Shown here in pieces: positions 1-64,000 of a stretch of 64,000 nucleotides of DNA (positions are counted from its first letter, which is position 1; every line of letters begins with the position of its first letter). This DNA is from a bacterium. GTDB lineage: Bacteria > Bacillota > Bacilli > Lactobacillales > Streptococcaceae. The stretch spans positions 62,001 to 126,000 of the forward strand of contig CAJNBT010000003.1 of NCBI GenBank assembly GCA_905221085.1, given 5' to 3'. The notes beneath the pieces were generated by a model, which did no database searches, was not told the origin of the DNA, and worked only from the letters and a program-made list of their open reading frames with translations. The position numbers were made by a program, and so were the translations under genes.

Positions 1-340
1 CTTCTTTCAAAGCGTGAATCAAGCTTTCTTGCACCATCTCCAATCCTTTTTTAACGTCGTCTGTCAAACCTTCAACTGCGAGTGCACGCTCAAGGTTGTC
101 GAGCGATGGTAAGATTGCTTTTGCCAAGTCTTGGCTACGATAACGTTGCAAGTTTTGGCGTTCTTCATTGGCACGGCGCTGGATATTTTGCATTTCCGCA
201 TGAGCGCGAAGGTATTTATTTTCAAACTCATCTGCACGTTCATTTGCCAAGTCCAACTCAGACTGCTCAGGAGTTGTTTCTTCTACCGTTTCCACAACTT
301 CCTCTTCTTGGATTTCTTCATTTTTTATATCTTGGGCCAT
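1..340 (-). CDS. grpE: Nucleotide exchange factor GrpE (partial, C-terminus outside window)
   Basis: About 113 N-terminal residues are present; the gene runs off the left edge. GrpE releases ADP from DnaK in the DnaK-DnaJ chaperone cycle in the cytoplasm. The protein begins [17 protein letters not shown], an acidic N-terminus followed by the long dimerising helix typical of GrpE, with [20 protein letters not shown] and [12 protein letters not shown], the family signature. A strong ribosome site (GGAGGCGA) lies just before the ATG. It follows hrcA by 26 bases in the same direction, the normal hrcA-grpE-dnaK order, so it should be under HrcA/CIRCE control. Confidence 0.95.
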
Positions 341-366
341 TTTCGCCTCCTTTAATGATTTCAATC

Positions 367-1401
367 TTAATGTACTTCATAATGATTACTGCTGAGGTAG
401 CGGTAAAAATCTGCCAACTTCATGGTCAAAACACGATTGACTACATTGACTTGGTTGATCAATTGCTGGTAATCTAGATTAACCGGACCGATAATGGCTA
501 GAATTCCAACTCCCCGATAAGGAATGAGGAACTTGCTACTAATCACCGCTAGGTCAGCTAGACAGGACTCTTGACTGTCCGCAACACGAACATTTTGCAT
601 CTGATCCTCATGCAGCCCCTCACGAATCTCCAAGGCCACCTTTTGCGGTTGGTCAAAGAACTGATAGGCTGCTAGATTGGCAAAATTCAAGAGATTGACC
701 TTGCCCGCCACCACAATGTTTTCGTTAAACATTTCTTTAAAGATGTGTTCAAAGAGATCCATGACATTGTCCGTTGTTGTAAAGTAACGCTGGATAATCT
801 GCGGAATCTCCGTCCGAATCTTGTAGTGAATATCTAGAACGGTGTGACCGAGGAAACGCTCCTGAATGATATTCTTCAGTTTCAGCAAATCCTCCTGCAA
901 GAAGTTCCTTGGAATCAGAAATTGACTGGTAACCGTTCGAGACTCGTCTAGGGTAAATACTGCCAAGGCTGTATGTTGCCCCAAAACAACGATATCAAAG
1001 GCTGTCAAACGTTGCCTGCTCGGCTCAACATCCAGTGCCACTACCGTACAGCCACTCAAGTCTGTCAGTAGATTAGCAGCCTCTTGCAGAATATCCTCCA
1101 ATTTGAAGAATTCCTGATCAAAGGCTTTAACAATCTCATAAACCTCATTTTCAGCCAGTCGGTCAAAATCCAATGAGTGTTTTACATAGTACTGAAAACC
1201 AGCAACACTTGGCATCCGACCACTTGAAGTATGAGCCTTTTCAAGCAAACCTTGCTTTTCTAGAGCCGCCATATCATTACGAATGGTAGCACTGCTAGAG
1301 TTAATAGACTCTTGCAAGGCTTTGGATCCGACAGGTTCGTGTGTTTTGGTAAAGATGTCAATAATGAGATTTAGAATATCCTGCTGACGCTCTGTAACCA
1401 T
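367..1401 (-). CDS. hrcA: Heat-inducible transcription repressor HrcA
   Basis: A 344-residue repressor of class I heat-shock genes that binds CIRCE operators. The N-terminus ([17 protein letters not shown]) is a winged helix with [21 protein letters not shown] as the recognition region, followed by the HrcA effector domain. An upstream in-frame start would add 14 residues, but the ATG at 1401 matches the family length and has GGGAGGAG before it. The gene heads the operon with grpE. Two CIRCE copies and a consensus promoter lie upstream, so it represses itself. Confidence 0.95.
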
Positions 1402-1427
1402 CTCATCACTCCTCCCTGTCTGATCGA

Positions 1428-1454
1428 TTAGCACTCGATACACTCAAGTGCTAA
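1428..1454 (-). promoter_or_regulatory. CIRCE operator, promoter-proximal copy
   Basis: TTAGCACTC, nine bases, AAGTGCTAA: the HrcA operator consensus with one mismatch. It sits between the -10 box and the hrcA start codon. Confidence 0.93.
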
Positions 1455-1465
1455 CTTATGATTCT

Positions 1466-1493
1466 ATTATACACCCTTAAAAGAGAATGTCAA
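1466..1493 (-). promoter_or_regulatory. hrcA-grpE promoter
   Basis: On the minus strand TTGACA, 16 bases, TATAAT. It lies between the two CIRCE elements, so bound HrcA would flank the polymerase site. Confidence 0.88.
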
Positions 1494-1510
1494 GACAAAA
1501 ACTCAAAAAA

Positions 1511-1537
1511 TTAGCACTCTTTTATCAAGAGTGCTAA
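1511..1537 (-). promoter_or_regulatory. CIRCE operator, promoter-distal copy, also terminator-like
   Basis: A perfect TTAGCACTC, nine bases, GAGTGCTAA. Read on the minus strand the dyad is followed by six T residues, so it can also act as an intrinsic terminator for the DUF2812 genes that end 28 bases upstream. Confidence 0.9.
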
Positions 1538-1564
1538 AAATCAGTCTGAAGACCTAGAGTCTTA

Positions 1565-2074
1565 CTACTCATCTACCTGGTATTTCCTTTTTAATCTGAA
1601 ATAACCATAGATTAGGTAAGAAATTAGAAAAGCATATAAAAGAAAAATAACAAAGAAAGACATAGAAAGATCTTCTTTAAACAAACTCATACAAACAACA
1701 AGACCACCTGAGAAAGCGGCTATACAGGAACGAAGTCTAGACCGCATAACTTCCCATCTAAGATCATTACGCATATAGACTTTCTCCTCTGAAAGTATAT
1801 CAGAAGTTGGTTTACGAAGAATTGAACAAAAACCTATTTCTATCAATTCCCAACCTCTTTTTCTAAAATCTTGCAGTTCATGCTTATACTTTTTAAGAAA
1901 TCTAGAATCATAGATACGGTAGATGACATCGTCCGGCTGACATTGGTCAAAATAGAAAAAGCCAAAACGATTCGATTTAAATTTCCAACCTTTCAAATGC
2001 ATCTCATGCAAATATTCTTCTTCCTTGTCCAAATCAACAATGCTGAAAATCCGAAATTCTACTCTGCTATTCAT
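1565..2074 (-). CDS. DUF2812 membrane protein (downstream copy)
   Basis: A 169-residue protein with an N-terminal DUF2812 domain of about 90 residues (FRIFSIVDLDKEEEYLHEMHLKGW, here with CQPDDVIYRIYD and a second RGWELIE motif), then two hydrophobic segments near residues 118-134 and 138-160. DUF2812 proteins are usually found beside PadR-type regulators; their biochemical role is unknown. It is the last gene of a PadR-DUF2812-DUF2812 set and looks like a paralogue of its neighbour, with the same order of domain and two membrane spans. It probably responds to, or is repressed by, the PadR protein. Confidence 0.8.
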   Translation of the reverse strand: MNSRVEFRIFSIVDLDKEEEYLHEMHLKGWKFKSNRFGFFYFDQCQPDDVIYRIYDSRFLKKYKHELQDFRKRGWELIEIGFCSILRKPTSDILSEEKVYMRNDLRWEVMRSRLRSCIAAFSGGLVVCMSLFKEDLSMSFFVIFLLYAFLISYLIYGYFRLKRKYQVDE

Positions 2075-2108
2075 TGCCTTACCCCAAAATTAGAAAACAT
2101 GCCTGGCG

Positions 2109-2687
2109 TTATTTATCAGATAATTCTTTCCACTTTTGAAACAATCTCCAAAAAATATAAGAAATCTGAATCGCATGAACTATCAATAAAACACTATCTA
2201 TTATAACAATCAAAAACATTTCCCAACTGAAAGAACTACCTCCAGTGACAAACTTTGAGAAAACCGGTAGTAGAGCTAAAAAGAGAAGCAAAATAGGAAA
2301 CATCCGCCTCGTTAAAATCCGTTTGACCATAGCTAACTTCCCAGCTGCGTCATTATAAATTTCAAACTCGGCATCCGACTCAATTCCAGAATGAAGCTTT
2401 CTAAAGTAGGAAAACCCATTAAAGTCTGTAATATGTTCCCAGCCACAGTCTTTAAACAATTGTAAATAGGAGGCTCTCTCTGATTTTTTCATGGGATAAA
2501 AGTCCAACTGATAAGACACCTGCTCCGGTTGGCACTTTTCAAAAGTATACTTAACCGCAACTACTAAGTTAGAGTAGGTTACTTCCTTAAGTTTCCAGCC
2601 CTCAGCATGCATTTCTCTAAGATATAAAGCTTCTCTATCATAATCCGCAATGGTAGCAATTCTATAAACAACCTTCTTTTCCATCAT
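2109..2687 (-). CDS. DUF2812 membrane protein (upstream copy)
   Basis: A 192-residue protein. The N-terminal DUF2812 domain (YRIATIADYDREALYLREMHAEGW, then CQPEQVSYQLDFYP and DCGWEHITDFNGFSYFRK) is followed by two membrane spans near residues 130-148 and 160-182. Its start codon overlaps the stop of the PadR gene by four bases, which indicates translational coupling. The function of the domain is not known. The pair of DUF2812 proteins differ enough that they are old paralogues or members of separate subfamilies rather than a recent duplication. Confidence 0.82.
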   Translation of the reverse strand: MMEKKVVYRIATIADYDREALYLREMHAEGWKLKEVTYSNLVVAVKYTFEKCQPEQVSYQLDFYPMKKSERASYLQLFKDCGWEHITDFNGFSYFRKLHSGIESDAEFEIYNDAAGKLAMVKRILTRRMFPILLLFLALLPVFSKFVTGGSSFSWEMFLIVIIDSVLLIVHAIQISYIFWRLFQKWKELSDK

Positions 2688-3004
2688 CTTCCCTCCAGAC
2701 TGTTTCTATAAAGCCGCTCAATACGATTCAATTCAATATCTAAGACTTTGCGTCCCAAGTCCGTAATCTGATAGATTTTACGCTTCTCCTCTTCTCGGAC
2801 AAAGGAAATCAAACCATCCTTTTCCATCTTTGACAAGGTTCCATACATAGTTCCAGGACTAATCAAGACTTGCGAATCTGTCATCTCCTTGACCTTTTGC
2901 GTAATACTATAACCATGACCTTCCTTTTGCAGACAGAACAAGATATAAAAACCCGTTTCCGTCATCGGAAGATAAACTCGACGAATCTTATCCGTTAATT
3001 CCAT
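2684..3004 (-). CDS. PadR-family transcriptional regulator
   Basis: A 106-residue PadR-type repressor. The winged helix is clear: FYILFCLQKEGHGYSITQKV, then ISPGTMYGTLSKMEKDGLI, the PadR recognition motif (GTxYxxLxxLExxGLI), then the wing EEEKRKIYQITDLG, and a short C-terminal dimerising helix. The ribosome site GGAGGTGG precedes the ATG. PadR proteins usually repress a neighbouring membrane gene or transporter in response to a small molecule. Two dyad operators overlap its own promoter, so autoregulation is likely, with the two DUF2812 genes as the target operon. Confidence 0.92.
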   Translation of the reverse strand: MELTDKIRRVYLPMTETGFYILFCLQKEGHGYSITQKVKEMTDSQVLISPGTMYGTLSKMEKDGLISFVREEEKRKIYQITDLGRKVLDIELNRIERLYRNSLEGR

Positions 3005-3030
3005 TTATAACCACCTCCTATTCAGTTCGA

Positions 3031-3049
3031 TATATCGCACTTCGTTATA
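3031..3049 (-). promoter_or_regulatory. Putative PadR operator O2
   Basis: Dyad TATATC, seven bases, GTTATA, one base from perfect symmetry. It sits just downstream of the PadR -10 box, 24 bases from an equivalent dyad. Confidence 0.6.
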
Positions 3050-3052
3050 TAA

Positions 3053-3081
3053 AATATATCACACCTCGATATAAAACGCAA
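3053..3081 (-). promoter_or_regulatory. padR-DUF2812 operon promoter with embedded operator O1
   Basis: On the minus strand TTGCGT, 17 bases, TATATT. The spacer contains the perfect dyad TATATC, seven bases, GATATA (3055-3073), which repeats the half-sites of the dyad at 3031-3049. Occupying either would block transcription. Confidence 0.62.
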
Positions 3082-3082
3082 G

Positions 3083-3106
3083 AAAAAAGACCGCCCACAG
3101 GCAATC
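3083..3106 (-). terminator. glnA terminator
   Basis: Hairpin GATTGCC/GGCGGTC followed by six T residues on the minus strand, 18 bases after the glnA stop. It separates the glnRA operon from the PadR genes. Confidence 0.8.
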
Positions 3107-3123
3107 TTTCTTCTATATTAGTA

Positions 3124-4470
3124 TTAGTAAAGGTCTAAATAATTATCAATTTCCCATTGTGAAACAAAGGTTGCATAACTTGCCCATTCGATTCGTTTGG
3201 CTTCCAGGAAACTAGTATAGATATGTTCTCCAAGAGCTGCTCTGACAACCTCATCTTCTGTCAAAGCTTTCAAGGCGTTGTGAAGAGTTGATGGAAGGTC
3301 TGTAATGCCAGCTTCCTTACGCTCTTCTGCTGTCATGATGTAGATATTTTCTTCAATAGGAGCTGGTGCTTCGATTTTGTTTTCAATACCATGCAAACCA
3401 ACTTCCAAAAGAACCGCCATAGCAATGTATGGGTTTGCCATCGGATCCACTGAACGCAACTCAAGACGAGTTCCCATACCACGTGAAGCAGGCACGCGCA
3501 CAAGCGGCGAACGGTTACGACCAGCCCAAGCAATATAAACAGGCGCTTCATAACCTGGAACCAAACGTTTGTATGAGTTAACGGTTGGATTCATGATAGC
3601 AGTATAGTTGTAGGCATGCTTGATCAAACCGCCAAGGAAATGATAAGCTGTTTCTGACAACTGCATTCCTTTTGGATCATTTGGATCAAAGAAGGCATTA
3701 TTTCCTTCTGCATCAAACAAGGACATATTACAGTGCATACCTGATCCAGCAATACCAAATTTTGGTTTGGCCATAAAGGTTGCATAAAGACCATGTTTGC
3801 GAGCAATGGTTTTGACAACGAGCTTAAAGATTTGAATCTTATCACAAGCACGGAGAACTTCATCGTACTTAAAGTCAATCTCGTGTTGTCCAACCGCAAC
3901 CTCGTGGTGACTCGCTTCTACTTCAAATCCCATTTTGGTCAAGACATTGACAATCTCACGACGTGTATTGTCTGCAAGGTCCGTAGGTGCTAAATCAAAG
4001 TAGCCACCCTTGTCATTTACTTCAAGTGTTGGGTCACCATTTTCATCTAGTTTAAATAGGAAGAATTCTGGCTCTGGACCAAGGTTGAAGGATTTGAATC
4101 CTACTTCTTCCATATGACGAAGAGCACGTTTCAAATTACCACGAGGGTCACCTGCAAATGGTTCACCTTCTGTTGTATAGACATCACAGATCAAACCTGC
4201 AACACTTCCATTTTCATCTCCCCACGGGAAGACTGTCCATGTATCCAAGTCTGGGTACAAGTACATATCTGACTCATTGATACGTACAAAACCTTCAATA
4301 GAAGATCCATCAAACATAGCCTTATTTGACAAGACCTTATCTAATTGTTCATCTGTAGCAGGAATTTCGACGTTTTTCATCGTTCCCAAAATATCTGAGA
4401 ACATGAGACGAATAAAGGTAACATTTTTTTCCTTGACTTCACGACGAATATCTGCAGCTGTGATTGGCAT
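3124..4470 (-). CDS. glnA: Glutamine synthetase, type I
   Basis: A 448-residue GSI that makes glutamine from glutamate, ammonia and ATP. Family motifs are present: [12 protein letters not shown] near residue 53, the metal and glutamate site GPEPEFFLF, the ATP-site block [14 protein letters not shown], and the flap with [17 protein letters not shown]. The length fits the Gram-positive GSI-alpha type, which is controlled by feedback and GlnR rather than by adenylylation. It lies 36 bases after glnR and ends in [10 protein letters not shown]. Confidence 0.97.
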
Positions 4471-4506
4471 GAGTTTTCTCCTTAATCTATGACTACTTGC
4501 GGTTGC

Positions 4507-4863
4507 CTAACCGCGACCAAAAGGTGATTGCACCGAAGCAAAGCGCCCCTGTTGGAGGAGTTCATTGTGAAGTGCACGGCGCACCTCAGTCTGACTCACC
4601 GCTTTCTTGGACTTCGCTTCACGTTCAGCATATTTTTTCTTAATGGCAGCGATATTATAACCTTCAGAGATATAATCTTTGATTTCAAGTAGACGATCCA
4701 TGTCATTCAAGGAATACATGCGACGGTTCCCTTCGTTTCGATCGGGTTTGATCAACTCTTGATCTTCATAATAACGAATCTGACGCGCCGATAAATCGGT
4801 CAACTTCATAACACTGCCGATAGGAAAAACAGCCATATTTCGGCGAAATTCTTTTTCCTTCAT
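4507..4863 (-). CDS. glnR: Nitrogen repressor GlnR (MerR family)
   Basis: A 118-residue MerR-type regulator that represses glutamine synthesis and uptake genes when glutamine is plentiful. The helix-turn-helix is MKLTDLSARQIRYYEDQELI followed by the wing NEGNRRMYSLNDMDRLLEI. The short C-terminal tail (QQGRFASVQSPFGRG) is the glutamine synthetase-sensing region of GlnR. It heads the glnRA operon, and a perfect GlnR box lies upstream of its promoter, so it represses itself. Confidence 0.96.
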   Translation of the reverse strand: MKEKEFRRNMAVFPIGSVMKLTDLSARQIRYYEDQELIKPDRNEGNRRMYSLNDMDRLLEIKDYISEGYNIAAIKKKYAEREAKSKKAVSQTEVRRALHNELLQQGRFASVQSPFGRG

Positions 4864-4886
4864 TTACAATTTCCTTCTTTCTGTCT

Positions 4887-4939
4887 ATTATAGTCTAAAA
4901 AAAGACAAACGTCAATTGATAATGTTATAAAATCTAACA
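4887..4939 (-). promoter_or_regulatory. glnRA promoter and GlnR box
   Basis: The minus-strand promoter is TTGACG, 17 bases, TATAAT (4887-4915). Just upstream is TGTTA, seven bases, TAACA (4923-4939), a perfect GlnR operator (TGTNA-N7-TNACA). The box directly abuts the stop codon of the preceding gene. Confidence 0.9.
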
Positions 4940-5467
4940 TTATTTTTCTTTTTTCTCTAAAAAGAGCCGAATACGGTCAATATCGTAATTTACGAGAATT
5001 GCGACAAAAACTCCCATGAAAGTTTCTGATACACGCGCAAATACGTACAAAATCGTTTCTCCACTCGGAATTGATAAGGTAATGATTAACATAGCTGCTA
5101 CACCACCAATAACCCCTGCTTTGTTATTCATGGCTACATTTGTCATAATGGTTAACATGGTGCAGATTGGAACAACTACTAAAGTTACCCAAAAAGCTTC
5201 ATGGAAAAAGCCATTTAATAGGAAGAAGACCAGGGCGTAAAGACCTCCAATACTATTTCCTAGAATACGCGAAGTCCCAAAATGGACACTCTTATCAAAG
5301 CTCTCCCTCAGGCTAAAAACAGCTGTTAAAGCACCGATTTGCAGACCTTTCCAGCCAAAAAAACCAAAAATCAAGAGAACTAGAAAAACAGCAATGCCTG
5401 TTTTAAAGGTTCGCATACCAAGTTTGAACTGGGATTTATCGAATTTATATTTTTTAAAATAACTCAT
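4940..5467 (-). CDS. FUSC / aromatic acid exporter family membrane protein
   Basis: A 175-residue integral membrane protein with a basic cytoplasmic N-terminus (MSYFKKYKFDKSQFKLGMRTFKTG) and four or more membrane segments between residues 25 and 155, including FLVLLIFGFFGWKGLQIGAL and VGVFVAILVN-type helices. It matches the short DUF939/ArAE_1 type of the FUSC superfamily, related to aromatic acid exporters. The substrate is not known. It sits just upstream of glnR in the same direction without a visible terminator, so read-through into glnRA is possible. A role in nitrogen metabolism is only suggested by position. Confidence 0.75.
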   Translation of the reverse strand: MSYFKKYKFDKSQFKLGMRTFKTGIAVFLVLLIFGFFGWKGLQIGALTAVFSLRESFDKSVHFGTSRILGNSIGGLYALVFFLLNGFFHEAFWVTLVVVPICTMLTIMTNVAMNNKAGVIGGVAAMLIITLSIPSGETILYVFARVSETFMGVFVAILVNYDIDRIRLFLEKKEK

Positions 5468-5550
5468 AATCTCAACTTTCTATTTCCATTTTATCATAAA
5501 TCGATGATTTTTATGAGTAATAGTTGAGAGGAAGCGTTTTTATTTCAAGC

Positions 5551-5580
5551 AAAAGAAAAGAGGAACTTCCATTCCTCTCT
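5551..5580 (-). terminator. pgk terminator
   Basis: Hairpin AGAGGAA/TTCCTCT with a TTTTCTTTT tract on the minus strand, 23 bases after the pgk stop. Confidence 0.85.
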
Positions 5581-5602
5581 TCTTTGATTCATTTATGAAA
5601 TC

Positions 5603-6799
5603 TTATTTTTCTGTCAAGGCTGCAAGCCCTGGAAGAACTTTACCTTCAAGAAGTTCCATTGATGCTCCACCACCTGTAGAAATCCATGAGAACTTGTCTG
5701 CGCGACCAAGGTTGATTGCTGCGGCAGCTGAATCACCACCACCGATGATTGATTTAACGCCTGGTTGTTTCACGATAGCATCCATCACACCGATTGTACC
5801 AGCTTGGAAGTCTGGGTTTTCAAACACACCCATAGGTCCGTTCCATACAACTGTTTTAGCACCAGTCAAAGCTTCATCAAATTTAGCGATAGATTTTGGA
5901 CCGATGTCAAGACCAAGGAAGCCTTCAGAAACTGCTTCACCTTCAGTGTCACGCACTTCAGTGTAACCAGCAAATGCGTTAGCTTCTTTTGAGTCAACTG
6001 GCAAGATCAATTTACCGTTTGCTTTTTCAAGAAGAGCTTTCGCAACATCCAATTTGTCTTCTTCTACAAGTGAGTTACCGATTTCGATACCTTGTGCTTT
6101 GTAGAATGTGTAAGTCATACCACCACCGATAAGGACTTTATCAGCTTTTTCAAGCAAGTTTTCGATAACACCGATCTTGTCTGAAACTTTTGAACCACCA
6201 AGGATAGCCACGAATGGACGTTCTGGAGTTTCAACTGCTTCTTGGATGTAGGCAATTTCGTTTTCAAGAAGGAAACCAGCAACTGCTTTTTCAACGTTTG
6301 CTGAGATACCAACGTTAGATGCGTGTGCACGGTGAGCTGTACCGAATGCATCGTTTACGAAGATACCATCTCCAAGTGATGCCCAGTATTTACCAAGTTC
6401 AGGATCGTTTTTAGATTCTTTTTTGCCGTCAACATCTTCGTAACGAGTGTTTTCAACCAAGAGAACTTGTCCATCTTCAAGAGCGTTGATAGCTGCTTCC
6501 AATTCAGCGCCACGAGTAACACCTGGGAAAACAACGTCTTGACCCAATTTAGCAGCCAAGTCAGCAGCTACAGGAGCAAGTGATTTACCAGCTTTATCAG
6601 CTTCTTCTTTCACACGTCCAAGGTGAGAGAAAAGAATTGCACGTCCACCTTGTTCGATGATGTACTTAATAGTTGGAAGAGCTGCTGTGATACGGTTGTC
6701 GTTAGTGATTACGCCATCTTTCAATGGTACGTTGAAGTCAACACGAACGAGGACTTTTTTACCTTTCAAGTCAACGTCTTTAACAGTAAGTTTTGCCAT
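5603..6799 (-). CDS. pgk: Phosphoglycerate kinase
   Basis: A 398-residue glycolytic enzyme that transfers the acyl phosphate of 1,3-bisphosphoglycerate to ADP. It has the PGK signature [15 protein letters not shown] near residue 15, the substrate-binding basic patch ([18 protein letters not shown]), the hinge and the C-terminal nucleotide site [13 protein letters not shown]. Length and domain order are normal. It is a single-gene unit with its own extended -10 promoter and terminator. Confidence 0.98.
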
Positions 6800-6835
6800 G
6801 TTACAAAAACCCCTTTATTTATTTTATTCGAAACT

Positions 6836-6841
6836 ATTATA
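6836..6841 (-). promoter_or_regulatory. pgk -10 box (extended)
   Basis: TGATATAAT on the minus strand, 37 bases before the pgk start. The TG extension compensates for a poor -35 region. Confidence 0.6.
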
Positions 6842-6888
6842 TCACACTTTGGAAATATAAGGAAAGATTTCACAAGATTTTTCGATAT

Positions 6889-9800
6889 TTAATCTTCCTC
6901 TTCTTTTTTCTGTTTCAATGTCAAGGCTAAACTAGCGAGACCAAGGCTGGCCAATCCTGCTATTAGGACTTCGTTTGTATCAACAGTCCCTGTATTTGGT
7001 AATTGGGCGCTTTCTTCTTCTGATTTAACTGCTGTATTTTGAGCTGATTTTTCCTGTGTAGGCGCTACTGCTGATTCAGTTTTTACTTTTGTACCAATTT
7101 CAACAATTTCTGGAATCGCCTCTTGGATGACTTCTGTTAAACGAAGGCGACGCTGACCGTTTTCATCAACTTCAAAGACATGTCTTAACAGACCATCTCG
7201 TCCCTGTATGATGACTCGTTGTTCCCCAACTAGCAACTCAGCATTTTCATGTTCTTGACGGTCAAAGGCAATCTTTTCCTCTTGGACTTCCAATTTAGGA
7301 GCCTTTTGTTGGTCAGACACTGGTTGATTAGAAGGTTCTGGAAGGTCTGTGGTTTGTGGCGCTGGATTGGCAGGGATGAGACCAGTACCTACTTCTACAA
7401 TTTCAGGACTTGCTTCTTTCAAAACTTCTGTAGAGCGAAGAGTACGATTGCCTTGACTATCTACTTCAATCAAGCGACGAATTTGTCTCTCAACCCCTGC
7501 TTGGACAAGTTGACGTTGACCGACTGTAAGATTTGGATTTGGACGTTCTTGGTGTTCGAAGGCAATACTTGTCTCTTCAACTTCTAATTTCGGAGTATTC
7601 ACAACCAAATTCTTGACACCTTCAGTTGGTTCCTTACTCGAAAGAACTTTTGTTCCAACCTCAGTAATTTCTGGAACAGCTTCTTTCAAAACTTCTGTAG
7701 CGCGAAGCGTACGATTGCCTTGACTATCTACTTCAATCAAGCGACGAATTTGTCCCTCAACTCCTGCTTGGACAAGTTGACGTTGACCTTTAAGAAGGCT
7801 TGCATTTGGGCGCTCTTGACGTTCGAAGGCTATTGTTTCAGTTTCCACAACTAGTCCAGAGAGGGCTTCAACTGTTGGGGCTACTTCATTTGGATCCTGG
7901 CTACCAACGTGATGGCTTTCTGCTGCAGGAGCTAGTTTCTTATTCAGCTGTTCTTTCATGTCCGCAAAAGCTTGTGGAGTTGGTGCTTGTGATACCAACA
8001 AAGCCTCTGCTTGCGCAATTAGTTCTGATTTAGGATATTTTTCGCGGATGGATTCGAGTAAACTTTCTAATTCTTTCCTAGCAGCCTCATAACGCTGATT
8101 ACCATCCAAGTTTGCGCCTGCTTGTTTCAATTCATTCAAAGCCTGATTAACATCTTCTTGACTGGCACCATGATTTTCTGCAACAGCTTTCGCTCCATTA
8201 AGCTTCTCTAGTAGCGTCGCTTGTTTGTCCTCACTAGAGAAGGTGTAAGCAACCGTTGACTGACGACCTTGGACAGCAGTAATTTCTTGTTTGAGGTACT
8301 CATCGTTTAGTGCTGCTTTTGGAGATACCAAAACATCAAAGTTGACTTCATAACCTTGGTAACGAAGCGTCAAGGTTTGACGACCAGTCTTTTGAGCATC
8401 GTAACCAGAAATTTCAACTCCCTCATCAGTAAAGGAATGTTCTTCCATGGTATCATTGCTATAAGCCACTGCAAAGCGTCCTTCAGACAAGTCTAAGCTA
8501 TCACCAACTAGGTAATCTTTTTTCGGCTCCTGACTTACTTCAATTCCCAAAATAGTTTTCGGACTTGCTTCATCCTGGCTAGTTACAGTCACTGCCAGAT
8601 TCGCATTTACCGGTTGGCCCAAATATTGGAGAGTAAGATTTTGTTTTCCCTTATGATGCGTATCAAAACCTGATACTGACACACCTGCGTGAGTTAGGCG
8701 AATGAGTTCGTCCTCAGCTCCTCCTTCATACTGAACTCGAAGAACACCACCTCTAAGGTCCAAATCTTCTCCTTCAGCATAACTTGTTTTCTTAGGTCCT
8801 GTTTCTAGACTGACTGACTTGATTTTTCTGTCATCTTTTGGAACGGAAACTGCTAGGACATTACTAATTTCCTTGCCTGGTAACTGGGTACGATAGTAAA
8901 GAAGACCAGATTGATTTGTCAAATCCAATGGTGCACTTGCTAGGTCTCCTCCAACTTCGCTCTTCAAGGTTGCAAGCGGAGTTTGAGAATTTGGATTGTC
9001 ATAAACGGTAATGGTTGCTCCAGCTGGTACATCCGCAAAGCCAACTTGTACCTTGTTATTGCCTAGAGAACGGGCTGCAACCTTGGCCATTGGAATATTG
9101 ACACTTTCAGTATCAAGCTTTTCATACATTTTCCAGTTATAGATGCGAATAGCCTTCCATGGAGTTCCATTGTCAGAAGTGACAACATTCAAGCGCCAAT
9201 CTTGAGCTGTGATTGGTTTATCAAGGGTAATATCTGTAACATGGGCTTTATTGCCACGAACTTCCTTAGCCAACTTCCATTGACCATCCGCATCTTTATA
9301 ATAAAGGTCGAAGTCTTTGGTGTTCATCAAACCGTCGTTTACAGATTCTCCACCAGCTCCAGCATGGTCCATCACCCATCTAACAACTGTACGTGGTTGG
9401 GTCAAACGAATATCCACACTACCACTTAATTGTCCAGAAGACCACTTGTCAGACAGACTGGTAATGGTACCATTCAACATACCTTCAATACCTTCTCCAC
9501 CTTCAGTCTTAGGGAAAGTACTATCAATAACTGTTGCACCTGGAACGATATTTTCAGCTAGTGGTTTTGGTAGACTGGTATCTTTGACAGTCATACCCCA
9601 ATCAAAGGTTGTGGTGGCGGCTTCTGAACGAACCCCATTTTTACCAACTGCTACAACCTTCAGTTCTTGAGTTGTACCCTGAGCACTTGCTGAGCGGCTA
9701 ACTTTTGGTAGATAAATAGTTGTAGAAGATGAGCCAGTTAGTAATTTCCAGCTGTCTCCATCTTTTTCGTAAACTTCATAGAAATCTGCATCCTTGTTGC

Positions 9801-12000
9801 CTTTAAATTGCACCACTGCTTCTGCTTCTTGGGCATTTTTAAGAACTTGTTTGGCTACAGCTACTGTGGTTGGTGCCTGAGGAGCATCTTGATTATTGCT
9901 GATGGTCAATTGACCTAGGTTGAATTGATAGCCTTTTAAGTCTTTGTCATTTTCAAAATAGAGTTTAATACCGTAGATTGTTTTACCTGCCAAGGCACTC
10001 AAATCAAAATCATCTGTAGTCCAGTTATCTGAAACTGTCAATTCTTTACGGGCAGCTTCATCACCGTAGGTATAATCTTTCTTGGTTGCAAATTCTACAT
10101 AAACCTTGGTCCCTTTGCCTCCTTTGTGGGCAACATGCAATTTGGTTGTATCTGTCACCTTCAAGCGAGTAGAGTACAAATTAACATCTTGCTTGGTCGC
10201 ACCTGAAAGATCCCCTGCAAATTTAAGAGAAGTTCCACCATTATAGGCATCTTCAAAATCATAGCTTGCTTTCAACTTATCACCAGTTGATTTTTGCCAC
10301 CAGCGCCATGTCGGAAGAACACCTGAAACTGAACGGTAATTCCACTCAGAATCCTTAGAAACCTTACCATCCACGAACCATTTTCTACCATGACCTGTGT
10401 TAAAGGAAGTAGTAAAGGTATGACCTACTGCTGGCGTACGGTCTGCAACTAGGTTAGCAATACCATACCAATCTTTATCACCTGGTTTTTGACCAGTAGG
10501 ATCCCCTTGGTAACCTGTAAAGAAGATATCTTCATTCTTATGATAATCTTCACCAGTTTTTCCTAAACTTGTAATGGTATCTGGGGCGAACAAACCAAGA
10601 GAAAGTCGCAATTTCCCATTGTCATCTAAAATGTCATTCCATTTGACCTTGGTCTTGTAGGAACCACCCTGTTGCAATTCCAAACCTGCGAATACATCAT
10701 AAGGATTACGGCCAATCCAGTTGGCAGTTGCAATAGTGTAATCATTCTTAGCCTTATCCCAGTTAAAGTTAGCAAAGAAGTTATCTGCTGGAACCTTATC
10801 TCCTTCAGGTTGCATGAATTGGTAGTTGTATTCTCCCAAACCATCTTGGTGGTAACGTCCATAGTTATAAGTCATGGCATCGTACCAAGAATACTTGATT
10901 GGATGGTTTACCTTAGCAGCATATTCCTTGCTATAGAGCATAAACTGGCGCATCTTTTCTCCAAGAGGTTCAACCAAATTCCCAGTCGTTTCTTGGTTGA
11001 TGAAATAGCCATCATAGCCATAATACTTGGCCATATCCACCAATTTACGGGCAATTGGGAAGCTACCATCTGGGTCTTGCTTCAAAGCTTCAGCGAATTT
11101 TTCTTGATCTGCAATACTATTTGACCAGTTGAAGAAGAGTGTACCATATACAGGAACCCCATTACGGTGACCTGCATCAATAACGTCAGGCGTTGGTACG
11201 AGACCTTCCCAGAATACCATTGAATCTAGATATTGCCAATAGTCAAAAGCATAAGCTTTGAACTCTTCTCCACCAACAGAAGCATGGTCTTTTGCTTTAG
11301 AATTGGTGTTTGATAGGGCTTGAACTTTTGCTTCCTTGCTAGCTTTTTCATTGACTAAATGACCTGTCCGACGTGAAGCGAGGGCGACAGACCCGCGGTT
11401 AATAGCATCATCTTCACGAGCTCCTGGTTCCCATTTCAACAAATCTTCCCAAGAATTAAATTTGATTTCCTTTGGTTTTAATGTTTTTTCTGTATTTTTA
11501 GGGACATCTGGCTGGACTTCTTTTTCAGTCTTATTAGCTTCTGCTACTGGCTTAGACTCATCTCCTTGGCTAGTTGCTTCAGGCTTTGCTTCCGTTTCCT
11601 TGTCAGACTTAGGTTTTGCTTCTGCAGATGGTGTTTCCGCAACCACCTCGCTTGGCTTTTCCTCTGGCTTAGCTACGCTTACTGCCTCTGCAGTTTCAGT
11701 AGTTGTAGCTTCATTGCTTGCTGACGAAGCAGTTTCAGATGCTGTCGCTACTCCTTCTGCCTTTTCTGGCTTATTTTCTCTAGCATGTTCTCCTTCATGC
11801 TGCTTGTCAGCTTCATTAGTTGGATGCTCACTCTCTCCTGAAACAAGCTCTGTATTGGCTCCGCTATTTTCAGGAACTGCAGTTTCTTCAGCCAAGACTG
11901 GACCAGCAAATAAAACAGCACCAATCATCAGCGAGCAGGCTCCTACTGATAACTTACGAATACTATAACGACAACGTCTTTCAAAAAATGGATTCTTCAT
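6889..12000 (-). CDS. endoD: Cell-wall-anchored endo-beta-N-acetylglucosaminidase D (GH85)
   Basis: A 1703-residue surface enzyme that cleaves the chitobiose core of N-glycans on host glycoproteins. Order: YSIRK signal (residues 12-16) ending near AxA about 35; Glu/Ala/Lys-rich linker to about 175; GH85 domain with YDGYFINQET, giving catalytic Asn335 and Glu337; galactose-binding-like modules to about 1020; two Big_3-type Ig-like domains; a FIVAR-like helical segment; three G5-like repeats; then LPNTG (1667-1671), a hydrophobic span and a KQKKEEED tail, a complete sortase A signal. Ribosome site TAGGAGGAG supports the ATG. A cre-like site lies in its leader. Confidence 0.95.
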   Translation of the reverse strand: MKNPFFERRCRYSIRKLSVGACSLMIGAVLFAGPVLAEETAVPENSGANTELVSGESEHPTNEADKQHEGEHARENKPEKAEGVATASETASSASNEATTTETAEAVSVAKPEEKPSEVVAETPSAEAKPKSDKETEAKPEATSQGDESKPVAEANKTEKEVQPDVPKNTEKTLKPKEIKFNSWEDLLKWEPGAREDDAINRGSVALASRRTGHLVNEKASKEAKVQALSNTNSKAKDHASVGGEEFKAYAFDYWQYLDSMVFWEGLVPTPDVIDAGHRNGVPVYGTLFFNWSNSIADQEKFAEALKQDPDGSFPIARKLVDMAKYYGYDGYFINQETTGNLVEPLGEKMRQFMLYSKEYAAKVNHPIKYSWYDAMTYNYGRYHQDGLGEYNYQFMQPEGDKVPADNFFANFNWDKAKNDYTIATANWIGRNPYDVFAGLELQQGGSYKTKVKWNDILDDNGKLRLSLGLFAPDTITSLGKTGEDYHKNEDIFFTGYQGDPTGQKPGDKDWYGIANLVADRTPAVGHTFTTSFNTGHGRKWFVDGKVSKDSEWNYRSVSGVLPTWRWWQKSTGDKLKASYDFEDAYNGGTSLKFAGDLSGATKQDVNLYSTRLKVTDTTKLHVAHKGGKGTKVYVEFATKKDYTYGDEAARKELTVSDNWTTDDFDLSALAGKTIYGIKLYFENDKDLKGYQFNLGQLTISNNQDAPQAPTTVAVAKQVLKNAQEAEAVVQFKGNKDADFYEVYEKDGDSWKLLTGSSSTTIYLPKVSRSASAQGTTQELKVVAVGKNGVRSEAATTTFDWGMTVKDTSLPKPLAENIVPGATVIDSTFPKTEGGEGIEGMLNGTITSLSDKWSSGQLSGSVDIRLTQPRTVVRWVMDHAGAGGESVNDGLMNTKDFDLYYKDADGQWKLAKEVRGNKAHVTDITLDKPITAQDWRLNVVTSDNGTPWKAIRIYNWKMYEKLDTESVNIPMAKVAARSLGNNKVQVGFADVPAGATITVYDNPNSQTPLATLKSEVGGDLASAPLDLTNQSGLLYYRTQLPGKEISNVLAVSVPKDDRKIKSVSLETGPKKTSYAEGEDLDLRGGVLRVQYEGGAEDELIRLTHAGVSVSGFDTHHKGKQNLTLQYLGQPVNANLAVTVTSQDEASPKTILGIEVSQEPKKDYLVGDSLDLSEGRFAVAYSNDTMEEHSFTDEGVEISGYDAQKTGRQTLTLRYQGYEVNFDVLVSPKAALNDEYLKQEITAVQGRQSTVAYTFSSEDKQATLLEKLNGAKAVAENHGASQEDVNQALNELKQAGANLDGNQRYEAARKELESLLESIREKYPKSELIAQAEALLVSQAPTPQAFADMKEQLNKKLAPAAESHHVGSQDPNEVAPTVEALSGLVVETETIAFERQERPNASLLKGQRQLVQAGVEGQIRRLIEVDSQGNRTLRATEVLKEAVPEITEVGTKVLSSKEPTEGVKNLVVNTPKLEVEETSIAFEHQERPNPNLTVGQRQLVQAGVERQIRRLIEVDSQGNRTLRSTEVLKEASPEIVEVGTGLIPANPAPQTTDLPEPSNQPVSDQQKAPKLEVQEEKIAFDRQEHENAELLVGEQRVIIQGRDGLLRHVFEVDENGQRRLRLTEVIQEAIPEIVEIGTKVKTESAVAPTQEKSAQNTAVKSEEESAQLPNTGTVDTNEVLIAGLASLGLASLALTLKQKKEEED
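7070..7860 (-). repeat. Three G5-like repeats in Endo-D
   Basis: Three copies of an 89-residue unit (pattern I.F..QE..N..L..G.....G...R...EVD..G.R.LR.TEV..EA.PEI.E.GT). The first two copies are almost identical over about 90 bases of DNA at a 267-base spacing (7444 and 7711); the third is diverged. G5 domains in streptococcal surface proteins are linked to N-acetylglucosamine or adhesion. The near-identity of two copies makes unequal recombination likely. Confidence 0.8.
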
Positions 12001-12036
12001 TTTCTCCTCCTAAAAGATTGATTTTGTTGCATAAAA

Positions 12037-12050
12037 AGAAAGCGCTTAAC
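12037..12050 (-). promoter_or_regulatory. Possible cre (CcpA) site in the endoD leader
   Basis: AGAAAGCGCTTAAC keeps the GAAAGCGCTT core of the catabolite-responsive element. It lies downstream of the endoD promoter, 37 bases before the start codon, a roadblock position suited to glucose repression of a glycan-harvesting enzyme. Confidence 0.5.
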
Positions 12051-12103
12051 TTTCTTTATAAAATTTTTATCCCAATCACAGGGACCAAGATAATTTCTCC
12101 CTC

Positions 12104-12131
12104 ATTTTAAAATATTTCTTTTAAATGTCAA
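12104..12131 (-). promoter_or_regulatory. endoD promoter
   Basis: TTGACA, 16 bases, TAAAAT on the minus strand, predicting a leader of roughly 95 bases. Confidence 0.65.
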
Positions 12132-12226
12132 TATATAAAAGGAAATACCTATATCTAGGTTAGAAATTGGTAAAATTAATATAATTAAGGTCCATTCTAA
12201 CGAATTTTCTTTCTAAAATCTTAGCT

Positions 12227-12261
12227 TAACACTTGTTAGATTTACTTTTATCCTTTAAAAT
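12227..12261 (+). promoter_or_regulatory. Promoter and palindrome before the Na/Pi symporter
   Basis: TTGTTA, 17 bases, TAAAAT (12233-12261). The -35 overlaps a perfect dyad TAACA-CT-TGTTA (12227-12238), a plausible operator. The 12001-12304 interval otherwise holds only the divergent endoD promoter and leader. Confidence 0.5.
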
Positions 12262-12304
12262 AGAATAGGAGAAATTCCGTTATTATTTTTCGGAGGAAAA
12301 AGAA

Positions 12305-13936
12305 ATGTCCATTAATTGGCAGGAAATTTTATTTCACTTTTTAGGTGGTCTGGGACTATTCTTATATAGTATCAAGACCATGGGAGACGGTTTGCAACAA
12401 GCTGCTGGAGATCGCCTTCGTTTTTACATTGACAAGTACACTAGCAATCCCTTTTTAGGTGTTCTAGTCGGAATTGTCGTGACTGCCCTGATTCAGTCAA
12501 GTACAGGGGTTACAGTTATCACGGTTGGACTGGTCAGTGCTAGTCTTCTCACTCTTAGACAGGCTATCGGAATTATCATGGGAGCCAACATCGGAACCAC
12601 TGTTACTTCCTTTATCATCGGTTTCAAGCTTGGCGAGTATGCTTTACCCCTAATTTTCCTTGGAACCATGTTCCTCTTCTTTACAAAAAACAGAACAGCA
12701 AACAATATCGGGCGCATCCTGTTTGGTGTAGGGGGAATCTTCTATGCTCTAAACCTCATCAGTGCCGGTATGAGCCCTCTTAAAGATTTACCACAATTCA
12801 AGGAATATATGGTAACCTTGGGACAAAATCCTGTGTTGGGAGTTTTGGCCGGTGCAGTGATTACCGTCCTCATCCAAGCTTCTTCTGCGACAATCGGGAT
12901 TTTACAAGGTCTCTATGCAGGTGGATTCCTTGACCTTAAAGGTTCTCTACCAGTTCTCTTCGGGGATAACATCGGGACAACCCTAACCGTTATCATCGCG
13001 GCAGCTGGAGCCAATGTCTCTGCGAAACGCGTTGCTGCAACCCACGTTACCTTTAACGTTTTAGGGACTATTCTTTGCTTAATCTTATTAGGTCCATTTA
13101 CGTCTATGATTGAGTACTTCCAAGCACTCCTTCACCTCTCACCTGAGATGACCATCGCCTTCTCGCACGGTGCCTTTAACGTAAGTAACACCATTGTACA
13201 ATTTCCATTCATCGGAGCCTTGGCCTACTTTGTAACCAAGCTCATCCCTGGTGAAGATGAAGTTGTCAAGTACGAGCCACTTTATCTTGATGAGCATTTG
13301 ATTAAACAAGCTCCATCAATCGCTCTCGGAAATGCGAAAAAAGAACTCCTTCACTTGGGAAATTATGCTTCTAAAGCCTTTGACCTTTCATACAACTACA
13401 TCATTGACCTCAATGAAAAGGTTGCTGAAAAAGGCCACAAGACAGAAGAAGCCATCAATACTATTGATGAAAAATTGACTCGTTACCTGATTACTCTTTC
13501 AAGCGAAGCTCTTAGCCAGAAAGAAAGTGAAGTACTGACCAACATCCTGGATTCATCCCGCGATTTGGAAAGAATTGGGGACCACGCAGAAGCCCTAATC
13601 AATCTGACCGACTACCTTCAACGTAAAAATGTTGAGTTCTCTGAAGCTGCTTTGCAGGAATTGGCTGATATCTATCAAAAAACCACTGACTTTATCAAGG
13701 ATGCCCTTGATAGTGTGGAAAACAATGATATTGAAAAAGCTCAAAGTCTGATTGAACGCCATAAAGAAATCAACAATATGGAACGCGTTCTCAGAAAGAC
13801 CCACATCAAACGCCTCAACAAGGGCGAGTGTTCAACTCAAGCCGGGGTCAACTTTATCGATATTGTTTCCCACTACACTCGTGTATCAGACCATGCTATG
13901 AATCTAGCTGAAAAGGTCATCGCTGAACAAATCTGA
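12305..13936 (+). CDS. Na+/phosphate cotransporter family protein with PhoU-like tail
   Basis: A 543-residue NptA/YjbB-type protein. The membrane part (about residues 1-310) contains the two inverted Na/Pi repeats, each with the QSS/QAS motif: QSSTGVTVITVG and QASSATIGILQG. The C-terminal third (about 340-540) is a helical PhoU-like domain (SRDLERIGDHAEALINL and VSHYTRVSDHAMNLAE). It likely moves phosphate or senses it together with the Pst system. Ribosome site CGGAGGAAA precedes the ATG. It is divergent from endoD and forms a single-gene unit with its own terminator. Confidence 0.92.
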   Translation: MSINWQEILFHFLGGLGLFLYSIKTMGDGLQQAAGDRLRFYIDKYTSNPFLGVLVGIVVTALIQSSTGVTVITVGLVSASLLTLRQAIGIIMGANIGTTVTSFIIGFKLGEYALPLIFLGTMFLFFTKNRTANNIGRILFGVGGIFYALNLISAGMSPLKDLPQFKEYMVTLGQNPVLGVLAGAVITVLIQASSATIGILQGLYAGGFLDLKGSLPVLFGDNIGTTLTVIIAAAGANVSAKRVAATHVTFNVLGTILCLILLGPFTSMIEYFQALLHLSPEMTIAFSHGAFNVSNTIVQFPFIGALAYFVTKLIPGEDEVVKYEPLYLDEHLIKQAPSIALGNAKKELLHLGNYASKAFDLSYNYIIDLNEKVAEKGHKTEEAINTIDEKLTRYLITLSSEALSQKESEVLTNILDSSRDLERIGDHAEALINLTDYLQRKNVEFSEAALQELADIYQKTTDFIKDALDSVENNDIEKAQSLIERHKEINNMERVLRKTHIKRLNKGECSTQAGVNFIDIVSHYTRVSDHAMNLAEKVIAEQI

Positions 13937-13946
13937 TAACCAAAAG

Positions 13947-13977
13947 AAGCTATCCTAAATGGGATGGCTTTTTTCTT
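13947..13977 (+). terminator. Terminator after the Na/Pi symporter
   Basis: AGCTATCC, loop TAAAT, GGGATGGCT then a T6 run. Confidence 0.8.
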
Positions 13978-14009
13978 CTCCTTAGCAATAGTTGCTTTTC
14001 CACCATATA

Positions 14010-14045
14010 GAAAAATGCTTTGATTCACAATGGAATCAAAGCATT
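14010..14045 (-). terminator. Terminator of the pepA unit
   Basis: A 13-base stem AATGCTTTGATTC/GAATCAAAGCATT followed by TTTCT on the minus strand. The stem overlaps the stop codon of the small gene at 14036. Confidence 0.85.
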
Positions 14046-14332
14046 TTAAAGAGCTCCCCATACATAAGCGCAGAAGCTGCGGTTCCTCTGTACTTGGCTT
14101 CTTCTCTCTTGATAAAGCGAGCCAAGTTGAGCAACTCAGGTGCCGGATGTTTGGGATTTAGGAGCAATTCACGATTGACTAGTCCTGAGAGATGAACTGC
14201 CAACAATTGCTCATTTGTAGTGGGCAGTTTTTTAGCAGTCTCTAGGAGAGCAGCAACTAAATCTTCACTCAAATCATGTCGAGCATGATTGTAAAGATCT
14301 TTTATAAGGCTTTCTAGGTTTGGTTCTACCAT
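14036..14332 (-). CDS. Small helical protein, possible bacteriocin-immunity (EntA type)
   Basis: A 98-residue, probably all-helical cytoplasmic protein (MVEPNLESLIKDLYNHA.., ending ALMYGELFKML). The size, acidic first helix and GLVNRELLLNP block resemble enterocin A-type immunity proteins, four-helix bundles that protect against class IIa bacteriocins, but this is from memory and not decisive. The ATG at 14332 has GGAGG eight bases upstream; a GTG three codons earlier sits inside that site and is less likely. It follows pepA by 21 bases and shares its terminator, so the two are co-transcribed. No bacteriocin gene is visible nearby. Confidence 0.6.
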   Translation of the reverse strand: MVEPNLESLIKDLYNHARHDLSEDLVAALLETAKKLPTTNEQLLAVHLSGLVNRELLLNPKHPAPELLNLARFIKREEAKYRGTAASALMYGELFKML

Positions 14333-14353
14333 CCCTACCACCTCCCTTATGGT

Positions 14354-15418
14354 TTAATAATTTTTAATCAAATCAACCGTTGAACGATCCAATTTCTTCA
14401 CCAAGGCTTGCAAGAAAGCTTGCGCTTCTAAAAAGTCATCCATAGCGTAGAGGGTTTGGTGAGAATGGATATAACGAGCGCAAACACCGATTGTTGTTGA
14501 TGGGACACCACCATTTTTCAGATGAGCTGCGCCAGCGTCTGTTCCGCCTTTACCACAGTAGTATTGGTACTTGATACCAGCTTCTTCAGCCGTTGTCAAA
14601 AGGAAATCTTTCATTCCTGGGAGAAGCAAGTGACCTGGATCGTAGAAACGAATCAAGGTTCCATCCCCAATCTTGCCTTGGCCACCATAAACATCACCAG
14701 CAGGTGAACAGTCAACTGCTAGGAAAACTTCTGGGTCAAACTTAGTTGTGGAAGTATGAGCACCACGAAGACCAACCTCTTCTTGGACGTTAGAACCCAG
14801 ATAGAGTTCATTTCCGAGTTTTTGACCTGACAGAGCTTCTGCCAACTCGCTCACCATAAGAACACCGTAGCGGTTGTCCCAAGCTTTTGAGATGATATTT
14901 TTTTCATTGGCTGTCAAGATTGCAGAACTATCTGGTACGATGGTGTCGCCAGGACGGATGCCAAAGCTTTCTGCCTCAGCCTTATCCGCAAAACCGCCAT
15001 CAAAGACGATATCTGCAATAGCTGGCATAGTTGGGCCGCCCTTACCACGAGTCAAATGTGGCGGAACAGAGCCTGAAATCACAGGGATTTCACGACCATC
15101 ACTAGTCAAGAGTTTGAAACGTTGGCTGCTGACCACCATAGGGTTCCAACCACCGATTTCTACGACACGGAAGGTACCGTCTGGCTTAATCTCACTAACC
15201 ATAAAACCAACTTCGTCCATGTGAGAAGCGACCAAGACGCGCGGTGCATCTGCAGCTTCTGAATGTTTGATACCAAAAATACCACCCAAGCCATCTGTCA
15301 CTACTTCATCCACGTGCGGTGTCAACTTTTCACGAAGATAGGCACGGACAGGTGCTTCATGACCTGAGATCGCAGCAAGTTCTGTTACTTCTTTGATTTT
15401 TGAAAATAATGTTGTCAT
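14354..15418 (-). CDS. pepA: Glutamyl aminopeptidase (M42 family)
   Basis: A 354-residue cytoplasmic metallopeptidase that removes N-terminal Glu or Asp from peptides. Metal and catalytic motifs are present: VASHMDEVGF (His, Asp), WDNRYGVLM (bridging Asp), QEEVGLRGAH (catalytic Glu pair), AVDCSPAGD and GGTDAGAAH. Lactic acid bacteria use this enzyme with peptide permeases such as Ami to gain amino acids. It starts the two-gene unit with the small helical protein. Confidence 0.95.
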   Translation of the reverse strand: MTTLFSKIKEVTELAAISGHEAPVRAYLREKLTPHVDEVVTDGLGGIFGIKHSEAADAPRVLVASHMDEVGFMVSEIKPDGTFRVVEIGGWNPMVVSSQRFKLLTSDGREIPVISGSVPPHLTRGKGGPTMPAIADIVFDGGFADKAEAESFGIRPGDTIVPDSSAILTANEKNIISKAWDNRYGVLMVSELAEALSGQKLGNELYLGSNVQEEVGLRGAHTSTTKFDPEVFLAVDCSPAGDVYGGQGKIGDGTLIRFYDPGHLLLPGMKDFLLTTAEEAGIKYQYYCGKGGTDAGAAHLKNGGVPSTTIGVCARYIHSHQTLYAMDDFLEAQAFLQALVKKLDRSTVDLIKNY

Positions 15419-15574
15419 TTCAGTTCCTTCTTTCTTTCATCCATTTTACCACTTTTTATAGGAGAAGGATAGCGGGAAGGTGGATAGTTTTTTACTCAGT
15501 TTTCCTATAAAAAGAGAGACAGATGTTCTTTCAGGAATTTTCTTTCTTTTTACATTAAATTGTCAGAAAATTTA

Positions 15575-15603
15575 TTGACAGATTAAAGAAATCGTGTTAC
15601 AGT
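15575..15603 (+). promoter_or_regulatory. piu operon promoter
   Basis: TTGACA, 17 bases, TACAGT, about 50 bases before the first permease start. No clear iron-repressor box could be assigned by eye. Confidence 0.72.
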
Positions 15604-15652
15604 AATATCCGCAGATATCTTTCGACACCAAATCTACATGAAAGGACGGGGT

Positions 15653-16612
15653 ATGAAACTTTCTCATTATTTAATTGGCTTACTTCTACTCCTAGTCTTT
15701 CTATCTATTAGCATTGGAATCAGTGATTTTTCATGGGGAAAACTCTTTGCACTGGATCATGAAACTTGGCTCCTCTTTCAAGAGTCCCGTCTTCCAAGAA
15801 CCATTAGCATTCTTCTGACAGCCTCTAGTATGAGCATGGCAGGACTTCTCATGCAGACTATCACTCAAAATCAGTTTGCTGCTCCAAGCACAGTTGGAAC
15901 GACTGAAGCTGCCAAACTGGGAATGGTACTGAGCCTCTTTGTCTTTCCGTCGGCTAGTCTGACTCAAAAGATGCTCTTTGCTTTTGTTTCATCCATCGTA
16001 TTCACCCTCTTCTTCCTATCCTTTATGACCATTTTTACTATAAAGGAAAGGTGGATGTTGCCTCTGATTGGGATCATCTATAGCGGGATTATCGGTTCTG
16101 TGACAGAAGTTATCGCCTACCGTTTCAATCTGGTTCAGAGTATGACTGCCTGGACCCAGGGCTCCTTCTCCATGATTCAGACTCATCAGTATGAATGGCT
16201 CTTTTTAGGCCTCATCATCCTGATAGCCGTTTGGAAATTATCCCAAACCTTCACTATCATGAATCTAGGGAAAGAAACCAGCGAGAGTTTGGGGATTTCT
16301 TACTCCCTACTTGAAAAACTGGCTCTCTTTCTGGTGGCCCTAACGACTAGTGTCACCATGATTACCGTGGGTGGCTTACCTTTCCTCGGAGCTATTGTTC
16401 CCAATCTTGTTCGCAAGCGCTATGGAGATAATCTAAGTCAGACCAAACTCATCGTCGCACTGGTCGGTGCCAATCTAGTTCTGGCCTGCGACATCCTATC
16501 CCGAGTTCTGATTCGGCCCTATGAGCTGTCTGTCAGTCTTCTACTAGGAATCATTGGTAGCCTCGTCTTTATCCTACTTCTCTGGAGAGGGGGACGAAAA
16601 GATGCAGTTTAA
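15653..16612 (+). CDS. piuB: Iron-compound ABC transporter permease 1 (FecCD family)
   Basis: A 319-residue membrane protein with about nine to ten hydrophobic spans. Family motifs include the early QTITQNQFAAPSTVGTTEAA segment and the conserved GGLPFLGAIVPNLVRK loop that contacts the ATPase. It belongs to the BtuC/FecCD type used for siderophores and haem. A start five codons upstream is possible, but GGACGGGGT before the ATG at 15653 fits better. It is first in a four-gene operon ending with the lipoprotein piuA, and overlaps the next gene by 11 bases. Confidence 0.93.
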   Translation: MKLSHYLIGLLLLLVFLSISIGISDFSWGKLFALDHETWLLFQESRLPRTISILLTASSMSMAGLLMQTITQNQFAAPSTVGTTEAAKLGMVLSLFVFPSASLTQKMLFAFVSSIVFTLFFLSFMTIFTIKERWMLPLIGIIYSGIIGSVTEVIAYRFNLVQSMTAWTQGSFSMIQTHQYEWLFLGLIILIAVWKLSQTFTIMNLGKETSESLGISYSLLEKLALFLVALTTSVTMITVGGLPFLGAIVPNLVRKRYGDNLSQTKLIVALVGANLVLACDILSRVLIRPYELSVSLLLGIIGSLVFILLLWRGGRKDAV

Positions 16613-17558
16613 AAGCAAACATACTAAGCTCTTCTGGATTCTCATTATTCTTGCCATCGGAGCTTACCTTCTCTACTTTTGGCCCATCACTCACTTGTCA
16701 GCCTTTGCTTGGAAGTTGCGTTCCCAAAAAATCATCGTTTATCTCTTGGTAGCCATCGCGACTGGGATTTCGACCATTAGTTTTCAAACCCTGACGGAAA
16801 ATCGTTTCCTGACGCCAAGTATTTTGGGAATCGAATCCTTCTACATCCTACTACAAACCCTACTACTGGTTTTTGAAAGTAAGTTTCTTCAACTTGGCAA
16901 GTCTCCTATCTTAGAATTTCTAGTCTTGCTTCTGCTTTAATCCCTCTTCTTTCTTGCCTTACAAGGCTACTTGAAGACGCTGATGAAGCAAGATCTGGTC
17001 TTCATCCTGCTAATCTGTATAGCCCTCGGAAGTCTCTTTCGAAATATCAGTACCTTCCTCCAGGTCCTGATGGATCCAAACGAATACGATAAACTGCAGA
17101 ACAGTCTCTTTGCCTCCTTTCAACATCTCAACACTTCCATCCTAGCCATTGGTTCTCTGATTATCCTTGCTTTGACAATCTTTTTCTTTCAAAAAGCCGT
17201 CATTCTGGATGTCTTGCACCTGCAAAGAGAAACGGCTCAGATACTAGGACTCGATGTTGAAAAAGAACAGAGAGAGCTCCTCTGGGGCATCGTTCTTTTG
17301 ACCTCAACAGCTACTGCCTTGGTAGGGCCTATGGCCTTCTTCGGTTTTATGCTAGCCAACCTCACCTACCTAATCGTCAAAGACTATCGGCACAAGTTGC
17401 TCTTTATCGTAGCCATTCTGGTTGGATTTATCAGTTTAACCTTGGGGCAAGCCCTGATTGAGCGAGTCTTTGCACTGGAAATTCGCATCAGCATGATTAT
17501 CGAAAGTGTAGGAGGTCTCCTATTCTTTATCTTACTATACAGGAGGGCGCGTCAGTGA
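16602..17558 (+). pseudogene. piuC: Iron-compound ABC transporter permease 2, interrupted by an in-frame stop
   Basis: A second FecCD permease of about 317 codons that starts MQFKSKHTKLFWI, overlapping piuB. Codon 113 is TAA (16938-16940); the frame stays open and homologous on both sides (LLVFESKFLQLGKSP before, LFFLALQGYLKTLMKQD after), so a single base change from TTA or TCA explains it. The downstream half keeps MAFFGFMLANLTYLIVK, the ATPase-coupling loop. FecCD permeases usually work as pairs, so import is probably lost unless the stop is read through, PiuB forms a homodimer, or this is a sequencing error. Confidence 0.88.
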
Positions 17559-18307
17559 AACTGGAAAACATTGACAAATCCATTCAAAAACAGGATATTT
17601 TACAAGGTATTTCCCTTGAAGTCAGTCCTCAAAAACTGACTGCCTTTATTGGTCCAAATGGTGCTGGAAAATCGACTCTCCTCTCCATCATGAGCAGACT
17701 GACCAAGAAAGATCAGGGAATTCTGAGTATCAAAGGTCGTGAAATCGAGAGCTGGAATTCACAAGAACTGGCTCAAGAACTGACTATCCTAAAGCAGAAA
17801 ATCAATTACCAAGCCAAATTGACGGTTGAAGAACTGGTCAGTTTTGGACGTTTTCCCTACAGCCGAGGTCGACTGAGACCAGAAGATTGGGAAAAAATCC
17901 GAGAAACTCTGGACTATCTGGAACTGACCAACTTAAAAGACCGCTACATCGATAGCCTGTCTGGAGGCCAGCTCCAGCGGGTCTTTATCGCTATGGTACT
18001 GGCCCAGGATACAGACTTTATCTTGCTGGACGAACCACTCAACAATCTCGACATCAAACAAAGCGTCAGCATGATGCAGATTCTCAAGCGACTGGTGGAA
18101 GGGCTCGGAAAGACCATTATCATCGTCCTCCACGATATCAACATGGCCAGTCAGTATGCGGATGAAATTGTCGCCTTCAAAGATGGCCAAGTCTTTAGTA
18201 AGAGAAGGACAGATCAAATCATGCAGGCTGACCTGCTCAGTCAACTCTATGAGATTCCCATCACACTGGCGGATATCAATGGCAAAAAGATCTGTATCTA
18301 TAGCTAG
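17555..18307 (+). CDS. piuD: Iron-compound ABC transporter ATP-binding protein
   Basis: A 250-residue FepC-type ATPase that powers the Piu importer. Walker A is GPNGAGKST (33-41), the signature is LSGGQLQRV, Walker B is DFILLDEP, and the switch His is in VLHDINMA. It starts with GTG, overlapping the stop of the broken permease by four bases. All nucleotide-site residues are intact, so this gene has not yet decayed with its partner. Confidence 0.94.
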   Translation: MKLENIDKSIQKQDILQGISLEVSPQKLTAFIGPNGAGKSTLLSIMSRLTKKDQGILSIKGREIESWNSQELAQELTILKQKINYQAKLTVEELVSFGRFPYSRGRLRPEDWEKIRETLDYLELTNLKDRYIDSLSGGQLQRVFIAMVLAQDTDFILLDEPLNNLDIKQSVSMMQILKRLVEGLGKTIIIVLHDINMASQYADEIVAFKDGQVFSKRRTDQIMQADLLSQLYEIPITLADINGKKICIYS

Positions 18308-18338
18308 TAACTAAGAAACTCGAGTTAGAGAACCCTCT

Positions 18339-18369
18339 GTCTCTTAGCTAACAAGCCTATCTAAGAGAC
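18339..18369 (+). promoter_or_regulatory. Intercistronic hairpin between piuD and piuA
   Basis: Perfect 9-base stem GTCTCTTAG/CTAAGAGAC with a 13-base loop and no T tract. CTAAGA at 18311-18316 could compete for the same arm. It may protect or process mRNA so that the binding lipoprotein is made in excess. Confidence 0.5.
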
Positions 18370-18406
18370 TCCCTACATCGTTATCATATTTTAAAAAGGA
18401 GAAATC

Positions 18407-19372
18407 ATGAAAACATCCCTTAAATTTTATCTCACTGCCCTAGCGGCCAGCTTCTTGCTCCTACTTGGTGCATGTAGTACAAACTCAAGCACTAGTAAGA
18501 CGGAGTCAAGTAGCTCTGCTCCAACAGAGGTAACCATTAAAAGTTCACTAGGTGTAGTCACACTTTCAAAAGTCCCTGAAAAGATTGTGACCTTTGACCT
18601 CGGTGCTGCGGATACTATTCGCGCTTTAGGTTTTGAAAAGAATATCGTCGGAATGCCTACAAAAACTGTTCCGACTTATCTTAAAGACCTAGCTGGAAAA
18701 GTTAAAAATGTTGGTTCTATGGTTGAGCCAGACCTAGAAGCCCTTGCTGCTCTTGAACCAGACCTAATTATCGCTTCACCACGTACCCAAAAATTCGTAG
18801 ATAAGTTCAACGAAATCGCTCCGACTGTTCTCTTCCAAGCAGGCAAAGATGACTACTGGACTTCTACCAAGGCTAATATCGAATCCTTAGCAAGCGCCTT
18901 TGGTGAAACTGGTACACAGAAAGCCAAGGAAGAATTGACCAAGCTAGACAAGAGCATCCAAGAAGTCGCTACTAAAAATGAAAGCTCTGACAAAAAAGCC
19001 CTTGCCATCCTCCTCAACGAAGGGAAAATGGCAGCCTTTGGTGCCCAATCTCGTTTCTCTTTCTTGTACCAAACCTTGAAATTCAAACCAACTGATACTC
19101 AATTTGAAGATTCTCGCCACGGACAAGAAGTCAGCTTTGAAAGTGTCAAAGAAATCAATCCTGACATCCTCTTTGTCATCAACCGTACCCTTGCCATCGG
19201 TGGGGACAACTCTAGCAACGACGGTGTCCTAGAAAATGCCCTTATCGCTGAAACACCTGCCGCTAAAAATGGTAAGATTATCCAACTAACACCAGACCTC
19301 TGGTATCTAAGTGGAGGCGGACTTGAATCAACCAAACTCATGATTGAAGACGCACAAAAAGCCTTGAAATAA
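18407..19372 (+). CDS. piuA: Iron-compound-binding lipoprotein
   Basis: A 321-residue lipoprotein with signal peptide and lipobox LLGAC (Cys23), then a Ser/Thr-rich linker and a class III (FatB/FepB-like) binding fold: VPEKIVTFDLGAADTIRALG, EPDLEALAALEPDLIIASPR, and QVSFESVKEINPDILFVINR. In pneumococci PiuA binds haem and catechol-type iron complexes. A good GGAG site sits before the ATG. It is the last gene of the piu operon and is intact even though its permease partner carries a stop. Confidence 0.95.
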   Translation: MKTSLKFYLTALAASFLLLLGACSTNSSTSKTESSSSAPTEVTIKSSLGVVTLSKVPEKIVTFDLGAADTIRALGFEKNIVGMPTKTVPTYLKDLAGKVKNVGSMVEPDLEALAALEPDLIIASPRTQKFVDKFNEIAPTVLFQAGKDDYWTSTKANIESLASAFGETGTQKAKEELTKLDKSIQEVATKNESSDKKALAILLNEGKMAAFGAQSRFSFLYQTLKFKPTDTQFEDSRHGQEVSFESVKEINPDILFVINRTLAIGGDNSSNDGVLENALIAETPAAKNGKIIQLTPDLWYLSGGGLESTKLMIEDAQKALK

Positions 19373-19402
19373 GCTACTTTAAACTCAATCACATCTTTAC
19401 AT

Positions 19403-19455
19403 GATAAAACGCATCCTATCAGACTCACTCAAAGCTGATAGGATGCGTTTTTATC
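19403..19455. terminator. Bidirectional terminator between piuA and yidD
   Basis: Long inverted repeat with arms around ACGCATCCTATCAG and CTGATAGGATGCGT, flanked by A and T runs on both sides. It can end the plus-strand piu operon and the minus-strand murI-yidD operon. Confidence 0.88.
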
Positions 19456-19482
19456 ATTTCACTAAAATACTTTTACCCAGCC

Positions 19483-19725
19483 TCATTTTTCTTCTTGATT
19501 CCGTTCGAGTGAAAAATAATCTGGGACGGGGTCCTTACCTGTTTTCGACCAGGGATGGCAACGTAAAATCCGAGCCAAGCCCATCAAAACACCCTTGAAG
19601 CCATGTTTTTCAATAGCCTGAATCATATAGTTTGAGCAGGTAGGCTCAAAACGACAAGAGGGTGGAAAGGCTGGCGAGATAAACCGTTGGTAAAAGCGCA
19701 CAGGCGCTATTAAGATTCGTTTCAT
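19483..19725 (-). CDS. yidD: Membrane protein insertion efficiency factor YidD
   Basis: An 80-residue amphipathic protein that helps insert membrane proteins with YidC. The family core is intact: [34 protein letters not shown], and [11 protein letters not shown] with three conserved Cys. Its start overlaps the rluB stop by one base and it is the last gene of the murI-yidD operon. A yidC gene lies elsewhere in the window (45780). Confidence 0.95.
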
Positions 19726-20447
19726 TATTTCTTGGTTACAGCCATGGTGTGTAGTTGGCTGATTTCTTTTTTATTAAGACGACGGGATTCACCTGGACGG
19801 AGTCCTGTCAAGTCTAGATGTCCAAAACGGGTCCGTGACAACTTGTCCACTTGAAGACCGACAGCTTCAAACATCTTTTTAACCTGGTGGTTACGACCTT
19901 CATGGATAGTCAACTGCACCACAGAGCGGTTTTTAACTGGGTCCACTTTGAGAATCTCATAGACAGCCGGCTTGGTTTTCTTACCATCAATCTCAAGTCC
20001 ACGGGTCAAGGGGCGGAGATTATCCTTATTGGCCACACCTTTAACACGCGCGACATAGACCTTGTCAATCTCATTACGAGGGTGAATCATCTCATCCGTA
20101 AAATCCCCATCATTGGTCAAAATCAAGACTCCTGATGTATCCCAGTCCAAACGACCTACAGGGTAGATGCGCTCTTTCACGTTGGGCAAGAGGTCGACAA
20201 CCGTCTTGCGGCCCTTGTCATCTGTCACACTGGAAATGACACCTCGTGGTTTGTTAAGCAGATAATAAACCTTTTCTTCGTTGTAGATAGGTTGACCTTC
20301 CACTTCGACCTTGTCGCCTGACTTGATGGTCGTTGCTAGTTCACGCACTACTTGGCCATTGACCGTCACCAAGCCTTGCTTGATCAACTCTTCTGCTTTT
20401 CTCCTACTGGCCACACCTGCGTGGGCAATATACTTATTGATTCTCAT
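19725..20447 (-). CDS. rluB: 23S rRNA pseudouridine synthase, RluB type
   Basis: A 240-residue enzyme that converts a uridine to pseudouridine in 23S rRNA (position 2605 in E. coli numbering for RluB). The N-terminal S4 domain ([21 protein letters not shown]) is followed by the catalytic motif [19 protein letters not shown] with the catalytic Asp, and by [11 protein letters not shown]. It overlaps scpB by 14 bases, the common scpA-scpB-rluB arrangement in Firmicutes. Confidence 0.94.
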
Positions 20448-21003
20448 CTTCTTCTATCCTTTCACCAAATAATTGGCTTTCTTGGGCTTGAATCTCAAGC
20501 TCATCAATCACTGGTAATTCTTCCAAATGGTTTATTCCCATGTAATCCAGGAAATAATCCGTAGTCACATAGAGGTTGGGACGACCCAACACTTCTTTTT
20601 TCCCGTCTTCTCGTATCAAGTCAAAGGCCTGCAACTTTGCCAAGGCCCCACTCGAGTTGACCCCACGGATGGCATCAATCTCTATCCGTGTGATAGGCTG
20701 TTTGTAGGCAATGATGGACAAGGTCTCAAGGGCAGCCCGAGATAAACTCTGGTTGATAGGTGCCTTAGAGTATTCCTTCAAAATCTCTGCAAATTGAGGC
20801 TTGGTCACTAATCTATAAGCGCCCCCTGTCTCAATCAGAGCCAAACTGGAATCTGGATCCTTTTCATACTTCTGGGCTAATTTTTCTAAACTCTGTTGGA
20901 TACCTGTCGGTGGCAGAGAGAGGAGTTCAGCTAACTGGCGGACTCTAATCCCATCTTCACCCGCTACAAACAAGAGCGCTTCTATTTTTGCTAAAGTACT
21001 CAT
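20434..21003 (-). CDS. scpB: Segregation and condensation protein B
   Basis: A 189-residue winged-helix partner of ScpA and SMC in chromosome condensation. It has the family core [21 protein letters not shown], then [20 protein letters not shown] and [12 protein letters not shown]. It lies 18 bases after scpA and overlaps rluB. Confidence 0.95.
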
Positions 21004-21021
21004 CTTTCCTCTCTATCAAGT

Positions 21022-21750
21022 CTAGCTTTGGGCCACTTGACTTTCTTCCTTCTTTTCCATGAGATAGATATCTCCGAAACTCTCCTCTTGCACAAGGATC
21101 AGCTCCTGGGTTTTGATTAACTCTAGGGTTGCCAAAAAGAGGGTAATGACCTCTTGGAGATTCTGGGCTTCCTTAAACAAATCCTGCAAGCGCAATTGAT
21201 CTCGTCCAGTCAAGGACTCTTTCACGATAACCATCATGTCCTCAATCTTATACTCATCCCGCAAGATAGTCGTGTGATTCTGTGCAAACTCCTCTTTTTT
21301 CTTGGCTAGGATATTTGAAAAAGCCAAAAAGAGGTCAATGGTCGTCTTGTCATGCACAAGCTCCGCATCCTCGTAAATCAACTCTGTCGGAGCTTTGGAA
21401 TAGTGCTGGGCCCGTTCTTGGTGCTTGGCTTCCAAGTGTTCCCCCAAGAGCTTGAATTTGCGGTATTCTTCGATTTGAGAGAGAAGGTCCTGCTCCAGGT
21501 CATCTTCCAAATCTGCCACTTCCGCTACCTTTGGCAAGAGCTTGCGGCTCTTGATTAGCATGAGCTGACTGGCCATAACCATGTACTCCCCCGTCACTTC
21601 CAGACGCATGACCTGCAGGGTTGAGACATAAGCTAGATACTGTTCGATAACTTCCGTAATGGGCACATCGTAGATATCCATCTGATACTTAGAAACCAGG
21701 TGCAAAAGCAAGTCCAGAGGCCCTTCAAAATCTTTTAGTTTAATATCCAT
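21022..21750 (-). CDS. scpA: Segregation and condensation protein A
   Basis: A 242-residue kleisin that bridges SMC heads and recruits ScpB. The N-terminus [19 protein letters not shown] is the ScpA signature, followed by [15 protein letters not shown] and a C-terminal winged helix ([23 protein letters not shown]). Its start overlaps the XerD-like stop by one base. Confidence 0.95.
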
Positions 21751-22490
21751 TATCTATATTTTTCTAAGGTCAGGACTGTTTTTAATCCTAATTTTTTTGC
21801 AATTTCGTACAAATCGACCTTCTTTTCTATTTGTCTTAGAATGAACTGTTCCCGCAAGGCTTGGGCTGATAGTGCTGGAAAACCTTTCTCTTTGACAAAG
21901 GACTCCAGTTGACGGAAGGCCCACTGACGAGAATAGGCTTTTCCCGCCCTTTCAAAAAGATAGGTCTGCCCCATCAAGGGTTCCAATTCTGACAGCAAGG
22001 TCGCAGGAATGGTGACAATCCTCTGTTGGGAAGCCTTCTTGATTCGCAACACCTGAAAATCCAGATTGATATCCTCAACCTTGAGAGCTAAAATCTCACT
22101 CGGCAAGAGCCCCATTTCTAGGATTAAGAGCGCTAGCAAGCGACCCTCTGGATAGTCACTTTCTTGCCAAAAAGAGTTTAGGTCTAACAGTTCTGGCTTC
22201 TCAGTCTTCTTTTCAGCTTGTTTAGCTAATTCCAAACGGTAAAAGCTGTCCACTTCTCCTGTTTGATAGAGAAAGTAGAGAAATTGATTACAAGCCGAAA
22301 TCTTTCGCTTCTGGGCGCTGATCTTTAGATTGGCTAGCTGAGCCTGGTAAATCTTGAGACTGGTCTCAGAAATCCGCTTACCCACAATGTCTAAAAATTG
22401 CTCCAGATCATACTTATAGGACTGCTTTGAATTGACAGATAAGCCCTGCTTTTCTTCTAAAAAGGCTGAAATCCTATCTCTCATTTGCAT
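21750..22490 (-). CDS. XerD-like tyrosine recombinase homologue lacking some catalytic residues
   Basis: A 246-residue protein with the SAM-like DNA-binding N-domain ([30 protein letters not shown]) and a degenerate tyrosine-recombinase catalytic domain. The usual first Arg (GLRxSE) is Leu (GLLPSE), and the HxxR box reads AQALREQF, without the His. The nucleophile-like Tyr near the C-terminus (LEKYR) remains. This matches the XerD-like proteins next to scpA in streptococci, distinct from XerS, the real dif recombinase. It probably does not cut DNA by the standard mechanism. Confidence 0.85.
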
Positions 22491-22942
22491 CGAATCTCAT
22501 ATTCCTTACTAAAGTCATGCAAGAGGGCATTGACAGCCTTGAGGATAGACTTGCGCGTGATAATCCCTTGGAAAATCCCTGACGCATCCACAACTGGCAA
22601 GAAGGACTCATCTACCAGCTTGTGCAAGACCTCCGTAATGGTAAAATCAGGCGAAACAACCGCTACGTCCGTTTTGGTCATATGAACAATATCCGTATCC
22701 GCCATGATTTCTTGGCTCAAGTCATGCTCCATCTGATAAGCCATAATATCTCTGAGCCCAATCGTCCCAACAAACTGTTTTTCATCTGTCACAACAGGAA
22801 CACGGGTATAGGTCATCTGACTGAGCAAGAGGGTCGCATGATCCGCATTGTGGGTATCAATCAACACGGCTAGATTTTCAGCAGGGGTCAAAAAAGTTTC
22901 CTCCTGCCCCAACAAGAAAGTCTCAAACTCCTTGGCAATCAT
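22481..22942 (-). CDS. cbpB: CBS-domain cyclic-di-AMP-binding protein
   Basis: A 153-residue protein made of two CBS motifs (residues about 17-75 and 85-140), with RVPVVTDEKQFVGTIGLRDIM and FLPVVDASGIFQGIITRKSIL. It resembles DarB/CbpB, a small cytoplasmic CBS protein that binds c-di-AMP and, in Bacillus, binds Rel and pyruvate carboxylase when the nucleotide is low. It overlaps its neighbours on both sides in the murI-yidD operon. The specific ligand here is inferred from family. Confidence 0.82.
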   Translation of the reverse strand: MIAKEFETFLLGQEETFLTPAENLAVLIDTHNADHATLLLSQMTYTRVPVVTDEKQFVGTIGLRDIMAYQMEHDLSQEIMADTDIVHMTKTDVAVVSPDFTITEVLHKLVDESFLPVVDASGIFQGIITRKSILKAVNALLHDFSKEYEIRCK

Positions 22943-23460
22943 CGGCTAAACTCCTTGGATAAGCTCGGATACACCTCATGGTCTCGTGTCAAAAAGTCCA
23001 CTTTGAAATAACTGTCATCAATCTCCACACGAGCATAGAGACATTCTCTGATGCTCCCACGTGGTTGACTGATGGAACCTGGATTTAGAAAGAGGGTCTT
23101 GCCTTCCATCCAAGCGCTTGGCACGTGCAAGTGACCATAGAGGCAGATAGCGGCCTCTTCTTCCTGAGCCCAGTAGTCCAACTTTTGAAAATTGAAATTA
23201 ATGTCAAACAAGTGACCATGAGTTTGGATAATCTTGGTCGAACCAATCTCAGTCACCAAACGTTCTGGGTAACCTGCATAGAAGTCCATGTTCCCTTTAA
23301 CAACGCGGATGCCCTCCCAAAGTGGAGAATCTGGACGCAGTTCAGAATCGCCGTTATGAAAAACAGCATCAACTTTGCCCACATAGCGATCACGGATTTC
23401 TTCCACAATCAAGCTATCGCCATGGGAATCGCTCATTACAATGATGGTTTGCTTTGCCAT
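22939..23460 (-). CDS. YfcE/MJ0936-family metallophosphoesterase
   Basis: A 173-residue phosphodiesterase of the calcineurin superfamily. All metal-binding motifs are present: [31 protein letters not shown] and LYGHLHVPS. Its natural substrate is uncertain. It overlaps rdgB by 25 bases and cbpB by four. The link with rdgB, a nucleotide house-cleaning enzyme, is conserved in streptococci. Confidence 0.9.
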
Positions 23461-24407
23461 GATGGAAATACCTCCAAAAGTTTCTTAACAGCTAAGGCAC
23501 GATGAGATTGACTATTTTTTTCTTCAAGGGTTAATTCAGCTGAGGACTTGCCTGTCTCTCCTACAAGGAAGAGAGGATCGTAACCAAATCCATTTTCACC
23601 CTTAGGTTCAAAGTTAATGTAGCCTGGCCAGTCTGCTTCAACAACCAAGCTTTCCTTGTTTGGACTGGCCACGACTAGGGTTGTATGGAATTGAGCCGAG
23701 CGGTCCTTGAGTTCAAAGACCATGGCCAATTCGTGCAAGAGTTTGGCATTGTTTTCACGGTCAGTAGCTCCCACACCTGCGAAACGAGCTGACCAGACAC
23801 CTGGCAAGCCACCAAGGACATCAACTTTGAGACCTGAGTCATCTGCCAAAACCATCTTGCCCGTTAATTGAGAAATGGTTTCTGCCTTGAGACGGGCATT
23901 TTCTTCGAAGGTCATGCCTGTTTCTGCTACTTCAGGCAGGTCAGGATAGTCATTAAGATTTTCCACATCGTAGCCTAACTTATCAAAGATAGCTCGGAAC
24001 TCTTTGGTCTTGCCTTCGTTTCGAGTCGCAATCAATAAGGTTTCTCTGACCTTGCTTGTCTCAAAGAAATCATGAACATTGACCCCTTCTTTAGGCAATG
24101 CTACATGCAGGAGTTGCCCATTTTCAATCAAGAGAAAAGCTCCCTGACGTTGGATGACTTCCACATTTCGTCCCATTTCTTGGTTGAGGATATCTACCAC
24201 AAAAGACAATAAACGGTAGAGAGAACCATAGCGTAAAACAGTAACAGAAACAGGAAAACCTCGATCCTCATCTCGAAATCTTTGGGCAAACTCCAATAGA
24301 GGAAAATCCAAGTCATCATCCGTCAACGTCCGGACGCCACCAAAAATACCATAGGACCCGACATACCAGTCCTGTTCAGCCTTATATTCATAAATTTTAT
24401 TTGTCAT
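23436..24407 (-). CDS. rdgB: dITP/XTP pyrophosphatase with N-terminal extension
   Basis: A 323-residue protein that starts at the ATG overlapping the murI stop by four bases ([15 protein letters not shown]). Residues about 125-320 are a complete HAM1/RdgB domain ([63 protein letters not shown]), which hydrolyses dITP and XTP to keep damaged purines out of DNA. The first 120 residues form an extra domain absent from E. coli RdgB; its role is not known to me. The extension is typical of streptococci. Confidence 0.93.
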
Positions 24408-25198
24408 AATTCTACATGCTCCACATGAATCTCTTTTTCCAGCCATTCTTCACCAATTTGTGCAAAACTTTGGCTGCTGGCTGTTGTGTAAAAACGGTGA
24501 TTAAGTGGTCCAGCATCGCGACCACGATTGATTTCAAAATAATTAAGTAAGACTGAGATATCTCGTACGCACTCTGCTCCACTATCGATGAGCTGAACCT
24601 TGGGCCCCATGACATTTTGAATAATAGGTCTGAGGAGTGGATAATGGGTACAGCCCAAAATCAGGCTATCCACCTTTCCAACCAAGGGACGCAGGGTTTC
24701 ATAGACCACTTTCTTGGTTACACTGGTTGACAGGGCACCTGACTCAACCAAGGGAGCAAACTTGGGACAGGCCAAGCTCTCCACCTGTAAGTCCGGATCC
24801 AGATCATGGATTTTCTGACGGTAGATGTCTGATTGTACCGTCATGGGTGTTCCAATCACTCCGATTTTCCCACCTTGGCTGGACTTGATGGCTGCCGAAG
24901 CTCCTGGCAAAATCACACCTAGGACGGGAATGTCTAGTTGAGCCTTGATTTCTTCCCAGACGACCGCAGTCGCAGTATTACAAGCAATGACAATCATTTT
25001 GACATCCTTGGTCAAAAGAAAGTTGACCAACTGCCAAGTATATTCACGAATTTGCTCAGCAGGACGGGGCCCGTAAGGTGCCCGTGCCGAATCTCCAATA
25101 TAGACGATTTCTTCATGGGGAAGCTGGCGCATGAGCTCGCGCACAACGGTCAAGCCCCCGACACCCGAATCCAAAAAACCAATCGGTCGATTATCCAT
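24404..25198 (-). CDS. murI: Glutamate racemase
   Basis: A 264-residue racemase that makes D-glutamate for peptidoglycan. Family motifs are present: [16 protein letters not shown] with Ser for the active site, [14 protein letters not shown] with the first catalytic Cys, and [10 protein letters not shown] with the second Cys. It heads a nine-gene minus-strand operon that ends with yidD; most junctions overlap. Confidence 0.96.
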
Positions 25199-25401
25199 AC
25201 AGTCTTCTTTCTAGTCTTTTTTCTGATTGATAGTTCATTATGATTACCGTTCCTTATGAACTGAATAATGACAGCCTAATCAACAACTATCTCTCTTAAT
25301 CATAATCAAATATCAATAGAATGCAAGGAAAAAGTCTCATCCCTAACCCCTTAGCCAACATAGTGAGAAGTCTGGAACTTTCATCCCAGACTTTTCCTTA
25401 T

Positions 25402-25650
25402 TTATTTTTTCTTTTTATTGTTAGCAAGGGCTGCTTTTTGTTGGCGAATGATTTGGTGGTAAACTTGTTGTACCTTAGCTTCGCTTGGTTTTTGACCATT
25501 TGCACTCAAAAGAGTACGAACTGCTTCAGCATTCAAACGGGGGTTGTCAGCAAATTCTTTTTCGATTTGCTTACGAACCAAGTACATTCCTCCAAGAGCT
25601 CCTCCTAGAAAAGCTAACACAATCAATACAATTGCTAATAGTAAATCCAT
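25402..25650 (-). CDS. YneF-family membrane-anchored protein
   Basis: An 82-residue protein with one N-terminal membrane span ([25 protein letters not shown]) and a basic cytoplasmic tail with [15 protein letters not shown] and [16 protein letters not shown], the UPF0154/YneF pattern. Function is unknown. Two ATGs are adjacent; the second is taken because the AGGAG site is then seven bases away. The region 25199-25401 before murI holds no gene, only an imperfect dyad. Confidence 0.88.
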
Positions 25651-25683
25651 CATTTTTCTCCTGTTTCTTTTTGAGTCTCTTTC

Positions 25684-25717
25684 ATTATACCACAAACTAG
25701 GCACCCTGACTAGTTTG
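25684..25717 (-). promoter_or_regulatory. yneF promoter with inverted repeat
   Basis: Extended -10 TGGTATAAT on the minus strand. The -35/spacer region contains a dyad CAAACTAG, nine bases, CTAGTTTG, which might be an operator or an old terminator stem. Confidence 0.45.
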
Positions 25718-25792
25718 TTTTACGCTTTCAGGGATGGAATAGACAGCAAAAAAGAACCCTGATTTTCTGCAAAAGAGGCCTCCTTACTGAGT

Positions 25793-26359
25793 TTAATTTA
25801 CATAGATAGCCAGTGTTTGATAGGGTTCGAGTAGAATTTTTTCAGACACTCCTGCATCTTCATAGTTTGAAAGCAAAATTTGTCCTTTTGGGTAGGCTAG
25901 AGGTAAGTCCATTTCCACTTCTGTGGCATAAAAATTATTGAGGACCAGTAACTTTTCATCCTCATACTGACGTTCAAAAGCGTAGACTTGATTGCTATCC
26001 TCAAAGGCTGGTTTGTAACTTCCTTCCGAGATGATAGGCACTTCTTTACGAAGTCGAATCAAGTCTTGGTAGAAGGTGAAAATCGGACCTTGGATTTCAT
26101 TTTCTACATTAATGTGAGCGTAGGATTTTCCTGCCTTGAGACAAAGAATATCTACTGTGAAACCAGCATTTTCCGAAGAATCCCACTGCATGGGAATTCG
26201 TGAATTATCACGCGACTTAGCCTGAATAATCTGGAAGGCTTCTTCCTGACTCTTCCCTTCTTCTAAGAGCATCTGATAAGCATTGAGCGATTCGACATCC
26301 ACATAATCAGGGTCAATCATCACGATTTTCTCACCCATATAAATATAAGGTGTCCCACG
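25793..26359 (-). pseudogene. Remnant of a GH13 glucosidase (DexS/TreC type), C-terminal part only
   Basis: Homology begins at RGTPYIYMGEKIVM, in the middle of the TIM barrel, and continues to the normal C-terminal beta domain (ending LLEPYQTLAIYVN). A GH13 enzyme for alpha-1,6-glucan or trehalose-6-phosphate needs about 350 residues upstream, including the catalytic Asp and Glu, and these are missing. Codons before the break (LRFAKSTNRNS) do not resemble the family and run into the terminator of the neighbouring ABC operon. Pneumococci have an intact glucosidase at this position beside a trehalose PTS (from memory). An ATG inside the remnant would give 181 residues with no function. Confidence 0.85.
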
Positions 26360-26395
26360 AGAATTTCGATTTGTAGATTTTGCAAAGCGTAAGAA

Positions 26396-26424
26396 ATAAA
26401 AGACTGAGACACCACATCTCAGCC
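26396..26424 (-). terminator. Terminator of the trpXYZ operon
   Basis: CTGAGA, seven bases, TCTCAG then TTTTATTTC on the minus strand. The truncated glucosidase starts just beyond it, so this marks the edge of the transporter segment. Confidence 0.85.
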
Positions 26425-26431
26425 GTTTTCT

Positions 26432-27235
26432 TTATCCCAAAACTAATTCATCACTAACTAGACTTTGGCAACTATTTTTCTGGAAAAGATGCATGAGATT
26501 TTCAACCGTCAGATGCTTTTTCTCCTCTCCCTTGACATCCACCACTATCTTGCCTTGATAGAGCATAATGAGACGATTTCCGTACTCAATCGCATGGTTC
26601 ATATCATGGGTAATCATCAAAGTCGTCAACTGATGGTGTTCCACAATCTTTTGCGTCAAGTCCATCACCATTTGACTGGTTTTTGGATCAAGTGCCGCAG
26701 TGTGTTCATCCAAAAGCAAGAGCTTAGGTTTCACCAGAGCTGCCATGACTAGGGTCAAGGCCTGTCTTTGTCCTCCTGAGAGGTATTGAGTATCCACTTT
26801 CAAGCGATTTTCAAGACCAATATTCAACTCCTTCAAGGCTTCTTGGAACTGGATTCTATCCTTCTCCTTCACGCCCCAACCAAGCCCTCTCTTCTGCCCA
26901 CGTCTCAAGGCAATAGCCATATTCTCCTCAATCGTCAAACGAGAAGCTGTTCCCATCTTAGGATCTTGAAAAACACGGGCGATATCCTTGGCTCTCTTTC
27001 TGACACTCAGATTTTTGATGGATTTCCCTGCCAATAAAAGGTCCCCTTCGTCTACCGATAGATTGCCAGCCAAGATATTCATCAAAGTGGATTTCCCTGC
27101 TCCATTTCCACCAATCACAGAGATAAAATCTCCCTCTTCAACTTCTAAATCTAATCCTTTGAGGACATGGTTCTCATTGACCGTCCCTGCTTCAAATGTC
27201 TTGTGAATATTTTCAAGTGTTAACAAACTTGCCAT
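26432..27235 (-). CDS. trpZ: Aromatic amino acid (TrpXYZ-type) ABC transporter ATP-binding protein
   Basis: A 267-residue ATPase with Walker A GGNGAGKST (about 42-50), signature YLSGGQRQAL, Walker B LLLLDEHTAALDPKT and ITHDMNHAIEYG as the switch. The companion permease and binding protein are those of the TrpXYZ family (PF04392-type binding protein), so it probably supplies energy for tryptophan or broader aromatic uptake. It is the last gene of the operon, followed by a terminator. Confidence 0.87.
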   Translation of the reverse strand: MASLLTLENIHKTFEAGTVNENHVLKGLDLEVEEGDFISVIGGNGAGKSTLMNILAGNLSVDEGDLLLAGKSIKNLSVRKRAKDIARVFQDPKMGTASRLTIEENMAIALRRGQKRGLGWGVKEKDRIQFQEALKELNIGLENRLKVDTQYLSGGQRQALTLVMAALVKPKLLLLDEHTAALDPKTSQMVMDLTQKIVEHHQLTTLMITHDMNHAIEYGNRLIMLYQGKIVVDVKGEEKKHLTVENLMHLFQKNSCQSLVSDELVLG

Positions 27236-27247
27236 AACTTTCTCCTC

Positions 27248-28141
27248 CTATTCATTTCTCAATTTCAGACCACGAATCTTTAATCTCTTTTGCAATTCTG
27301 GCGAAAATAAAACCAAGGCGAGCAAGATTGCATTAAAGAGACGAACTAGATTTTGATCTAGATTTGGAATTTCATAGATATTTAAAATAATCAAACGGTA
27401 TACAATAGCACCGATTCCGATGGATAACAAGCGGCCTCCAATGGTCAAGTCGTGTATCAAAACTTCCGCAATAATGACTGCACTCAAACCAACAACGATA
27501 GTTCCTGTCCCAGAAGTTACATCCGAAAATCCATCATTTTGAGCGAACAAGGAACCACATAGGGCAATCAAACCATTTGAAATCATGTAACCAACAATCT
27601 TCATGGTGTCTACATTGACCCCATTGGCCTCACTCATCGGAATATTGTCCCCAGTCGAACGCAAGACCAAGCCAATCTCTGTTTTCATCAAAAGAGTCAA
27701 GACCAAACAAACAAGTAAGAGACAGGTCAAACTGAATGAGAAAACAGCTTCTTCATTTGTCAGTCCCAGGCTAGCCAACTGTTTAAAGACAGTTGAAGAA
27801 TCTCCCAAGGAAAGATTGGGCACACTTCCCATGATTTTAATATTGATGGAATAGAGCCCTGTCAAGGTCACAATACCTGTCAAGAGAGCTGGAATTTTCA
27901 TCTTGGTGTGGAGCATTCCTGATACTAGACCTGCTACCATACCTGCCAGAAAAGCAAGTAAGATCGCAATCCAAGGATTTGTTCCTACCTGTATCTGAGA
28001 TACGACGACAGCCGCCCCCAGTGGAAAGGCTCCCTCAGCAGTCATATCCGCAATATCCAAAATACGGAAAGTCAAGTAGACCCCAATCGCCATAATCGAC
28101 CATAGCAAACCTTCTGATAAACTAGATAATACAAAATTCAT
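27248..28141 (-). CDS. trpY: Aromatic amino acid (TrpXYZ-type) ABC transporter permease
   Basis: A 297-residue permease of the LivH/branched-chain type (BPD_transp_2) with about eight to nine membrane spans. The EAA-like coupling region is GDNIPMSEANGVNVDTMKIVGYM. A single permease gene implies a homodimer. It lies 11 bases after trpX and 12 bases before trpZ, in one operon. Confidence 0.87.
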   Translation of the reverse strand: MNFVLSSLSEGLLWSIMAIGVYLTFRILDIADMTAEGAFPLGAAVVVSQIQVGTNPWIAILLAFLAGMVAGLVSGMLHTKMKIPALLTGIVTLTGLYSINIKIMGSVPNLSLGDSSTVFKQLASLGLTNEEAVFSFSLTCLLLVCLVLTLLMKTEIGLVLRSTGDNIPMSEANGVNVDTMKIVGYMISNGLIALCGSLFAQNDGFSDVTSGTGTIVVGLSAVIIAEVLIHDLTIGGRLLSIGIGAIVYRLIILNIYEIPNLDQNLVRLFNAILLALVLFSPELQKRLKIRGLKLRNE

Positions 28142-28152
28142 CTTAAACCTCC

Positions 28153-29130
28153 TTATTCCTTGCCTTCTAACTTACTAATATCAATTCCCAATGCATCTGC
28201 CATTTCTTGATTGGTGTGCAATTCCAGTTTTTCAGGCAACTCAACTGCTATATTTTCTGGCTTCTCACCTTTTAAAACACAAACCAGCATGCGAGCTGTT
28301 TGACGTCCCAATTCTTCATAATTGGTACCGTAGTTATACAAGCCACCAACCGCAACCATTTCTGTTGAACCACCAAATACTGGAACCTTGTGTTTAATAG
28401 AAACCTGCTTGACTGTTTCCATGGTTGACGAAATGATATTATCCGTTGGTACAAAAACCATATCCACCTCTGCCATCAAGCTTTCTGCAGCAGCCTTGAC
28501 GTTGTTACTGTCCAAGATTGTTTTTTCAACAACGGTAAAGCCTTTTTCTTCCAGAAGGCGCTTAGCTTCATCTTTTTGGACAACTGAGTTTGGCTCGCTC
28601 TGAGTATAAAGAATTCCAATTGTTTTAGCTTTTGGCAGGACTTTCTTTATCAAATTGATTTGAGTTGAAATAGCATCTGATGACTGATCGCTTGTCCCAG
28701 TTACATTGCCCCCAGGATACTCTCTTGACTCAACTAACTTGGCACTGACAGGATCTGTTACCGCTGAAAAGATAACAGGTGTCGTTTGTGTTGTATTGGC
28801 CAAGCTCTGAGCAGAAGGCGTTGCGATAGCTAGAACGACATCACTAGATTCTGCTAGTTGCTGGGAAATGGTTTTTAGATTTCTTTGTTCTCCCTGGGCA
28901 TTTTGCAAATCAATCTCGATATTTTTCCCTTCAACATAGCCTTGCTTGGCCAGCTCATCCACAAAACCTTCTCTAGTAGCATCTAAAGACTGGTGGGTAA
29001 TAAACTGCGAAATACCGATACGAAACACATCTTTTTTCTTATCCGCCTTCAACTGATGCAAACTGATCAGAGAGGTCAAGAGGATCCCCACTACCAAGAG
29101 GGGTGCTAGTAATTTTCGAACAACTTTCAT
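28153..29130 (-). CDS. trpX: Aromatic amino acid (TrpX-type) substrate-binding protein
   Basis: A 325-residue ABC binding protein of the ABC_sub_bind family (FRIGISQFITHQSLDATREGFVDEL, VIFSAVTDPVSAKLVE, GTSDQSSD, VPVFGGSTEMVAVGGLYNYG). Family members bind tryptophan. The N-terminal hydrophobic stretch (about 7-23) has no lipobox Cys, so it is held by an uncleaved or non-lipid signal anchor rather than by lipidation. It is the first gene after an attenuator-like leader whose leader peptide is rich in Phe and Tyr, suggesting a wider aromatic substrate range. Confidence 0.87.
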   Translation of the reverse strand: MKVVRKLLAPLLVVGILLTSLISLHQLKADKKKDVFRIGISQFITHQSLDATREGFVDELAKQGYVEGKNIEIDLQNAQGEQRNLKTISQQLAESSDVVLAIATPSAQSLANTTQTTPVIFSAVTDPVSAKLVESREYPGGNVTGTSDQSSDAISTQINLIKKVLPKAKTIGILYTQSEPNSVVQKDEAKRLLEEKGFTVVEKTILDSNNVKAAAESLMAEVDMVFVPTDNIISSTMETVKQVSIKHKVPVFGGSTEMVAVGGLYNYGTNYEELGRQTARMLVCVLKGEKPENIAVELPEKLELHTNQEMADALGIDISKLEGKE

Positions 29131-29160
29131 AATGAAACTCCTTCTCAGAAAAGATAAAAC

Positions 29161-29188
29161 AAAAAAACGCCTAGATACTATCTAAACG
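29161..29188 (-). terminator. Leader (attenuator) terminator of trpXYZ
   Basis: On the minus strand CGTTTAGAT, loop AGT, ATCTAGGCG with two G-T pairs, then seven T residues, ending about 30 bases before the trpX start. Its 5' arm can instead pair with 29227-29238 (12 bp), so it is conditional. Confidence 0.85.
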
Positions 29189-29225
29189 GATGCTTGAAAT
29201 AATCTAACAAGTTATAACTTTGCTA

Positions 29226-29253
29226 GTCCATTTAGATATTCATCTATATGGAC
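29226..29253 (-). promoter_or_regulatory. Anti-antiterminator hairpin in the trpXYZ leader
   Basis: GTCCATATAGAT, loop GAAT, ATCTAAATGGAC. The 3' arm is the same segment that can pair with the terminator arm (antiterminator), and the 5' arm can pair with the upstream segment 29272-29281 over 10 bp. Confidence 0.75.
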
Positions 29254-29332
29254 CACAATCAAAAACCTTAGCCACATAGATACAAACAAATTGCTTGAAC
29301 TGTTTGCATCCATGGTGACATGTCTACAAACA

Positions 29333-29392
29333 CTATCTAAAGTAGCTAAAGTAAAAGTTTTGATTCATAATTACAGCTTGTTTCTTATTCAT
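29333..29392 (-). CDS. Candidate attenuator leader peptide, Phe/Tyr rich
   Basis: A 19-codon open frame, MNKKQAVIMNQNFYFSYFR then TAG, starting about 26 bases after the predicted transcription start and about 260 bases before trpX. Five of its last seven residues are aromatic: Phe, Tyr, Phe, then Tyr, Phe after one Ser. The ribosome site is weak (purine-rich AGAAAAAGAA). The end of the frame (TTTAGATAG, including the stop) is complementary to leader segments that decide termination. Ribosome stalling here during aromatic amino acid shortage is the expected signal. I know of no description of this peptide. Confidence 0.65.
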   Translation of the reverse strand: MNKKQAVIMNQNFYFSYFR

Positions 29393-29424
29393 TTCTTTTT
29401 CTGCTTTCTTTTTTGATGTTTCCT

Positions 29425-29453
29425 ATCTTAACACCTTTTTCATTAGCTGTCAA
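29425..29453 (-). promoter_or_regulatory. trpXYZ promoter
   Basis: TTGACA, 17 bases, TAAGAT on the minus strand. It predicts a leader transcript of about 290 bases before trpX. The 29131-29583 interval therefore holds this leader, the promoter and the ami terminator. Confidence 0.85.
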
Positions 29454-29537
29454 GAATATTTCAGAATTTTTTAAAATTTTTCGAAAATTCTTTCAGGACG
29501 CTTTCAAAGACTTTCAAAACGATCCCAACAAAAAAAG

Positions 29538-29579
29538 GTTTATAATTTCCATAAAAGTTGACATGGAAATTATAAAACC
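29538..29579 (-). terminator. amiF terminator
   Basis: Near-perfect 16-base inverted repeat (arms GGTTTATAATTTCCAT and ATGGAAATTATAAAACC) directly after the amiF stop, followed by TTTTTTTG on the minus strand. Confidence 0.88.
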
Positions 29580-29583
29580 ATTA

Positions 29584-30510
29584 TTAGTTTAACCCTTGTT
29601 GGTAACGCGCCAATTCGGCTTGGTTAGCCCAAACATAGTGACCTGGACGGATTTCAACCATGGATGGTTTATCAGTCTCATAGTCGTGTTGACTTGGGTC
29701 GTAAACCTTCAAGACCTTCTTACGTTCCAAGATTGGATCTGGAATCGGTACCGCTGAAAGCAAGGCCTGAGTATATGGGTGAATTGGATTGTTAAACAAT
29801 TCTTCTGTTTCTGCAACCTCTACAATAACGCCCTTGTAAATAACTGCGATACGATCTGAAATAAAGCGAACGACCGACAAGTCATGGGCGATAAAGAGAT
29901 AGGTCAAGCCAAGTTCTTTTTGGAACTTTTTGAGCAAGTTCAAGACTTGGGCACGCACAGAAACGTCCAAGGCTGAAATAGGCTCATCCGCAATAACAAA
30001 GTCTGGTTGCATGACCAAGGCACGAGCGATACCGATACGTTGACGTTGACCACCTGAGAATTCATGAGGGTAACGAGTCAAGTGCTCAGCAAGAAGCCCC
30101 ACTTCACGAATAATATTTTGAACTTTCTCTTTACGTTCTTCTTCATCTTTGAACAGATGATGATTGTAAAGACCTTCAGAAATAATATAATCAACAGTGG
30201 CACGTTCATTCAAACTTGCCGCAGGGTCTTGGAAAATCATCTGGATTCGACGAATCAATTCCGCAGCTTGTTCACGCGATTTCTTACCATTAATCTTTTG
30301 ACCTTCAAAAATGATATCTCCATTACTTGTATCATTAAGACCAATAATGGCACGACCAATAGTTGTTTTCCCACTACCTGACTCACCTACAAGCGAGAAA
30401 GTTTCTCCCTTGTTGATAAAGAAGTTAGCATTTTTTACCGCAACAAACTTCTTACTTCCTTCACCGAAGGAAATTTCTAAATTTTTGATTTCTACTAATT
30501 TTTCAGACAT
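29584..30510 (-). CDS. amiF: Oligopeptide ABC transporter ATP-binding protein AmiF
   Basis: A 308-residue OppF-type ATPase. Walker A is GESGSGKTT, the signature is FSGGQRQRI, Walker B is [14 protein letters not shown], and the C-terminal OppF extension ([16 protein letters not shown]) is present. An in-frame start 23 codons upstream lies in amiE and lacks a ribosome site; the ATG at 30510 has AGGAGG. It ends the ami operon, pairing with AmiE to power uptake of oligopeptides, which also affects competence signalling in pneumococci. Confidence 0.96.
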
Positions 30511-30520
30511 TTCCTTCCTC

Positions 30521-31588
30521 CTAGTCTTCCAGATGGGCAAATCCCATTTTTTCACGGATCTTATCATGGAGATTTGCAATCACAGCTGGTTTTTCTACTT
30601 TTGGAGCATCCTCATGAAGAAGCCAAGTTTTAGCCCAATGTGTCTCTGATACTGAGAATTGAGGAGCTTTTTGCTCGAAGTCAATCTGCATTGCATAGTC
30701 AGAACGCAAGGCAAAGGCATCCCCTTTCAGGTCAGTATAAAGTGACGGAGGTGTTCCTGGGATTGAGTAAAGATCCCCTTTATCATCAGCAAGCTGAGGC
30801 AAGCTAGACAAGAGACTCCATGTATATGGATGACGAGGGTCATAGAAGACTTCCTCAACAGTTCCATATTCAACGATTTCTCCTGCATACATAACCGCTA
30901 CCTTATCCGCAATACTGGCCACCACACCAAGGTCGTGAGTGATAAAGATGGTTGTGAAATGGTACTCGTTTTGTAAAGATTTTAGCAAATCAATAATCTG
31001 TGCTTGGATAGTCACATCCAAGGCAGTCGTTGGCTCATCACAGATCAAGACATCAGGTCGACAGGCAAGGGCAATCGCAATAACGATACGTTGACGCATT
31101 CCTCCAGAATATTGGAATGGGTATTCATCAAAACGTCTATCTGCATCTGGAATCCCAACCTTATTCATGTAGTCAATGGCCAATTCTTTTGCTTCTTTGG
31201 CTGTTTTTCCTTGGTGTTTTACAATAACTTCTGTAATCTGACTACCAATTGTTTTAATTGGGTCCAAACTAGTCATTGGGTCTTGGAAGATCGTCGCAAT
31301 CTTAGCACCACGAATTTGTTCCCAATCCTTGTGAGAAGACAAGGCTGTCAAATCCTGACCACGGTAGTCAATACTACCTTGAGCAATACGACCATTTTCT
31401 TCAAGCATACCTGTGAAAGTCTTTGTCAAAACAGATTTTCCTGATCCTGACTCACCTACCAAGGCTAATACTTCTCCTTCAACTAGTTCAAGGGAAACGC
31501 CGCGAATGGCTGTCAATACTTTGTCACGAACGTCAAATTCCACGACAATATCGCGAGCAGTCAAAATTACATTTTTTTCTTTTGTCAT
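30521..31588 (-). CDS. amiE: Oligopeptide ABC transporter ATP-binding protein AmiE
   Basis: A 355-residue OppD-type ATPase with Walker [10 protein letters not shown], signature YSGGMRQRI, Walker [15 protein letters not shown] and the OppD tail ([20 protein letters not shown]). It lies eight bases after amiD and ten bases before amiF. Confidence 0.96.
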
Positions 31589-31596
31589 TTCTACTC

Positions 31597-32523
31597 CTAT
31601 CTATGTGTACGTGGATCACTAGCATCCGCTAAGTTTTGACCAACTACGAAAAGGGACAAGGATACCAAGACAAGGGTTGTCAATGGAATCCAGAACAAGT
31701 AAGCATTGGTTGTTACGTTTTGTGAATAATCTGAGATCAAACGACCCAAACTTGGCACGGTAATTGGTAATCCAAGACCGAAGAAAGACAAGAAGGCTTC
31801 GTATGAGATAAAGCTTGGAAGCATCTGAGTCATGGTTGTCACAATAACAGATACCAATTGAGGCATGATATTTTTGGCAACAATCTTCAAGGTTGGTGTT
31901 CCCAAAGTACGTGACGCCAAGTTGTATTCCAAGTCACGATAACGCAAAATTTGCACACGGATCATGAAGGCAATCCCAATCCATGTCGTCACACTCATGG
32001 CAAAAATCAGATTCCAGAATCCAGCTCCGATTGAGTAAGTCAAGACAATGACAATCAAAAGAGATGGGATGTTTGAGATGACATTATAAACTTCCATCAT
32101 CACACGGTCAACTGATTTTGAAATACCCCAAATACCACCGACAAAGACACCGATAACCAAGTTAATCACTGTCGCAATCACAGAAATGAGGATAGAGTTA
32201 CGAGCTCCGAACCAAACACCGTCAAAGAGCGATTTACCGTTACTGTCAGTACCGAACCAATGCTCAGCATTTGGCTTGATATAACGAGCACTAAAGTCGT
32301 TTACCTTGCTGACATCATTAAAATCAAACTTAGAAAACATTGGGTAGATGAAACTCATCAAAATGATAGCTACCAAAATTCCCAACATGACTACAGTTGA
32401 TTTTTTCTTCATGAATTGTCTAAACACTGATCCCCAGTATGAATAAGCTGGCGCATCAATGGCTTCAGAGGCAAAATCGTCACGTTTTACAAACTGAAAT
32501 TTTTCTTTATCGATTGTAGACAT
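31597..32523 (-). CDS. amiD: Oligopeptide ABC transporter permease AmiD
   Basis: A 308-residue OppC-type permease. An N-terminal cytoplasmic tail and first span precede a large loop ([21 protein letters not shown]) and five further spans; the coupling motif is [19 protein letters not shown]. Its start overlaps the amiC stop by one base. Confidence 0.96.
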
Positions 32524-34019
32524 TATTTGCCTCCTTTCTCAGTCAATTTAATACGTGGGTCAATAATCGTCATCCAAATATCTCCCAAAAGAAGTGAGAA
32601 GATAGAAATACATGTAAAGATGAAGACAAGACCTACGACCATAGAATTATTAGATGCTTTTACAGAGTCAATCAACATTTTACCCATACCTGGGAAGGCG
32701 AAGACTGTTTCAGTAAGGGTTGCACCACCGATAACCCCGATAACAGCACCAGGAATTCCTGAAACCAGCGGAACCATGGCATTTTTAAAGATGTGTTTGT
32801 TTGAAATTTCTTTTTCAGACAAACCTTTTGCACGAGCAAAACGTACAAAGTCTTGTGACTGCAAGTCAATCATGTAACGACGAATCCAAATAGCTGTACC
32901 AGGAGCACCCAACAAACCAAGGATAACTGCTGGTAAAACATACGAACGCCAATCTCCAGCACCCAAGATAGGGAATGAATCTGGCAAGCCGATTGAAGAA
33001 CCAGCCAAACGGATGATATAAACCAAGGCAATTGTTGGAAGAGCCATCAAGAAGGTCAAAGCTCCTGTTGAGAAACTATCAATCCATGTATTCTTGAAGC
33101 GAGCCATAGCTGAACCAAGTGGCACGGCAATCGCATAAGAGATCACTAAACCAATCAATCCAACGACAGCAGAGCTGGCAATCATAGAAGGATATTGATA
33201 GTTACTTTCAGTAGCTGTATAAGGATCATCTTTTCCATAGTTGGCTACTTCACGAGAGTCAGCTTGACTAGGCGATTTATAGGTTCTTGAGTAAATATTT
33301 ACAGAAGAAGTTTTCTTACCTGTTGGGAACTGAACTTGGGATGTTTTAGTTTGTCCTTGTCCCTGAGTAATAACCTGTAAAACAGGGCTATTAGCATAGG
33401 TTGGATAAGAGTCACCTAAATTAATGTTCACAAAGTTTTGATGCACAAATGGGAACTGACTGTTGAAGTACAAGAGATATTTGTGTTTAGTACCTGAACC
33501 GACCAAGGACCATCCGATAGCTGGATCATTTTCAAAACGAAGGTAACGTTTCAAGTCTGGATTTTCAGGGTCTTGAATTTTATTAGTATGGTCAATGTCA
33601 ATCAAGTTAGCATAGAATTTGAAAACACGTTCAAAAATGGGGATTTCACGAGTAGCGTAGAATTGGCCACTTTCAGTAAATTCTCCCAAGGTCCAACCAT
33701 GACCGATTTGTTTGATGTATTTTTCATAGATAGCCTTGTTGGTATCATTGGCTTCAACTGTTACAGAAGCATCCATCTGGCTAGCTTTTTCTTGCAACTC
33801 TTTGGTATCGTAGTACTCGATATAACCCATACGCTCATAAACGGTATTCTCATAGTTATCACGTTTATCAGCAGTTGTCGCAATCTTGTTATAGTTGGTA
33901 TCCTGTTTGAAAATCAATTTTCGAGGAACCATTGTATAGATAATCGTGTAAGTCAAGGTTGTTACTAAGAAAATAGAAACCAATGACCGCAAAACACGCA
34001 TAAAAATATATTTTTTCAT
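32523..34019 (-). CDS. amiC: Oligopeptide ABC transporter permease AmiC
   Basis: A 498-residue OppB-type permease, longer than most OppB proteins because of a big extracytoplasmic insertion (about residues 40-270) after the first membrane span; this is the normal streptococcal AmiC form. The C-terminal part has the permease core, with coupling motif [20 protein letters not shown]. It follows amiA by 66 bases containing a hairpin. Confidence 0.96.
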
Positions 34020-34043
34020 ATCATTTCCTTTAAAAATCCCAAA

Positions 34044-34073
34044 AGAACCTTCTCCTCATGGAGAGAAAGTTCT
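34044..34073 (-). promoter_or_regulatory. amiA-amiC intercistronic hairpin (partial terminator)
   Basis: On the minus strand an 11-base stem AGAACTTTCTC/GAGAAGGTTCT with a short T-rich stretch after it. It sits 12 bases after the amiA stop. It would reduce read-through or stabilise the amiA message, giving more binding protein than permease. Confidence 0.65.
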
Positions 34074-34085
34074 ATTGAAAATTAT

Positions 34086-36074
34086 TTACTTCACATGACT
34101 TGCCAATTCTTTTTGAGCTTTCTCGTTTGACTCAGTCTTTTCTTTCAACCATTTTTCACGAGCTTTTTCATACTCTTCTTTGGTGATTGCTTTTTCACCT
34201 ACTTCAGTATACTTCAAGTATCCTGAATTTTCACCTTTAAGGCCGGATACTGAATATGAAGAGCTAAATGGTAGAACTTTTGAAACATATGAAACGGCTG
34301 TTTCTTTAGGAGAAGCCATTACTGGAATTGTCAAAGCATTGTCAGTCAACCAAGCTTGTGCTACTGCGTATTTTTCATAACGTTTTTGAACATCTTGGTT
34401 TTCGCTGTTTGCGTCATCAAGTAATTTTCCATAGTCAGCTAAACCAAGTTTGCTCACTACTGATGCATCCGTACTTTGGTCGATACCAAGGTAAAGACGA
34501 GTGTTTCCTCCCTTAATGACGAATTGATCCAAGAAAGTAGAAGGATCTTGATAGTCAGGGTTCCATCCTAGCAAGGTATGGATATCCCAGTCTTGTTCTT
34601 TAGCTGTTGGAGCGCTAAATGAAATTGGTAAAGCTTCTGCTTGAGTCATTTGTTGTAAGTCTACAACAACATTATCTGAACCCAATACCTTTTCAATTGA
34701 TTGTTTCAATGATTGAACACGGTTTACAACCGCTGTTGATTCTTGGATAACCAAGGCATCCAAGTGGATTGGGAATTCAACACCTTCAGCTTGTAGGCTT
34801 GATTTTGCTTTAGCAAAGACTTCTTTAGCTTTTTCTTCATTGTAAAGTCCATTTTGAGAATCTGCTAGAGACACGTTTGACCAAGTAGAAGAATTTGTCT
34901 TAGCCAAGCTATCTTGTACCAATTCACCAAATGTCTTCTTACCAACTTGAAGATTATAAGGTGCAAACGTATTACGGATGGCTACTGAAGCTCCATCAGT
35001 ACCATTTGTTTGAGCTGAGTAAGAATTGCGATCGACTGCAAAGTTCAAGGCTTGACGGAATTCCTTGTTTAGCAATGCTTTCTGAGTAGATGTCTTTTGG
35101 GCATCACTTGTTTTGGCAGTGTGGTTATAGGTTGTACGGCCGTAGTTCAAGCTGACAGTTGCAACACCCGCACCTGGTTCATTAAAGTAAATGTTATCTT
35201 TGAAGTCAGCTGCATATTTTTCATATGTAGAACTTGTAGGGAAGATACGCGCCTTGCTATATTGACCATCGGCAAAACCTTTGGCAATCACATCTTGGTC
35301 CTTACCATCCCAGAAAGTGAACTTAACGTTCTCAATTTTTACATTTTCTTTATCCCAATAAGCATCATTTTTAGCCATCTCGATAGATGATTTTGGAGTT
35401 ACAGATTTTAAGACAAATGGACCGTTATAAAGAATAGAGTTAGCATCTGTTGGGGCACCAAAACCTTCCCCTTTTGAAGTTAAGAATTCTTCATTAACCG
35501 GCATCAAAACACCACTAGTGGTCTTGTCATTCCAGAAAGTTTCTGGCTGGTTCAAGGTATATTCTAGTGTTTGATCATCAAGTGCTTTTACTCCAACGGT
35601 TGAAAAATCGCTTGTTTCACCCTTGATATAGGCTTCTAATCCCTTAATAGAAGAGCTAACGATTGAAAGTCCTTTTGATTTTCCATCTACGGCGTGTTTC
35701 AAACCAGTAACGAAGTCTTTAGCAGTGACAGGAGCGTACTCTTCTCCCTCTGCAGTTACCCATTTAGCATCCTTACGGATTTTATAGGTATAAGTCAAAC
35801 CATCTTTTGAAACTGTCCATGATTCAGCAATAGAAGGAACCAGGTTACCATATTTATCATTAGCCAACAAACCATCTACTGCATTTGTTGTGACGAATGA
35901 TGTTGAATCGATATTGCTGACGATATAATCCAAGGTTTCTGGATCTGTTTGATAAACATATTGGTAATCTTTTGCTAGTTTAGCATTATTTGAACTAGTG
36001 TTTGAACACGCAGCTAGAACTCCTGACGCTAATAAGGTAGCTCCCGCTACAGCAAGCACTTGACTTTTTTTCAT
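34086..36074 (-). CDS. amiA: Oligopeptide-binding lipoprotein AmiA
   Basis: A 662-residue lipoprotein with lipobox VLAAC (Cys23) and the SBP_bac_5 peptide-binding fold: ETLDYIVSNIDSTSFVTTNAVDGLL, ESWTVSKDGLTYTYKIRKDAKW, and ALNFAVDRNSY. It captures oligopeptides for AmiCDEF. The C-terminal EKWLKEKTESNEKAQKELA helix is a shared feature of AmiA/AliA/AliB. A related orphan binding protein is encoded at 57420. Confidence 0.96.
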   Translation of the reverse strand: MKKSQVLAVAGATLLASGVLAACSNTSSNNAKLAKDYQYVYQTDPETLDYIVSNIDSTSFVTTNAVDGLLANDKYGNLVPSIAESWTVSKDGLTYTYKIRKDAKWVTAEGEEYAPVTAKDFVTGLKHAVDGKSKGLSIVSSSIKGLEAYIKGETSDFSTVGVKALDDQTLEYTLNQPETFWNDKTTSGVLMPVNEEFLTSKGEGFGAPTDANSILYNGPFVLKSVTPKSSIEMAKNDAYWDKENVKIENVKFTFWDGKDQDVIAKGFADGQYSKARIFPTSSTYEKYAADFKDNIYFNEPGAGVATVSLNYGRTTYNHTAKTSDAQKTSTQKALLNKEFRQALNFAVDRNSYSAQTNGTDGASVAIRNTFAPYNLQVGKKTFGELVQDSLAKTNSSTWSNVSLADSQNGLYNEEKAKEVFAKAKSSLQAEGVEFPIHLDALVIQESTAVVNRVQSLKQSIEKVLGSDNVVVDLQQMTQAEALPISFSAPTAKEQDWDIHTLLGWNPDYQDPSTFLDQFVIKGGNTRLYLGIDQSTDASVVSKLGLADYGKLLDDANSENQDVQKRYEKYAVAQAWLTDNALTIPVMASPKETAVSYVSKVLPFSSSYSVSGLKGENSGYLKYTEVGEKAITKEEYEKAREKWLKEKTESNEKAQKELASHVK

Positions 36075-36110
36075 TTATTTACTCCTCTTATAAAGTATAG
36101 GTTATTATTG

Positions 36111-36139
36111 ATTATACCATATATTTCAAGATATTTCAA
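36111..36139 (-). promoter_or_regulatory. ami operon promoter
   Basis: TTGAAA, 17 bases, TGG-TATAAT (extended -10) on the minus strand. The -35 lies in a tandem ATATTTCAAG repeat. Confidence 0.8.
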
Positions 36140-36200
36140 GAAAAGTAAACGAATTTTCAGAATATTTAGGCTTATTATCACAAAAAATCTGAAAAAGCTA

Positions 36201-36229
36201 TTGACTGAAAATCATTTTCAAGGTATAAT
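36201..36229 (+). promoter_or_regulatory. tRNA-Cys promoter
   Basis: TTGACT, 17 bases, TATAAT, 12 bases before the mature tRNA 5' end. Confidence 0.88.
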
Positions 36230-36241
36230 AATAAACGTTAA

Positions 36242-36312
36242 GGCGGTATAGCCAAGTGGTAAGGCACGGCTCTGCAAAAGCTTGATCGTCGGTTCAAATC
36301 CGTCTACCGCCT
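36242..36312 (+). tRNA. tRNA-Cys (anticodon GCA)
   Basis: A 71-base cloverleaf: acceptor arms GGCGGTA and TACCGCC, D-arm with AAGTGGTAA, anticodon loop CTGCAAA (GCA), T-arm GTCGGTTCAAATCCGTC. No CCA is encoded. It stands alone between the divergent ami operon and a convergent gene. Confidence 0.95.
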
Positions 36313-36347
36313 TCTATAACTTGATTTATCAGGTTGCAAATGAACAG

Positions 36348-36373
36348 AAAGCCCCGTTTGAAGGGCTTTTTTT
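36348..36373 (+). terminator. tRNA-Cys terminator
   Basis: AAAGCCC, eight bases, GGGCTTT then T residues, 36 bases after the tRNA. Confidence 0.85.
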
Positions 36374-36446
36374 GATAAATACATATAATTTACAAACATT
36401 TTGGGGCTGAGCTTTTCGAGGGCACAATTCTCGTTTGAAATCAACT

Positions 36447-36479
36447 GAAAAAAGCTTCATCACACATGGTGACAAAAGC
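36447..36479 (-). terminator. Terminator of the CorC/HlyC-type gene
   Basis: Imperfect stem GCTTTTGTCAC/GTGATGAAGC with a T6 tract on the minus strand, just after the stop at 36487. Confidence 0.7.
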
Positions 36480-36486
36480 CTCTAGT

Positions 36487-37818
36487 TTACTCTGTTTCTT
36501 CTTCTATTTCAAGTTCTGTGATCTGGACTTTTACCTTGGTAACACGTCCATTTTTCACCTTATCATTGGTTAGGATAAGCTGTTTGTTTTGGCTGACCAA
36601 TTCATAGCTAAGTTTCTCAGTCGTTGGAATACTCCCAATTCCTGTCAAATAATAACCAGCGATGGTATCAACGTCATCACTTTCCAGCTCAACATCAAAG
36701 TAGCTATTAAAATCATTGAGATTCATAGTACCTTGAACAATATAAGTATCATCGCCAATCTGATGAACATCTATTGCTGCTTTGTCCGTTTCATCATCGA
36801 TTTCCCCAACGATTTCCTCTAAGAGGTCTTCAAGGGTCACCAAACCAGCCATCCCACCGTATTCATCTAGCAGAATTGCCATTTGTCTTTGGGTATTGCG
36901 CAATTCTTTTAGCAAGTCATCTACAAAAATGGTTTCAGGAACAAAGAGTGGATCTTGTAAAATTTTCTTCCAAACAATATTGTCAAAACCGTCTACAAAG
37001 GCTGCCTTAAGAAGACTCTTGGTATGAATAATCCCAATCACGTTATCCTTGTCTCCATCATAGACAGGGATACGAGAATAATTTTGTTTTAAAATACTTT
37101 GGATAATGATTTGACTATCATCCTTAATATCAACCATGAAGGCATCCGTTCGAGGAACCATAACTTCTCTGGCCATCAGTTCATCTAGTGAAAAAATCCC
37201 CTGTAACATCTCAATTTCGTCAGCATCTAGTGTTTCTTCACTATTTGTCAGCATGTAGGCAATTTCATCACGGGTCATTTTTTCATCAGCATCGTCAAAG
37301 GCCACAGGAGTCAAGCGACTCAAAAGATTAGTAGACGCAGACAAGAGCCAAACAAAGGGATTAACTAGTTTTCCCAGCCCAATAATAACTGGCGCTGTAC
37401 GAATCGCCAAGGCATCTTTTAGATTAAGAGCGATTCTCTTAGGGTACAATTCCCCAAAAACAATGGAAATATAAGTCAAAAATGCTAAAGATAGAAAACT
37501 TGCAACGGCATAAGATGTTTCGCCATTTCCAAGCCAAGATGCAATTTCTCGTCCCAGAGTTTCTGCCAAACTCGCCCCTGATAAGATCGTAATCAGGGTA
37601 ATCCCTACTTGAATGGTTGATAAAAAGTGGTTAGGATTTTCTAGTACCTTCAGCAGACGGATATAGCGTCTATCTCCTTCTTCTGCCTTTTGTTCAACCC
37701 GCGCACGGTTTAGTGACACCATGGCCATTTCTGTGGCTGAGAAAAAGGCATTCAACACCGTCAAGATAAACAATAAAACAAATTGTAGCAACAAATTCTG
37801 ACTACTTGGGTCTTCCAT
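36487..37818 (-). CDS. CNNM/CorC-HlyC family membrane protein with CBS pair
   Basis: A 443-residue protein with an N-terminal CNNM (DUF21) membrane domain of four spans (about 1-200; TVLNAFFSATEMAMVSLNRARV is the signature), a pair of CBS domains (about 210-340; REVMVPRTDAFMVD and LLDEYGGMAGLVTLEDLLEEIVGEI), and a C-terminal CorC_HlyC domain. Members are Mg2+ or Co2+ transport-related; the old name haemolysin is misleading. It is a single-gene unit. Confidence 0.92.
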   Translation of the reverse strand: MEDPSSQNLLLQFVLLFILTVLNAFFSATEMAMVSLNRARVEQKAEEGDRRYIRLLKVLENPNHFLSTIQVGITLITILSGASLAETLGREIASWLGNGETSYAVASFLSLAFLTYISIVFGELYPKRIALNLKDALAIRTAPVIIGLGKLVNPFVWLLSASTNLLSRLTPVAFDDADEKMTRDEIAYMLTNSEETLDADEIEMLQGIFSLDELMAREVMVPRTDAFMVDIKDDSQIIIQSILKQNYSRIPVYDGDKDNVIGIIHTKSLLKAAFVDGFDNIVWKKILQDPLFVPETIFVDDLLKELRNTQRQMAILLDEYGGMAGLVTLEDLLEEIVGEIDDETDKAAIDVHQIGDDTYIVQGTMNLNDFNSYFDVELESDDVDTIAGYYLTGIGSIPTTEKLSYELVSQNKQLILTNDKVKNGRVTKVKVQITELEIEEETE

Positions 37819-37892
37819 AGTTCTTCTCCTAAAATAGTATCTTATCTTTTATTATATCACAAAATATAGTCCAGTACATATTATTTTTTCTC

Positions 37893-38006
37893 ATACTCTT
37901 CGAAGGTCTCTTCAAACCACGTCAGCTTTATCTGCAACCTCAAAGCAGTGCTTTGAGCAACCTGCGGCTAGCTTCCTAGTTTGCTTTTTGATTTTCATTG
38001 AGTATT
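37893..38006 (+). repeat. BOX element, short A-C form
   Basis: Begins ATACTCTTCGAAGGTCTC and ends TTTTCATTGAGTATT. It contains the boxA start and complete boxC, but the middle part (boxB region with the CTGACTTCGTCAG stem) is missing. BOX elements are dispersed repeats of S. pneumoniae and close relatives; the two ends are complementary and fold into a long stem. Confidence 0.88.
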
Positions 38007-38015
38007 AAATTGTCC

Positions 38016-38053
38016 AAAAAAGAACTCCTATATCCACAAGTGACATAGGAGTT
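38016..38053 (-). terminator. endA terminator
   Basis: AACTCCTAT/ATAGGAGTT stem followed by six T residues on the minus strand. Confidence 0.85.
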
Positions 38054-38064
38054 TATCTTATCTT

Positions 38065-39108
<1,044 letters not shown>

Positions 39109-39116
<8 letters not shown>

Positions 39117-40392
39117 CTTCATCACTTGCCTCAATCCGCTGAATCTTAGCACCTAGCTGCGTCAACTTCTCATGGAAACGGTAGTAACCTCTATCCAAGT
39201 GAACCAATTTACCAACTACAGTTTCTCCTTGTGCTACCAAACCTGTCAAAATCAAAGCAGCACTGGCACGAAGGTCGGTTGAAAGAACTTCTGCCCCCTG
39301 CAAAGGTTGACCACCAACAATACGAGCTGTATCACGGATAATCTCAGAGTGCAAGCCCATGCGACGCATTTCTTCCAAGTGTTGGAAACGATTTTCGAAA
39401 ACTGTCTCCACCATGCTTGATTCCCCTTTTGCGACGGTCATCAAGGCTGTAAACTGAGCCTGCATATCTGTTGGAAATCCTGGGTGGGGCAGGGTTTTCA
39501 CATGGACAGCTTTTAGATTTTCTAGTTGAGAACGAACACGAATTCCTTCGTCTTCTTCAATTACTTCAACACCCATTTCAAGCAACTTGGCAATCAAGGG
39601 ACGGTTGTGCTCCCAGACAGCGTCTCGAATCAAGACATCACCACCAGTCATGGCAGCAGCTACCATAAAGGTTCCTGCTTCGATACGGTCTTGGACTACA
39701 TTGTGAGTCGTCCCATGAAGTTTCTCAACACCAGTAATGGTAATAGTCTCTGTACCAGCACCCTTAACCTTGGCTCCCATTTCATTAAGGAGAATGGCTA
39801 AGTCAACAATCTCAGGCTCACGCGCAGCATTTTCAATCACTGTCACACCATCAGCCAGAGTCGCTGCCATCATCAAGTTCTGCGTAGCGCCAACACTTGG
39901 GAAGTCCATGTAGATATGAGCCCCATGTAAGCGATCAGCCTTGGCTTCGATATAACCAGCTGTCTGACTAATCTTAGCCCCCATAGCTTCTAGACCTTTC
40001 AAATGAAGATCAATAGGACGGCTACCAATCGTACAACCACCTGGCATGGATACCTTAGCATGACCTACACGGGCAAGAATTGGTCCCAAGACAACGATAG
40101 ATGCACGCATCTTGCTGACATACTTGTAAGGAGCTTCCTCAGTGATATCGCCAGTTGCGTCCACCTCAACAAGATGAGCTTCTTCATTAAAATCCACCTT
40201 AGCATTCAAACCACGAACCACCTGATTCATAGTGAAAACATCTGACAAGATAGGAACATTCTGCAAGACGGTCTTTCCTTCACTTGCTAGAATAGTCGCT
40301 GCCAACAAGGGCAAGACTGCATTCTTTGCTCCTTCGATCGTAACACTTCCTACCAGACGATTATCGCCACCTTGAACCACAATTTTTTCCAT
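39109..40392 (-). CDS. murA: UDP-N-acetylglucosamine 1-carboxyvinyltransferase
   Basis: A 427-residue enzyme for the first committed step of peptidoglycan synthesis, adding enolpyruvate to UDP-GlcNAc. The catalytic Cys is in [15 protein letters not shown], and the conserved [10 protein letters not shown] and [11 protein letters not shown] segments are present. Streptococci carry two murA paralogues; this one is the copy beside endA. Confidence 0.95.
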
Positions 40393-40415
40393 ACTGATTT
40401 CCTTTACATTTGATT

Positions 40416-40646
40416 TTATAATAATCCTCTAAGCACTTCTTGCCACAATTGATACAGGCTGATAAAGAATGAACTCATGATGTAGCCCATTACGATACTG
40501 AAAAGAGCTATCAATAAACGGACTTTTCTTGTGTTCTCAGCTGTCACTTTTAAAACCTTTTCCCATCTAACAAGATCCTTTAAAAGGTAAAAACTCACAT
40601 AAATAAATAGCATGTGACTGCTTAGAGTGAATAATAATTGAACCAT
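40416..40646 (-). CDS. DUF1146 (YwzB-type) membrane protein, apparently leaderless
   Basis: A 76-residue protein with two membrane spans ([22 protein letters not shown] and [21 protein letters not shown]). DUF1146 genes lie before murA in many Firmicutes; function unknown. An 18-codon longer frame starting with TTG exists, but a near-consensus extended -10 (TGGTATAAT, 40653-40658) ends six bases before the ATG at 40646, so the predicted transcript would begin exactly at the ATG with no ribosome site. Confidence 0.8.
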
Positions 40647-40703
40647 TTGACTATTATACCATCTTCTCTGTTTGTGCGCTAGTTTGGAAACTTCACTCAA
40701 AAA

Positions 40704-41741
40704 CTAGGGATTGTTTTTCAAGTAATCAATTGCATCTTGTAGGGTTTTAACTGGCACTATTTTCATAGCCGTCTTAATTGTCTTGGCTGCTTCCAAAGCT
40801 GTTTGATAGTTATTTTTCGCATCTGGATGCGCTTTTTGTTCTTCTTCGCTAACAGGATTATCAGGTGCAAAGAAAACCGCAGCACCTTCTCTAGCTGAAG
40901 CTACAACTTTTTTATCAATACCTCCAATATCCCCCACATTACCATCACGGTCAATAGTTCCGGTACCGGCAACAATACGGCCATTACGAAGTCCCGGGTC
41001 AGCTATTTGAGTATAGATAGCCAGACTAAACATGAGCCCAGCACTTGGTCCGCCGATACCAGCTGTTGAAAAGCGAATTGGGACATCACTGGTCACTTCC
41101 GTACGGTCAATCAAACCGATTCCAATCCCATTTTTGCCATTTTCCAAGGTGATAATCTTACCTTCTGCGGACTTAGTTTGCCCATCCTCTTCATAGGTAA
41201 CCTTGACGGAGTTCCCTAATTTTTGAGAATTGACATAATCAATCAAGTCTTTAGAACTATCAAAGGTCTGATCATTGACTGCTGTGACCGTATCAGAGAT
41301 GTTGAGAATCCCTTTAAAGGTCGAATTATCTGTCACAGTCAAAACATAAACCCCAAGATATTTTAGTTCGATATCTTTACCAGCTGTTTTTAGCCCTTGA
41401 TATTTGGCCATATTTTGCGATGTCTGCATGTAGAATTGATTAATCCGCATAAATTCAACATCGGAAGAGCCACCTGTAGTCTCTTGGGCACTACGAATAT
41501 CTGTAAAAGGCGTCAACCACGCATAAATCATATGGGCTAAAGTAGCGTGCTGGACACCAACCGTAACGAATTGATAGGCACCAGCTTCCTTATCTTCTGT
41601 GTCATTTACTTTAAGGACTTGGCGAATATCTTCCGAACCACCTGGAACCTCTATATAGTAGGGCAAGGGCACTACAAATGCCAAGAAAGTCACAATTAAG
41701 GCTGCAATGACATATAAGGGCCATCTAATCTTTTTTTTCAT
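40704..41741 (-). CDS. sepM: SepM family pheromone-processing serine protease
   Basis: A 345-residue membrane-anchored protease with one N-terminal span ([23 protein letters not shown]), a PDZ domain (about 120-205, [23 protein letters not shown]) and a Lon-type S16 domain. The Ser-Lys dyad is in [16 protein letters not shown] (Ser) and [14 protein letters not shown] (Lys). In S. mutans this family trims the competence peptide CSP; in pneumococci, the orthologue acts in the envelope. It overlaps coaD by 17 bases. Confidence 0.92.
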
Positions 41742-42213
41742 TTCTTATTTCCTCCAAAATACTCTCAGGAACATAGCAGGCAACATCCTGACCAAACTTC
41801 AAAAGCTCTCTAACACCGGATGAACTGAGATAGAGATGTTCAGGTCGACTATGTAAATAAATGGTCTCTATATCAGGAGACAGCTGATGGTTGTAGTAAT
41901 CAAAACTGGCTTCATATTGCAAATCCGCCGCATTTCTCAAGCCTCGCACTAGGCAAGTAGCCCCCAGTCTTTTCGCAACATCAACTACCAATTCATCATG
42001 AGAAGACACGACTTTAACATTTCCCAAATGTTTCACAGCCTTTTCTAACCCCCGTTTACGATTTTCAATAGGAAGAAATCCTTGTTTGTGGGGATTAAAA
42101 AAAATACCGACATAGAGCTTATCAAAGAGTCTGCTCGCCCGTTCAATGATATCCAGATGCCCATTTGTCATCGGATCAAATGAGCCTGTGAATAAGCCAA
42201 TCTTATCTGACAT
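41725..42213 (-). CDS. coaD: Phosphopantetheine adenylyltransferase
   Basis: A 162-residue enzyme for the penultimate step of coenzyme A synthesis. Nucleotidyltransferase motifs are present: [19 protein letters not shown] with the HxGH-like NGHLD, and [14 protein letters not shown]. Start overlaps the rsmD end by 11 bases in the rsmD-coaD-sepM unit. Confidence 0.96.
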
Positions 42214-42742
42214 AGACTGTCACCTTACTAATTCCATAAATCTTTTCCTTCCAGATGCCCAGGCAGGCAATTTCTTCTGGAAGTTCTACCATTTTATCTG
42301 TCTCACAAACCACCATAACATCTTCAGAAAAAAGCTCTCTCTCAGCCATTTTTTCAATATCTGATACGATTTGTTCCTTGGCATAGGGAGGATCTAAGAA
42401 AATGAGGTCAAATTCCCCAGATAGCTGTTCCAAGGCCCTTTCTGCATCCATCTTGAGGAGTTGAAATTTTCCAACTTCCTTGGTCATCTGGATATTTTCA
42501 GCCACGATGGTCTGAGCCTTACGGTCTCGCTCCACCAAAACAGCACTGGACATGCCACGTGAGACTGCCTCGATAGATAAACCACCACTACCTGCATAAA
42601 GGTCCAAGACTCGTCCCCCTTCAAAGTAGGGACCAATCATGTTAAAAATGGCTCCCCTAACCTTATCCGAAGTTGGTCTTGTCGTCTTGCCTTCTAGTGT
42701 CTTGAGGGGACGTCCCCCATAGATTCCTGATACGATTTTCAT
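42203..42742 (-). CDS. rsmD: 16S rRNA (guanine-966-N2) methyltransferase
   Basis: A 179-residue AdoMet enzyme. Motif I is [17 protein letters not shown], the catalytic NPPY-type motif is LDPPY, and the family start [24 protein letters not shown] is typical. It is first in the rsmD-coaD-sepM cluster. Confidence 0.95.
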
Positions 42743-42777
42743 ACCGTTTATTATACCAAATTATGGGCGAAAAGAGA

Positions 42778-42802
42778 AAGAAAACCGAACCTTGCGGTTC
42801 GA
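42778..42802 (-). terminator. asnA terminator
   Basis: CGAACC, GCAA tetraloop, GGTTCG then TTTTC on the minus strand, right after the asnA stop. Confidence 0.88.
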
Positions 42803-42806
42803 TTCT

Positions 42807-43799
42807 CTACAAAATATTTTCGTAAGTATCGCGGACTTCTTGAGGCCAAACACTTGTTTGCACTTCTCCGATGTGTTTCTTGCGAAGTAGGAACATGGCC
42901 ATACGAGATTGTCCAATTCCTCCACCGATTGTCAATGGGAATAGGCCATTCAACAAAGCCTTGTGCCATTCCAATTCTAAGCGGTCTTCATCACCTGTAA
43001 TAGCAACCTGACGGCGAAGCGTTTCTTCATCTACACGAATCCCCATAGAAGACAACTCAAAGGCTCCACCTAGAGATTCATTCCAGACAAGAATATCACC
43101 ATTTAGACCCTTGTAGCCATTTTCAGACTCACTTGTCCAGTCATCGTAGTCTGGTGCACGTCCATCGTGCGGTTTACCGTCTGACAATTCCCCACCGATA
43201 CCAATCAAGAAGACTGCTCCAAATTCTTTACAGATAGCATTTTCACGTTCTTTCGGTGTCAAGTCTGGGTAGCGTTCTACCAACTCTTCTGTATGGATGA
43301 AAGTGATTTGTTTTGGCAAGATGGACTCGATATCATAGCGGGCTTCAACAGCTAGCTCAGTAAGGCGAATGGCCTTGTAAATCTTCTCAACTGTTTCTTT
43401 TAGGTAAGCGATGTTGCGTTTACCATTTGGAATAACCTTCTCCCAATCCCACTGGTCAACATAAACAGAGTGGGTCGCATCCAACGAGTCTTCGTCTGGA
43501 CGAAGAGCCTTCATGTGGACGAAAAGACCTTCACCTTCACCGAAACCAAAACGAGCCAAGGTATGGCGTTTCCATTTAGCAAGTGAGTGCACCACTTCAT
43601 AAGTAGCATCAGAGATTTGGAGAACCTTGACTGATACCGCATTCTCCACACCTGATAAGTTGTCCTGCATCCCGTCACCGACCCTACTCAAGATAGGACC
43701 TTGAACTTCGACAACTTCTAACTTATCTTTCAAATACTGGGTAAAAGTGTTTTTGACAAAGGAAATCTCTTCTTGTTGATGGATAAAACTTTTCTTCAT
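42807..43799 (-). CDS. asnA: Aspartate-ammonia ligase
   Basis: A 330-residue enzyme related to class II tRNA synthetases that makes asparagine from aspartate, ammonia and ATP. Motifs seen: [45 protein letters not shown] and [17 protein letters not shown] with the motif 3-like Arg. It is a single-gene unit with an extended -10 promoter (TGTATAAT, about 43830). Confidence 0.95.
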
Positions 43800-43869
43800 A
43801 AACTACTCCTCAAAAAATTAATTAAAAGCATTATACACCTATTTTCAAGAAAAGGAAAGAGCAAATACG

Positions 43870-43899
43870 AAAAAAATCAGTGCTCCTTCGAACACTGAT
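43870..43899 (-). terminator. Terminator of the BI-1 family gene
   Basis: ATCAGTG/CACTGAT stem followed by a T7 tract on the minus strand. Confidence 0.86.
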
Positions 43900-43911
43900 G
43901 TCTTGGACCTT

Positions 43912-44595
43912 CTAGTCATTGCGACCGAAGATACGTAGAATACTTAGGAAGAGATTGATAAAATCAAGATAGATACTGAGAGCCATTGACACAACCCAAC
44001 CTGTCGCTACACGACCTTGTGATTGTTCATAGGCACGGCGAATTTTTTGGTTATCTGAAGCAATCAGCCCAGAGAAGACCAAGACCATGGCTACGCTAAT
44101 CATATAATCAAAGAAACCACTAGCCAAGAAAATATTGACTATCATAGCAATAATCAAACCGATGAGGGCTGCCATCATCGCTCGACCAATCCCACTCAAG
44201 TCTTTCTTGGTGAACATACCAACTGCTGCCATGACAAAGAAGAGCAGGGCGCTTGATACAAAGGCAGATAAAACTGTACCTGGAGTATAGAAAGCCACCA
44301 CAAAACTGAGGGTAAAGCCGTTTAATACTGAGTAAAGTAAAAATACTGGAAGAGCCGCTGGGCTATTCTTTGAAGCCATACTACTGGCAACAAAGACTAG
44401 GGCTAGCTCTGCAAAAGTAGCAATGGTCAACCAGAGACGCCCCTGCATCAAAAAGTAAACCAACTGAGACTGAAAGACCGTCAACATAAGGCCTGATACC
44501 AAAGCGGATAGTCCGATTCCCAGACCAACAAAGGCATAAACCTTAGCGTAAAATTGATTGAGACCTGCGCGGTCGTGAATAATAGTGTGATTCAT
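43912..44595 (-). CDS. Bax inhibitor-1/YccA family membrane protein
   Basis: A 227-residue protein with seven membrane spans. It has the BI-1 pattern: an Asn-rich short N-terminus (HTIIHDRAGLNQFYAKVYAFVGLG), then spans to residue 225, ending in YLDFINLFLSILRIFGRND, the conserved C-terminal motif. Bacterial BI-1 proteins are pH-gated calcium leak channels or quality-control partners of FtsH. The cellular role here is unknown. Confidence 0.9.
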   Translation of the reverse strand: MNHTIIHDRAGLNQFYAKVYAFVGLGIGLSALVSGLMLTVFQSQLVYFLMQGRLWLTIATFAELALVFVASSMASKNSPAALPVFLLYSVLNGFTLSFVVAFYTPGTVLSAFVSSALLFFVMAAVGMFTKKDLSGIGRAMMAALIGLIIAMIVNIFLASGFFDYMISVAMVLVFSGLIASDNQKIRRAYEQSQGRVATGWVVSMALSIYLDFINLFLSILRIFGRND

Positions 44596-44649
44596 CTTTT
44601 CTCCTTTTCTATGAATGGCTTTCCTTGATTATAACAAAGAAAGTTAAAA

Positions 44650-45390
44650 TTAGCTTAAATGGAAAATTAAAATACCGGCTGCAACGGCAACATTCAAACT
44701 CTCCGCCTGCCCCTTCATGCTAATATGGACCAATTGATCTGCACTTTCAGCCATGAGGGGACTAATTCCTTGACCCTCATTTCCCATGACTAGTACAAAA
44801 TTTTCTATAGGAGGCAGTTCTCTGTAATCAACAGAATCTTTAGATAGGGTTGTTGCCAGCACTGGGACAGCTGCCTCTTTGGTTTCCTTAAGAAGCGCTT
44901 GGCTCGACATCCGGTAAATAGGCAGATGAAAATGACTGCCTTGCATGGAACGTAGGGTCTTGAGACTGTAGATATCTGCCGATTTATCTGAAACAATTAC
45001 TCCAGTAAAACCTGCTGCATCCGCAGTCCGAATGATGGTTCCCACATTACCAGGATCTTGCACATCTTCCAAAAATAAGAACTTGCCCTGACTAAAGTCA
45101 GCTTGCCCTACTTCTTCTTTTTGAACCACCGCAACAATTCCCTGTGGAGTCTGAGAATCCGCCAAATCTAGCAAAATATCCTCTGAAACCCAGACAGTTT
45201 GCGGAAATAAGGCTAACTGTTCTCGATAATTTTCTAGGGCAAAGATTTTCTCTATCGTTACTCCAGCTTGAACAGCTTCTTCAAACAAGTGCCAGCCTTC
45301 AATCAAATAAGCAGACTTGCGGTATTTTTTTTGGTGTAATTTCTTGGCATTTTTTACCACAGAATTGGCTTTTGAGGTTATAATAGTCAT
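44650..45390 (-). CDS. TrmH-family (SPOUT) RNA 2'-O-methyltransferase
   Basis: A 246-residue protein starting MTIITSKANSVVKNAKKLHQKK; an upstream in-frame Met lacks a ribosome site. The N-terminal L30e-like RNA-binding domain is followed by a SPOUT fold with GNVGTIIRTADAAGF, VMGNEGQGISPLM and SLNVAVAAGILIF. The target is probably a ribosomal RNA; the exact position cannot be told from sequence. It is divergent from acyP with only 33 bases between. Confidence 0.92.
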   Translation of the reverse strand: MTIITSKANSVVKNAKKLHQKKYRKSAYLIEGWHLFEEAVQAGVTIEKIFALENYREQLALFPQTVWVSEDILLDLADSQTPQGIVAVVQKEEVGQADFSQGKFLFLEDVQDPGNVGTIIRTADAAGFTGVIVSDKSADIYSLKTLRSMQGSHFHLPIYRMSSQALLKETKEAAVPVLATTLSKDSVDYRELPPIENFVLVMGNEGQGISPLMAESADQLVHISMKGQAESLNVAVAAGILIFHLS

Positions 45391-45423
45391 AGAAATATTA
45401 TAACACAATCAAAGGGGTTTGGT

Positions 45424-45702
45424 ATGCAAAAGATTAGAATGATTGCCCAAGGTAGGGTGCAGGGAGTCGGCTTTCGTTGGGGTGTTTATAGCCTGGCACT
45501 TGAAATTGGTGGCATCACAGGTCGGGTATGGAATAACGACGATGGCACAGTCGAAATCTTAGCCCAAGCAGACTCATCTGCTATCATGGCAAAATTTATT
45601 CAAGAAATCCGCAAAGGACCCACACCTTTTTCAAAAGTCAGCTACTTAGATGTCAAACTGAGCAACTTTCCTCCCTACCCTGACTTTAAAATCGCAAATT
45701 AG
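45424..45702 (+). CDS. acyP: Acylphosphatase
   Basis: A 92-residue enzyme that hydrolyses acyl phosphates such as 1,3-bisphosphoglycerate. The phosphate-binding loop GRVQGVGFRWGVY with catalytic Arg and the Asn in GRVWNNDDGTVEI are intact. It precedes yidC on the plus strand, an arrangement conserved in streptococci. Confidence 0.95.
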   Translation: MQKIRMIAQGRVQGVGFRWGVYSLALEIGGITGRVWNNDDGTVEILAQADSSAIMAKFIQEIRKGPTPFSKVSYLDVKLSNFPPYPDFKIAN

Positions 45703-45715
45703 GTCTCTAGAACTA

Positions 45716-45744
45716 TTGTATATTTTGTAAAAAAACAGTAGAAT
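45716..45744 (+). promoter_or_regulatory. yidC promoter
   Basis: TTGTAT, 17 bases, TAGAAT, between acyP and yidC; a TATAAT at about 45752 lacks a good -35. Confidence 0.55.
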
Positions 45745-45779
45745 AGAAAGGTATAATTTTTAAAGAAGGAATAAAAACA

Positions 45780-46706
45780 GTGAAATCTATTAAACGTTTT
45801 GCACTCTCAGCTATGGGAGTGGCTATGTTGCTTGTCTTAACTGGCTGTGTCAATGTTGATAAAGCCACAGGCCAGCCAACAGGATTTATTTGGAATACTA
45901 TCGGAGCTCCTATGGCTGAAGCTATCAAGTATTTCGCTACTGATAAAGGTCTAGGCTTCGGTGTCGCTATCATCATCGTAACCATTATCGTTCGCTTGAT
46001 TATCTTGCCACTTGGTATCTACCAATCATGGAAGGCAACGCTTCACTCTGAAAAGATGAACGCTCTCAAGCACGTCCTTGAGCCACATCAAACGCGTCTC
46101 AAAGAAGCAACGACTCAAGAAGAAAAACTCGAAGCTCAACAAGCTCTCTTTGCCGCTCAAAAAGAGCACGGCATCAGCATGTTTGGTGGTGTAGGATGTT
46201 TCCCTATCCTCCTTCAAATGCCATTCTTCTCAGCTATCTACTTTGCCGCCCAACATACTGAAGGGGTTGCTCAAGCAAGCTACCTAGGCATTCCTCTAGG
46301 TTCTCCAAGTATGATTTTGGTTGCCTGCGCTGGTATCCTTTACTATCTTCAATCGCTCCTTTCACTTCATGGAGTAGAAGATGAAATGCAAAGAGAACAA
46401 ATCAAGAAAATGATTTACATGAGCCCACTCATGATCGTCGTCTTCTCCCTCTTCTCACCAGCTAGTGTCACACTTTACTGGGTTGTCGGTGGTTTCATGA
46501 TGATCCTCCAACAGTTTATCGTCAACTATATCGTTCGTCCAAAACTTCGCAAAAAAGTCCGTGAAGAACTAGCCAAGAACCCACCAAAAGCACGTACTTT
46601 CTCTACACCAAGTGGACGAAAAGACGTTACCCCTGAACAACCAACTGCTATCACAAGCAAGAAAAAACACAAAAATCGCAACGCTGGAAAACAACGTTCG
46701 AGATAA
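45780..46706 (+). CDS. yidC: Membrane protein insertase YidC/Oxa1 (lipoprotein form)
   Basis: A 308-residue insertase. It begins with GTG and an AAGGA site, and has a lipoprotein signal with lipobox LVLTGC (Cys23). The 60KD_IMP domain has five spans; the conserved hydrophilic-groove Arg is in TIIVRLIILPLG. The C-terminal tail is strongly basic (SKKKHKNRNAGKQRSR), typical of YidC2 proteins that bind ribosomes. Streptococci have two copies; the basic tail suggests YidC2, but this is not certain. Confidence 0.92.
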   Translation: MKSIKRFALSAMGVAMLLVLTGCVNVDKATGQPTGFIWNTIGAPMAEAIKYFATDKGLGFGVAIIIVTIIVRLIILPLGIYQSWKATLHSEKMNALKHVLEPHQTRLKEATTQEEKLEAQQALFAAQKEHGISMFGGVGCFPILLQMPFFSAIYFAAQHTEGVAQASYLGIPLGSPSMILVACAGILYYLQSLLSLHGVEDEMQREQIKKMIYMSPLMIVVFSLFSPASVTLYWVVGGFMMILQQFIVNYIVRPKLRKKVREELAKNPPKARTFSTPSGRKDVTPEQPTAITSKKKHKNRNAGKQRSR

Positions 46707-46711
46707 GAAGA

Positions 46712-46743
46712 AAAAGGCTTAGCTAGTTTGCTAAGTCTTTTTT
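46712..46743 (+). terminator. yidC terminator
   Basis: GGCTTAGC, six bases, GCTAAGTC, then T6. Confidence 0.88.
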
Positions 46744-46750
46744 GCAAGTC

Positions 46751-46900
46751 ATACTCTTCGAAAATCTCTTCAAACCACGTCAGCTTCGCCTTGCCGTATA
46801 TATGTTACTGACTTCGTCAGTTCTATCCACAACCTCAAAACCATGTTTTGAGCAGCCTGCTGCTAGCTTCCTAGTTTTCTCTTTGATTTTCATTGAGTAT
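46751..46900 (+). repeat. BOX element, full A-B-C form
   Basis: Starts ATACTCTTCGAAAATCTC, includes CACGTCAGCTTCGCCTTGCC (boxA, the target of BOX-PCR primers), the boxB stem CTGACTTCGTCAG, and ends boxC at TTTTCATTGAGTAT. It fills the space between yidC and the convergent pflA terminator. Confidence 0.93.
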
Positions 46901-46901
46901 C

Positions 46902-46934
46902 AAAAGCCCGATGTTTCCATCAGGCTTCTTTTTT
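46902..46934 (-). terminator. pflA terminator
   Basis: AAGCCTGAT, GGAAAC-type loop, ATCGGGCTT then TTTT on the minus strand; overlaps the pflA stop region. Confidence 0.82.
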
Positions 46935-47727
46935 ATCCATGTACACGTTTCATATAATCTTGATAACTTTCGGTATCCATGAGTTTTTTAGCGTTCTTGA
47001 CGCGGTCTGCTGTTGGGGGTTTAACCCCTTCGAGCGAATAAGGGATTCCCAATTCACGCCACTTGAATTCTCCCATGGTGTGATAAGGTAGAATTTCAAA
47101 CTTATCCACATTTTTGAGAGTCTTTACGAACTTACCAAGTTCAATCAGGTCATCGTCTCTATCTGTCAATCCTGGAACTAGCACGTGGCGAATCCAGACA
47201 GGTTTTCCAATATCTGATAGATACTGGGCACAAGCCAAGATATTTTTATTGGTTTGGCTAGTGACAATTTTGTGCTGTTCTTCGTTGATTTCCTTGATAT
47301 CCAAGAGAACCAAGTCAGTGACAGCCATGAGTTTGTCAAACTTTTCAAGGTAACGTGGTTTATTACGGAAAGGAAGGGCACAGGTGTCCAAGGTACAGTG
47401 GATTCCTTGTTCCTTAGCCTTGGTGAAGAGGGCAATCAGGAAATCAATCTGCAAGAGGGCTTCTCCTCCACTGACTGTAATCCCACCCTTATTTCCCCAG
47501 AAACCGCGGTAGCGCAAAGCCTCTGTCAAGACATCATCTACCGTCCGTTCACGTGACTTATTGGACTCCATAGCCCAAGTATCCGGGTTGTGGCAATACT
47601 GGCAACGCATGTGACAGCCCTGCAAAAAGACAATAAAGCGAATACCAGGTCCATCTACCGAACCAAAGCTTTCTGTCGAATGCACCATTCCTGTCACTTG
47701 TCCATAATCAATTGTTTCTTCAGACAT
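46933..47727 (-). CDS. pflA: Pyruvate formate-lyase activating enzyme
   Basis: A 264-residue radical SAM enzyme that installs the glycyl radical on pyruvate formate-lyase for mixed-acid fermentation. The cluster motif is CHMRCQYC (CxxxCxxC), with ESFGSVDGPGIRFIVF before it and the SAM-binding TVSGGEAL. It is a single-gene unit. Confidence 0.96.
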   Translation of the reverse strand: MSEETIDYGQVTGMVHSTESFGSVDGPGIRFIVFLQGCHMRCQYCHNPDTWAMESNKSRERTVDDVLTEALRYRGFWGNKGGITVSGGEALLQIDFLIALFTKAKEQGIHCTLDTCALPFRNKPRYLEKFDKLMAVTDLVLLDIKEINEEQHKIVTSQTNKNILACAQYLSDIGKPVWIRHVLVPGLTDRDDDLIELGKFVKTLKNVDKFEILPYHTMGEFKWRELGIPYSLEGVKPPTADRVKNAKKLMDTESYQDYMKRVHG

Positions 47728-47852
47728 ATCGTTACCTTCCTTGAAAACGTTTTATAGTTTTATTATATCACGACTTGAAGGAAAAACAAGATTTTTGCCT
47801 ATTTTTTAGAAAGCAATCTGTTTTTCAATTTCATTTTCAATTACTTATCATT

Positions 47853-49103
47853 TTATTCTTCAAAATCAAAGCCATACAAGGTTGCAAAGTAGTCCTCAGG
47901 GCGCTCTGCACGGCGGATTTGACGGGCTTTACCTTCTTCGGTATAGAGAATTTCCGCAGAACGAAGTTTGGCATTGTACTGATAGCCCATTGAAAATCCG
48001 TGGGCACCTGTGTCATGAATTACCAGCAAATCACCGATTTCTGTATGAGGAAGTTCGCGATTCACTGCAAATTTATCATTGTTTTCACAGAGTGAACCAA
48101 CCACATCTACCACTTCAGCTGGTCCATCTGGATGGGTCACGTTAGTAATATGGTGGTAAGCTCCGTACATAGCTGGACGCATGAGGTTGACTGCTGATGC
48201 ATCCACACCGAGATAGGTACGGTAAGTTTCCTTCTTATGAGTCACTCTTGTAACCAAAGCACCGTGAGGGGCTAGCATAAAGCGACCCAATTCGGTAAAA
48301 ATCTTGACCTCACCAAGATCTGCTGGCGTAAGGACCTCTTCATACACCTTACGAACTCCCTCACCAATCAAGGCGATATCATTTGGCTCCTGGTCTGGAC
48401 GATAATTGACACCAATGCCGCCAGAAAGATTGATAAAGTCTAGCGAAATACCCAACTTTTCCTTGATTTCAACAGCCAATTCAAAAAGCTGACGAGCCAA
48501 CTCTGGATAATAGAGATGGGTCACGGTATTGGACGCTAGGAAGGAGTGAATCCCAAAAGTCTTAGCTCCTTTTTCCTTCAAGATGGCAAAGGCTTCAAAG
48601 AGCTGGTCCTTGGTCATGCCAAACTTGGCTTCTCCAGGATTGTCCATTATGTCTGTCCCCAGCTCAAAAACGCCTCCAGGATTATAACGACATGAGATGA
48701 TTTCTGGAATACCTGCTGCACGATCTAGATGTTCAATATCTTCAAAGGCATCCAAGTTAATGGTCGCACCCAATTCACATGCATAGGCGTATTCCTTGTC
48801 TGGCGTATTATTAGAAGAGAACATAATCTCAGAACCAGGGAAATCCAGTTTATGGCTCATCAAAAGCTCCACATAACTAGAGCAGTCCACACCGCAACCT
48901 TCCTCTTGGAGAATTTTTAAAATAGCTGGTGTTGGAGTAGCCTTAACTGCAAAATATTCCTTAAAGCCCTTGTTCCACGAAAAGACTTGGTTGACGGCTC
49001 TTGCCTTTTCACGAATTCCCTTCTCATCATACAAGTGAAAGGGAGTAGGGAACTCGGCAACAATCGCTTCTAAGTCTTCTTTATTAATAAATGGTGTTTT
49101 CAT
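47853..49103 (-). CDS. lysA: Diaminopimelate decarboxylase
   Basis: A 416-residue PLP enzyme of fold type III that makes L-lysine for peptidoglycan and protein. The Schiff-base Lys is in EYFAVKATPTP, and ELGRFMLAPHGALV, GVDASAVNLMRPAMYGAYH and SLCENNDKFAVNRELP are family blocks. The usual HIGSQ motif is replaced by HSFLAS, which is seen in a subgroup of streptococcal LysA, so a related decarboxylase activity cannot be excluded. Confidence 0.85.
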   Translation of the reverse strand: MKTPFINKEDLEAIVAEFPTPFHLYDEKGIREKARAVNQVFSWNKGFKEYFAVKATPTPAILKILQEEGCGVDCSSYVELLMSHKLDFPGSEIMFSSNNTPDKEYAYACELGATINLDAFEDIEHLDRAAGIPEIISCRYNPGGVFELGTDIMDNPGEAKFGMTKDQLFEAFAILKEKGAKTFGIHSFLASNTVTHLYYPELARQLFELAVEIKEKLGISLDFINLSGGIGVNYRPDQEPNDIALIGEGVRKVYEEVLTPADLGEVKIFTELGRFMLAPHGALVTRVTHKKETYRTYLGVDASAVNLMRPAMYGAYHHITNVTHPDGPAEVVDVVGSLCENNDKFAVNRELPHTEIGDLLVIHDTGAHGFSMGYQYNAKLRSAEILYTEEGKARQIRRAERPEDYFATLYGFDFEE

Positions 49104-49130
49104 AAGTTTCCTTCTATTCTATTTGCAAAG

Positions 49131-49158
49131 AAAGGCTGGGACAATCGTTCCAACCTTT
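49131..49158 (-). terminator. Probable purR terminator
   Basis: AAAGGTTGG/CCAGCCTTT stem followed by CTTTG on the minus strand; the T tract is short. Confidence 0.6.
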
Positions 49159-49169
49159 AATTCTATCTC

Positions 49170-49997
49170 TTATTTATCTTCGTCAAAGATATTACCAACC
49201 TCAACATCAATGGCTTGATTCTTGACATCAATATTGGTTACCTTCAAAAGTGACTTGTAGTCAAATTGCTTTTCACGTTCTTCTTGGGCATTGTCCGCAA
49301 AGACTGCGACACCTGCCAATTCTGAATCAAACTCACGCAAGAGGCTGATCATCCCATTGACAGTTCCGCCACCTTTCAAGAAGTCATCCACAATCAAGAC
49401 ACGGCTACCTGCCTTGAGACTACGTTTTGAAAGGAACATTTTCTCAATGCGGTCACCACTTGAACCTGATACATAGTTGACGCTGACAGTTGAACCTTCG
49501 GTAATTTTCAGGTCACGGCGCACAATAACAAAGGGAACATTGAGGACATTGGCAACTGCATTTGCAAGTGGAACACCCTTAGTCGCTACTGTCATAACCG
49601 CATCAATTTTTTGGTCCATAAAGCTCTTGGCAATAATGCGACCAATATTTTTCAAGATAGCTGGTGTGCTAAGCAAATCAGACAGGTAGATATAACCGCC
49701 TGGCAAGATACGATCGCTTTCTGACAACTTGGCACGCAAGTCTTCAACCATTTCCTTAGCATCATGGTTTGAGATTGATGGTGTAAAGATGACACCTCCG
49801 CCAGCCCCAGTCACAGTCTGGATGTGACCGATTTCGATTTCCTCAAAGGCGCGTTTGATAATCACGATATCTTCTGAGATGGATGATTTAGCAGATTCAT
49901 ACTTTTCAGCAAAAGTATTGAGACTAGTTAGTTTATAAGGATTATTAATCAAATAGTTGGAAATGACAACCATCCGATCACTTCTTCTTAATTTCAT
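49170..49997 (-). CDS. purR: Pur operon regulator PurR
   Basis: A 275-residue regulator with an N-terminal winged helix (MKLRRSDRMVVISNYLINNPYKLTSL) and a phosphoribosyltransferase-fold domain. The PRPP loop VLIVDDFLKGGGTV is intact. It senses PRPP and acts as an activator in lactococci and streptococci. The longer frame begins six codons upstream without a ribosome site. Promoter has extended -10 TGGTATAAT near 50035. Confidence 0.94.
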   Translation of the reverse strand: MKLRRSDRMVVISNYLINNPYKLTSLNTFAEKYESAKSSISEDIVIIKRAFEEIEIGHIQTVTGAGGGVIFTPSISNHDAKEMVEDLRAKLSESDRILPGGYIYLSDLLSTPAILKNIGRIIAKSFMDQKIDAVMTVATKGVPLANAVANVLNVPFVIVRRDLKITEGSTVSVNYVSGSSGDRIEKMFLSKRSLKAGSRVLIVDDFLKGGGTVNGMISLLREFDSELAGVAVFADNAQEEREKQFDYKSLLKVTNIDVKNQAIDVEVGNIFDEDK

Positions 49998-50055
49998 TTC
50001 TATTTCCCACTTCATTTAATTTTGATATTTTATCTATTATACCATATTCACATAA

Positions 50056-50098
50056 AAAAACGAACATTCTTATCCTAAAAAATGCTCATTTTTCTTAA
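50056..50098 (-). terminator. yhaM-type gene terminator
   Basis: GAGCATT/AATGTTC stem with one G-T pair, then a T7 run on the minus strand, right after the stop at 50103. Confidence 0.72.
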
Positions 50099-50102
50099 AT
50101 TA

Positions 50103-51044
50103 TTAATCTAAATCTGGTTTATAGAAGGAACGATTGTCCATAGCGAAGACTTTATTGGTCATCTCTCCTTTATCCACCAAGGCCAGAGCCGTTGACATCA
50201 TCATCATGCTAGCATCCAGATTGTCAATCATATGGATAATCTCTGCCTCCATAATGCGTGGACGGACTGGACTTCCATACTCAAGCAAGCCGTGGTGACT
50301 AAGGATGACGTGGCGAAGCAGAACGACTTCTTCTTTAGTATCATCAATGCCAAGTTCCATAACGGTCTTAGTAATTTCGCTATCAATGAGAGCAATATGC
50401 CCAAGAAGATTGCCTCTGACCGTGTACTCGGTCTGATCTGGTCCCGTCAACTCGATAACTTTAGCCAAGTCATGCAACATAATCCCCGCATAGAGCAGGC
50501 TCTTATTAAGTTGAGGATAAATCTCGCTAATGGCATCGGCCAAGCGCACCATGGTCGCCGTATGATAGGCCAAGCCCGTTTCAAAGGCATGGTGGTTGGT
50601 CTTAGCTGCTGGATAAGAATAGAATTCCTTATCATACTTGGTGTAAAGTTTTCGGACAATTCGTTGCCAGACAGGATTTTCAATTTTGAAAATCATTTGC
50701 GACATGTAGTCACGGATTTCCTTGACATCAACTGGTGACTTGACCTTGAAATCAGCTGGGTTATTGGGTTCACCAGGTTGAGGCAGGCGGAGAGTAATTT
50801 GGTTAACCTGAGGAGTGTTGTTATAAACTTCTCGGCGTCCTTTCATGTGGACAACCTTACCTGCAGTAAAGGCCTCAACGTTATGAGGTTGGGCATCCCA
50901 TAGTTTCCCTTCAATCTCGCCACTATCATCTTGGAAGGTAAAGGCTAGATAATTTTTCCCAGCGCGAGTTTGTCTCAGGTCAGCTGATTTGATTAGGTAA
51001 AAGCCTTCAAACAGCTCATCTTTTTTCATGTGACTAATCTTCAT
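50103..51044 (-). CDS. 3'-5' exoribonuclease YhaM (Cbf1)
   Basis: A 313-residue protein with an OB-fold nucleic-acid-binding domain (about 12-95, FEGFYLIKSADLRQTRAGKNYLAF) and an HD domain (HHAFETGLAYHTATMV, LLYAGIMLHDLAKV, HVILSHHG). YhaM trims RNA 3' ends by a few nucleotides; in pneumococci it acts on sRNAs and is called Cbf1. The start at 51044 overlaps rmuC by 11 bases. Confidence 0.9.
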   Translation of the reverse strand: MKISHMKKDELFEGFYLIKSADLRQTRAGKNYLAFTFQDDSGEIEGKLWDAQPHNVEAFTAGKVVHMKGRREVYNNTPQVNQITLRLPQPGEPNNPADFKVKSPVDVKEIRDYMSQMIFKIENPVWQRIVRKLYTKYDKEFYSYPAAKTNHHAFETGLAYHTATMVRLADAISEIYPQLNKSLLYAGIMLHDLAKVIELTGPDQTEYTVRGNLLGHIALIDSEITKTVMELGIDDTKEEVVLLRHVILSHHGLLEYGSPVRPRIMEAEIIHMIDNLDASMMMMSTALALVDKGEMTNKVFAMDNRSFYKPDLD

Positions 51045-52290
51045 ATTCTTCCTCATCTTCTTGGAAATGGAGTAGATCAAGCGCAGGCTCACCTTCTGAT
51101 AACTCAATGTGACGGAGCGTTCGCTCGATAGCTGTAGTGCGACGGTTTAATAATTCCTCAATATTGCCAGAGGCATGTTGGAGGTGTTTTTGTGCCTTAA
51201 CCAAAATCCCACCAAACTTGCCAAACTCGGTCTTGACGCTAGCAAGAGTCTTGCTGATATGGTCGGCACTCTTTTGGATATTGAGAGTCTTGAAGCCAAC
51301 CGATAGGGAATTGAGGAGGGCTGATAGGGTACTTGGACCTGCAACAATAATCTGCTCTTCCCGTCTCAAATCATCAAAGAAGACCGGATTGCGAACGATT
51401 TCTGAGTAGAGACCTTCGGTAGGGACAAATAAAACTCCAAAATTGGTCGTCCGAGGCGGTGCTATGTACTTGCTCTTGATATCCTTGGCAAAGCGCTTGA
51501 CGCTTGCTAAGAGTGACTTGCGACAGCGTTCAATTTCGTCCTTGTCACCTGCTTCATAGGCTTCTTCTAGACGGTAATAATCTGCCAGTGGAAACTTAGA
51601 GTCAATTGGTAAGTAGACGTATTCCTGGTCTCCCTGTCCAGGCAACTTAATGGCATACTCCACTCGTTCACTGGAGTTTTCAACCGTTGCGTATTCTCGT
51701 TCATACTGGGCAGGTGTCATAATATCTTCGATGATTTGCCCCAGTTGCAATTCTCCCAGAATCCCTCGTGTCTTGGTTCCAGAGAGAACCTTGTTGAGAG
51801 CTCCAACATCACGGGCAACTGTCTGCATTTCTCCAAGGCCACGATTGACAGACTCTAGTTGTTTAGAAACCGTCTCAAAGGAAGCTTGCAAGCGTGTCTG
51901 TAAGGTCTTCTCCAGTTTTTCCTCGACCGTCTGGCGCATTTGTTCCAAACGTTGCTCATTTGATTCCTGCAGGGCTTGGAGACGTTGGTCGGTCTTGTCT
52001 CTGGTTTGCAAGAGATTATCTGTCATTTCTTGACGGACTTGAGTCAGACCTTGGTGCAATTCCATTCGAACTTCTTGCAAACGGTCGCTGACAGCTACTT
52101 CCAAGTCTTTTTGATCTAACTGACTGGCTTGTCTGGCTTGTTCAAAGCGATAATCCAACTGGTCTGACAAGTGATCTGCCTGATCCTCCAAACTCTTACT
52201 TAGATGTTTTTCCTGCTTATCCTGCCTTTGCCAAATCAGAAAGAGTCCAGCTAGGTTGGCAAGCAATAATAGAACAAGTAAACTTTCCAT
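51034..52290 (-). CDS. rmuC: DNA recombination protein RmuC homologue
   Basis: A 418-residue protein with an N-terminal membrane anchor (MESLLVLLLLANLAGLFLIWQ), a coiled coil (about 25-150) and the RmuC nuclease-like domain (GILGELQLGQIIEDIMTPAQY, KFPLADYYRLEEAY, VPTEGLYSEIV). RmuC limits inversions and other recombination events in E. coli. The ATG at 52290 has AGGAGG; it lies directly after thiN. Confidence 0.9.
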   Translation of the reverse strand: MESLLVLLLLANLAGLFLIWQRQDKQEKHLSKSLEDQADHLSDQLDYRFEQARQASQLDQKDLEVAVSDRLQEVRMELHQGLTQVRQEMTDNLLQTRDKTDQRLQALQESNEQRLEQMRQTVEEKLEKTLQTRLQASFETVSKQLESVNRGLGEMQTVARDVGALNKVLSGTKTRGILGELQLGQIIEDIMTPAQYEREYATVENSSERVEYAIKLPGQGDQEYVYLPIDSKFPLADYYRLEEAYEAGDKDEIERCRKSLLASVKRFAKDIKSKYIAPPRTTNFGVLFVPTEGLYSEIVRNPVFFDDLRREEQIIVAGPSTLSALLNSLSVGFKTLNIQKSADHISKTLASVKTEFGKFGGILVKAQKHLQHASGNIEELLNRRTTAIERTLRHIELSEGEPALDLLHFQEDEEEYED

Positions 52291-52291
52291 C

Positions 52292-52954
52292 CTACCTCCT
52301 GTCCTTGCTATGCAGCACGACCACATAGCCATCTGGGCAAGTCACCGAAACTTCCCTATCTATATATTCGTTAGAAGCGTACACTTTTTTAAAGAAAAAA
52401 TTCTCCTCTGTCAACTCATACTTAGCTCCGAGAATAGTCAGCTGGCTATCCCGAACCGGCATAAAGGCTAGATAGTCATAGTCCGAGCGGGGTTCTAGCT
52501 GACTGGTCCCTTCTGGACAATAGGCAATCAAATTTTGCGCATCCTCAATTTCTATTTGACGCATATATGGTGCCAACTTGGGATTGCTAGGCAGAAAGAC
52601 ATTGGCCAACATATGGTCAATACGGCCACCCAAAGCACCGAAAATAGTGACCTGAGCCTGAGGATTTTGCTCAAAGATGGTTAAGAAAGCCAATTCCAGA
52701 TCTGTATCATCCTTTTCTGGTCGGGCTTGAACAAAATGCTGGGCACGTTTTTGAATCACCTGTCGCTCTTCTTCCGTCACAGAATCAAAATCTCCAACTG
52801 CTAGAGCAAGAGGCAAGTCTTCTTCCAAGACCCAGAGCGAGCCTCGATCCACACCAACAAAAGCATCAAAGTCCGTCCGATAATGACCGCGGTCTCCGCC
52901 TGCAAAAACGGCAACTCTAGTCCAGTTGTTTTCTGAGAGTTTGTACTCGCTCAT
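52292..52954 (-). CDS. thiN: Thiamine pyrophosphokinase
   Basis: A 220-residue kinase that makes thiamine diphosphate from salvaged thiamine. Motifs: FAGGDRGHYRTDF, GVDRGSLWVLEE, LAVGDFDSV and FGALGGRIDHMLANV. The start at 52954 has GGGAG six bases upstream and lies inside the end of rpe (38 bases overlap). Homologues elsewhere often begin near MTKVAVFAG, so the first ten residues may not be conserved. Confidence 0.9.
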   Translation of the reverse strand: MSEYKLSENNWTRVAVFAGGDRGHYRTDFDAFVGVDRGSLWVLEEDLPLALAVGDFDSVTEEERQVIQKRAQHFVQARPEKDDTDLELAFLTIFEQNPQAQVTIFGALGGRIDHMLANVFLPSNPKLAPYMRQIEIEDAQNLIAYCPEGTSQLEPRSDYDYLAFMPVRDSQLTILGAKYELTEENFFFKKVYASNEYIDREVSVTCPDGYVVVLHSKDRR

Positions 52955-53573
52955 TGACTTCTCCCTTAAAGACATAGGAACCCGCTACAAAAACGGTCGC
53001 ACCAGCTTCTTTGGCTTGGGCAATAGTTTGATCATCAATCCCGCCATCCACTTCGATTTCAAAGTTCAAACCTTTTTCATCACGAAGGGCAACCAACTCA
53101 CGTACCTTATCCATGGTTTCAGGTAGAAAAGTTTGCCCACCGAAGCCAGGGTTCACTGTCATGACTAAGACTTGGTCAACTAGGTGAAGCACGTGCTTAA
53201 TCGCCTCAACAGGCGTACCAGGATTGATAACAACAGATGGCTTGACACCGAGTGAACGAATTTTTTGAAGGGCACCATGGATATGAGACGTTGCTTCCAC
53301 ATGGATGCTGATGATATCCGCACCTGCACGCGCAAAGTCTTCTAAATGATGCTCTGGATTAGCTACCATCAAGTGGCAGTCAAAGACCATCTTGCTATGA
53401 GGACGAAGAGCTTCAACAACATCTGCACCAAAACTGATTTGTGGCACAAAATGACCATCCATGATATCGATATGGGCATATTCTGCACCAGTTGCTTCTA
53501 GACGTTTGATTTCACGTTCAAAGTTGGCATAATCTGCTGCCAGAATTGACGGAGCAATCTTATATTGAGACAT
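52917..53573 (-). CDS. rpe: Ribulose-phosphate 3-epimerase
   Basis: A 218-residue TIM-barrel enzyme of the pentose phosphate pathway. Motifs: PSILAADYANFEREI, HIDIMDGHFVPQISFG, FDCHLMVANPEHH and NPGFGGQTF, with catalytic Asp and metal His residues intact. AAGGAG precedes the ATG. It is in the rsgA-rpe-thiN-rmuC block. Confidence 0.96.
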   Translation of the reverse strand: MSQYKIAPSILAADYANFEREIKRLEATGAEYAHIDIMDGHFVPQISFGADVVEALRPHSKMVFDCHLMVANPEHHLEDFARAGADIISIHVEATSHIHGALQKIRSLGVKPSVVINPGTPVEAIKHVLHLVDQVLVMTVNPGFGGQTFLPETMDKVRELVALRDEKGLNFEIEVDGGIDDQTIAQAKEAGATVFVAGSYVFKGEVNERVQTLRKQLD

Positions 53574-53583
53574 AGGTTTCTCC

Positions 53584-54462
53584 TTATTTTGGAATTTTTT
53601 TGCTGACTTTTTTATAGGTTTCTCTACGATTTTCAATTTCACTGAGGAATTGCAGGTAGTTGTCAAAACGGAAGGACGCAATGGTCCCTTCTTCCACTGC
53701 TGGCTTCACTGCACAGGACGGCTCATGGGTATGGGTACAAGTACGGAACTTACAATCTCGGCTAACACTAGCAATCTCTGGGAAGGCCTGATTGAGGTCT
53801 TCAGCCGTTGATACTTCATAATCCAGTGATGAAAAGCCTGGTGTGTCTGCGATTTTACCCCCATTGAGGTTGTAAAAACTAACAGCTCGAGTGGTATGGC
53901 GCCCACGACCCAGACTGTCTGAAATTTCTCCTGTTTCAAGATTGAGGGCTGGTGCGATTTTATTGAGAAGAGTTGATTTCCCAACACCCGTCTGCCCCAT
54001 AAAGACTGTAACCTTGCCTGTTAACAAGGGCAAAAGTTCTTCTTTACTGGTCACAAAGTCATAGCCGATATCACCATAGGTCTGTTGATAAAAATCCAGT
54101 TCTCCTCTATTTTCCAGTAGGTCCATTTTAGAAATATAAATGATAGGATGGATGCCCTTATGCTCCAAAAGAATCAAAAAACGATCCAACAAATTGCTGT
54201 TAAAATCAGGTTCCTTGACAGACATGATTACTACAGCTTGGTCAATATTGACAATGGGCGGACGGACCAGACTGTTTTTGCGTTCGTGAATCTTGAGAAT
54301 ATAGCCTTCTGAATTTTCCTCGGCAGAAAAATCGACCCAGTCCCCAACATAGGGTGTATGACCTTTTTTACGGAAATTTCCACGCGCGCGTGTTTGATAG
54401 ACCTGGCCCTCACTCTCTACATAATAGAACCCAGCCAAGGCTTTAATGATTTGTCCCTGCAT
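53584..54462 (-). CDS. rsgA: Ribosome small subunit-dependent GTPase RsgA
   Basis: A 292-residue circularly permuted GTPase that matures the 30S subunit. OB domain at the N-terminus, G4 ISKMDLLE, G1 [15 protein letters not shown]3 DTPGFSS, and a C-terminal zinc site with [14 protein letters not shown]. The start at 54462 abuts the rsmA stop. Confidence 0.95.
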
Positions 54463-54463
54463 C

Positions 54464-55336
54464 TTAGAGTCCTTGCCCTTTAAGTGCATCTGCTAGGCTG
54501 GCAAATTCTGCCAAGCTGAGAGCTTCCCCACGTACACTTGGTGACAATCCTGCCTGGTCTAGAGCTTTAGTCAATTTATCCTTAATTTCTTCAGTCTTGC
54601 CAAAGTAGCCTGTCAAGTTATTCCACAAGGTCTTGCGGCGATGGGTAAAACTAGCCTTGGAAACCTTAAAGAAGAAGTTCCCGTCTTCCACTACTACGGC
54701 TGGTTCTGGACGACGCACCATTTTTAAAATGGCTGAGTCTACATTTGGCGCTGGCACAAAGACTGTACGTGGCACGATAAAGGCAACCTTGGCTGTCATG
54801 TAATACTGAACAGCAATTGACAAGCTACCGTAAGCCTTAGTGTTAGGTTGAGCTGAAATACGATCCGCCACTTCTTTTTGCATCATGACCACAAACTCAC
54901 TAAAAGGAATGCCACTCTCAATCAAGTGCATGAGAATAGGCGTTGTGATGTAATAAGGCAAATTAGCCACTACCTTGATGGGCAGGTCAGGATTTTTGAA
55001 ATTCTGGATATGTTGCGCCAAATCAACCTTAAGAATATCCTCGTTGATCACGGTCACATTATCAAAATCACGCAGGGTATCTGCCAAAATCGGTACCAAA
55101 CGGTGGTCAATCTCAAAAGCCATAACTTCTGCTGCACGCTCAGCCAAAAATTCCGTCAAGGCACCAATCCCTGGTCCGATTTCAATGACATTGACCTGGT
55201 CATCAATCTCAGCCGTATCCACAATCTTTTGAAGGATATTAGTATCTGTCAGGAAATTCTGCCCAAAGGACTTTTTAAAGGTAAAACCGTGACGCTCCAG
55301 CACTGCCTTGGTCACGCTATAATCTGCAATTCTCAT
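54464..55336 (-). CDS. rsmA: 16S rRNA dimethyladenosine transferase
   Basis: A 290-residue KsgA enzyme that dimethylates two adenosines near the 16S 3' end. Motifs: [31 protein letters not shown] and the catalytic [11 protein letters not shown]. It lies between rnmV and rsgA. Confidence 0.96.
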
Positions 55337-55400
55337 CTATTCTCTTTTCTATTATCTGTTACTACTATTGTAACACATTCCCCTTACATTTAGGGTCTGC

Positions 55401-55967
55401 TTAGCTATTCTCATAAGATTTCATAGCTTCTTCCACTTCTGCCAAGGTAACCCCAAACAACTCTAAGCGCTTGAGGAGTTGCTTGCCGTTAGAATAGCCG
55501 ATTCGGAGAGCCTCTCCCAGATATTCTCTGCGCTTACGGCTATCTGCCCCTGCTAGAAAACCAAGGCGAATCAGGTCGCTACGACTGATGTCAAACTGAC
55601 TCTCATGTTCAGATTGTTCTGTCACCTGAGCTAGAGCCGTTTTCAAATCTTCATAACTGGCATGCTCAATTCCCAGAGAACGCCCCTTGGTTTTGGACTT
55701 AGGAACAGCTTCATCTCGCTTGAGGAAGGCATGCTGAACTGTTGGAATAGCCGTCATAATCATGCGACGAATCCGCTCCCCATTAAAATCTGGGTCTGTA
55801 AAGACAATGACTCCATGGCGTTGGTGCAGGCGCTGAATCCGCTCTATATCACGTTCATTGATGGCAGAACCTCGTGTCTCATAGGTTTCTACATCGAAAT
55901 AACGTTTGAGATTGGCCGTATCATCGCGCCCTTCGACCACGATAACTTGAGAAATTTTTTCTTTCAT
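55401..55967 (-). CDS. rnmV: Ribonuclease M5
   Basis: A 188-residue Toprim nuclease that matures 5S rRNA. Toprim motifs: VVVEGRDDTANLKRYF (catalytic Glu) and FTDPDFNGERIRRMI (DxD). Its start overlaps the tatD stop by one base. Confidence 0.95.
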   Translation of the reverse strand: MKEKISQVIVVEGRDDTANLKRYFDVETYETRGSAINERDIERIQRLHQRHGVIVFTDPDFNGERIRRMIMTAIPTVQHAFLKRDEAVPKSKTKGRSLGIEHASYEDLKTALAQVTEQSEHESQFDISRSDLIRLGFLAGADSRKRREYLGEALRIGYSNGKQLLKRLELFGVTLAEVEEAMKSYENS

Positions 55968-56740
55968 TACTTGCTGTCCAATCCAAAAATGCGCTCTGCA
56001 TTTGCAGTCGTTGCCACTGCTAGCTCTTCTGCCGTCATCCCACGCAAGTCAGCGATAAAGTCCACTACATAGCGAGTATAGGCCGTTTTGTTTTCGCGAC
56101 CACGCTTGGGTACAGGTGCTAAGTAAGGCGCATCCGTCTCCACCAAAATCTTGTCCAAAGGTAACTCTTTAGCTACTTCTTGGATATCAGTTGCCTTCTT
56201 GAAAGTCACCACTCCTGAGAAGGAAATGGTCATACCAAGCTCGACAAACTTCTCTGCCCATTCAAGAGTTCCTGAGAAAGAATGCATGATCCCACCTCTA
56301 GGACCAACGCCCTCGCTCTTAATAATCTCATAGGTGTCTTCCAGCGCATCACGGGTATGGACAACAAAAGGTAAATTCAAGTCCTTAGATAGCTGGATCT
56401 GACGGCGAAAAACCTGCTCCTGCACTTCTTTTGGAGCTGTCATCCAATGGTAGTCTAAACCAATCTCACCTAAAGCCACAACCTTGGGGTGTTTTAACTT
56501 ATCCAACAAGTAAGCCTCGACTTCCTCCGTATAAGTCCCTGCTTCTGTCGGATGCCAACCGATTGTAGCATAGAGCTGGTCATACTCATCTACCAACTCC
56601 AAGGCACGCTCAATCGTTGGTTGATCAAAACCAACAATATTCATCTGTGTCACACCCATCTCAGCAGCCAAGGTAATTTCTTCTGCCTCACGACCTGCAA
56701 ATTCTTCTACATTCAAGTGTGTATGTGTATCAAAAATCAT
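55967..56740 (-). CDS. tatD: TatD family metal-dependent DNase
   Basis: A 257-residue TIM-barrel hydrolase. Metal-binding motifs: FDTHTHLNVEEF, ALGEIGLDYHW, VVHTRDALEDT, GGIMHSFSGTLEW and LVETDAPYLAP. Members act as 3'-5' exonucleases. It heads the tatD-rnmV pair. Confidence 0.95.
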   Translation of the reverse strand: MIFDTHTHLNVEEFAGREAEEITLAAEMGVTQMNIVGFDQPTIERALELVDEYDQLYATIGWHPTEAGTYTEEVEAYLLDKLKHPKVVALGEIGLDYHWMTAPKEVQEQVFRRQIQLSKDLNLPFVVHTRDALEDTYEIIKSEGVGPRGGIMHSFSGTLEWAEKFVELGMTISFSGVVTFKKATDIQEVAKELPLDKILVETDAPYLAPVPKRGRENKTAYTRYVVDFIADLRGMTAEELAVATTANAERIFGLDSK

Positions 56741-56830
56741 CTCTTCTAACCTCGTTTTCTATCTTCTATTATAGCAAAAAAACTGACCTGTCTCCTCATC
56801 TGTAAAAAATATTCTAGAACCCATCATCTC

Positions 56831-56859
56831 TTGATGCTCTTTTTTCAAAGCAGTATAAT
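56831..56859 (+). promoter_or_regulatory. Surviving promoter of the KimA-like relic
   Basis: TTGATG, 17 bases, TATAAT, with AAAGGAAA shortly before the relic's ATG. The start signals are still intact although the gene is gone. Confidence 0.65.
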
Positions 56860-56894
56860 AACACTTATTGAATTTTTCAACAAAGGAAATGACC

Positions 56895-57177
56895 ATGTTT
56901 ACAAAATTAAAACAGACCTTCATCGGTCGTCCTCTTAAGTCCTCGACCGAAGGCGAGGGGAGACTGGTGGAAAAACTCCGATACTGGACATCTTGTCAAG
57001 CGACGCTCTGTCCACCATCGCCTATGGGCCTTAGCAAGTAGTCCTAGTATCCCAGTTTATCCCTAATAAACCTTGGCAAAATATCTGCACAAACAGATGA
57101 GGCTCCAGCTCAAATACGCCCGTCGTTGGCACCAAGACGTCGTTGTCGCTAGCTACTCCTATCACTTAAAAGAATAA
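56895..57177 (+). pseudogene. Relic of a KimA/YdaO-type APC permease, both ends kept, middle deleted
   Basis: The first codons give MFTKLKQTFIGRPLKSSTEG, the typical N-terminus of KimA-like potassium or amino acid permeases. After a frameshift, ILDILSSDALSTIAYGP continues the family. The last part gives KYARRWHQDVVVASYSYHLKE then TAA, a typical C-terminus, after another frameshift (one base missing in ATCTGCACAAACAGATG). About 500 internal codons are absent. Promoter and terminator remain, so a short non-coding transcript may still be made. Confidence 0.8.
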
Positions 57178-57180
57178 AGA

Positions 57181-57223
57181 AAAGGCCCTACCAGAACCAA
57201 TAAGCGTCTGGTAAGGCCTTTTT
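57181..57223 (+). terminator. Terminator after the KimA-like relic
   Basis: AAAGGCCCTACCAGA and TCTGGTAAGGCCTTTTT form a long stem with a T tract. Confidence 0.88.
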
Positions 57224-57244
57224 CTGAATTCCGCCACTATGCTT

Positions 57245-57395
57245 ATACTCAATGAAAATCAAAGAGCAAACTAGAAGCTAGCCACAGGCTGCTCAAAGCA
57301 CTGCTTTGAGGTTGTAGATGAAACTGACGAAGTCAGTAACCATATATACGGTAAGGCAACGCTGACGTGGTTTGAAGAGATTTTCGAGGAGTATT
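57245..57395 (-). repeat. BOX element, full form, minus orientation
   Basis: Read on plus it is boxC-boxB-boxA: ATACTCAATGAAAATCAAAG at one end, the CTGACGAAGTCAG stem, then GCAACGCTGACGTGG and ATTTTCGAGGAGTAT at the other. It lies between the permease relic and the Ali-like gene. Confidence 0.92.
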
Positions 57396-57419
57396 AACTG
57401 AAAAGCATGACTAGGAATA

Positions 57420-59384
57420 TTATTGAATATGGTTAGCTAAATCTTCCTGAGCTTTTTTATTTGACTCAGCTTTTTCTTTTAGCCATTTTTCATAGAGTTC
57501 TTGGTACTGTTTAGCAGTTACTGGCTCTTTTTGCAATTCAACATATTTGTAGTTGTCCGCATTTCCCTTATGACCAACAAATGAGAATGGACCTGTAAAC
57601 GGTACAGTCTTACGGAAGATTGGGTTGGCTCCGCCACTTTGAACTGGTAGGAAGAGGGCGCTATCTGTCAACCAAGCCTGGGCTTCAGCGTATTTTTCAT
57701 AACGAGCTTGAGTATCTGTGATTTCAGCATCTGCCTGATCCAAGAGTTTCTTGTAGTCAGCAAGACCAATCTTATCCTTAACTTCCTTGTCTTTTCCTTC
57801 AGACAAGCCCATGTTTTTCAACTGAGAACCAGTCTCTGGATCTAGAATCGCTAGGTAAGTCTTCGGATCCGAGTAGTCTCCACCCCATCCTGAGACGTCA
57901 ATATCGTAGTCTTTTTGTTCTGCTGTATCTGCAAAGTAGGTTGCCTGATCTTTTTCATCTGGAGAAAGTTGGATAACATCGATGACAACATTATCCTTAC
58001 CAAGAGTGGCTTCTACTGTTTGCTTGAGAGAACCAGCCTGTTGCACATCTAGCTTAGCGGTCTGGTCAACTGGCATATCCAAATGAATTGGGAAGGTTAC
58101 TCCCTGAGCTTGCAGACTTTCTTTAGCCTTAGCAAACTTCTCCTTAGCCTTGTCAGGGTTCAAGAAGGCTTGCTTACCATCGTTTAGGTTGATATTTGCC
58201 CAATCTTTACCGTAGTTAACAATTTTTTCATTGACAATATCACCGAAGTTCTTATCGCCAACTTGGACAAAGTTACTTGGTGTAATCGTGTTACGCAAGA
58301 TACGGTCTGCTCCATCTTCACCATTTGTCTGCGCTGCATAGGCATGACGGTCAAAGGCAAAGTTGATAGCTTGACGGAAATCTTTATTCTGCATAGCTAC
58401 GCGTGAATCTGTCTTTTCCTTATCAGACTGTTTCATAGTCTGCTTGTAGCTTTGACGATTCACATTGAAAAGATAATAGAAAGTAACTGAATTTTGCGGT
58501 GTATAGGTAATCTTGTCCTCATTTCCCTTCTTAAGCTCAGAAAAGACTGAACTTGTTGGGAAGATACGGCCATCAGTATAGTTACCATCCAAGAAACCTC
58601 TTGCAATGCTGTCTTGGTCAGAACCGTCAAAGAAAGAAAGTTTCACTTTCTCGATTTTAACATTGTCCTTATCCCAGTAATTAGGGTTTTTATCAAGTTC
58701 AATCAAAGATTTTGATGTGAATGATTTAAATAAGTAAGGACCATTTGACAAGATACTAGATGGTGTCACACTTCCAAAGTCATCTCCCTTAGACTTCAAG
58801 AAAGCTTCGTTTACCGGACTAAGAATACTTGCTGTTGTTTTAGAGTTCCAATAAGTCTCAGGCTGGTTGAGAGTGTATTGTAGCGTGTAATCATCCACCG
58901 CCTTAACACCAACAGTTCCAAAATCAGATGATTGTCCTTCAACATAGTCTGCTAGCCCTTTGATAGAGTCTTGTACCAAGTACAAGTTTTCAGCCTTTTT
59001 ATCCGCTGCATACTTAAGGCCAGTCACAAAGTCATGAGCTGTTACATCCGCATACTCTTCTCCTTCAGAAGTGTACCATTTTGCCCCCTGACGGATCTTA
59101 TAAGTGTAGGTCAAACCATCTTTTGACACAGTCCATGACTCAGCCATAGATGGGATGAGGTTGCCGTACTGGTCATTTTCCAATAAACCATCAATCAAGT
59201 TGGTTGTGATACTAGATGTAGAATCTCGGGTAGAAGTAATATAATCCAAGGTATCTGGGTTATTAACAAAGATATAGGAGTAAGTCTTGTCTGTATTACT
59301 TGATTGGGAAGCCCCACATGCCGCTAGAGCTAGACCTGCTGTCAAAGCCATAGCTCCAAAAAGCATAACTTTTGATTTCTTCAT
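57420..59384 (-). CDS. Orphan oligopeptide-binding lipoprotein (AliA/AliB/AmiA family)
   Basis: A 654-residue lipoprotein with lipobox LALAAC (Cys23) and the SBP_bac_5 fold. It shares with AmiA the blocks LDYITSTRDSTSSITTNLID, ESWTVSKDGLTYTYKIR and INFAFDRHAYAAQTNGEDGA, and the C-terminal EKWLKEKAESNKKAQEDL helix. No permease or ATPase gene is nearby, so it most likely feeds peptides to AmiCDEF, as AliA and AliB do. Which paralogue it is cannot be settled by eye. An extended -10 promoter (TGTATAAT) is at 59417-59422. Confidence 0.9.
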   Translation of the reverse strand: MKKSKVMLFGAMALTAGLALAACGASQSSNTDKTYSYIFVNNPDTLDYITSTRDSTSSITTNLIDGLLENDQYGNLIPSMAESWTVSKDGLTYTYKIRQGAKWYTSEGEEYADVTAHDFVTGLKYAADKKAENLYLVQDSIKGLADYVEGQSSDFGTVGVKAVDDYTLQYTLNQPETYWNSKTTASILSPVNEAFLKSKGDDFGSVTPSSILSNGPYLFKSFTSKSLIELDKNPNYWDKDNVKIEKVKLSFFDGSDQDSIARGFLDGNYTDGRIFPTSSVFSELKKGNEDKITYTPQNSVTFYYLFNVNRQSYKQTMKQSDKEKTDSRVAMQNKDFRQAINFAFDRHAYAAQTNGEDGADRILRNTITPSNFVQVGDKNFGDIVNEKIVNYGKDWANINLNDGKQAFLNPDKAKEKFAKAKESLQAQGVTFPIHLDMPVDQTAKLDVQQAGSLKQTVEATLGKDNVVIDVIQLSPDEKDQATYFADTAEQKDYDIDVSGWGGDYSDPKTYLAILDPETGSQLKNMGLSEGKDKEVKDKIGLADYKKLLDQADAEITDTQARYEKYAEAQAWLTDSALFLPVQSGGANPIFRKTVPFTGPFSFVGHKGNADNYKYVELQKEPVTAKQYQELYEKWLKEKAESNKKAQEDLANHIQ

Positions 59385-59471
59385 GATTATTCTCCATTTT
59401 TTACAGTATGTGAAATATTATACACCATTTGAGCAAAAATATAAAGTATTTTGAGCTTTTTTTACAAAAAT

Positions 59472-59505
59472 AAAAATCAGTAGACTCGAGTTCCTACTGA
59501 TTTTT
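59472..59505 (-). terminator. rpmH terminator
   Basis: AAAAATCAGTAG/CTACTGATTTTT stem ending in T residues, 17 bases after the rpmH stop. Confidence 0.85.
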
Positions 59506-59522
59506 GATATGGTTCGTTTGGA

Positions 59523-59657
59523 TTATGCAGCCAAAACTTTGCGTCCTTTACGACGACGAGCTGCCAATACGCGACGACCGTTTTTAGTTGACATACGGTT
59601 ACGGAATCCGTGTTTGCGCGCACGACGAAGTTTACTTGGTTGATAAGTACGTTTCAC
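59523..59657 (-). CDS. rpmH: 50S ribosomal protein L34
   Basis: A 44-residue, very basic protein (starts [19 protein letters not shown], ends [11 protein letters not shown]), unmistakably L34. It starts with GTG, preceded by a perfect AGGAGG. It stands alone with its own promoter, and no rnpA or dnaA is adjacent, as is usual in streptococci where the classical oriC block is split. Confidence 0.98.
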
Positions 59658-59731
59658 GATGAATACCTCCTCATAGATTTTGTATTCGTTTAGCCGGCTA
59701 TAAAGTGATCAGTTACTAAACATACTTTACT

Positions 59732-59760
59732 ATTCTATCTGATTCTTTTACTTTTGTCAA
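59732..59760 (-). promoter_or_regulatory. rpmH promoter
   Basis: TTGACA, 17 bases, TAGAAT on the minus strand. Confidence 0.85.
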
Positions 59761-59811
59761 TAGCTCTAGGCAAATGTTTCCAGCTTTTTAACGCTTTTTC
59801 TGATGTAAGCC

Positions 59812-61026
59812 CTATCTGCGATACTGTTTCAAGAAACGAGTCATCTTTTCTTGGATTTGGGCTAACTCATCAACACGAGGAAGGTAAACGATACGGAAAT
59901 GGTCTGGTTCCTTCCAGTTGAAGCCTCGACCATGAACCAAGAGAACCTTTTCCTGCTTCAAGAAATCAAGGACAAACTGCTCATCATCATCGATACGGTA
60001 CATATTTCGGTCGATTTTAGGGAAGATATAGAGTCCGGCTTTGGGTTTAACAGCAGACAAACCTGGGATTTCTTGAATGGCATTGTAGATGAAGTTTCTT
60101 TGCTCATAAATCCGTCCACCTGGAAGAAGCAATTCATCGACTGATTGGTGGCCACCCAAGGAAGTTTGTACGACTTGCTGGGCCAAAACGTTAGAGCAAA
60201 GGCGCATATTGGACAACATATTGAGCCCTTCGATATAGCCTTTAACGTGTGTCTTAGGACCAGACAAGACCATCCAACCCACACGAAAACCAGCGATACG
60301 GTGCGATTTTGACAGACCATTCATGCTGACACAGAAGACATCTGGTGCCAAGCTCGCCACAGGCGTATGCACATGTCCATCCATGACCATGCGGTCATAG
60401 ATTTCATCCGCAAAGATAATCAAATCGTTTTGACGGGCAATCTCAATAATCTCCAACAAGAGTTCCTTAGGATAGAGGGCTCCAGTTGGATTGTTTGGAT
60501 TGATAAGGACGATTGCCTTGGTATTGGAAGTGATTTTTGACTTGATATCGTCAATATCTGGGTACCATTCTGCAGCTTCATCACAGATATAGTGAACGGC
60601 ATTTCCTCCAGCTAGGCTGACAGCTGCTGTCCAGAGAGGATAGTCTGGCATTGGCACTAAGACTTCATCCCCGTTGTCCAAAAGCCCCTGCATGGACATG
60701 ACAATCAGTTCACTAACACCATTTCCAAGGTAGATATCATCAATATCTACGTTTGGGAATTTCTTCAATTGGCAATACTGCATGATAGCCTTACGGGCTG
60801 AGAAAATCCCTTTGGAGTCAGAATATCCTTCACTATCACGCGCATTCATAATCAAGTCATGAATGACTTCGTCTGGCGCTGTAAAACCAAATTCTGCTGG
60901 ATTTCCTGTATTCAGACGTAAAATCTTTTCTCCATTTGCTCGCATTCGCATGGCTTCTTCCAAAACAGGACCACGGATATCATAAGCAACATGCTCTAAC
61001 TTACTAGACTTGTTATATTCTTTCAT
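59812..61026 (-). CDS. Alanine/aspartate-type aminotransferase (class I, PLP)
   Basis: A 404-residue fold type I aminotransferase. The PLP Lys is in MNGLSKSHRIAGFRVGW, with INPNNPTGALYP and the Arg near the C-terminus (DHFRIVYLP). It most resembles AlaA/AlaT, which make alanine from pyruvate and glutamate. Substrate assignment is inferred. Confidence 0.9.
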   Translation of the reverse strand: MKEYNKSSKLEHVAYDIRGPVLEEAMRMRANGEKILRLNTGNPAEFGFTAPDEVIHDLIMNARDSEGYSDSKGIFSARKAIMQYCQLKKFPNVDIDDIYLGNGVSELIVMSMQGLLDNGDEVLVPMPDYPLWTAAVSLAGGNAVHYICDEAAEWYPDIDDIKSKITSNTKAIVLINPNNPTGALYPKELLLEIIEIARQNDLIIFADEIYDRMVMDGHVHTPVASLAPDVFCVSMNGLSKSHRIAGFRVGWMVLSGPKTHVKGYIEGLNMLSNMRLCSNVLAQQVVQTSLGGHQSVDELLLPGGRIYEQRNFIYNAIQEIPGLSAVKPKAGLYIFPKIDRNMYRIDDDEQFVLDFLKQEKVLLVHGRGFNWKEPDHFRIVYLPRVDELAQIQEKMTRFLKQYRR

Positions 61027-61120
61027 CTTGTTTCCTCAATTCATCGAGATAGTAACATTATACCACTAGAAAGAGAATGCGACAAGTTTACTGAAATGTG
61101 TTACTAAAATCCTACAGAAG

Positions 61121-61143
61121 AAAAACCTCACTAAAAGTGAGGC
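61121..61143 (-). terminator. Terminator after the small membrane protein gene
   Basis: CCTCAC, loop TTTTA, GTGAGG then TTTTTC on the minus strand. Confidence 0.85.
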
Positions 61144-61181
61144 CAAGACAGGGGAGATAGCAGGTATTTGCGAAAGACACA

Positions 61182-61475
61182 TCACATACCAAAAGATAAA
61201 CCTAGAAAAAGCAAGCCTAAAAAAGAGTCATAGAGAAGATTAAACATGAGGAAAAGCCCCCATATCATCAAGTAATCCCAGCGCCCACTTAGTTTTGCAA
61301 CTAGGAATAAGATTAGATGGTAGAGTAGGTGAAAGACTAAAAATCCGATAAACCCTGGATAAATAAGGGGAATCAGTCTCTCTAATTGCCAGATTATGAC
61401 AACTTCTACCAAGACTGAAACTAGGATAATTCCATAATAAAGGAAATTTAATTTTTGAAAAGCGTTTTTCATCAT
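61182..61475 (-). CDS. Hypothetical small membrane protein
   Basis: A protein of 97 residues with three membrane spans (LYYGIILVSVLVEVVIIW, YPGFIGFLVFHLLYHLILFLV and YLMIWGLFLMFNLLYDSFLG). GGGAGGGAGA precedes a double ATG, so either could start. I do not recognise the family. It is a single-gene unit. Confidence 0.75.
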   Translation of the reverse strand: MMKNAFQKLNFLYYGIILVSVLVEVVIIWQLERLIPLIYPGFIGFLVFHLLYHLILFLVAKLSGRWDYLMIWGLFLMFNLLYDSFLGLLFLGLSFGM

Positions 61476-61636
61476 TCTCCCTCCCTTCACTTCTTTCCTG
61501 CTATTCTTTCTTTTATTTTATCATATATTTATATAGATTTTAAGCGCTAAGATTCTTTTGAAAAATACTTTTTTTGCTTTACTTCTATAGTGAAAAGGTT
61601 TACAATTATAGTAAGAAAATTTCAGGAGGTTTCATT

Positions 61637-62089
61637 ATGGCACAACGTTACCAAAATATCATGGTCGCAATCGATGGTTCTAAAGAAGCGGACTTGGCTT
61701 TTGTCAAGGGAGTTCATTCTGCTCTACGAAACGACGCTAAACTCACCATCGCTCATGTCATTGACACACGCGCTCTTCAAAGCGTATCCACCTTTGATGC
61801 TGAAGTTTACGAAGAACTCCAAGTCGATGCTGAAAGTCTGATGAAAGAGTACGAAAAACGTGCTAAAGATGCTGGTGTGACAGATGTTCATATCGTCATT
61901 GAAATGGGAAATCCAAAGACCCTCTTGGCACGTACTATTCCCGATGCTGAGGAAGTGGACCTCATCCTCGTTGGCGCAACTGGTCTCAACGCCTTTGAAC
62001 GCCTCTTGGTCGGTTCTTCATCTGAATACATCCTCCGCCATGCTAAGATTGATTTGCTGGTGGTGAGAGAACAAGAAAAAACCTTATAA
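61637..62089 (+). CDS. Universal stress protein (UspA family)
   Basis: A 150-residue UspA-fold protein. It has YQNIMVAIDGSKEADLAF at the N-terminus and the nucleotide-binding motif GATGLNAFERLLVGSSSEYIL (G-2x-G-9x-G-S/T). A perfect AGGAGG precedes the ATG at 61637, ruling out a longer frame. The role is general stress adaptation; partners are not indicated by context. Confidence 0.94.
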   Translation: MAQRYQNIMVAIDGSKEADLAFVKGVHSALRNDAKLTIAHVIDTRALQSVSTFDAEVYEELQVDAESLMKEYEKRAKDAGVTDVHIVIEMGNPKTLLARTIPDAEEVDLILVGATGLNAFERLLVGSSSEYILRHAKIDLLVVREQEKTL

Positions 62090-62096
62090 TCACCAA

Positions 62097-62124
62097 GAAA
62101 AGGAGCCCCTAGCTCCTTTTTATT
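62097..62124 (+). terminator. Terminator of the universal stress gene
   Basis: AAAAGGAGC, CCCTA-type loop, GCTCCTTTTT. Confidence 0.86.
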
Positions 62125-62134
62125 TACTTTTTAT

Positions 62135-63523
62135 TTACTGTTTATTTCTCTCTTTATGGCGTTCGTAAGCCTTGAGCTGGCGCTGCAGTTCCTTTTTAAT
62201 CGCGGGTTCTGGAGCATATTTTTCTTCCCAATCATCTGGTTTTAAGATTTTATGGGTCACTGGATCAAAATGAGCCTTGCCATCTGGAAAAATTTTCCCC
62301 ATATTGGCCTGATGGACAATATCAAAAATACGTTCTGGGTCCACCCCCATCAAGACAAAACTACCATAGGTAAAATAAAGCGTGTCAATCAGGGCATCTA
62401 CCTGACCTATCAAATCTTGCTGGGCAGGCGTCTTCGTAGCTACTTTATCTGCCGCCTTATCAAGAGCTTGATGAAGTTGCGATAGAGCTTGACCAAAGTC
62501 CTCTTCAGAAGGGCTGGCAGCTCGAACAAACTCCACCAATTCTTCTATTTTAAAGCCAGCCCTATGGATAGCACCTTCTAAATCCCAAGCTCGAGGTTCT
62601 TCTTGGGTCCGTTCATCCATCATGTGGTGGAAGGTCTTGACCTTATTGAAATGATAATCACGGCTGACAAAGACCTTTTCTGAAGCCAGAACACCAAAAT
62701 GTTCCAGAGCCTTGTGGATTCCGTCTTGTTGATTGCTAGTGGTAATGTGCTTAGCAACTTCCTTGACACTGCTACTACCATTTCCCATAGCGACCGACAT
62801 ACCGACACCCGCCAGCATTTCTAGGTCGTTATCTGAGTCACCAAAGGCCATGACTTGGTTGAGATCAAAACCATATTCTTTCCCAACTCGTCGAATGCCT
62901 TCCAATTTAGAGTTTCCTTGATTGATGACATCCGCAGCAAAAGGATTGCTACGTGTCAATTTCAAGTCTTCAAAATCAGCTGCCGCCTTCTCAGATTCTT
63001 CTGGCGTCATCAGCATCAAAACTTGGTAGATAGGCTGATTCATCAGATGAAGCAGGTCTTCTTCCTTTTGGGGAACAACCTTGCTGACCATACGATTAAA
63101 GGAATGACTCACCGTCCGAGTTAAAACAGAGGGAACGAAACGACTGATTCGTTGAGAAAAAGAACCCAGACCAAAGGACATGATTTTAGAACCCAACATG
63201 GCATCCTTGGTCCCTAGGGCAATCTCCTTGCCCTCTTTTTTAGCATAAGTAATTAGATGACGCAAATGTAACTTGGAAATTGGGCTCGTGAACAAGACTC
63301 TTTCTTTATTAAAGATATACTGGCCATTGTAGGTTACCGCAAAGTCCAAATCCAAATCGTCCATCAATTCCTTAACAAAAAAAGGTCCTCGACCTGTCGC
63401 TACTCCGACAAGCACCCCTTGTTCTTTGACAATTTTAATCGCGTCCTTAGTGGATTTCAAAACACTCTTACGATCGTTGACCAAGGTTCCATCGATATCA
63501 AAAAAAACAGCTTTGACTTCCAT
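62135..63523 (-). CDS. Cof-type HAD-IIB phosphatase fused to a MazG-like pyrophosphohydrolase domain
   Basis: A 462-residue two-domain protein. Residues 1-270 are a HAD-IIB (Cof) phosphatase with FFDIDGTLVNDRKS and FGDSDNDLEMLAGVG. After a linker (about 275-315) a helical domain of about 130 residues (AWDLEGAIHRAGFKIEELVEF..QVDALIDTLYFTYGSFVLMGVDPERIF) resembles HisE/MazG-type nucleotide pyrophosphohydrolases. It probably couples two house-cleaning activities. A start ten codons earlier lacks a good site; the ATG at 63523 follows a GGGATAGG. Extended -10 TGGTATAAT at about 63556-63564. Confidence 0.85.
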   Translation of the reverse strand: MEVKAVFFDIDGTLVNDRKSVLKSTKDAIKIVKEQGVLVGVATGRGPFFVKELMDDLDLDFAVTYNGQYIFNKERVLFTSPISKLHLRHLITYAKKEGKEIALGTKDAMLGSKIMSFGLGSFSQRISRFVPSVLTRTVSHSFNRMVSKVVPQKEEDLLHLMNQPIYQVLMLMTPEESEKAAADFEDLKLTRSNPFAADVINQGNSKLEGIRRVGKEYGFDLNQVMAFGDSDNDLEMLAGVGMSVAMGNGSSSVKEVAKHITTSNQQDGIHKALEHFGVLASEKVFVSRDYHFNKVKTFHHMMDERTQEEPRAWDLEGAIHRAGFKIEELVEFVRAASPSEEDFGQALSQLHQALDKAADKVATKTPAQQDLIGQVDALIDTLYFTYGSFVLMGVDPERIFDIVHQANMGKIFPDGKAHFDPVTHKILKPDDWEEKYAPEPAIKKELQRQLKAYERHKERNKQ

Positions 63524-63588
63524 CCTATCCCAATCTCCCCTTTTGTGATACAATGATTATACCACATTTCAGAAAGAGTGAGTAAATC

Positions 63589-64000
63589 ATGCCTAAGAAA
63601 ATCCTTGTTTTACATACGGGTGGGACTATTTCCATGCAAGCCGATGCTTCTGGCGCTGTTGTGACTAGTTCAGATAATCCCATGAACCATGTGTCCAACC
63701 CACTTGAAGGAATCCAAGTCCACGCCTTGGACTTGTTTAACCTGCCAAGTCCCCACATCAAACCCAAACATATGCTGGCCCTCTACCAGAAAATTAAAGA
63801 GGAAGCAGATAACTACGATGGAGTGGTGATTACACACGGAACCGATACTTTAGAGGAAACAGCCTATTTCCTTGATACCATGGAAGTTCCCCATATGCCT
63901 ATCGTTCTAACAGGAGCCATGCGCAGCTCCAATGAACTCGGTAGTGACGGTGTTTATAATTATCTGAGTGCTTTGCGGGTAGCTAGCGATGACAAGGCTG
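63589..64000 (+). CDS. ansA: L-asparaginase, type I (partial, 3' end outside window)
   Basis: About 137 N-terminal residues are visible. The first catalytic motif is LHTGGTISMQ (nucleophilic Thr) and the second is THGTDTLEETAYFL, with the Asp-Lys partner region following in VLTGAMRSSNELGSDG. The enzyme hydrolyses asparagine. It is divergent from the HAD gene; the frame is cut by the end of the window. Confidence 0.93.
   Translation, partial: MPKKILVLHTGGTISMQADASGAVVTSSDNPMNHVSNPLEGIQVHALDLFNLPSPHIKPKHMLALYQKIKEEADNYDGVVITHGTDTLEETAYFLDTMEVPHMPIVLTGAMRSSNELGSDGVYNYLSALRVASDDKA

Follow-up and report, generated by a model that had tools for sequence, protein, structure and literature searches.

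The window, the 64,000-nt stretch of DNA analysed here, carries on its minus strand the genes of an ABC transporter and, upstream of them, a leader with a predicted promoter and a short reading frame (Table 1). Just downstream of the transporter, a 181-aa frame (25793-26338, minus strand) looks by eye like the C-terminal part of an alpha-glucosidase. An earlier interpretation made from the letters of this DNA without database searches, hereafter the sequence-only reading, had called the transporter TrpXYZ-type. The homology bears this out, but the binding protein scores 329.9 bits, below the 390-bit cut-off of the NCBI TrpX equivalog NF041285, and in such species the transporter for Trp is probably a 39%-identical paralogue, which lies 150-255 bases downstream of a T-box match in all five of the streptococcal genomes tested. 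According to the accessible part of its experimental study, trpX of S. suis also lies behind a T-box (PMC9382623). No T-box (RF00230) was found in the window at gathering score, or in 29000-29600 at E up to 1. We infer that the window transporter takes Phe and/or Tyr.

The consensus promoter and the 19-codon frame ending NFYFSYFR to which the sequence-only reading had drawn attention are both present in front of the transporter. A similar promoter is visible in relatives by eye, and the Shine-Dalgarno sequence of the window leader looks weak (AAAGAAATG, by eye). The six RNA segments proposed in that reading (A, B', B, C, D and E) and their five pairings were also recovered, with ends within about a base. 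In the window, A:B' consists of 6 bp (TAGATA with TATCTA) and B':B of 10 bp, B:C is paired at 11 of 12 positions, C:D has 12 bp with one G-U, and the terminator D:E has 8 bp with two G-U, followed by the T7 tract. Segment A, which had been placed at 29341-29333, is kept, but that interval is only the shorter half of it, as a 10-bp helix between CTTTAGCTAC and GTGGCTAAGG, which extends A:B', had been overlooked. Two more elements absent from the sequence-only reading are a post-stop hairpin, formed by segments 1 and 2 directly 3' of the stop codon, and its competitor, which pairs 29310-29301 with 29288-29279 and reaches about 15 bp when folded. We name the eight segments A, 1, 2, 3, B, C, D and E, the former B' sitting in segment 3. 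When the leader was shuffled with its dinucleotides preserved, none of 100 shuffles matched the window on any of seven measures (D:E, the five other helices and the switch described below).

Table 1. Positions of the transporter genes and leader features in the window
Feature	Position	Strand	Basis or pairing
TrpX-like substrate-binding protein (Pfam ABC_sub_bind)	28153..29130	-	Pfam
Permease (Pfam BPD_transp_2)	27248..28141	-	Pfam
ATP-binding protein (Pfam ABC_tran)	26432..27235	-	Pfam
Predicted promoter, TTGACA, 17-bp spacer, TAAGAT	29453-29448, 29430-29425 (span 29425..29453)	-	sequence
Leader peptide frame MNKKQAVIMNQNFYFSYFR*, 19 codons, control codons FYFSYF	29333..29392	-	sequence, codon conservation in 151 leaders
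Segment A, first half, CTTTAGCTAC, inside Phe-Ser-Tyr codons	29342..29351	-	pairs with 29275-29266
Segment A, second half, TAGATA, Arg-stop codons (A of the earlier A:B')	29334..29339	-	pairs with 29282-29277
Segment 1, 5' arm of post-stop hairpin	29319..29332	-	pairing (with 29314-29301), covariation
Segment 2, 3' arm of post-stop hairpin, alternative partner segment 3	29301..29314	-	pairing, covariation, fold
Segment 3, includes B', partners A, 2 or B	29265..29289	-	swap test, fold
Segment B	29242..29253	-	pairing, swap test
Segment C	29226..29238	-	pairing, swap test
Segment D	29179..29190	-	pairing, swap test
Segment E and T7 tract, terminator D:E	29161..29176	-	sequence, pairing, fold

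Related leaders and conservation of their helices

Relatives of the binding protein were found in 244 of the 247 Streptococcus genomes searched, many of them being distant paralogues. The leader set was assembled from the regions upstream of 40 such relatives together with further and named loci, and a first covariance model was made from 18 leaders and supplied with the terminator fold only. At E up to 0.01, this model found the element in 137/247 Streptococcus genomes and in 238/395 Lactobacillales genomes (60 of 80 genera), counts that contain a few false hits, since the weak hits inspected near E 0.002 (L321 and L322) had no leader and were rejected. At E up to 0.001, the first model was positive in 27 of 299 genomes of a class-wide sample, and five of these lie outside Lactobacillales. 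With a second model, for which 43 diverse leaders were used, the element was found at the same E limit in 181/295 Lactobacillales genomes and 55 of 74 genera. Some genomes hold up to six matches. Among the matches listed, the leaders of 20 streptococcal and 40 other loci, 40 copies from multi-copy genomes, 15 more and some further loci were read. Two loci have two attenuator copies, each ahead of its own binding-protein gene (L190, 1701-1892 and 3391-3592; L194, 301-501 and 3189-3381). Several mitis-group loci, including L001, L003 and L005, have about 105 or 150 additional bases between the terminator and the start of the binding-protein gene, which the window is without and which may be a small mobile repeat.

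Conservation of the helices was examined with a partner-swap test, in which the duplex energy of a segment pair within a leader is compared with that of partners exchanged between leaders (2000 permutations). The test used 91 leaders less than 85% identical, window included, taken from 103 sense hits (115 rows minus 12 opposite-strand hits). In each of the seven helices, the true partners pair more strongly than exchanged ones, with z values of -15.5 for A:3, -17.5 for 1:2, -7.6 for 2:3, -16.1 for B:C, -15.2 for C:D, -30.4 for D:E and -4.9 for 3:B, the weakest of the seven. Seven control pairings outside the model showed no own-partner advantage in the same 91 leaders (z -1.8 to 0.4), evidence that the advantage is not a product of kinship alone. 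Column counts in an alignment agree for the first half of A, 1:2, B:C and D:E, all used in fitting that alignment, and also for two helices that played no part in the fit, C:D and, through double changes, 2:3. For 3:B the relatives shift register and the column count gave no support (82.2% paired against a shuffle mean of 81.8%), which is why the register-free swap test was done. The second half of A is nearly invariant and is conserved without covariation of its own (97.6 against 97.3 in shuffles). The covariation that the sequence-only reading had expected of its helices extends to all seven by the swap test, while 3:B and the second half of A show nothing beyond shuffles by columns. Where the codons in helix A differ, the pairing strand compensates, as in AGC-TAC with GTGGCT in the window and AGT-TTC with GAAGCT in L126.

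Control codons and downstream genes

Codons were tabulated for 151 leaders in the standard frame. Five of 156 rows were dropped, four of them (L195, L196 and two of L289) because the frame of the aromatic leader ends or runs differently and one (L303) because it was judged doubtful; the latter was also excluded from the folds of relatives described below. A downstream gene in the same orientation could be named for 149 of the 151 leaders, the label being the best match to scanned representatives; of the acetolactate synthases, for example, L261 was scanned and L263 was named by its near-identical start. Aromatic codons, whose conservation the sequence-only reading had anticipated, stand ahead of all 121 of the aromatic or TrpX-type genes, which comprise 98 TrpX-type binding proteins, 14 shikimate dehydrogenases, 3 DAHP synthases, 2 chorismate synthases, 2 aminotransferases (whose aromatic role is assumed), 1 dehydroquinate synthase and 1 prephenate dehydratase. 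Ile, Leu or Val codons stand ahead of 16/16 branched-chain genes, all from one family of Lactobacillales (8 binding proteins, 3 threonine ammonia-lyases, 3 branched-chain aminotransferases and 2 acetolactate synthases). The other 14 leaders are all aromatic and precede 7 polar amino-acid binding proteins, 3 transporters of unassigned substrate, 1 transketolase and 1 D-lactate-dehydrogenase-like gene, with 2 lacking an identified gene. The match between codons and genes has a Fisher p of 3.4e-21, which is overstated, the leaders being related. As the first model was made from aromatic leaders, other codon types are under-sampled, yet this cannot create the codon-gene match. Although none of the helices drawn for the window includes codon position -7, it is Phe or Tyr in 122 of the 135 aromatic leaders (TAT 56, TTT 43, TAC 12 and TTC 11, with TTA in 1).

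Signals for translation of the leader are widespread in the same set: an in-frame ATG occurs in 150/151 leaders, and a Shine-Dalgarno-like 4-mer precedes one in 138/151. The stop codon is absent from its standard place in 16/151 leaders, so a state with the ribosome at the stop codon (state 3 below) is not universal.

In L202, L210, L216, L219, L223, L227, L229 and L233, the control block is not directly followed by a stop, and the reading frame extends into segment 1 (e.g. ...SYFRYCL). The L293 leader has an additional Trp codon ahead of an aminotransferase, and L308 (G702), outside Lactobacillales, has the leader YYYFGWFS with a Trp codon ahead of a transketolase gene. Leaders ending YFSYFR in L294, L296 and L299 are followed by a CitMHS/Na-sulphate-symporter-like transporter (L294 scanned). 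In L185 (1701-1910), no transporter follows the leader; in its place is a 157-aa frame which, by eye, is similar to an IS200-type transposase.

Predicted switch and proposed mechanism

For folding, the window RNA was taken from 29425 through D, and all sequence up to 10 bases past the A-site codon was removed. In these folds, C:D reaches 11-12 bp only when the A site is at codons -7 to -3, namely F Y F S Y, in agreement with the earlier proposal that a stall on the Phe or Tyr codons blocks the terminator. For codons -14 to -8, C:D does not exceed 4.3 bp; with the A site on the last Phe it falls to 1.5 bp, on the stop codon to 0.1 bp, and without a ribosome to 0. With the A site further upstream, A:3 (2:3 at the edge) and B:C prevail, and from the last Phe on, 2:3 and B:C prevail. 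A footprint of 8 or 12 bases shifts the edges by about one codon. With an RNA that stopped after C, B:C prevailed in every fold of the window; the switch shows only once D is included.

Among 98 relatives, mean C:D pairing is maximal at -8 to -3, near the control-codon block (-7 to -2). C:D exceeds B:C in 61, 68 and 62 of 102 relatives with the stall at -7, -5 and -3, respectively, and also in 20/102 without a ribosome and 40/102 with the ribosome at the stop codon. When E is included, the equilibrium fold regains the terminator in most relatives despite the stall (C:D above B:C in 13/102); the choice must therefore be kinetic, made after D and before E is transcribed. In these models, the window has a clear predicted switch; among the relatives it is seen in only some, and the contrast is moderate.

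An attenuator is recognised by a short leader frame in which codons for the controlled amino acid are frequent, by an intrinsic terminator ahead of the first gene and by an exclusive antiterminator set by ribosome position. The first is found across the 151 leaders with their codon-gene match, the second in the 8-bp D:E helix with its T7 tract and its z of -30.4, and the third in the fold of the window and, by a strict two-sided switch test, in 27 of 98 relatives. Codon conservation, the segments with their covariation, the codon-gene match and the predicted window switch, all computed here, thus support the Phe/Tyr-coded ribosome-mediated attenuator first proposed from the letters of the DNA. 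With a probability of about 0.88, the leader is a cis-acting ribosome-mediated transcription attenuator whose 19-codon frame would sense the supply of Phe and Tyr as charged tRNA and control an aromatic amino-acid ABC transporter.

Three states are proposed. Without a ribosome (state 1), A would pair with 3 and enclose the nested 1:2 hairpin, followed by B:C and the terminator D:E, and transcription would stop. With a ribosome stalled on F-Y-F-S-Y (state 2), A would be covered and segment 1 free, so that 1:2 would keep segment 2 occupied; segment 3 would then pair with B and C with D, blocking the terminator and turning the transporter on. With a ribosome at the stop codon and the peptide complete (state 3), A and 1 would both be covered, 2:3, B:C and D:E would form, and transcription would again stop. 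In the folds, B:C is predicted both without a ribosome and at the stop codon, which leaves the terminator free to form. The sequence-only reading was incomplete, as the device proposed here has eight segments and three states.

The position at which the antiterminator is predicted also bears on other ways of setting the RNA. In a nascent-peptide arrest like that of TnaC, FYFSYFR itself would stall the ribosome upon free aromatic amino acid, and this stall rather than codon starvation would set the RNA. The C-terminal residues beside the stop codon, Ser and Arg included, are indeed strongly conserved, but the Ser and Arg codons sit in helix A, where pairing can account for their conservation, and F and Y interchange freely at -7 and -3. 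Moreover, the same scaffold bears IIISIIIR, LLLLSLIIR and similar endings ahead of branched-chain genes, and the stall for which the antiterminator is predicted falls on the F/Y codons and not on the stop codon, making peptide arrest very unlikely. A general sensor of translation stress or antibiotics, as in msrD or vmlR, would have any slow ribosome relieve termination, and in the model a stall at -7 to -3 of any cause does give the antiterminator. Most of the controlled genes, however, serve amino-acid transport or synthesis and have matching codons, and we consider such a sensor highly improbable.

For the attenuator family as a whole, it is probable that one homologous RNA across Lactobacillales and a few other Bacilli serves as a codon-programmable cassette ahead of at least ten kinds of gene. 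Its sensor would have switched codons between Phe/Tyr and Ile/Leu, the pairing strand changing to match, and its three-state fold would read whether the ribosome is absent, stalled or finished.

Relation to known RNA families and attenuators

The Rfam family RF02863 ('Enterococcus sRNA 2410') matches the window over its full length at 58.1 bits (E 7e-9 in 601 bases) against a gathering score of 61, and its drawn structure includes A:3 and 1:2 as in the window. By this match, the window leader is a diverged relative of RF02863 and not a listed member. The cut-off was exceeded by six of 21 loci scanned (L200, L212, L207, L269, L236 and L305); the others scored under it or gave no reported RF02863 match, as with L235, L270, L293 and L297. 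Judged by these matches, RF02863 is the same element as part of the attenuator family; it is filed as an sRNA, whereas we read the window element as an attenuator with a leader peptide. From its name and length, RF02863 presumably derives from PMC5593968, whose accessible part describes an E. faecium RNA of that name as 195 nt long with two transcripts on Northern blots and makes no mention there of a leader peptide or attenuation for it. Both the Rfam type ('Gene; sRNA') and these two transcripts would suit a trans-acting small RNA with its own targets. A terminated leader is also a short RNA, however, and the two transcripts are consistent with terminated leader transcripts. Given further that 149/151 leaders have a nameable downstream gene in the same orientation, with matching codons wherever the amino acid of the gene is known, a trans-acting role is the least probable of the explanations considered.

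The sequence-only reading had taken a chain of more than four segments to be undescribed, but the alternating logic of such a longer chain is already known from the his attenuator of Salmonella. That attenuator also has a C:D hairpin. In the accessible part of PMC4046918, it has segments A-F, in which A-B pairing with the terminator E:F is set against B:C and D:E, and termination occurs by default when the leader is untranslated, as A pairs with B. The two systems are alike, as far as that text goes, in that ribosome position switches an alternating chain, here between A:3, B:C and D:E on one side and 3:B and C:D on the other. The family described here differs in its eight segments, its post-stop hairpin with a competitor, its mixed Phe/Tyr codons, its occurrence in Lactobacillales and its use of one scaffold ahead of many operons; the likeness is functional and no homology is claimed.

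Other systems can be likened to the family by description only. Branched-chain-rich leaders with a terminator are reported for Listeria and S. aureus and suggested for L. lactis and Streptococcus in the accessible portion of PMC6123439, and these Gram-positive attenuators share a coded leader and a terminator with the present family. The uORFC-13-1 motif likewise has a Phe-coding leader and a terminator ahead of an aromatic gene, aroF, and is given in the part of PMC8632094 at hand as confined to Acholeplasma and environmental DNA. The T-box of S. suis trpX also attenuates transcription of a TrpX-type transporter but, in the available text of PMC9382623, senses tRNA directly and has no leader peptide.

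Neither a description of the family as an attenuator nor the letters FYFSYFR were found in the open-licence papers searched, and the widespread, codon-swappable, three-state attenuator looks new. Amino-acid control in Firmicutes is usually described in terms of T-boxes and protein regulators, and for aromatic regulation in these bacteria Panina et al. 2003 reportedly dealt with a DNA-level signal and T-boxes, not with this RNA. If the attenuator reading is true, ribosome-read attenuators of one family are also in use in a large order, that of the lactic acid bacteria, and part of this family has been listed as a small RNA without explanation. Under that reading, nature would itself have put the attenuation model to the test wherever control codons changed together with the target gene, and for transporters lacking annotation the substrate could be predicted from the codons of the leader. 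A further Rfam family, RF04312 (trpB motif), gives overlapping matches over L217, L200, L269, L207, L279 and L303 at 30-43 bits against a cut-off of 59, and may be a distant relative.
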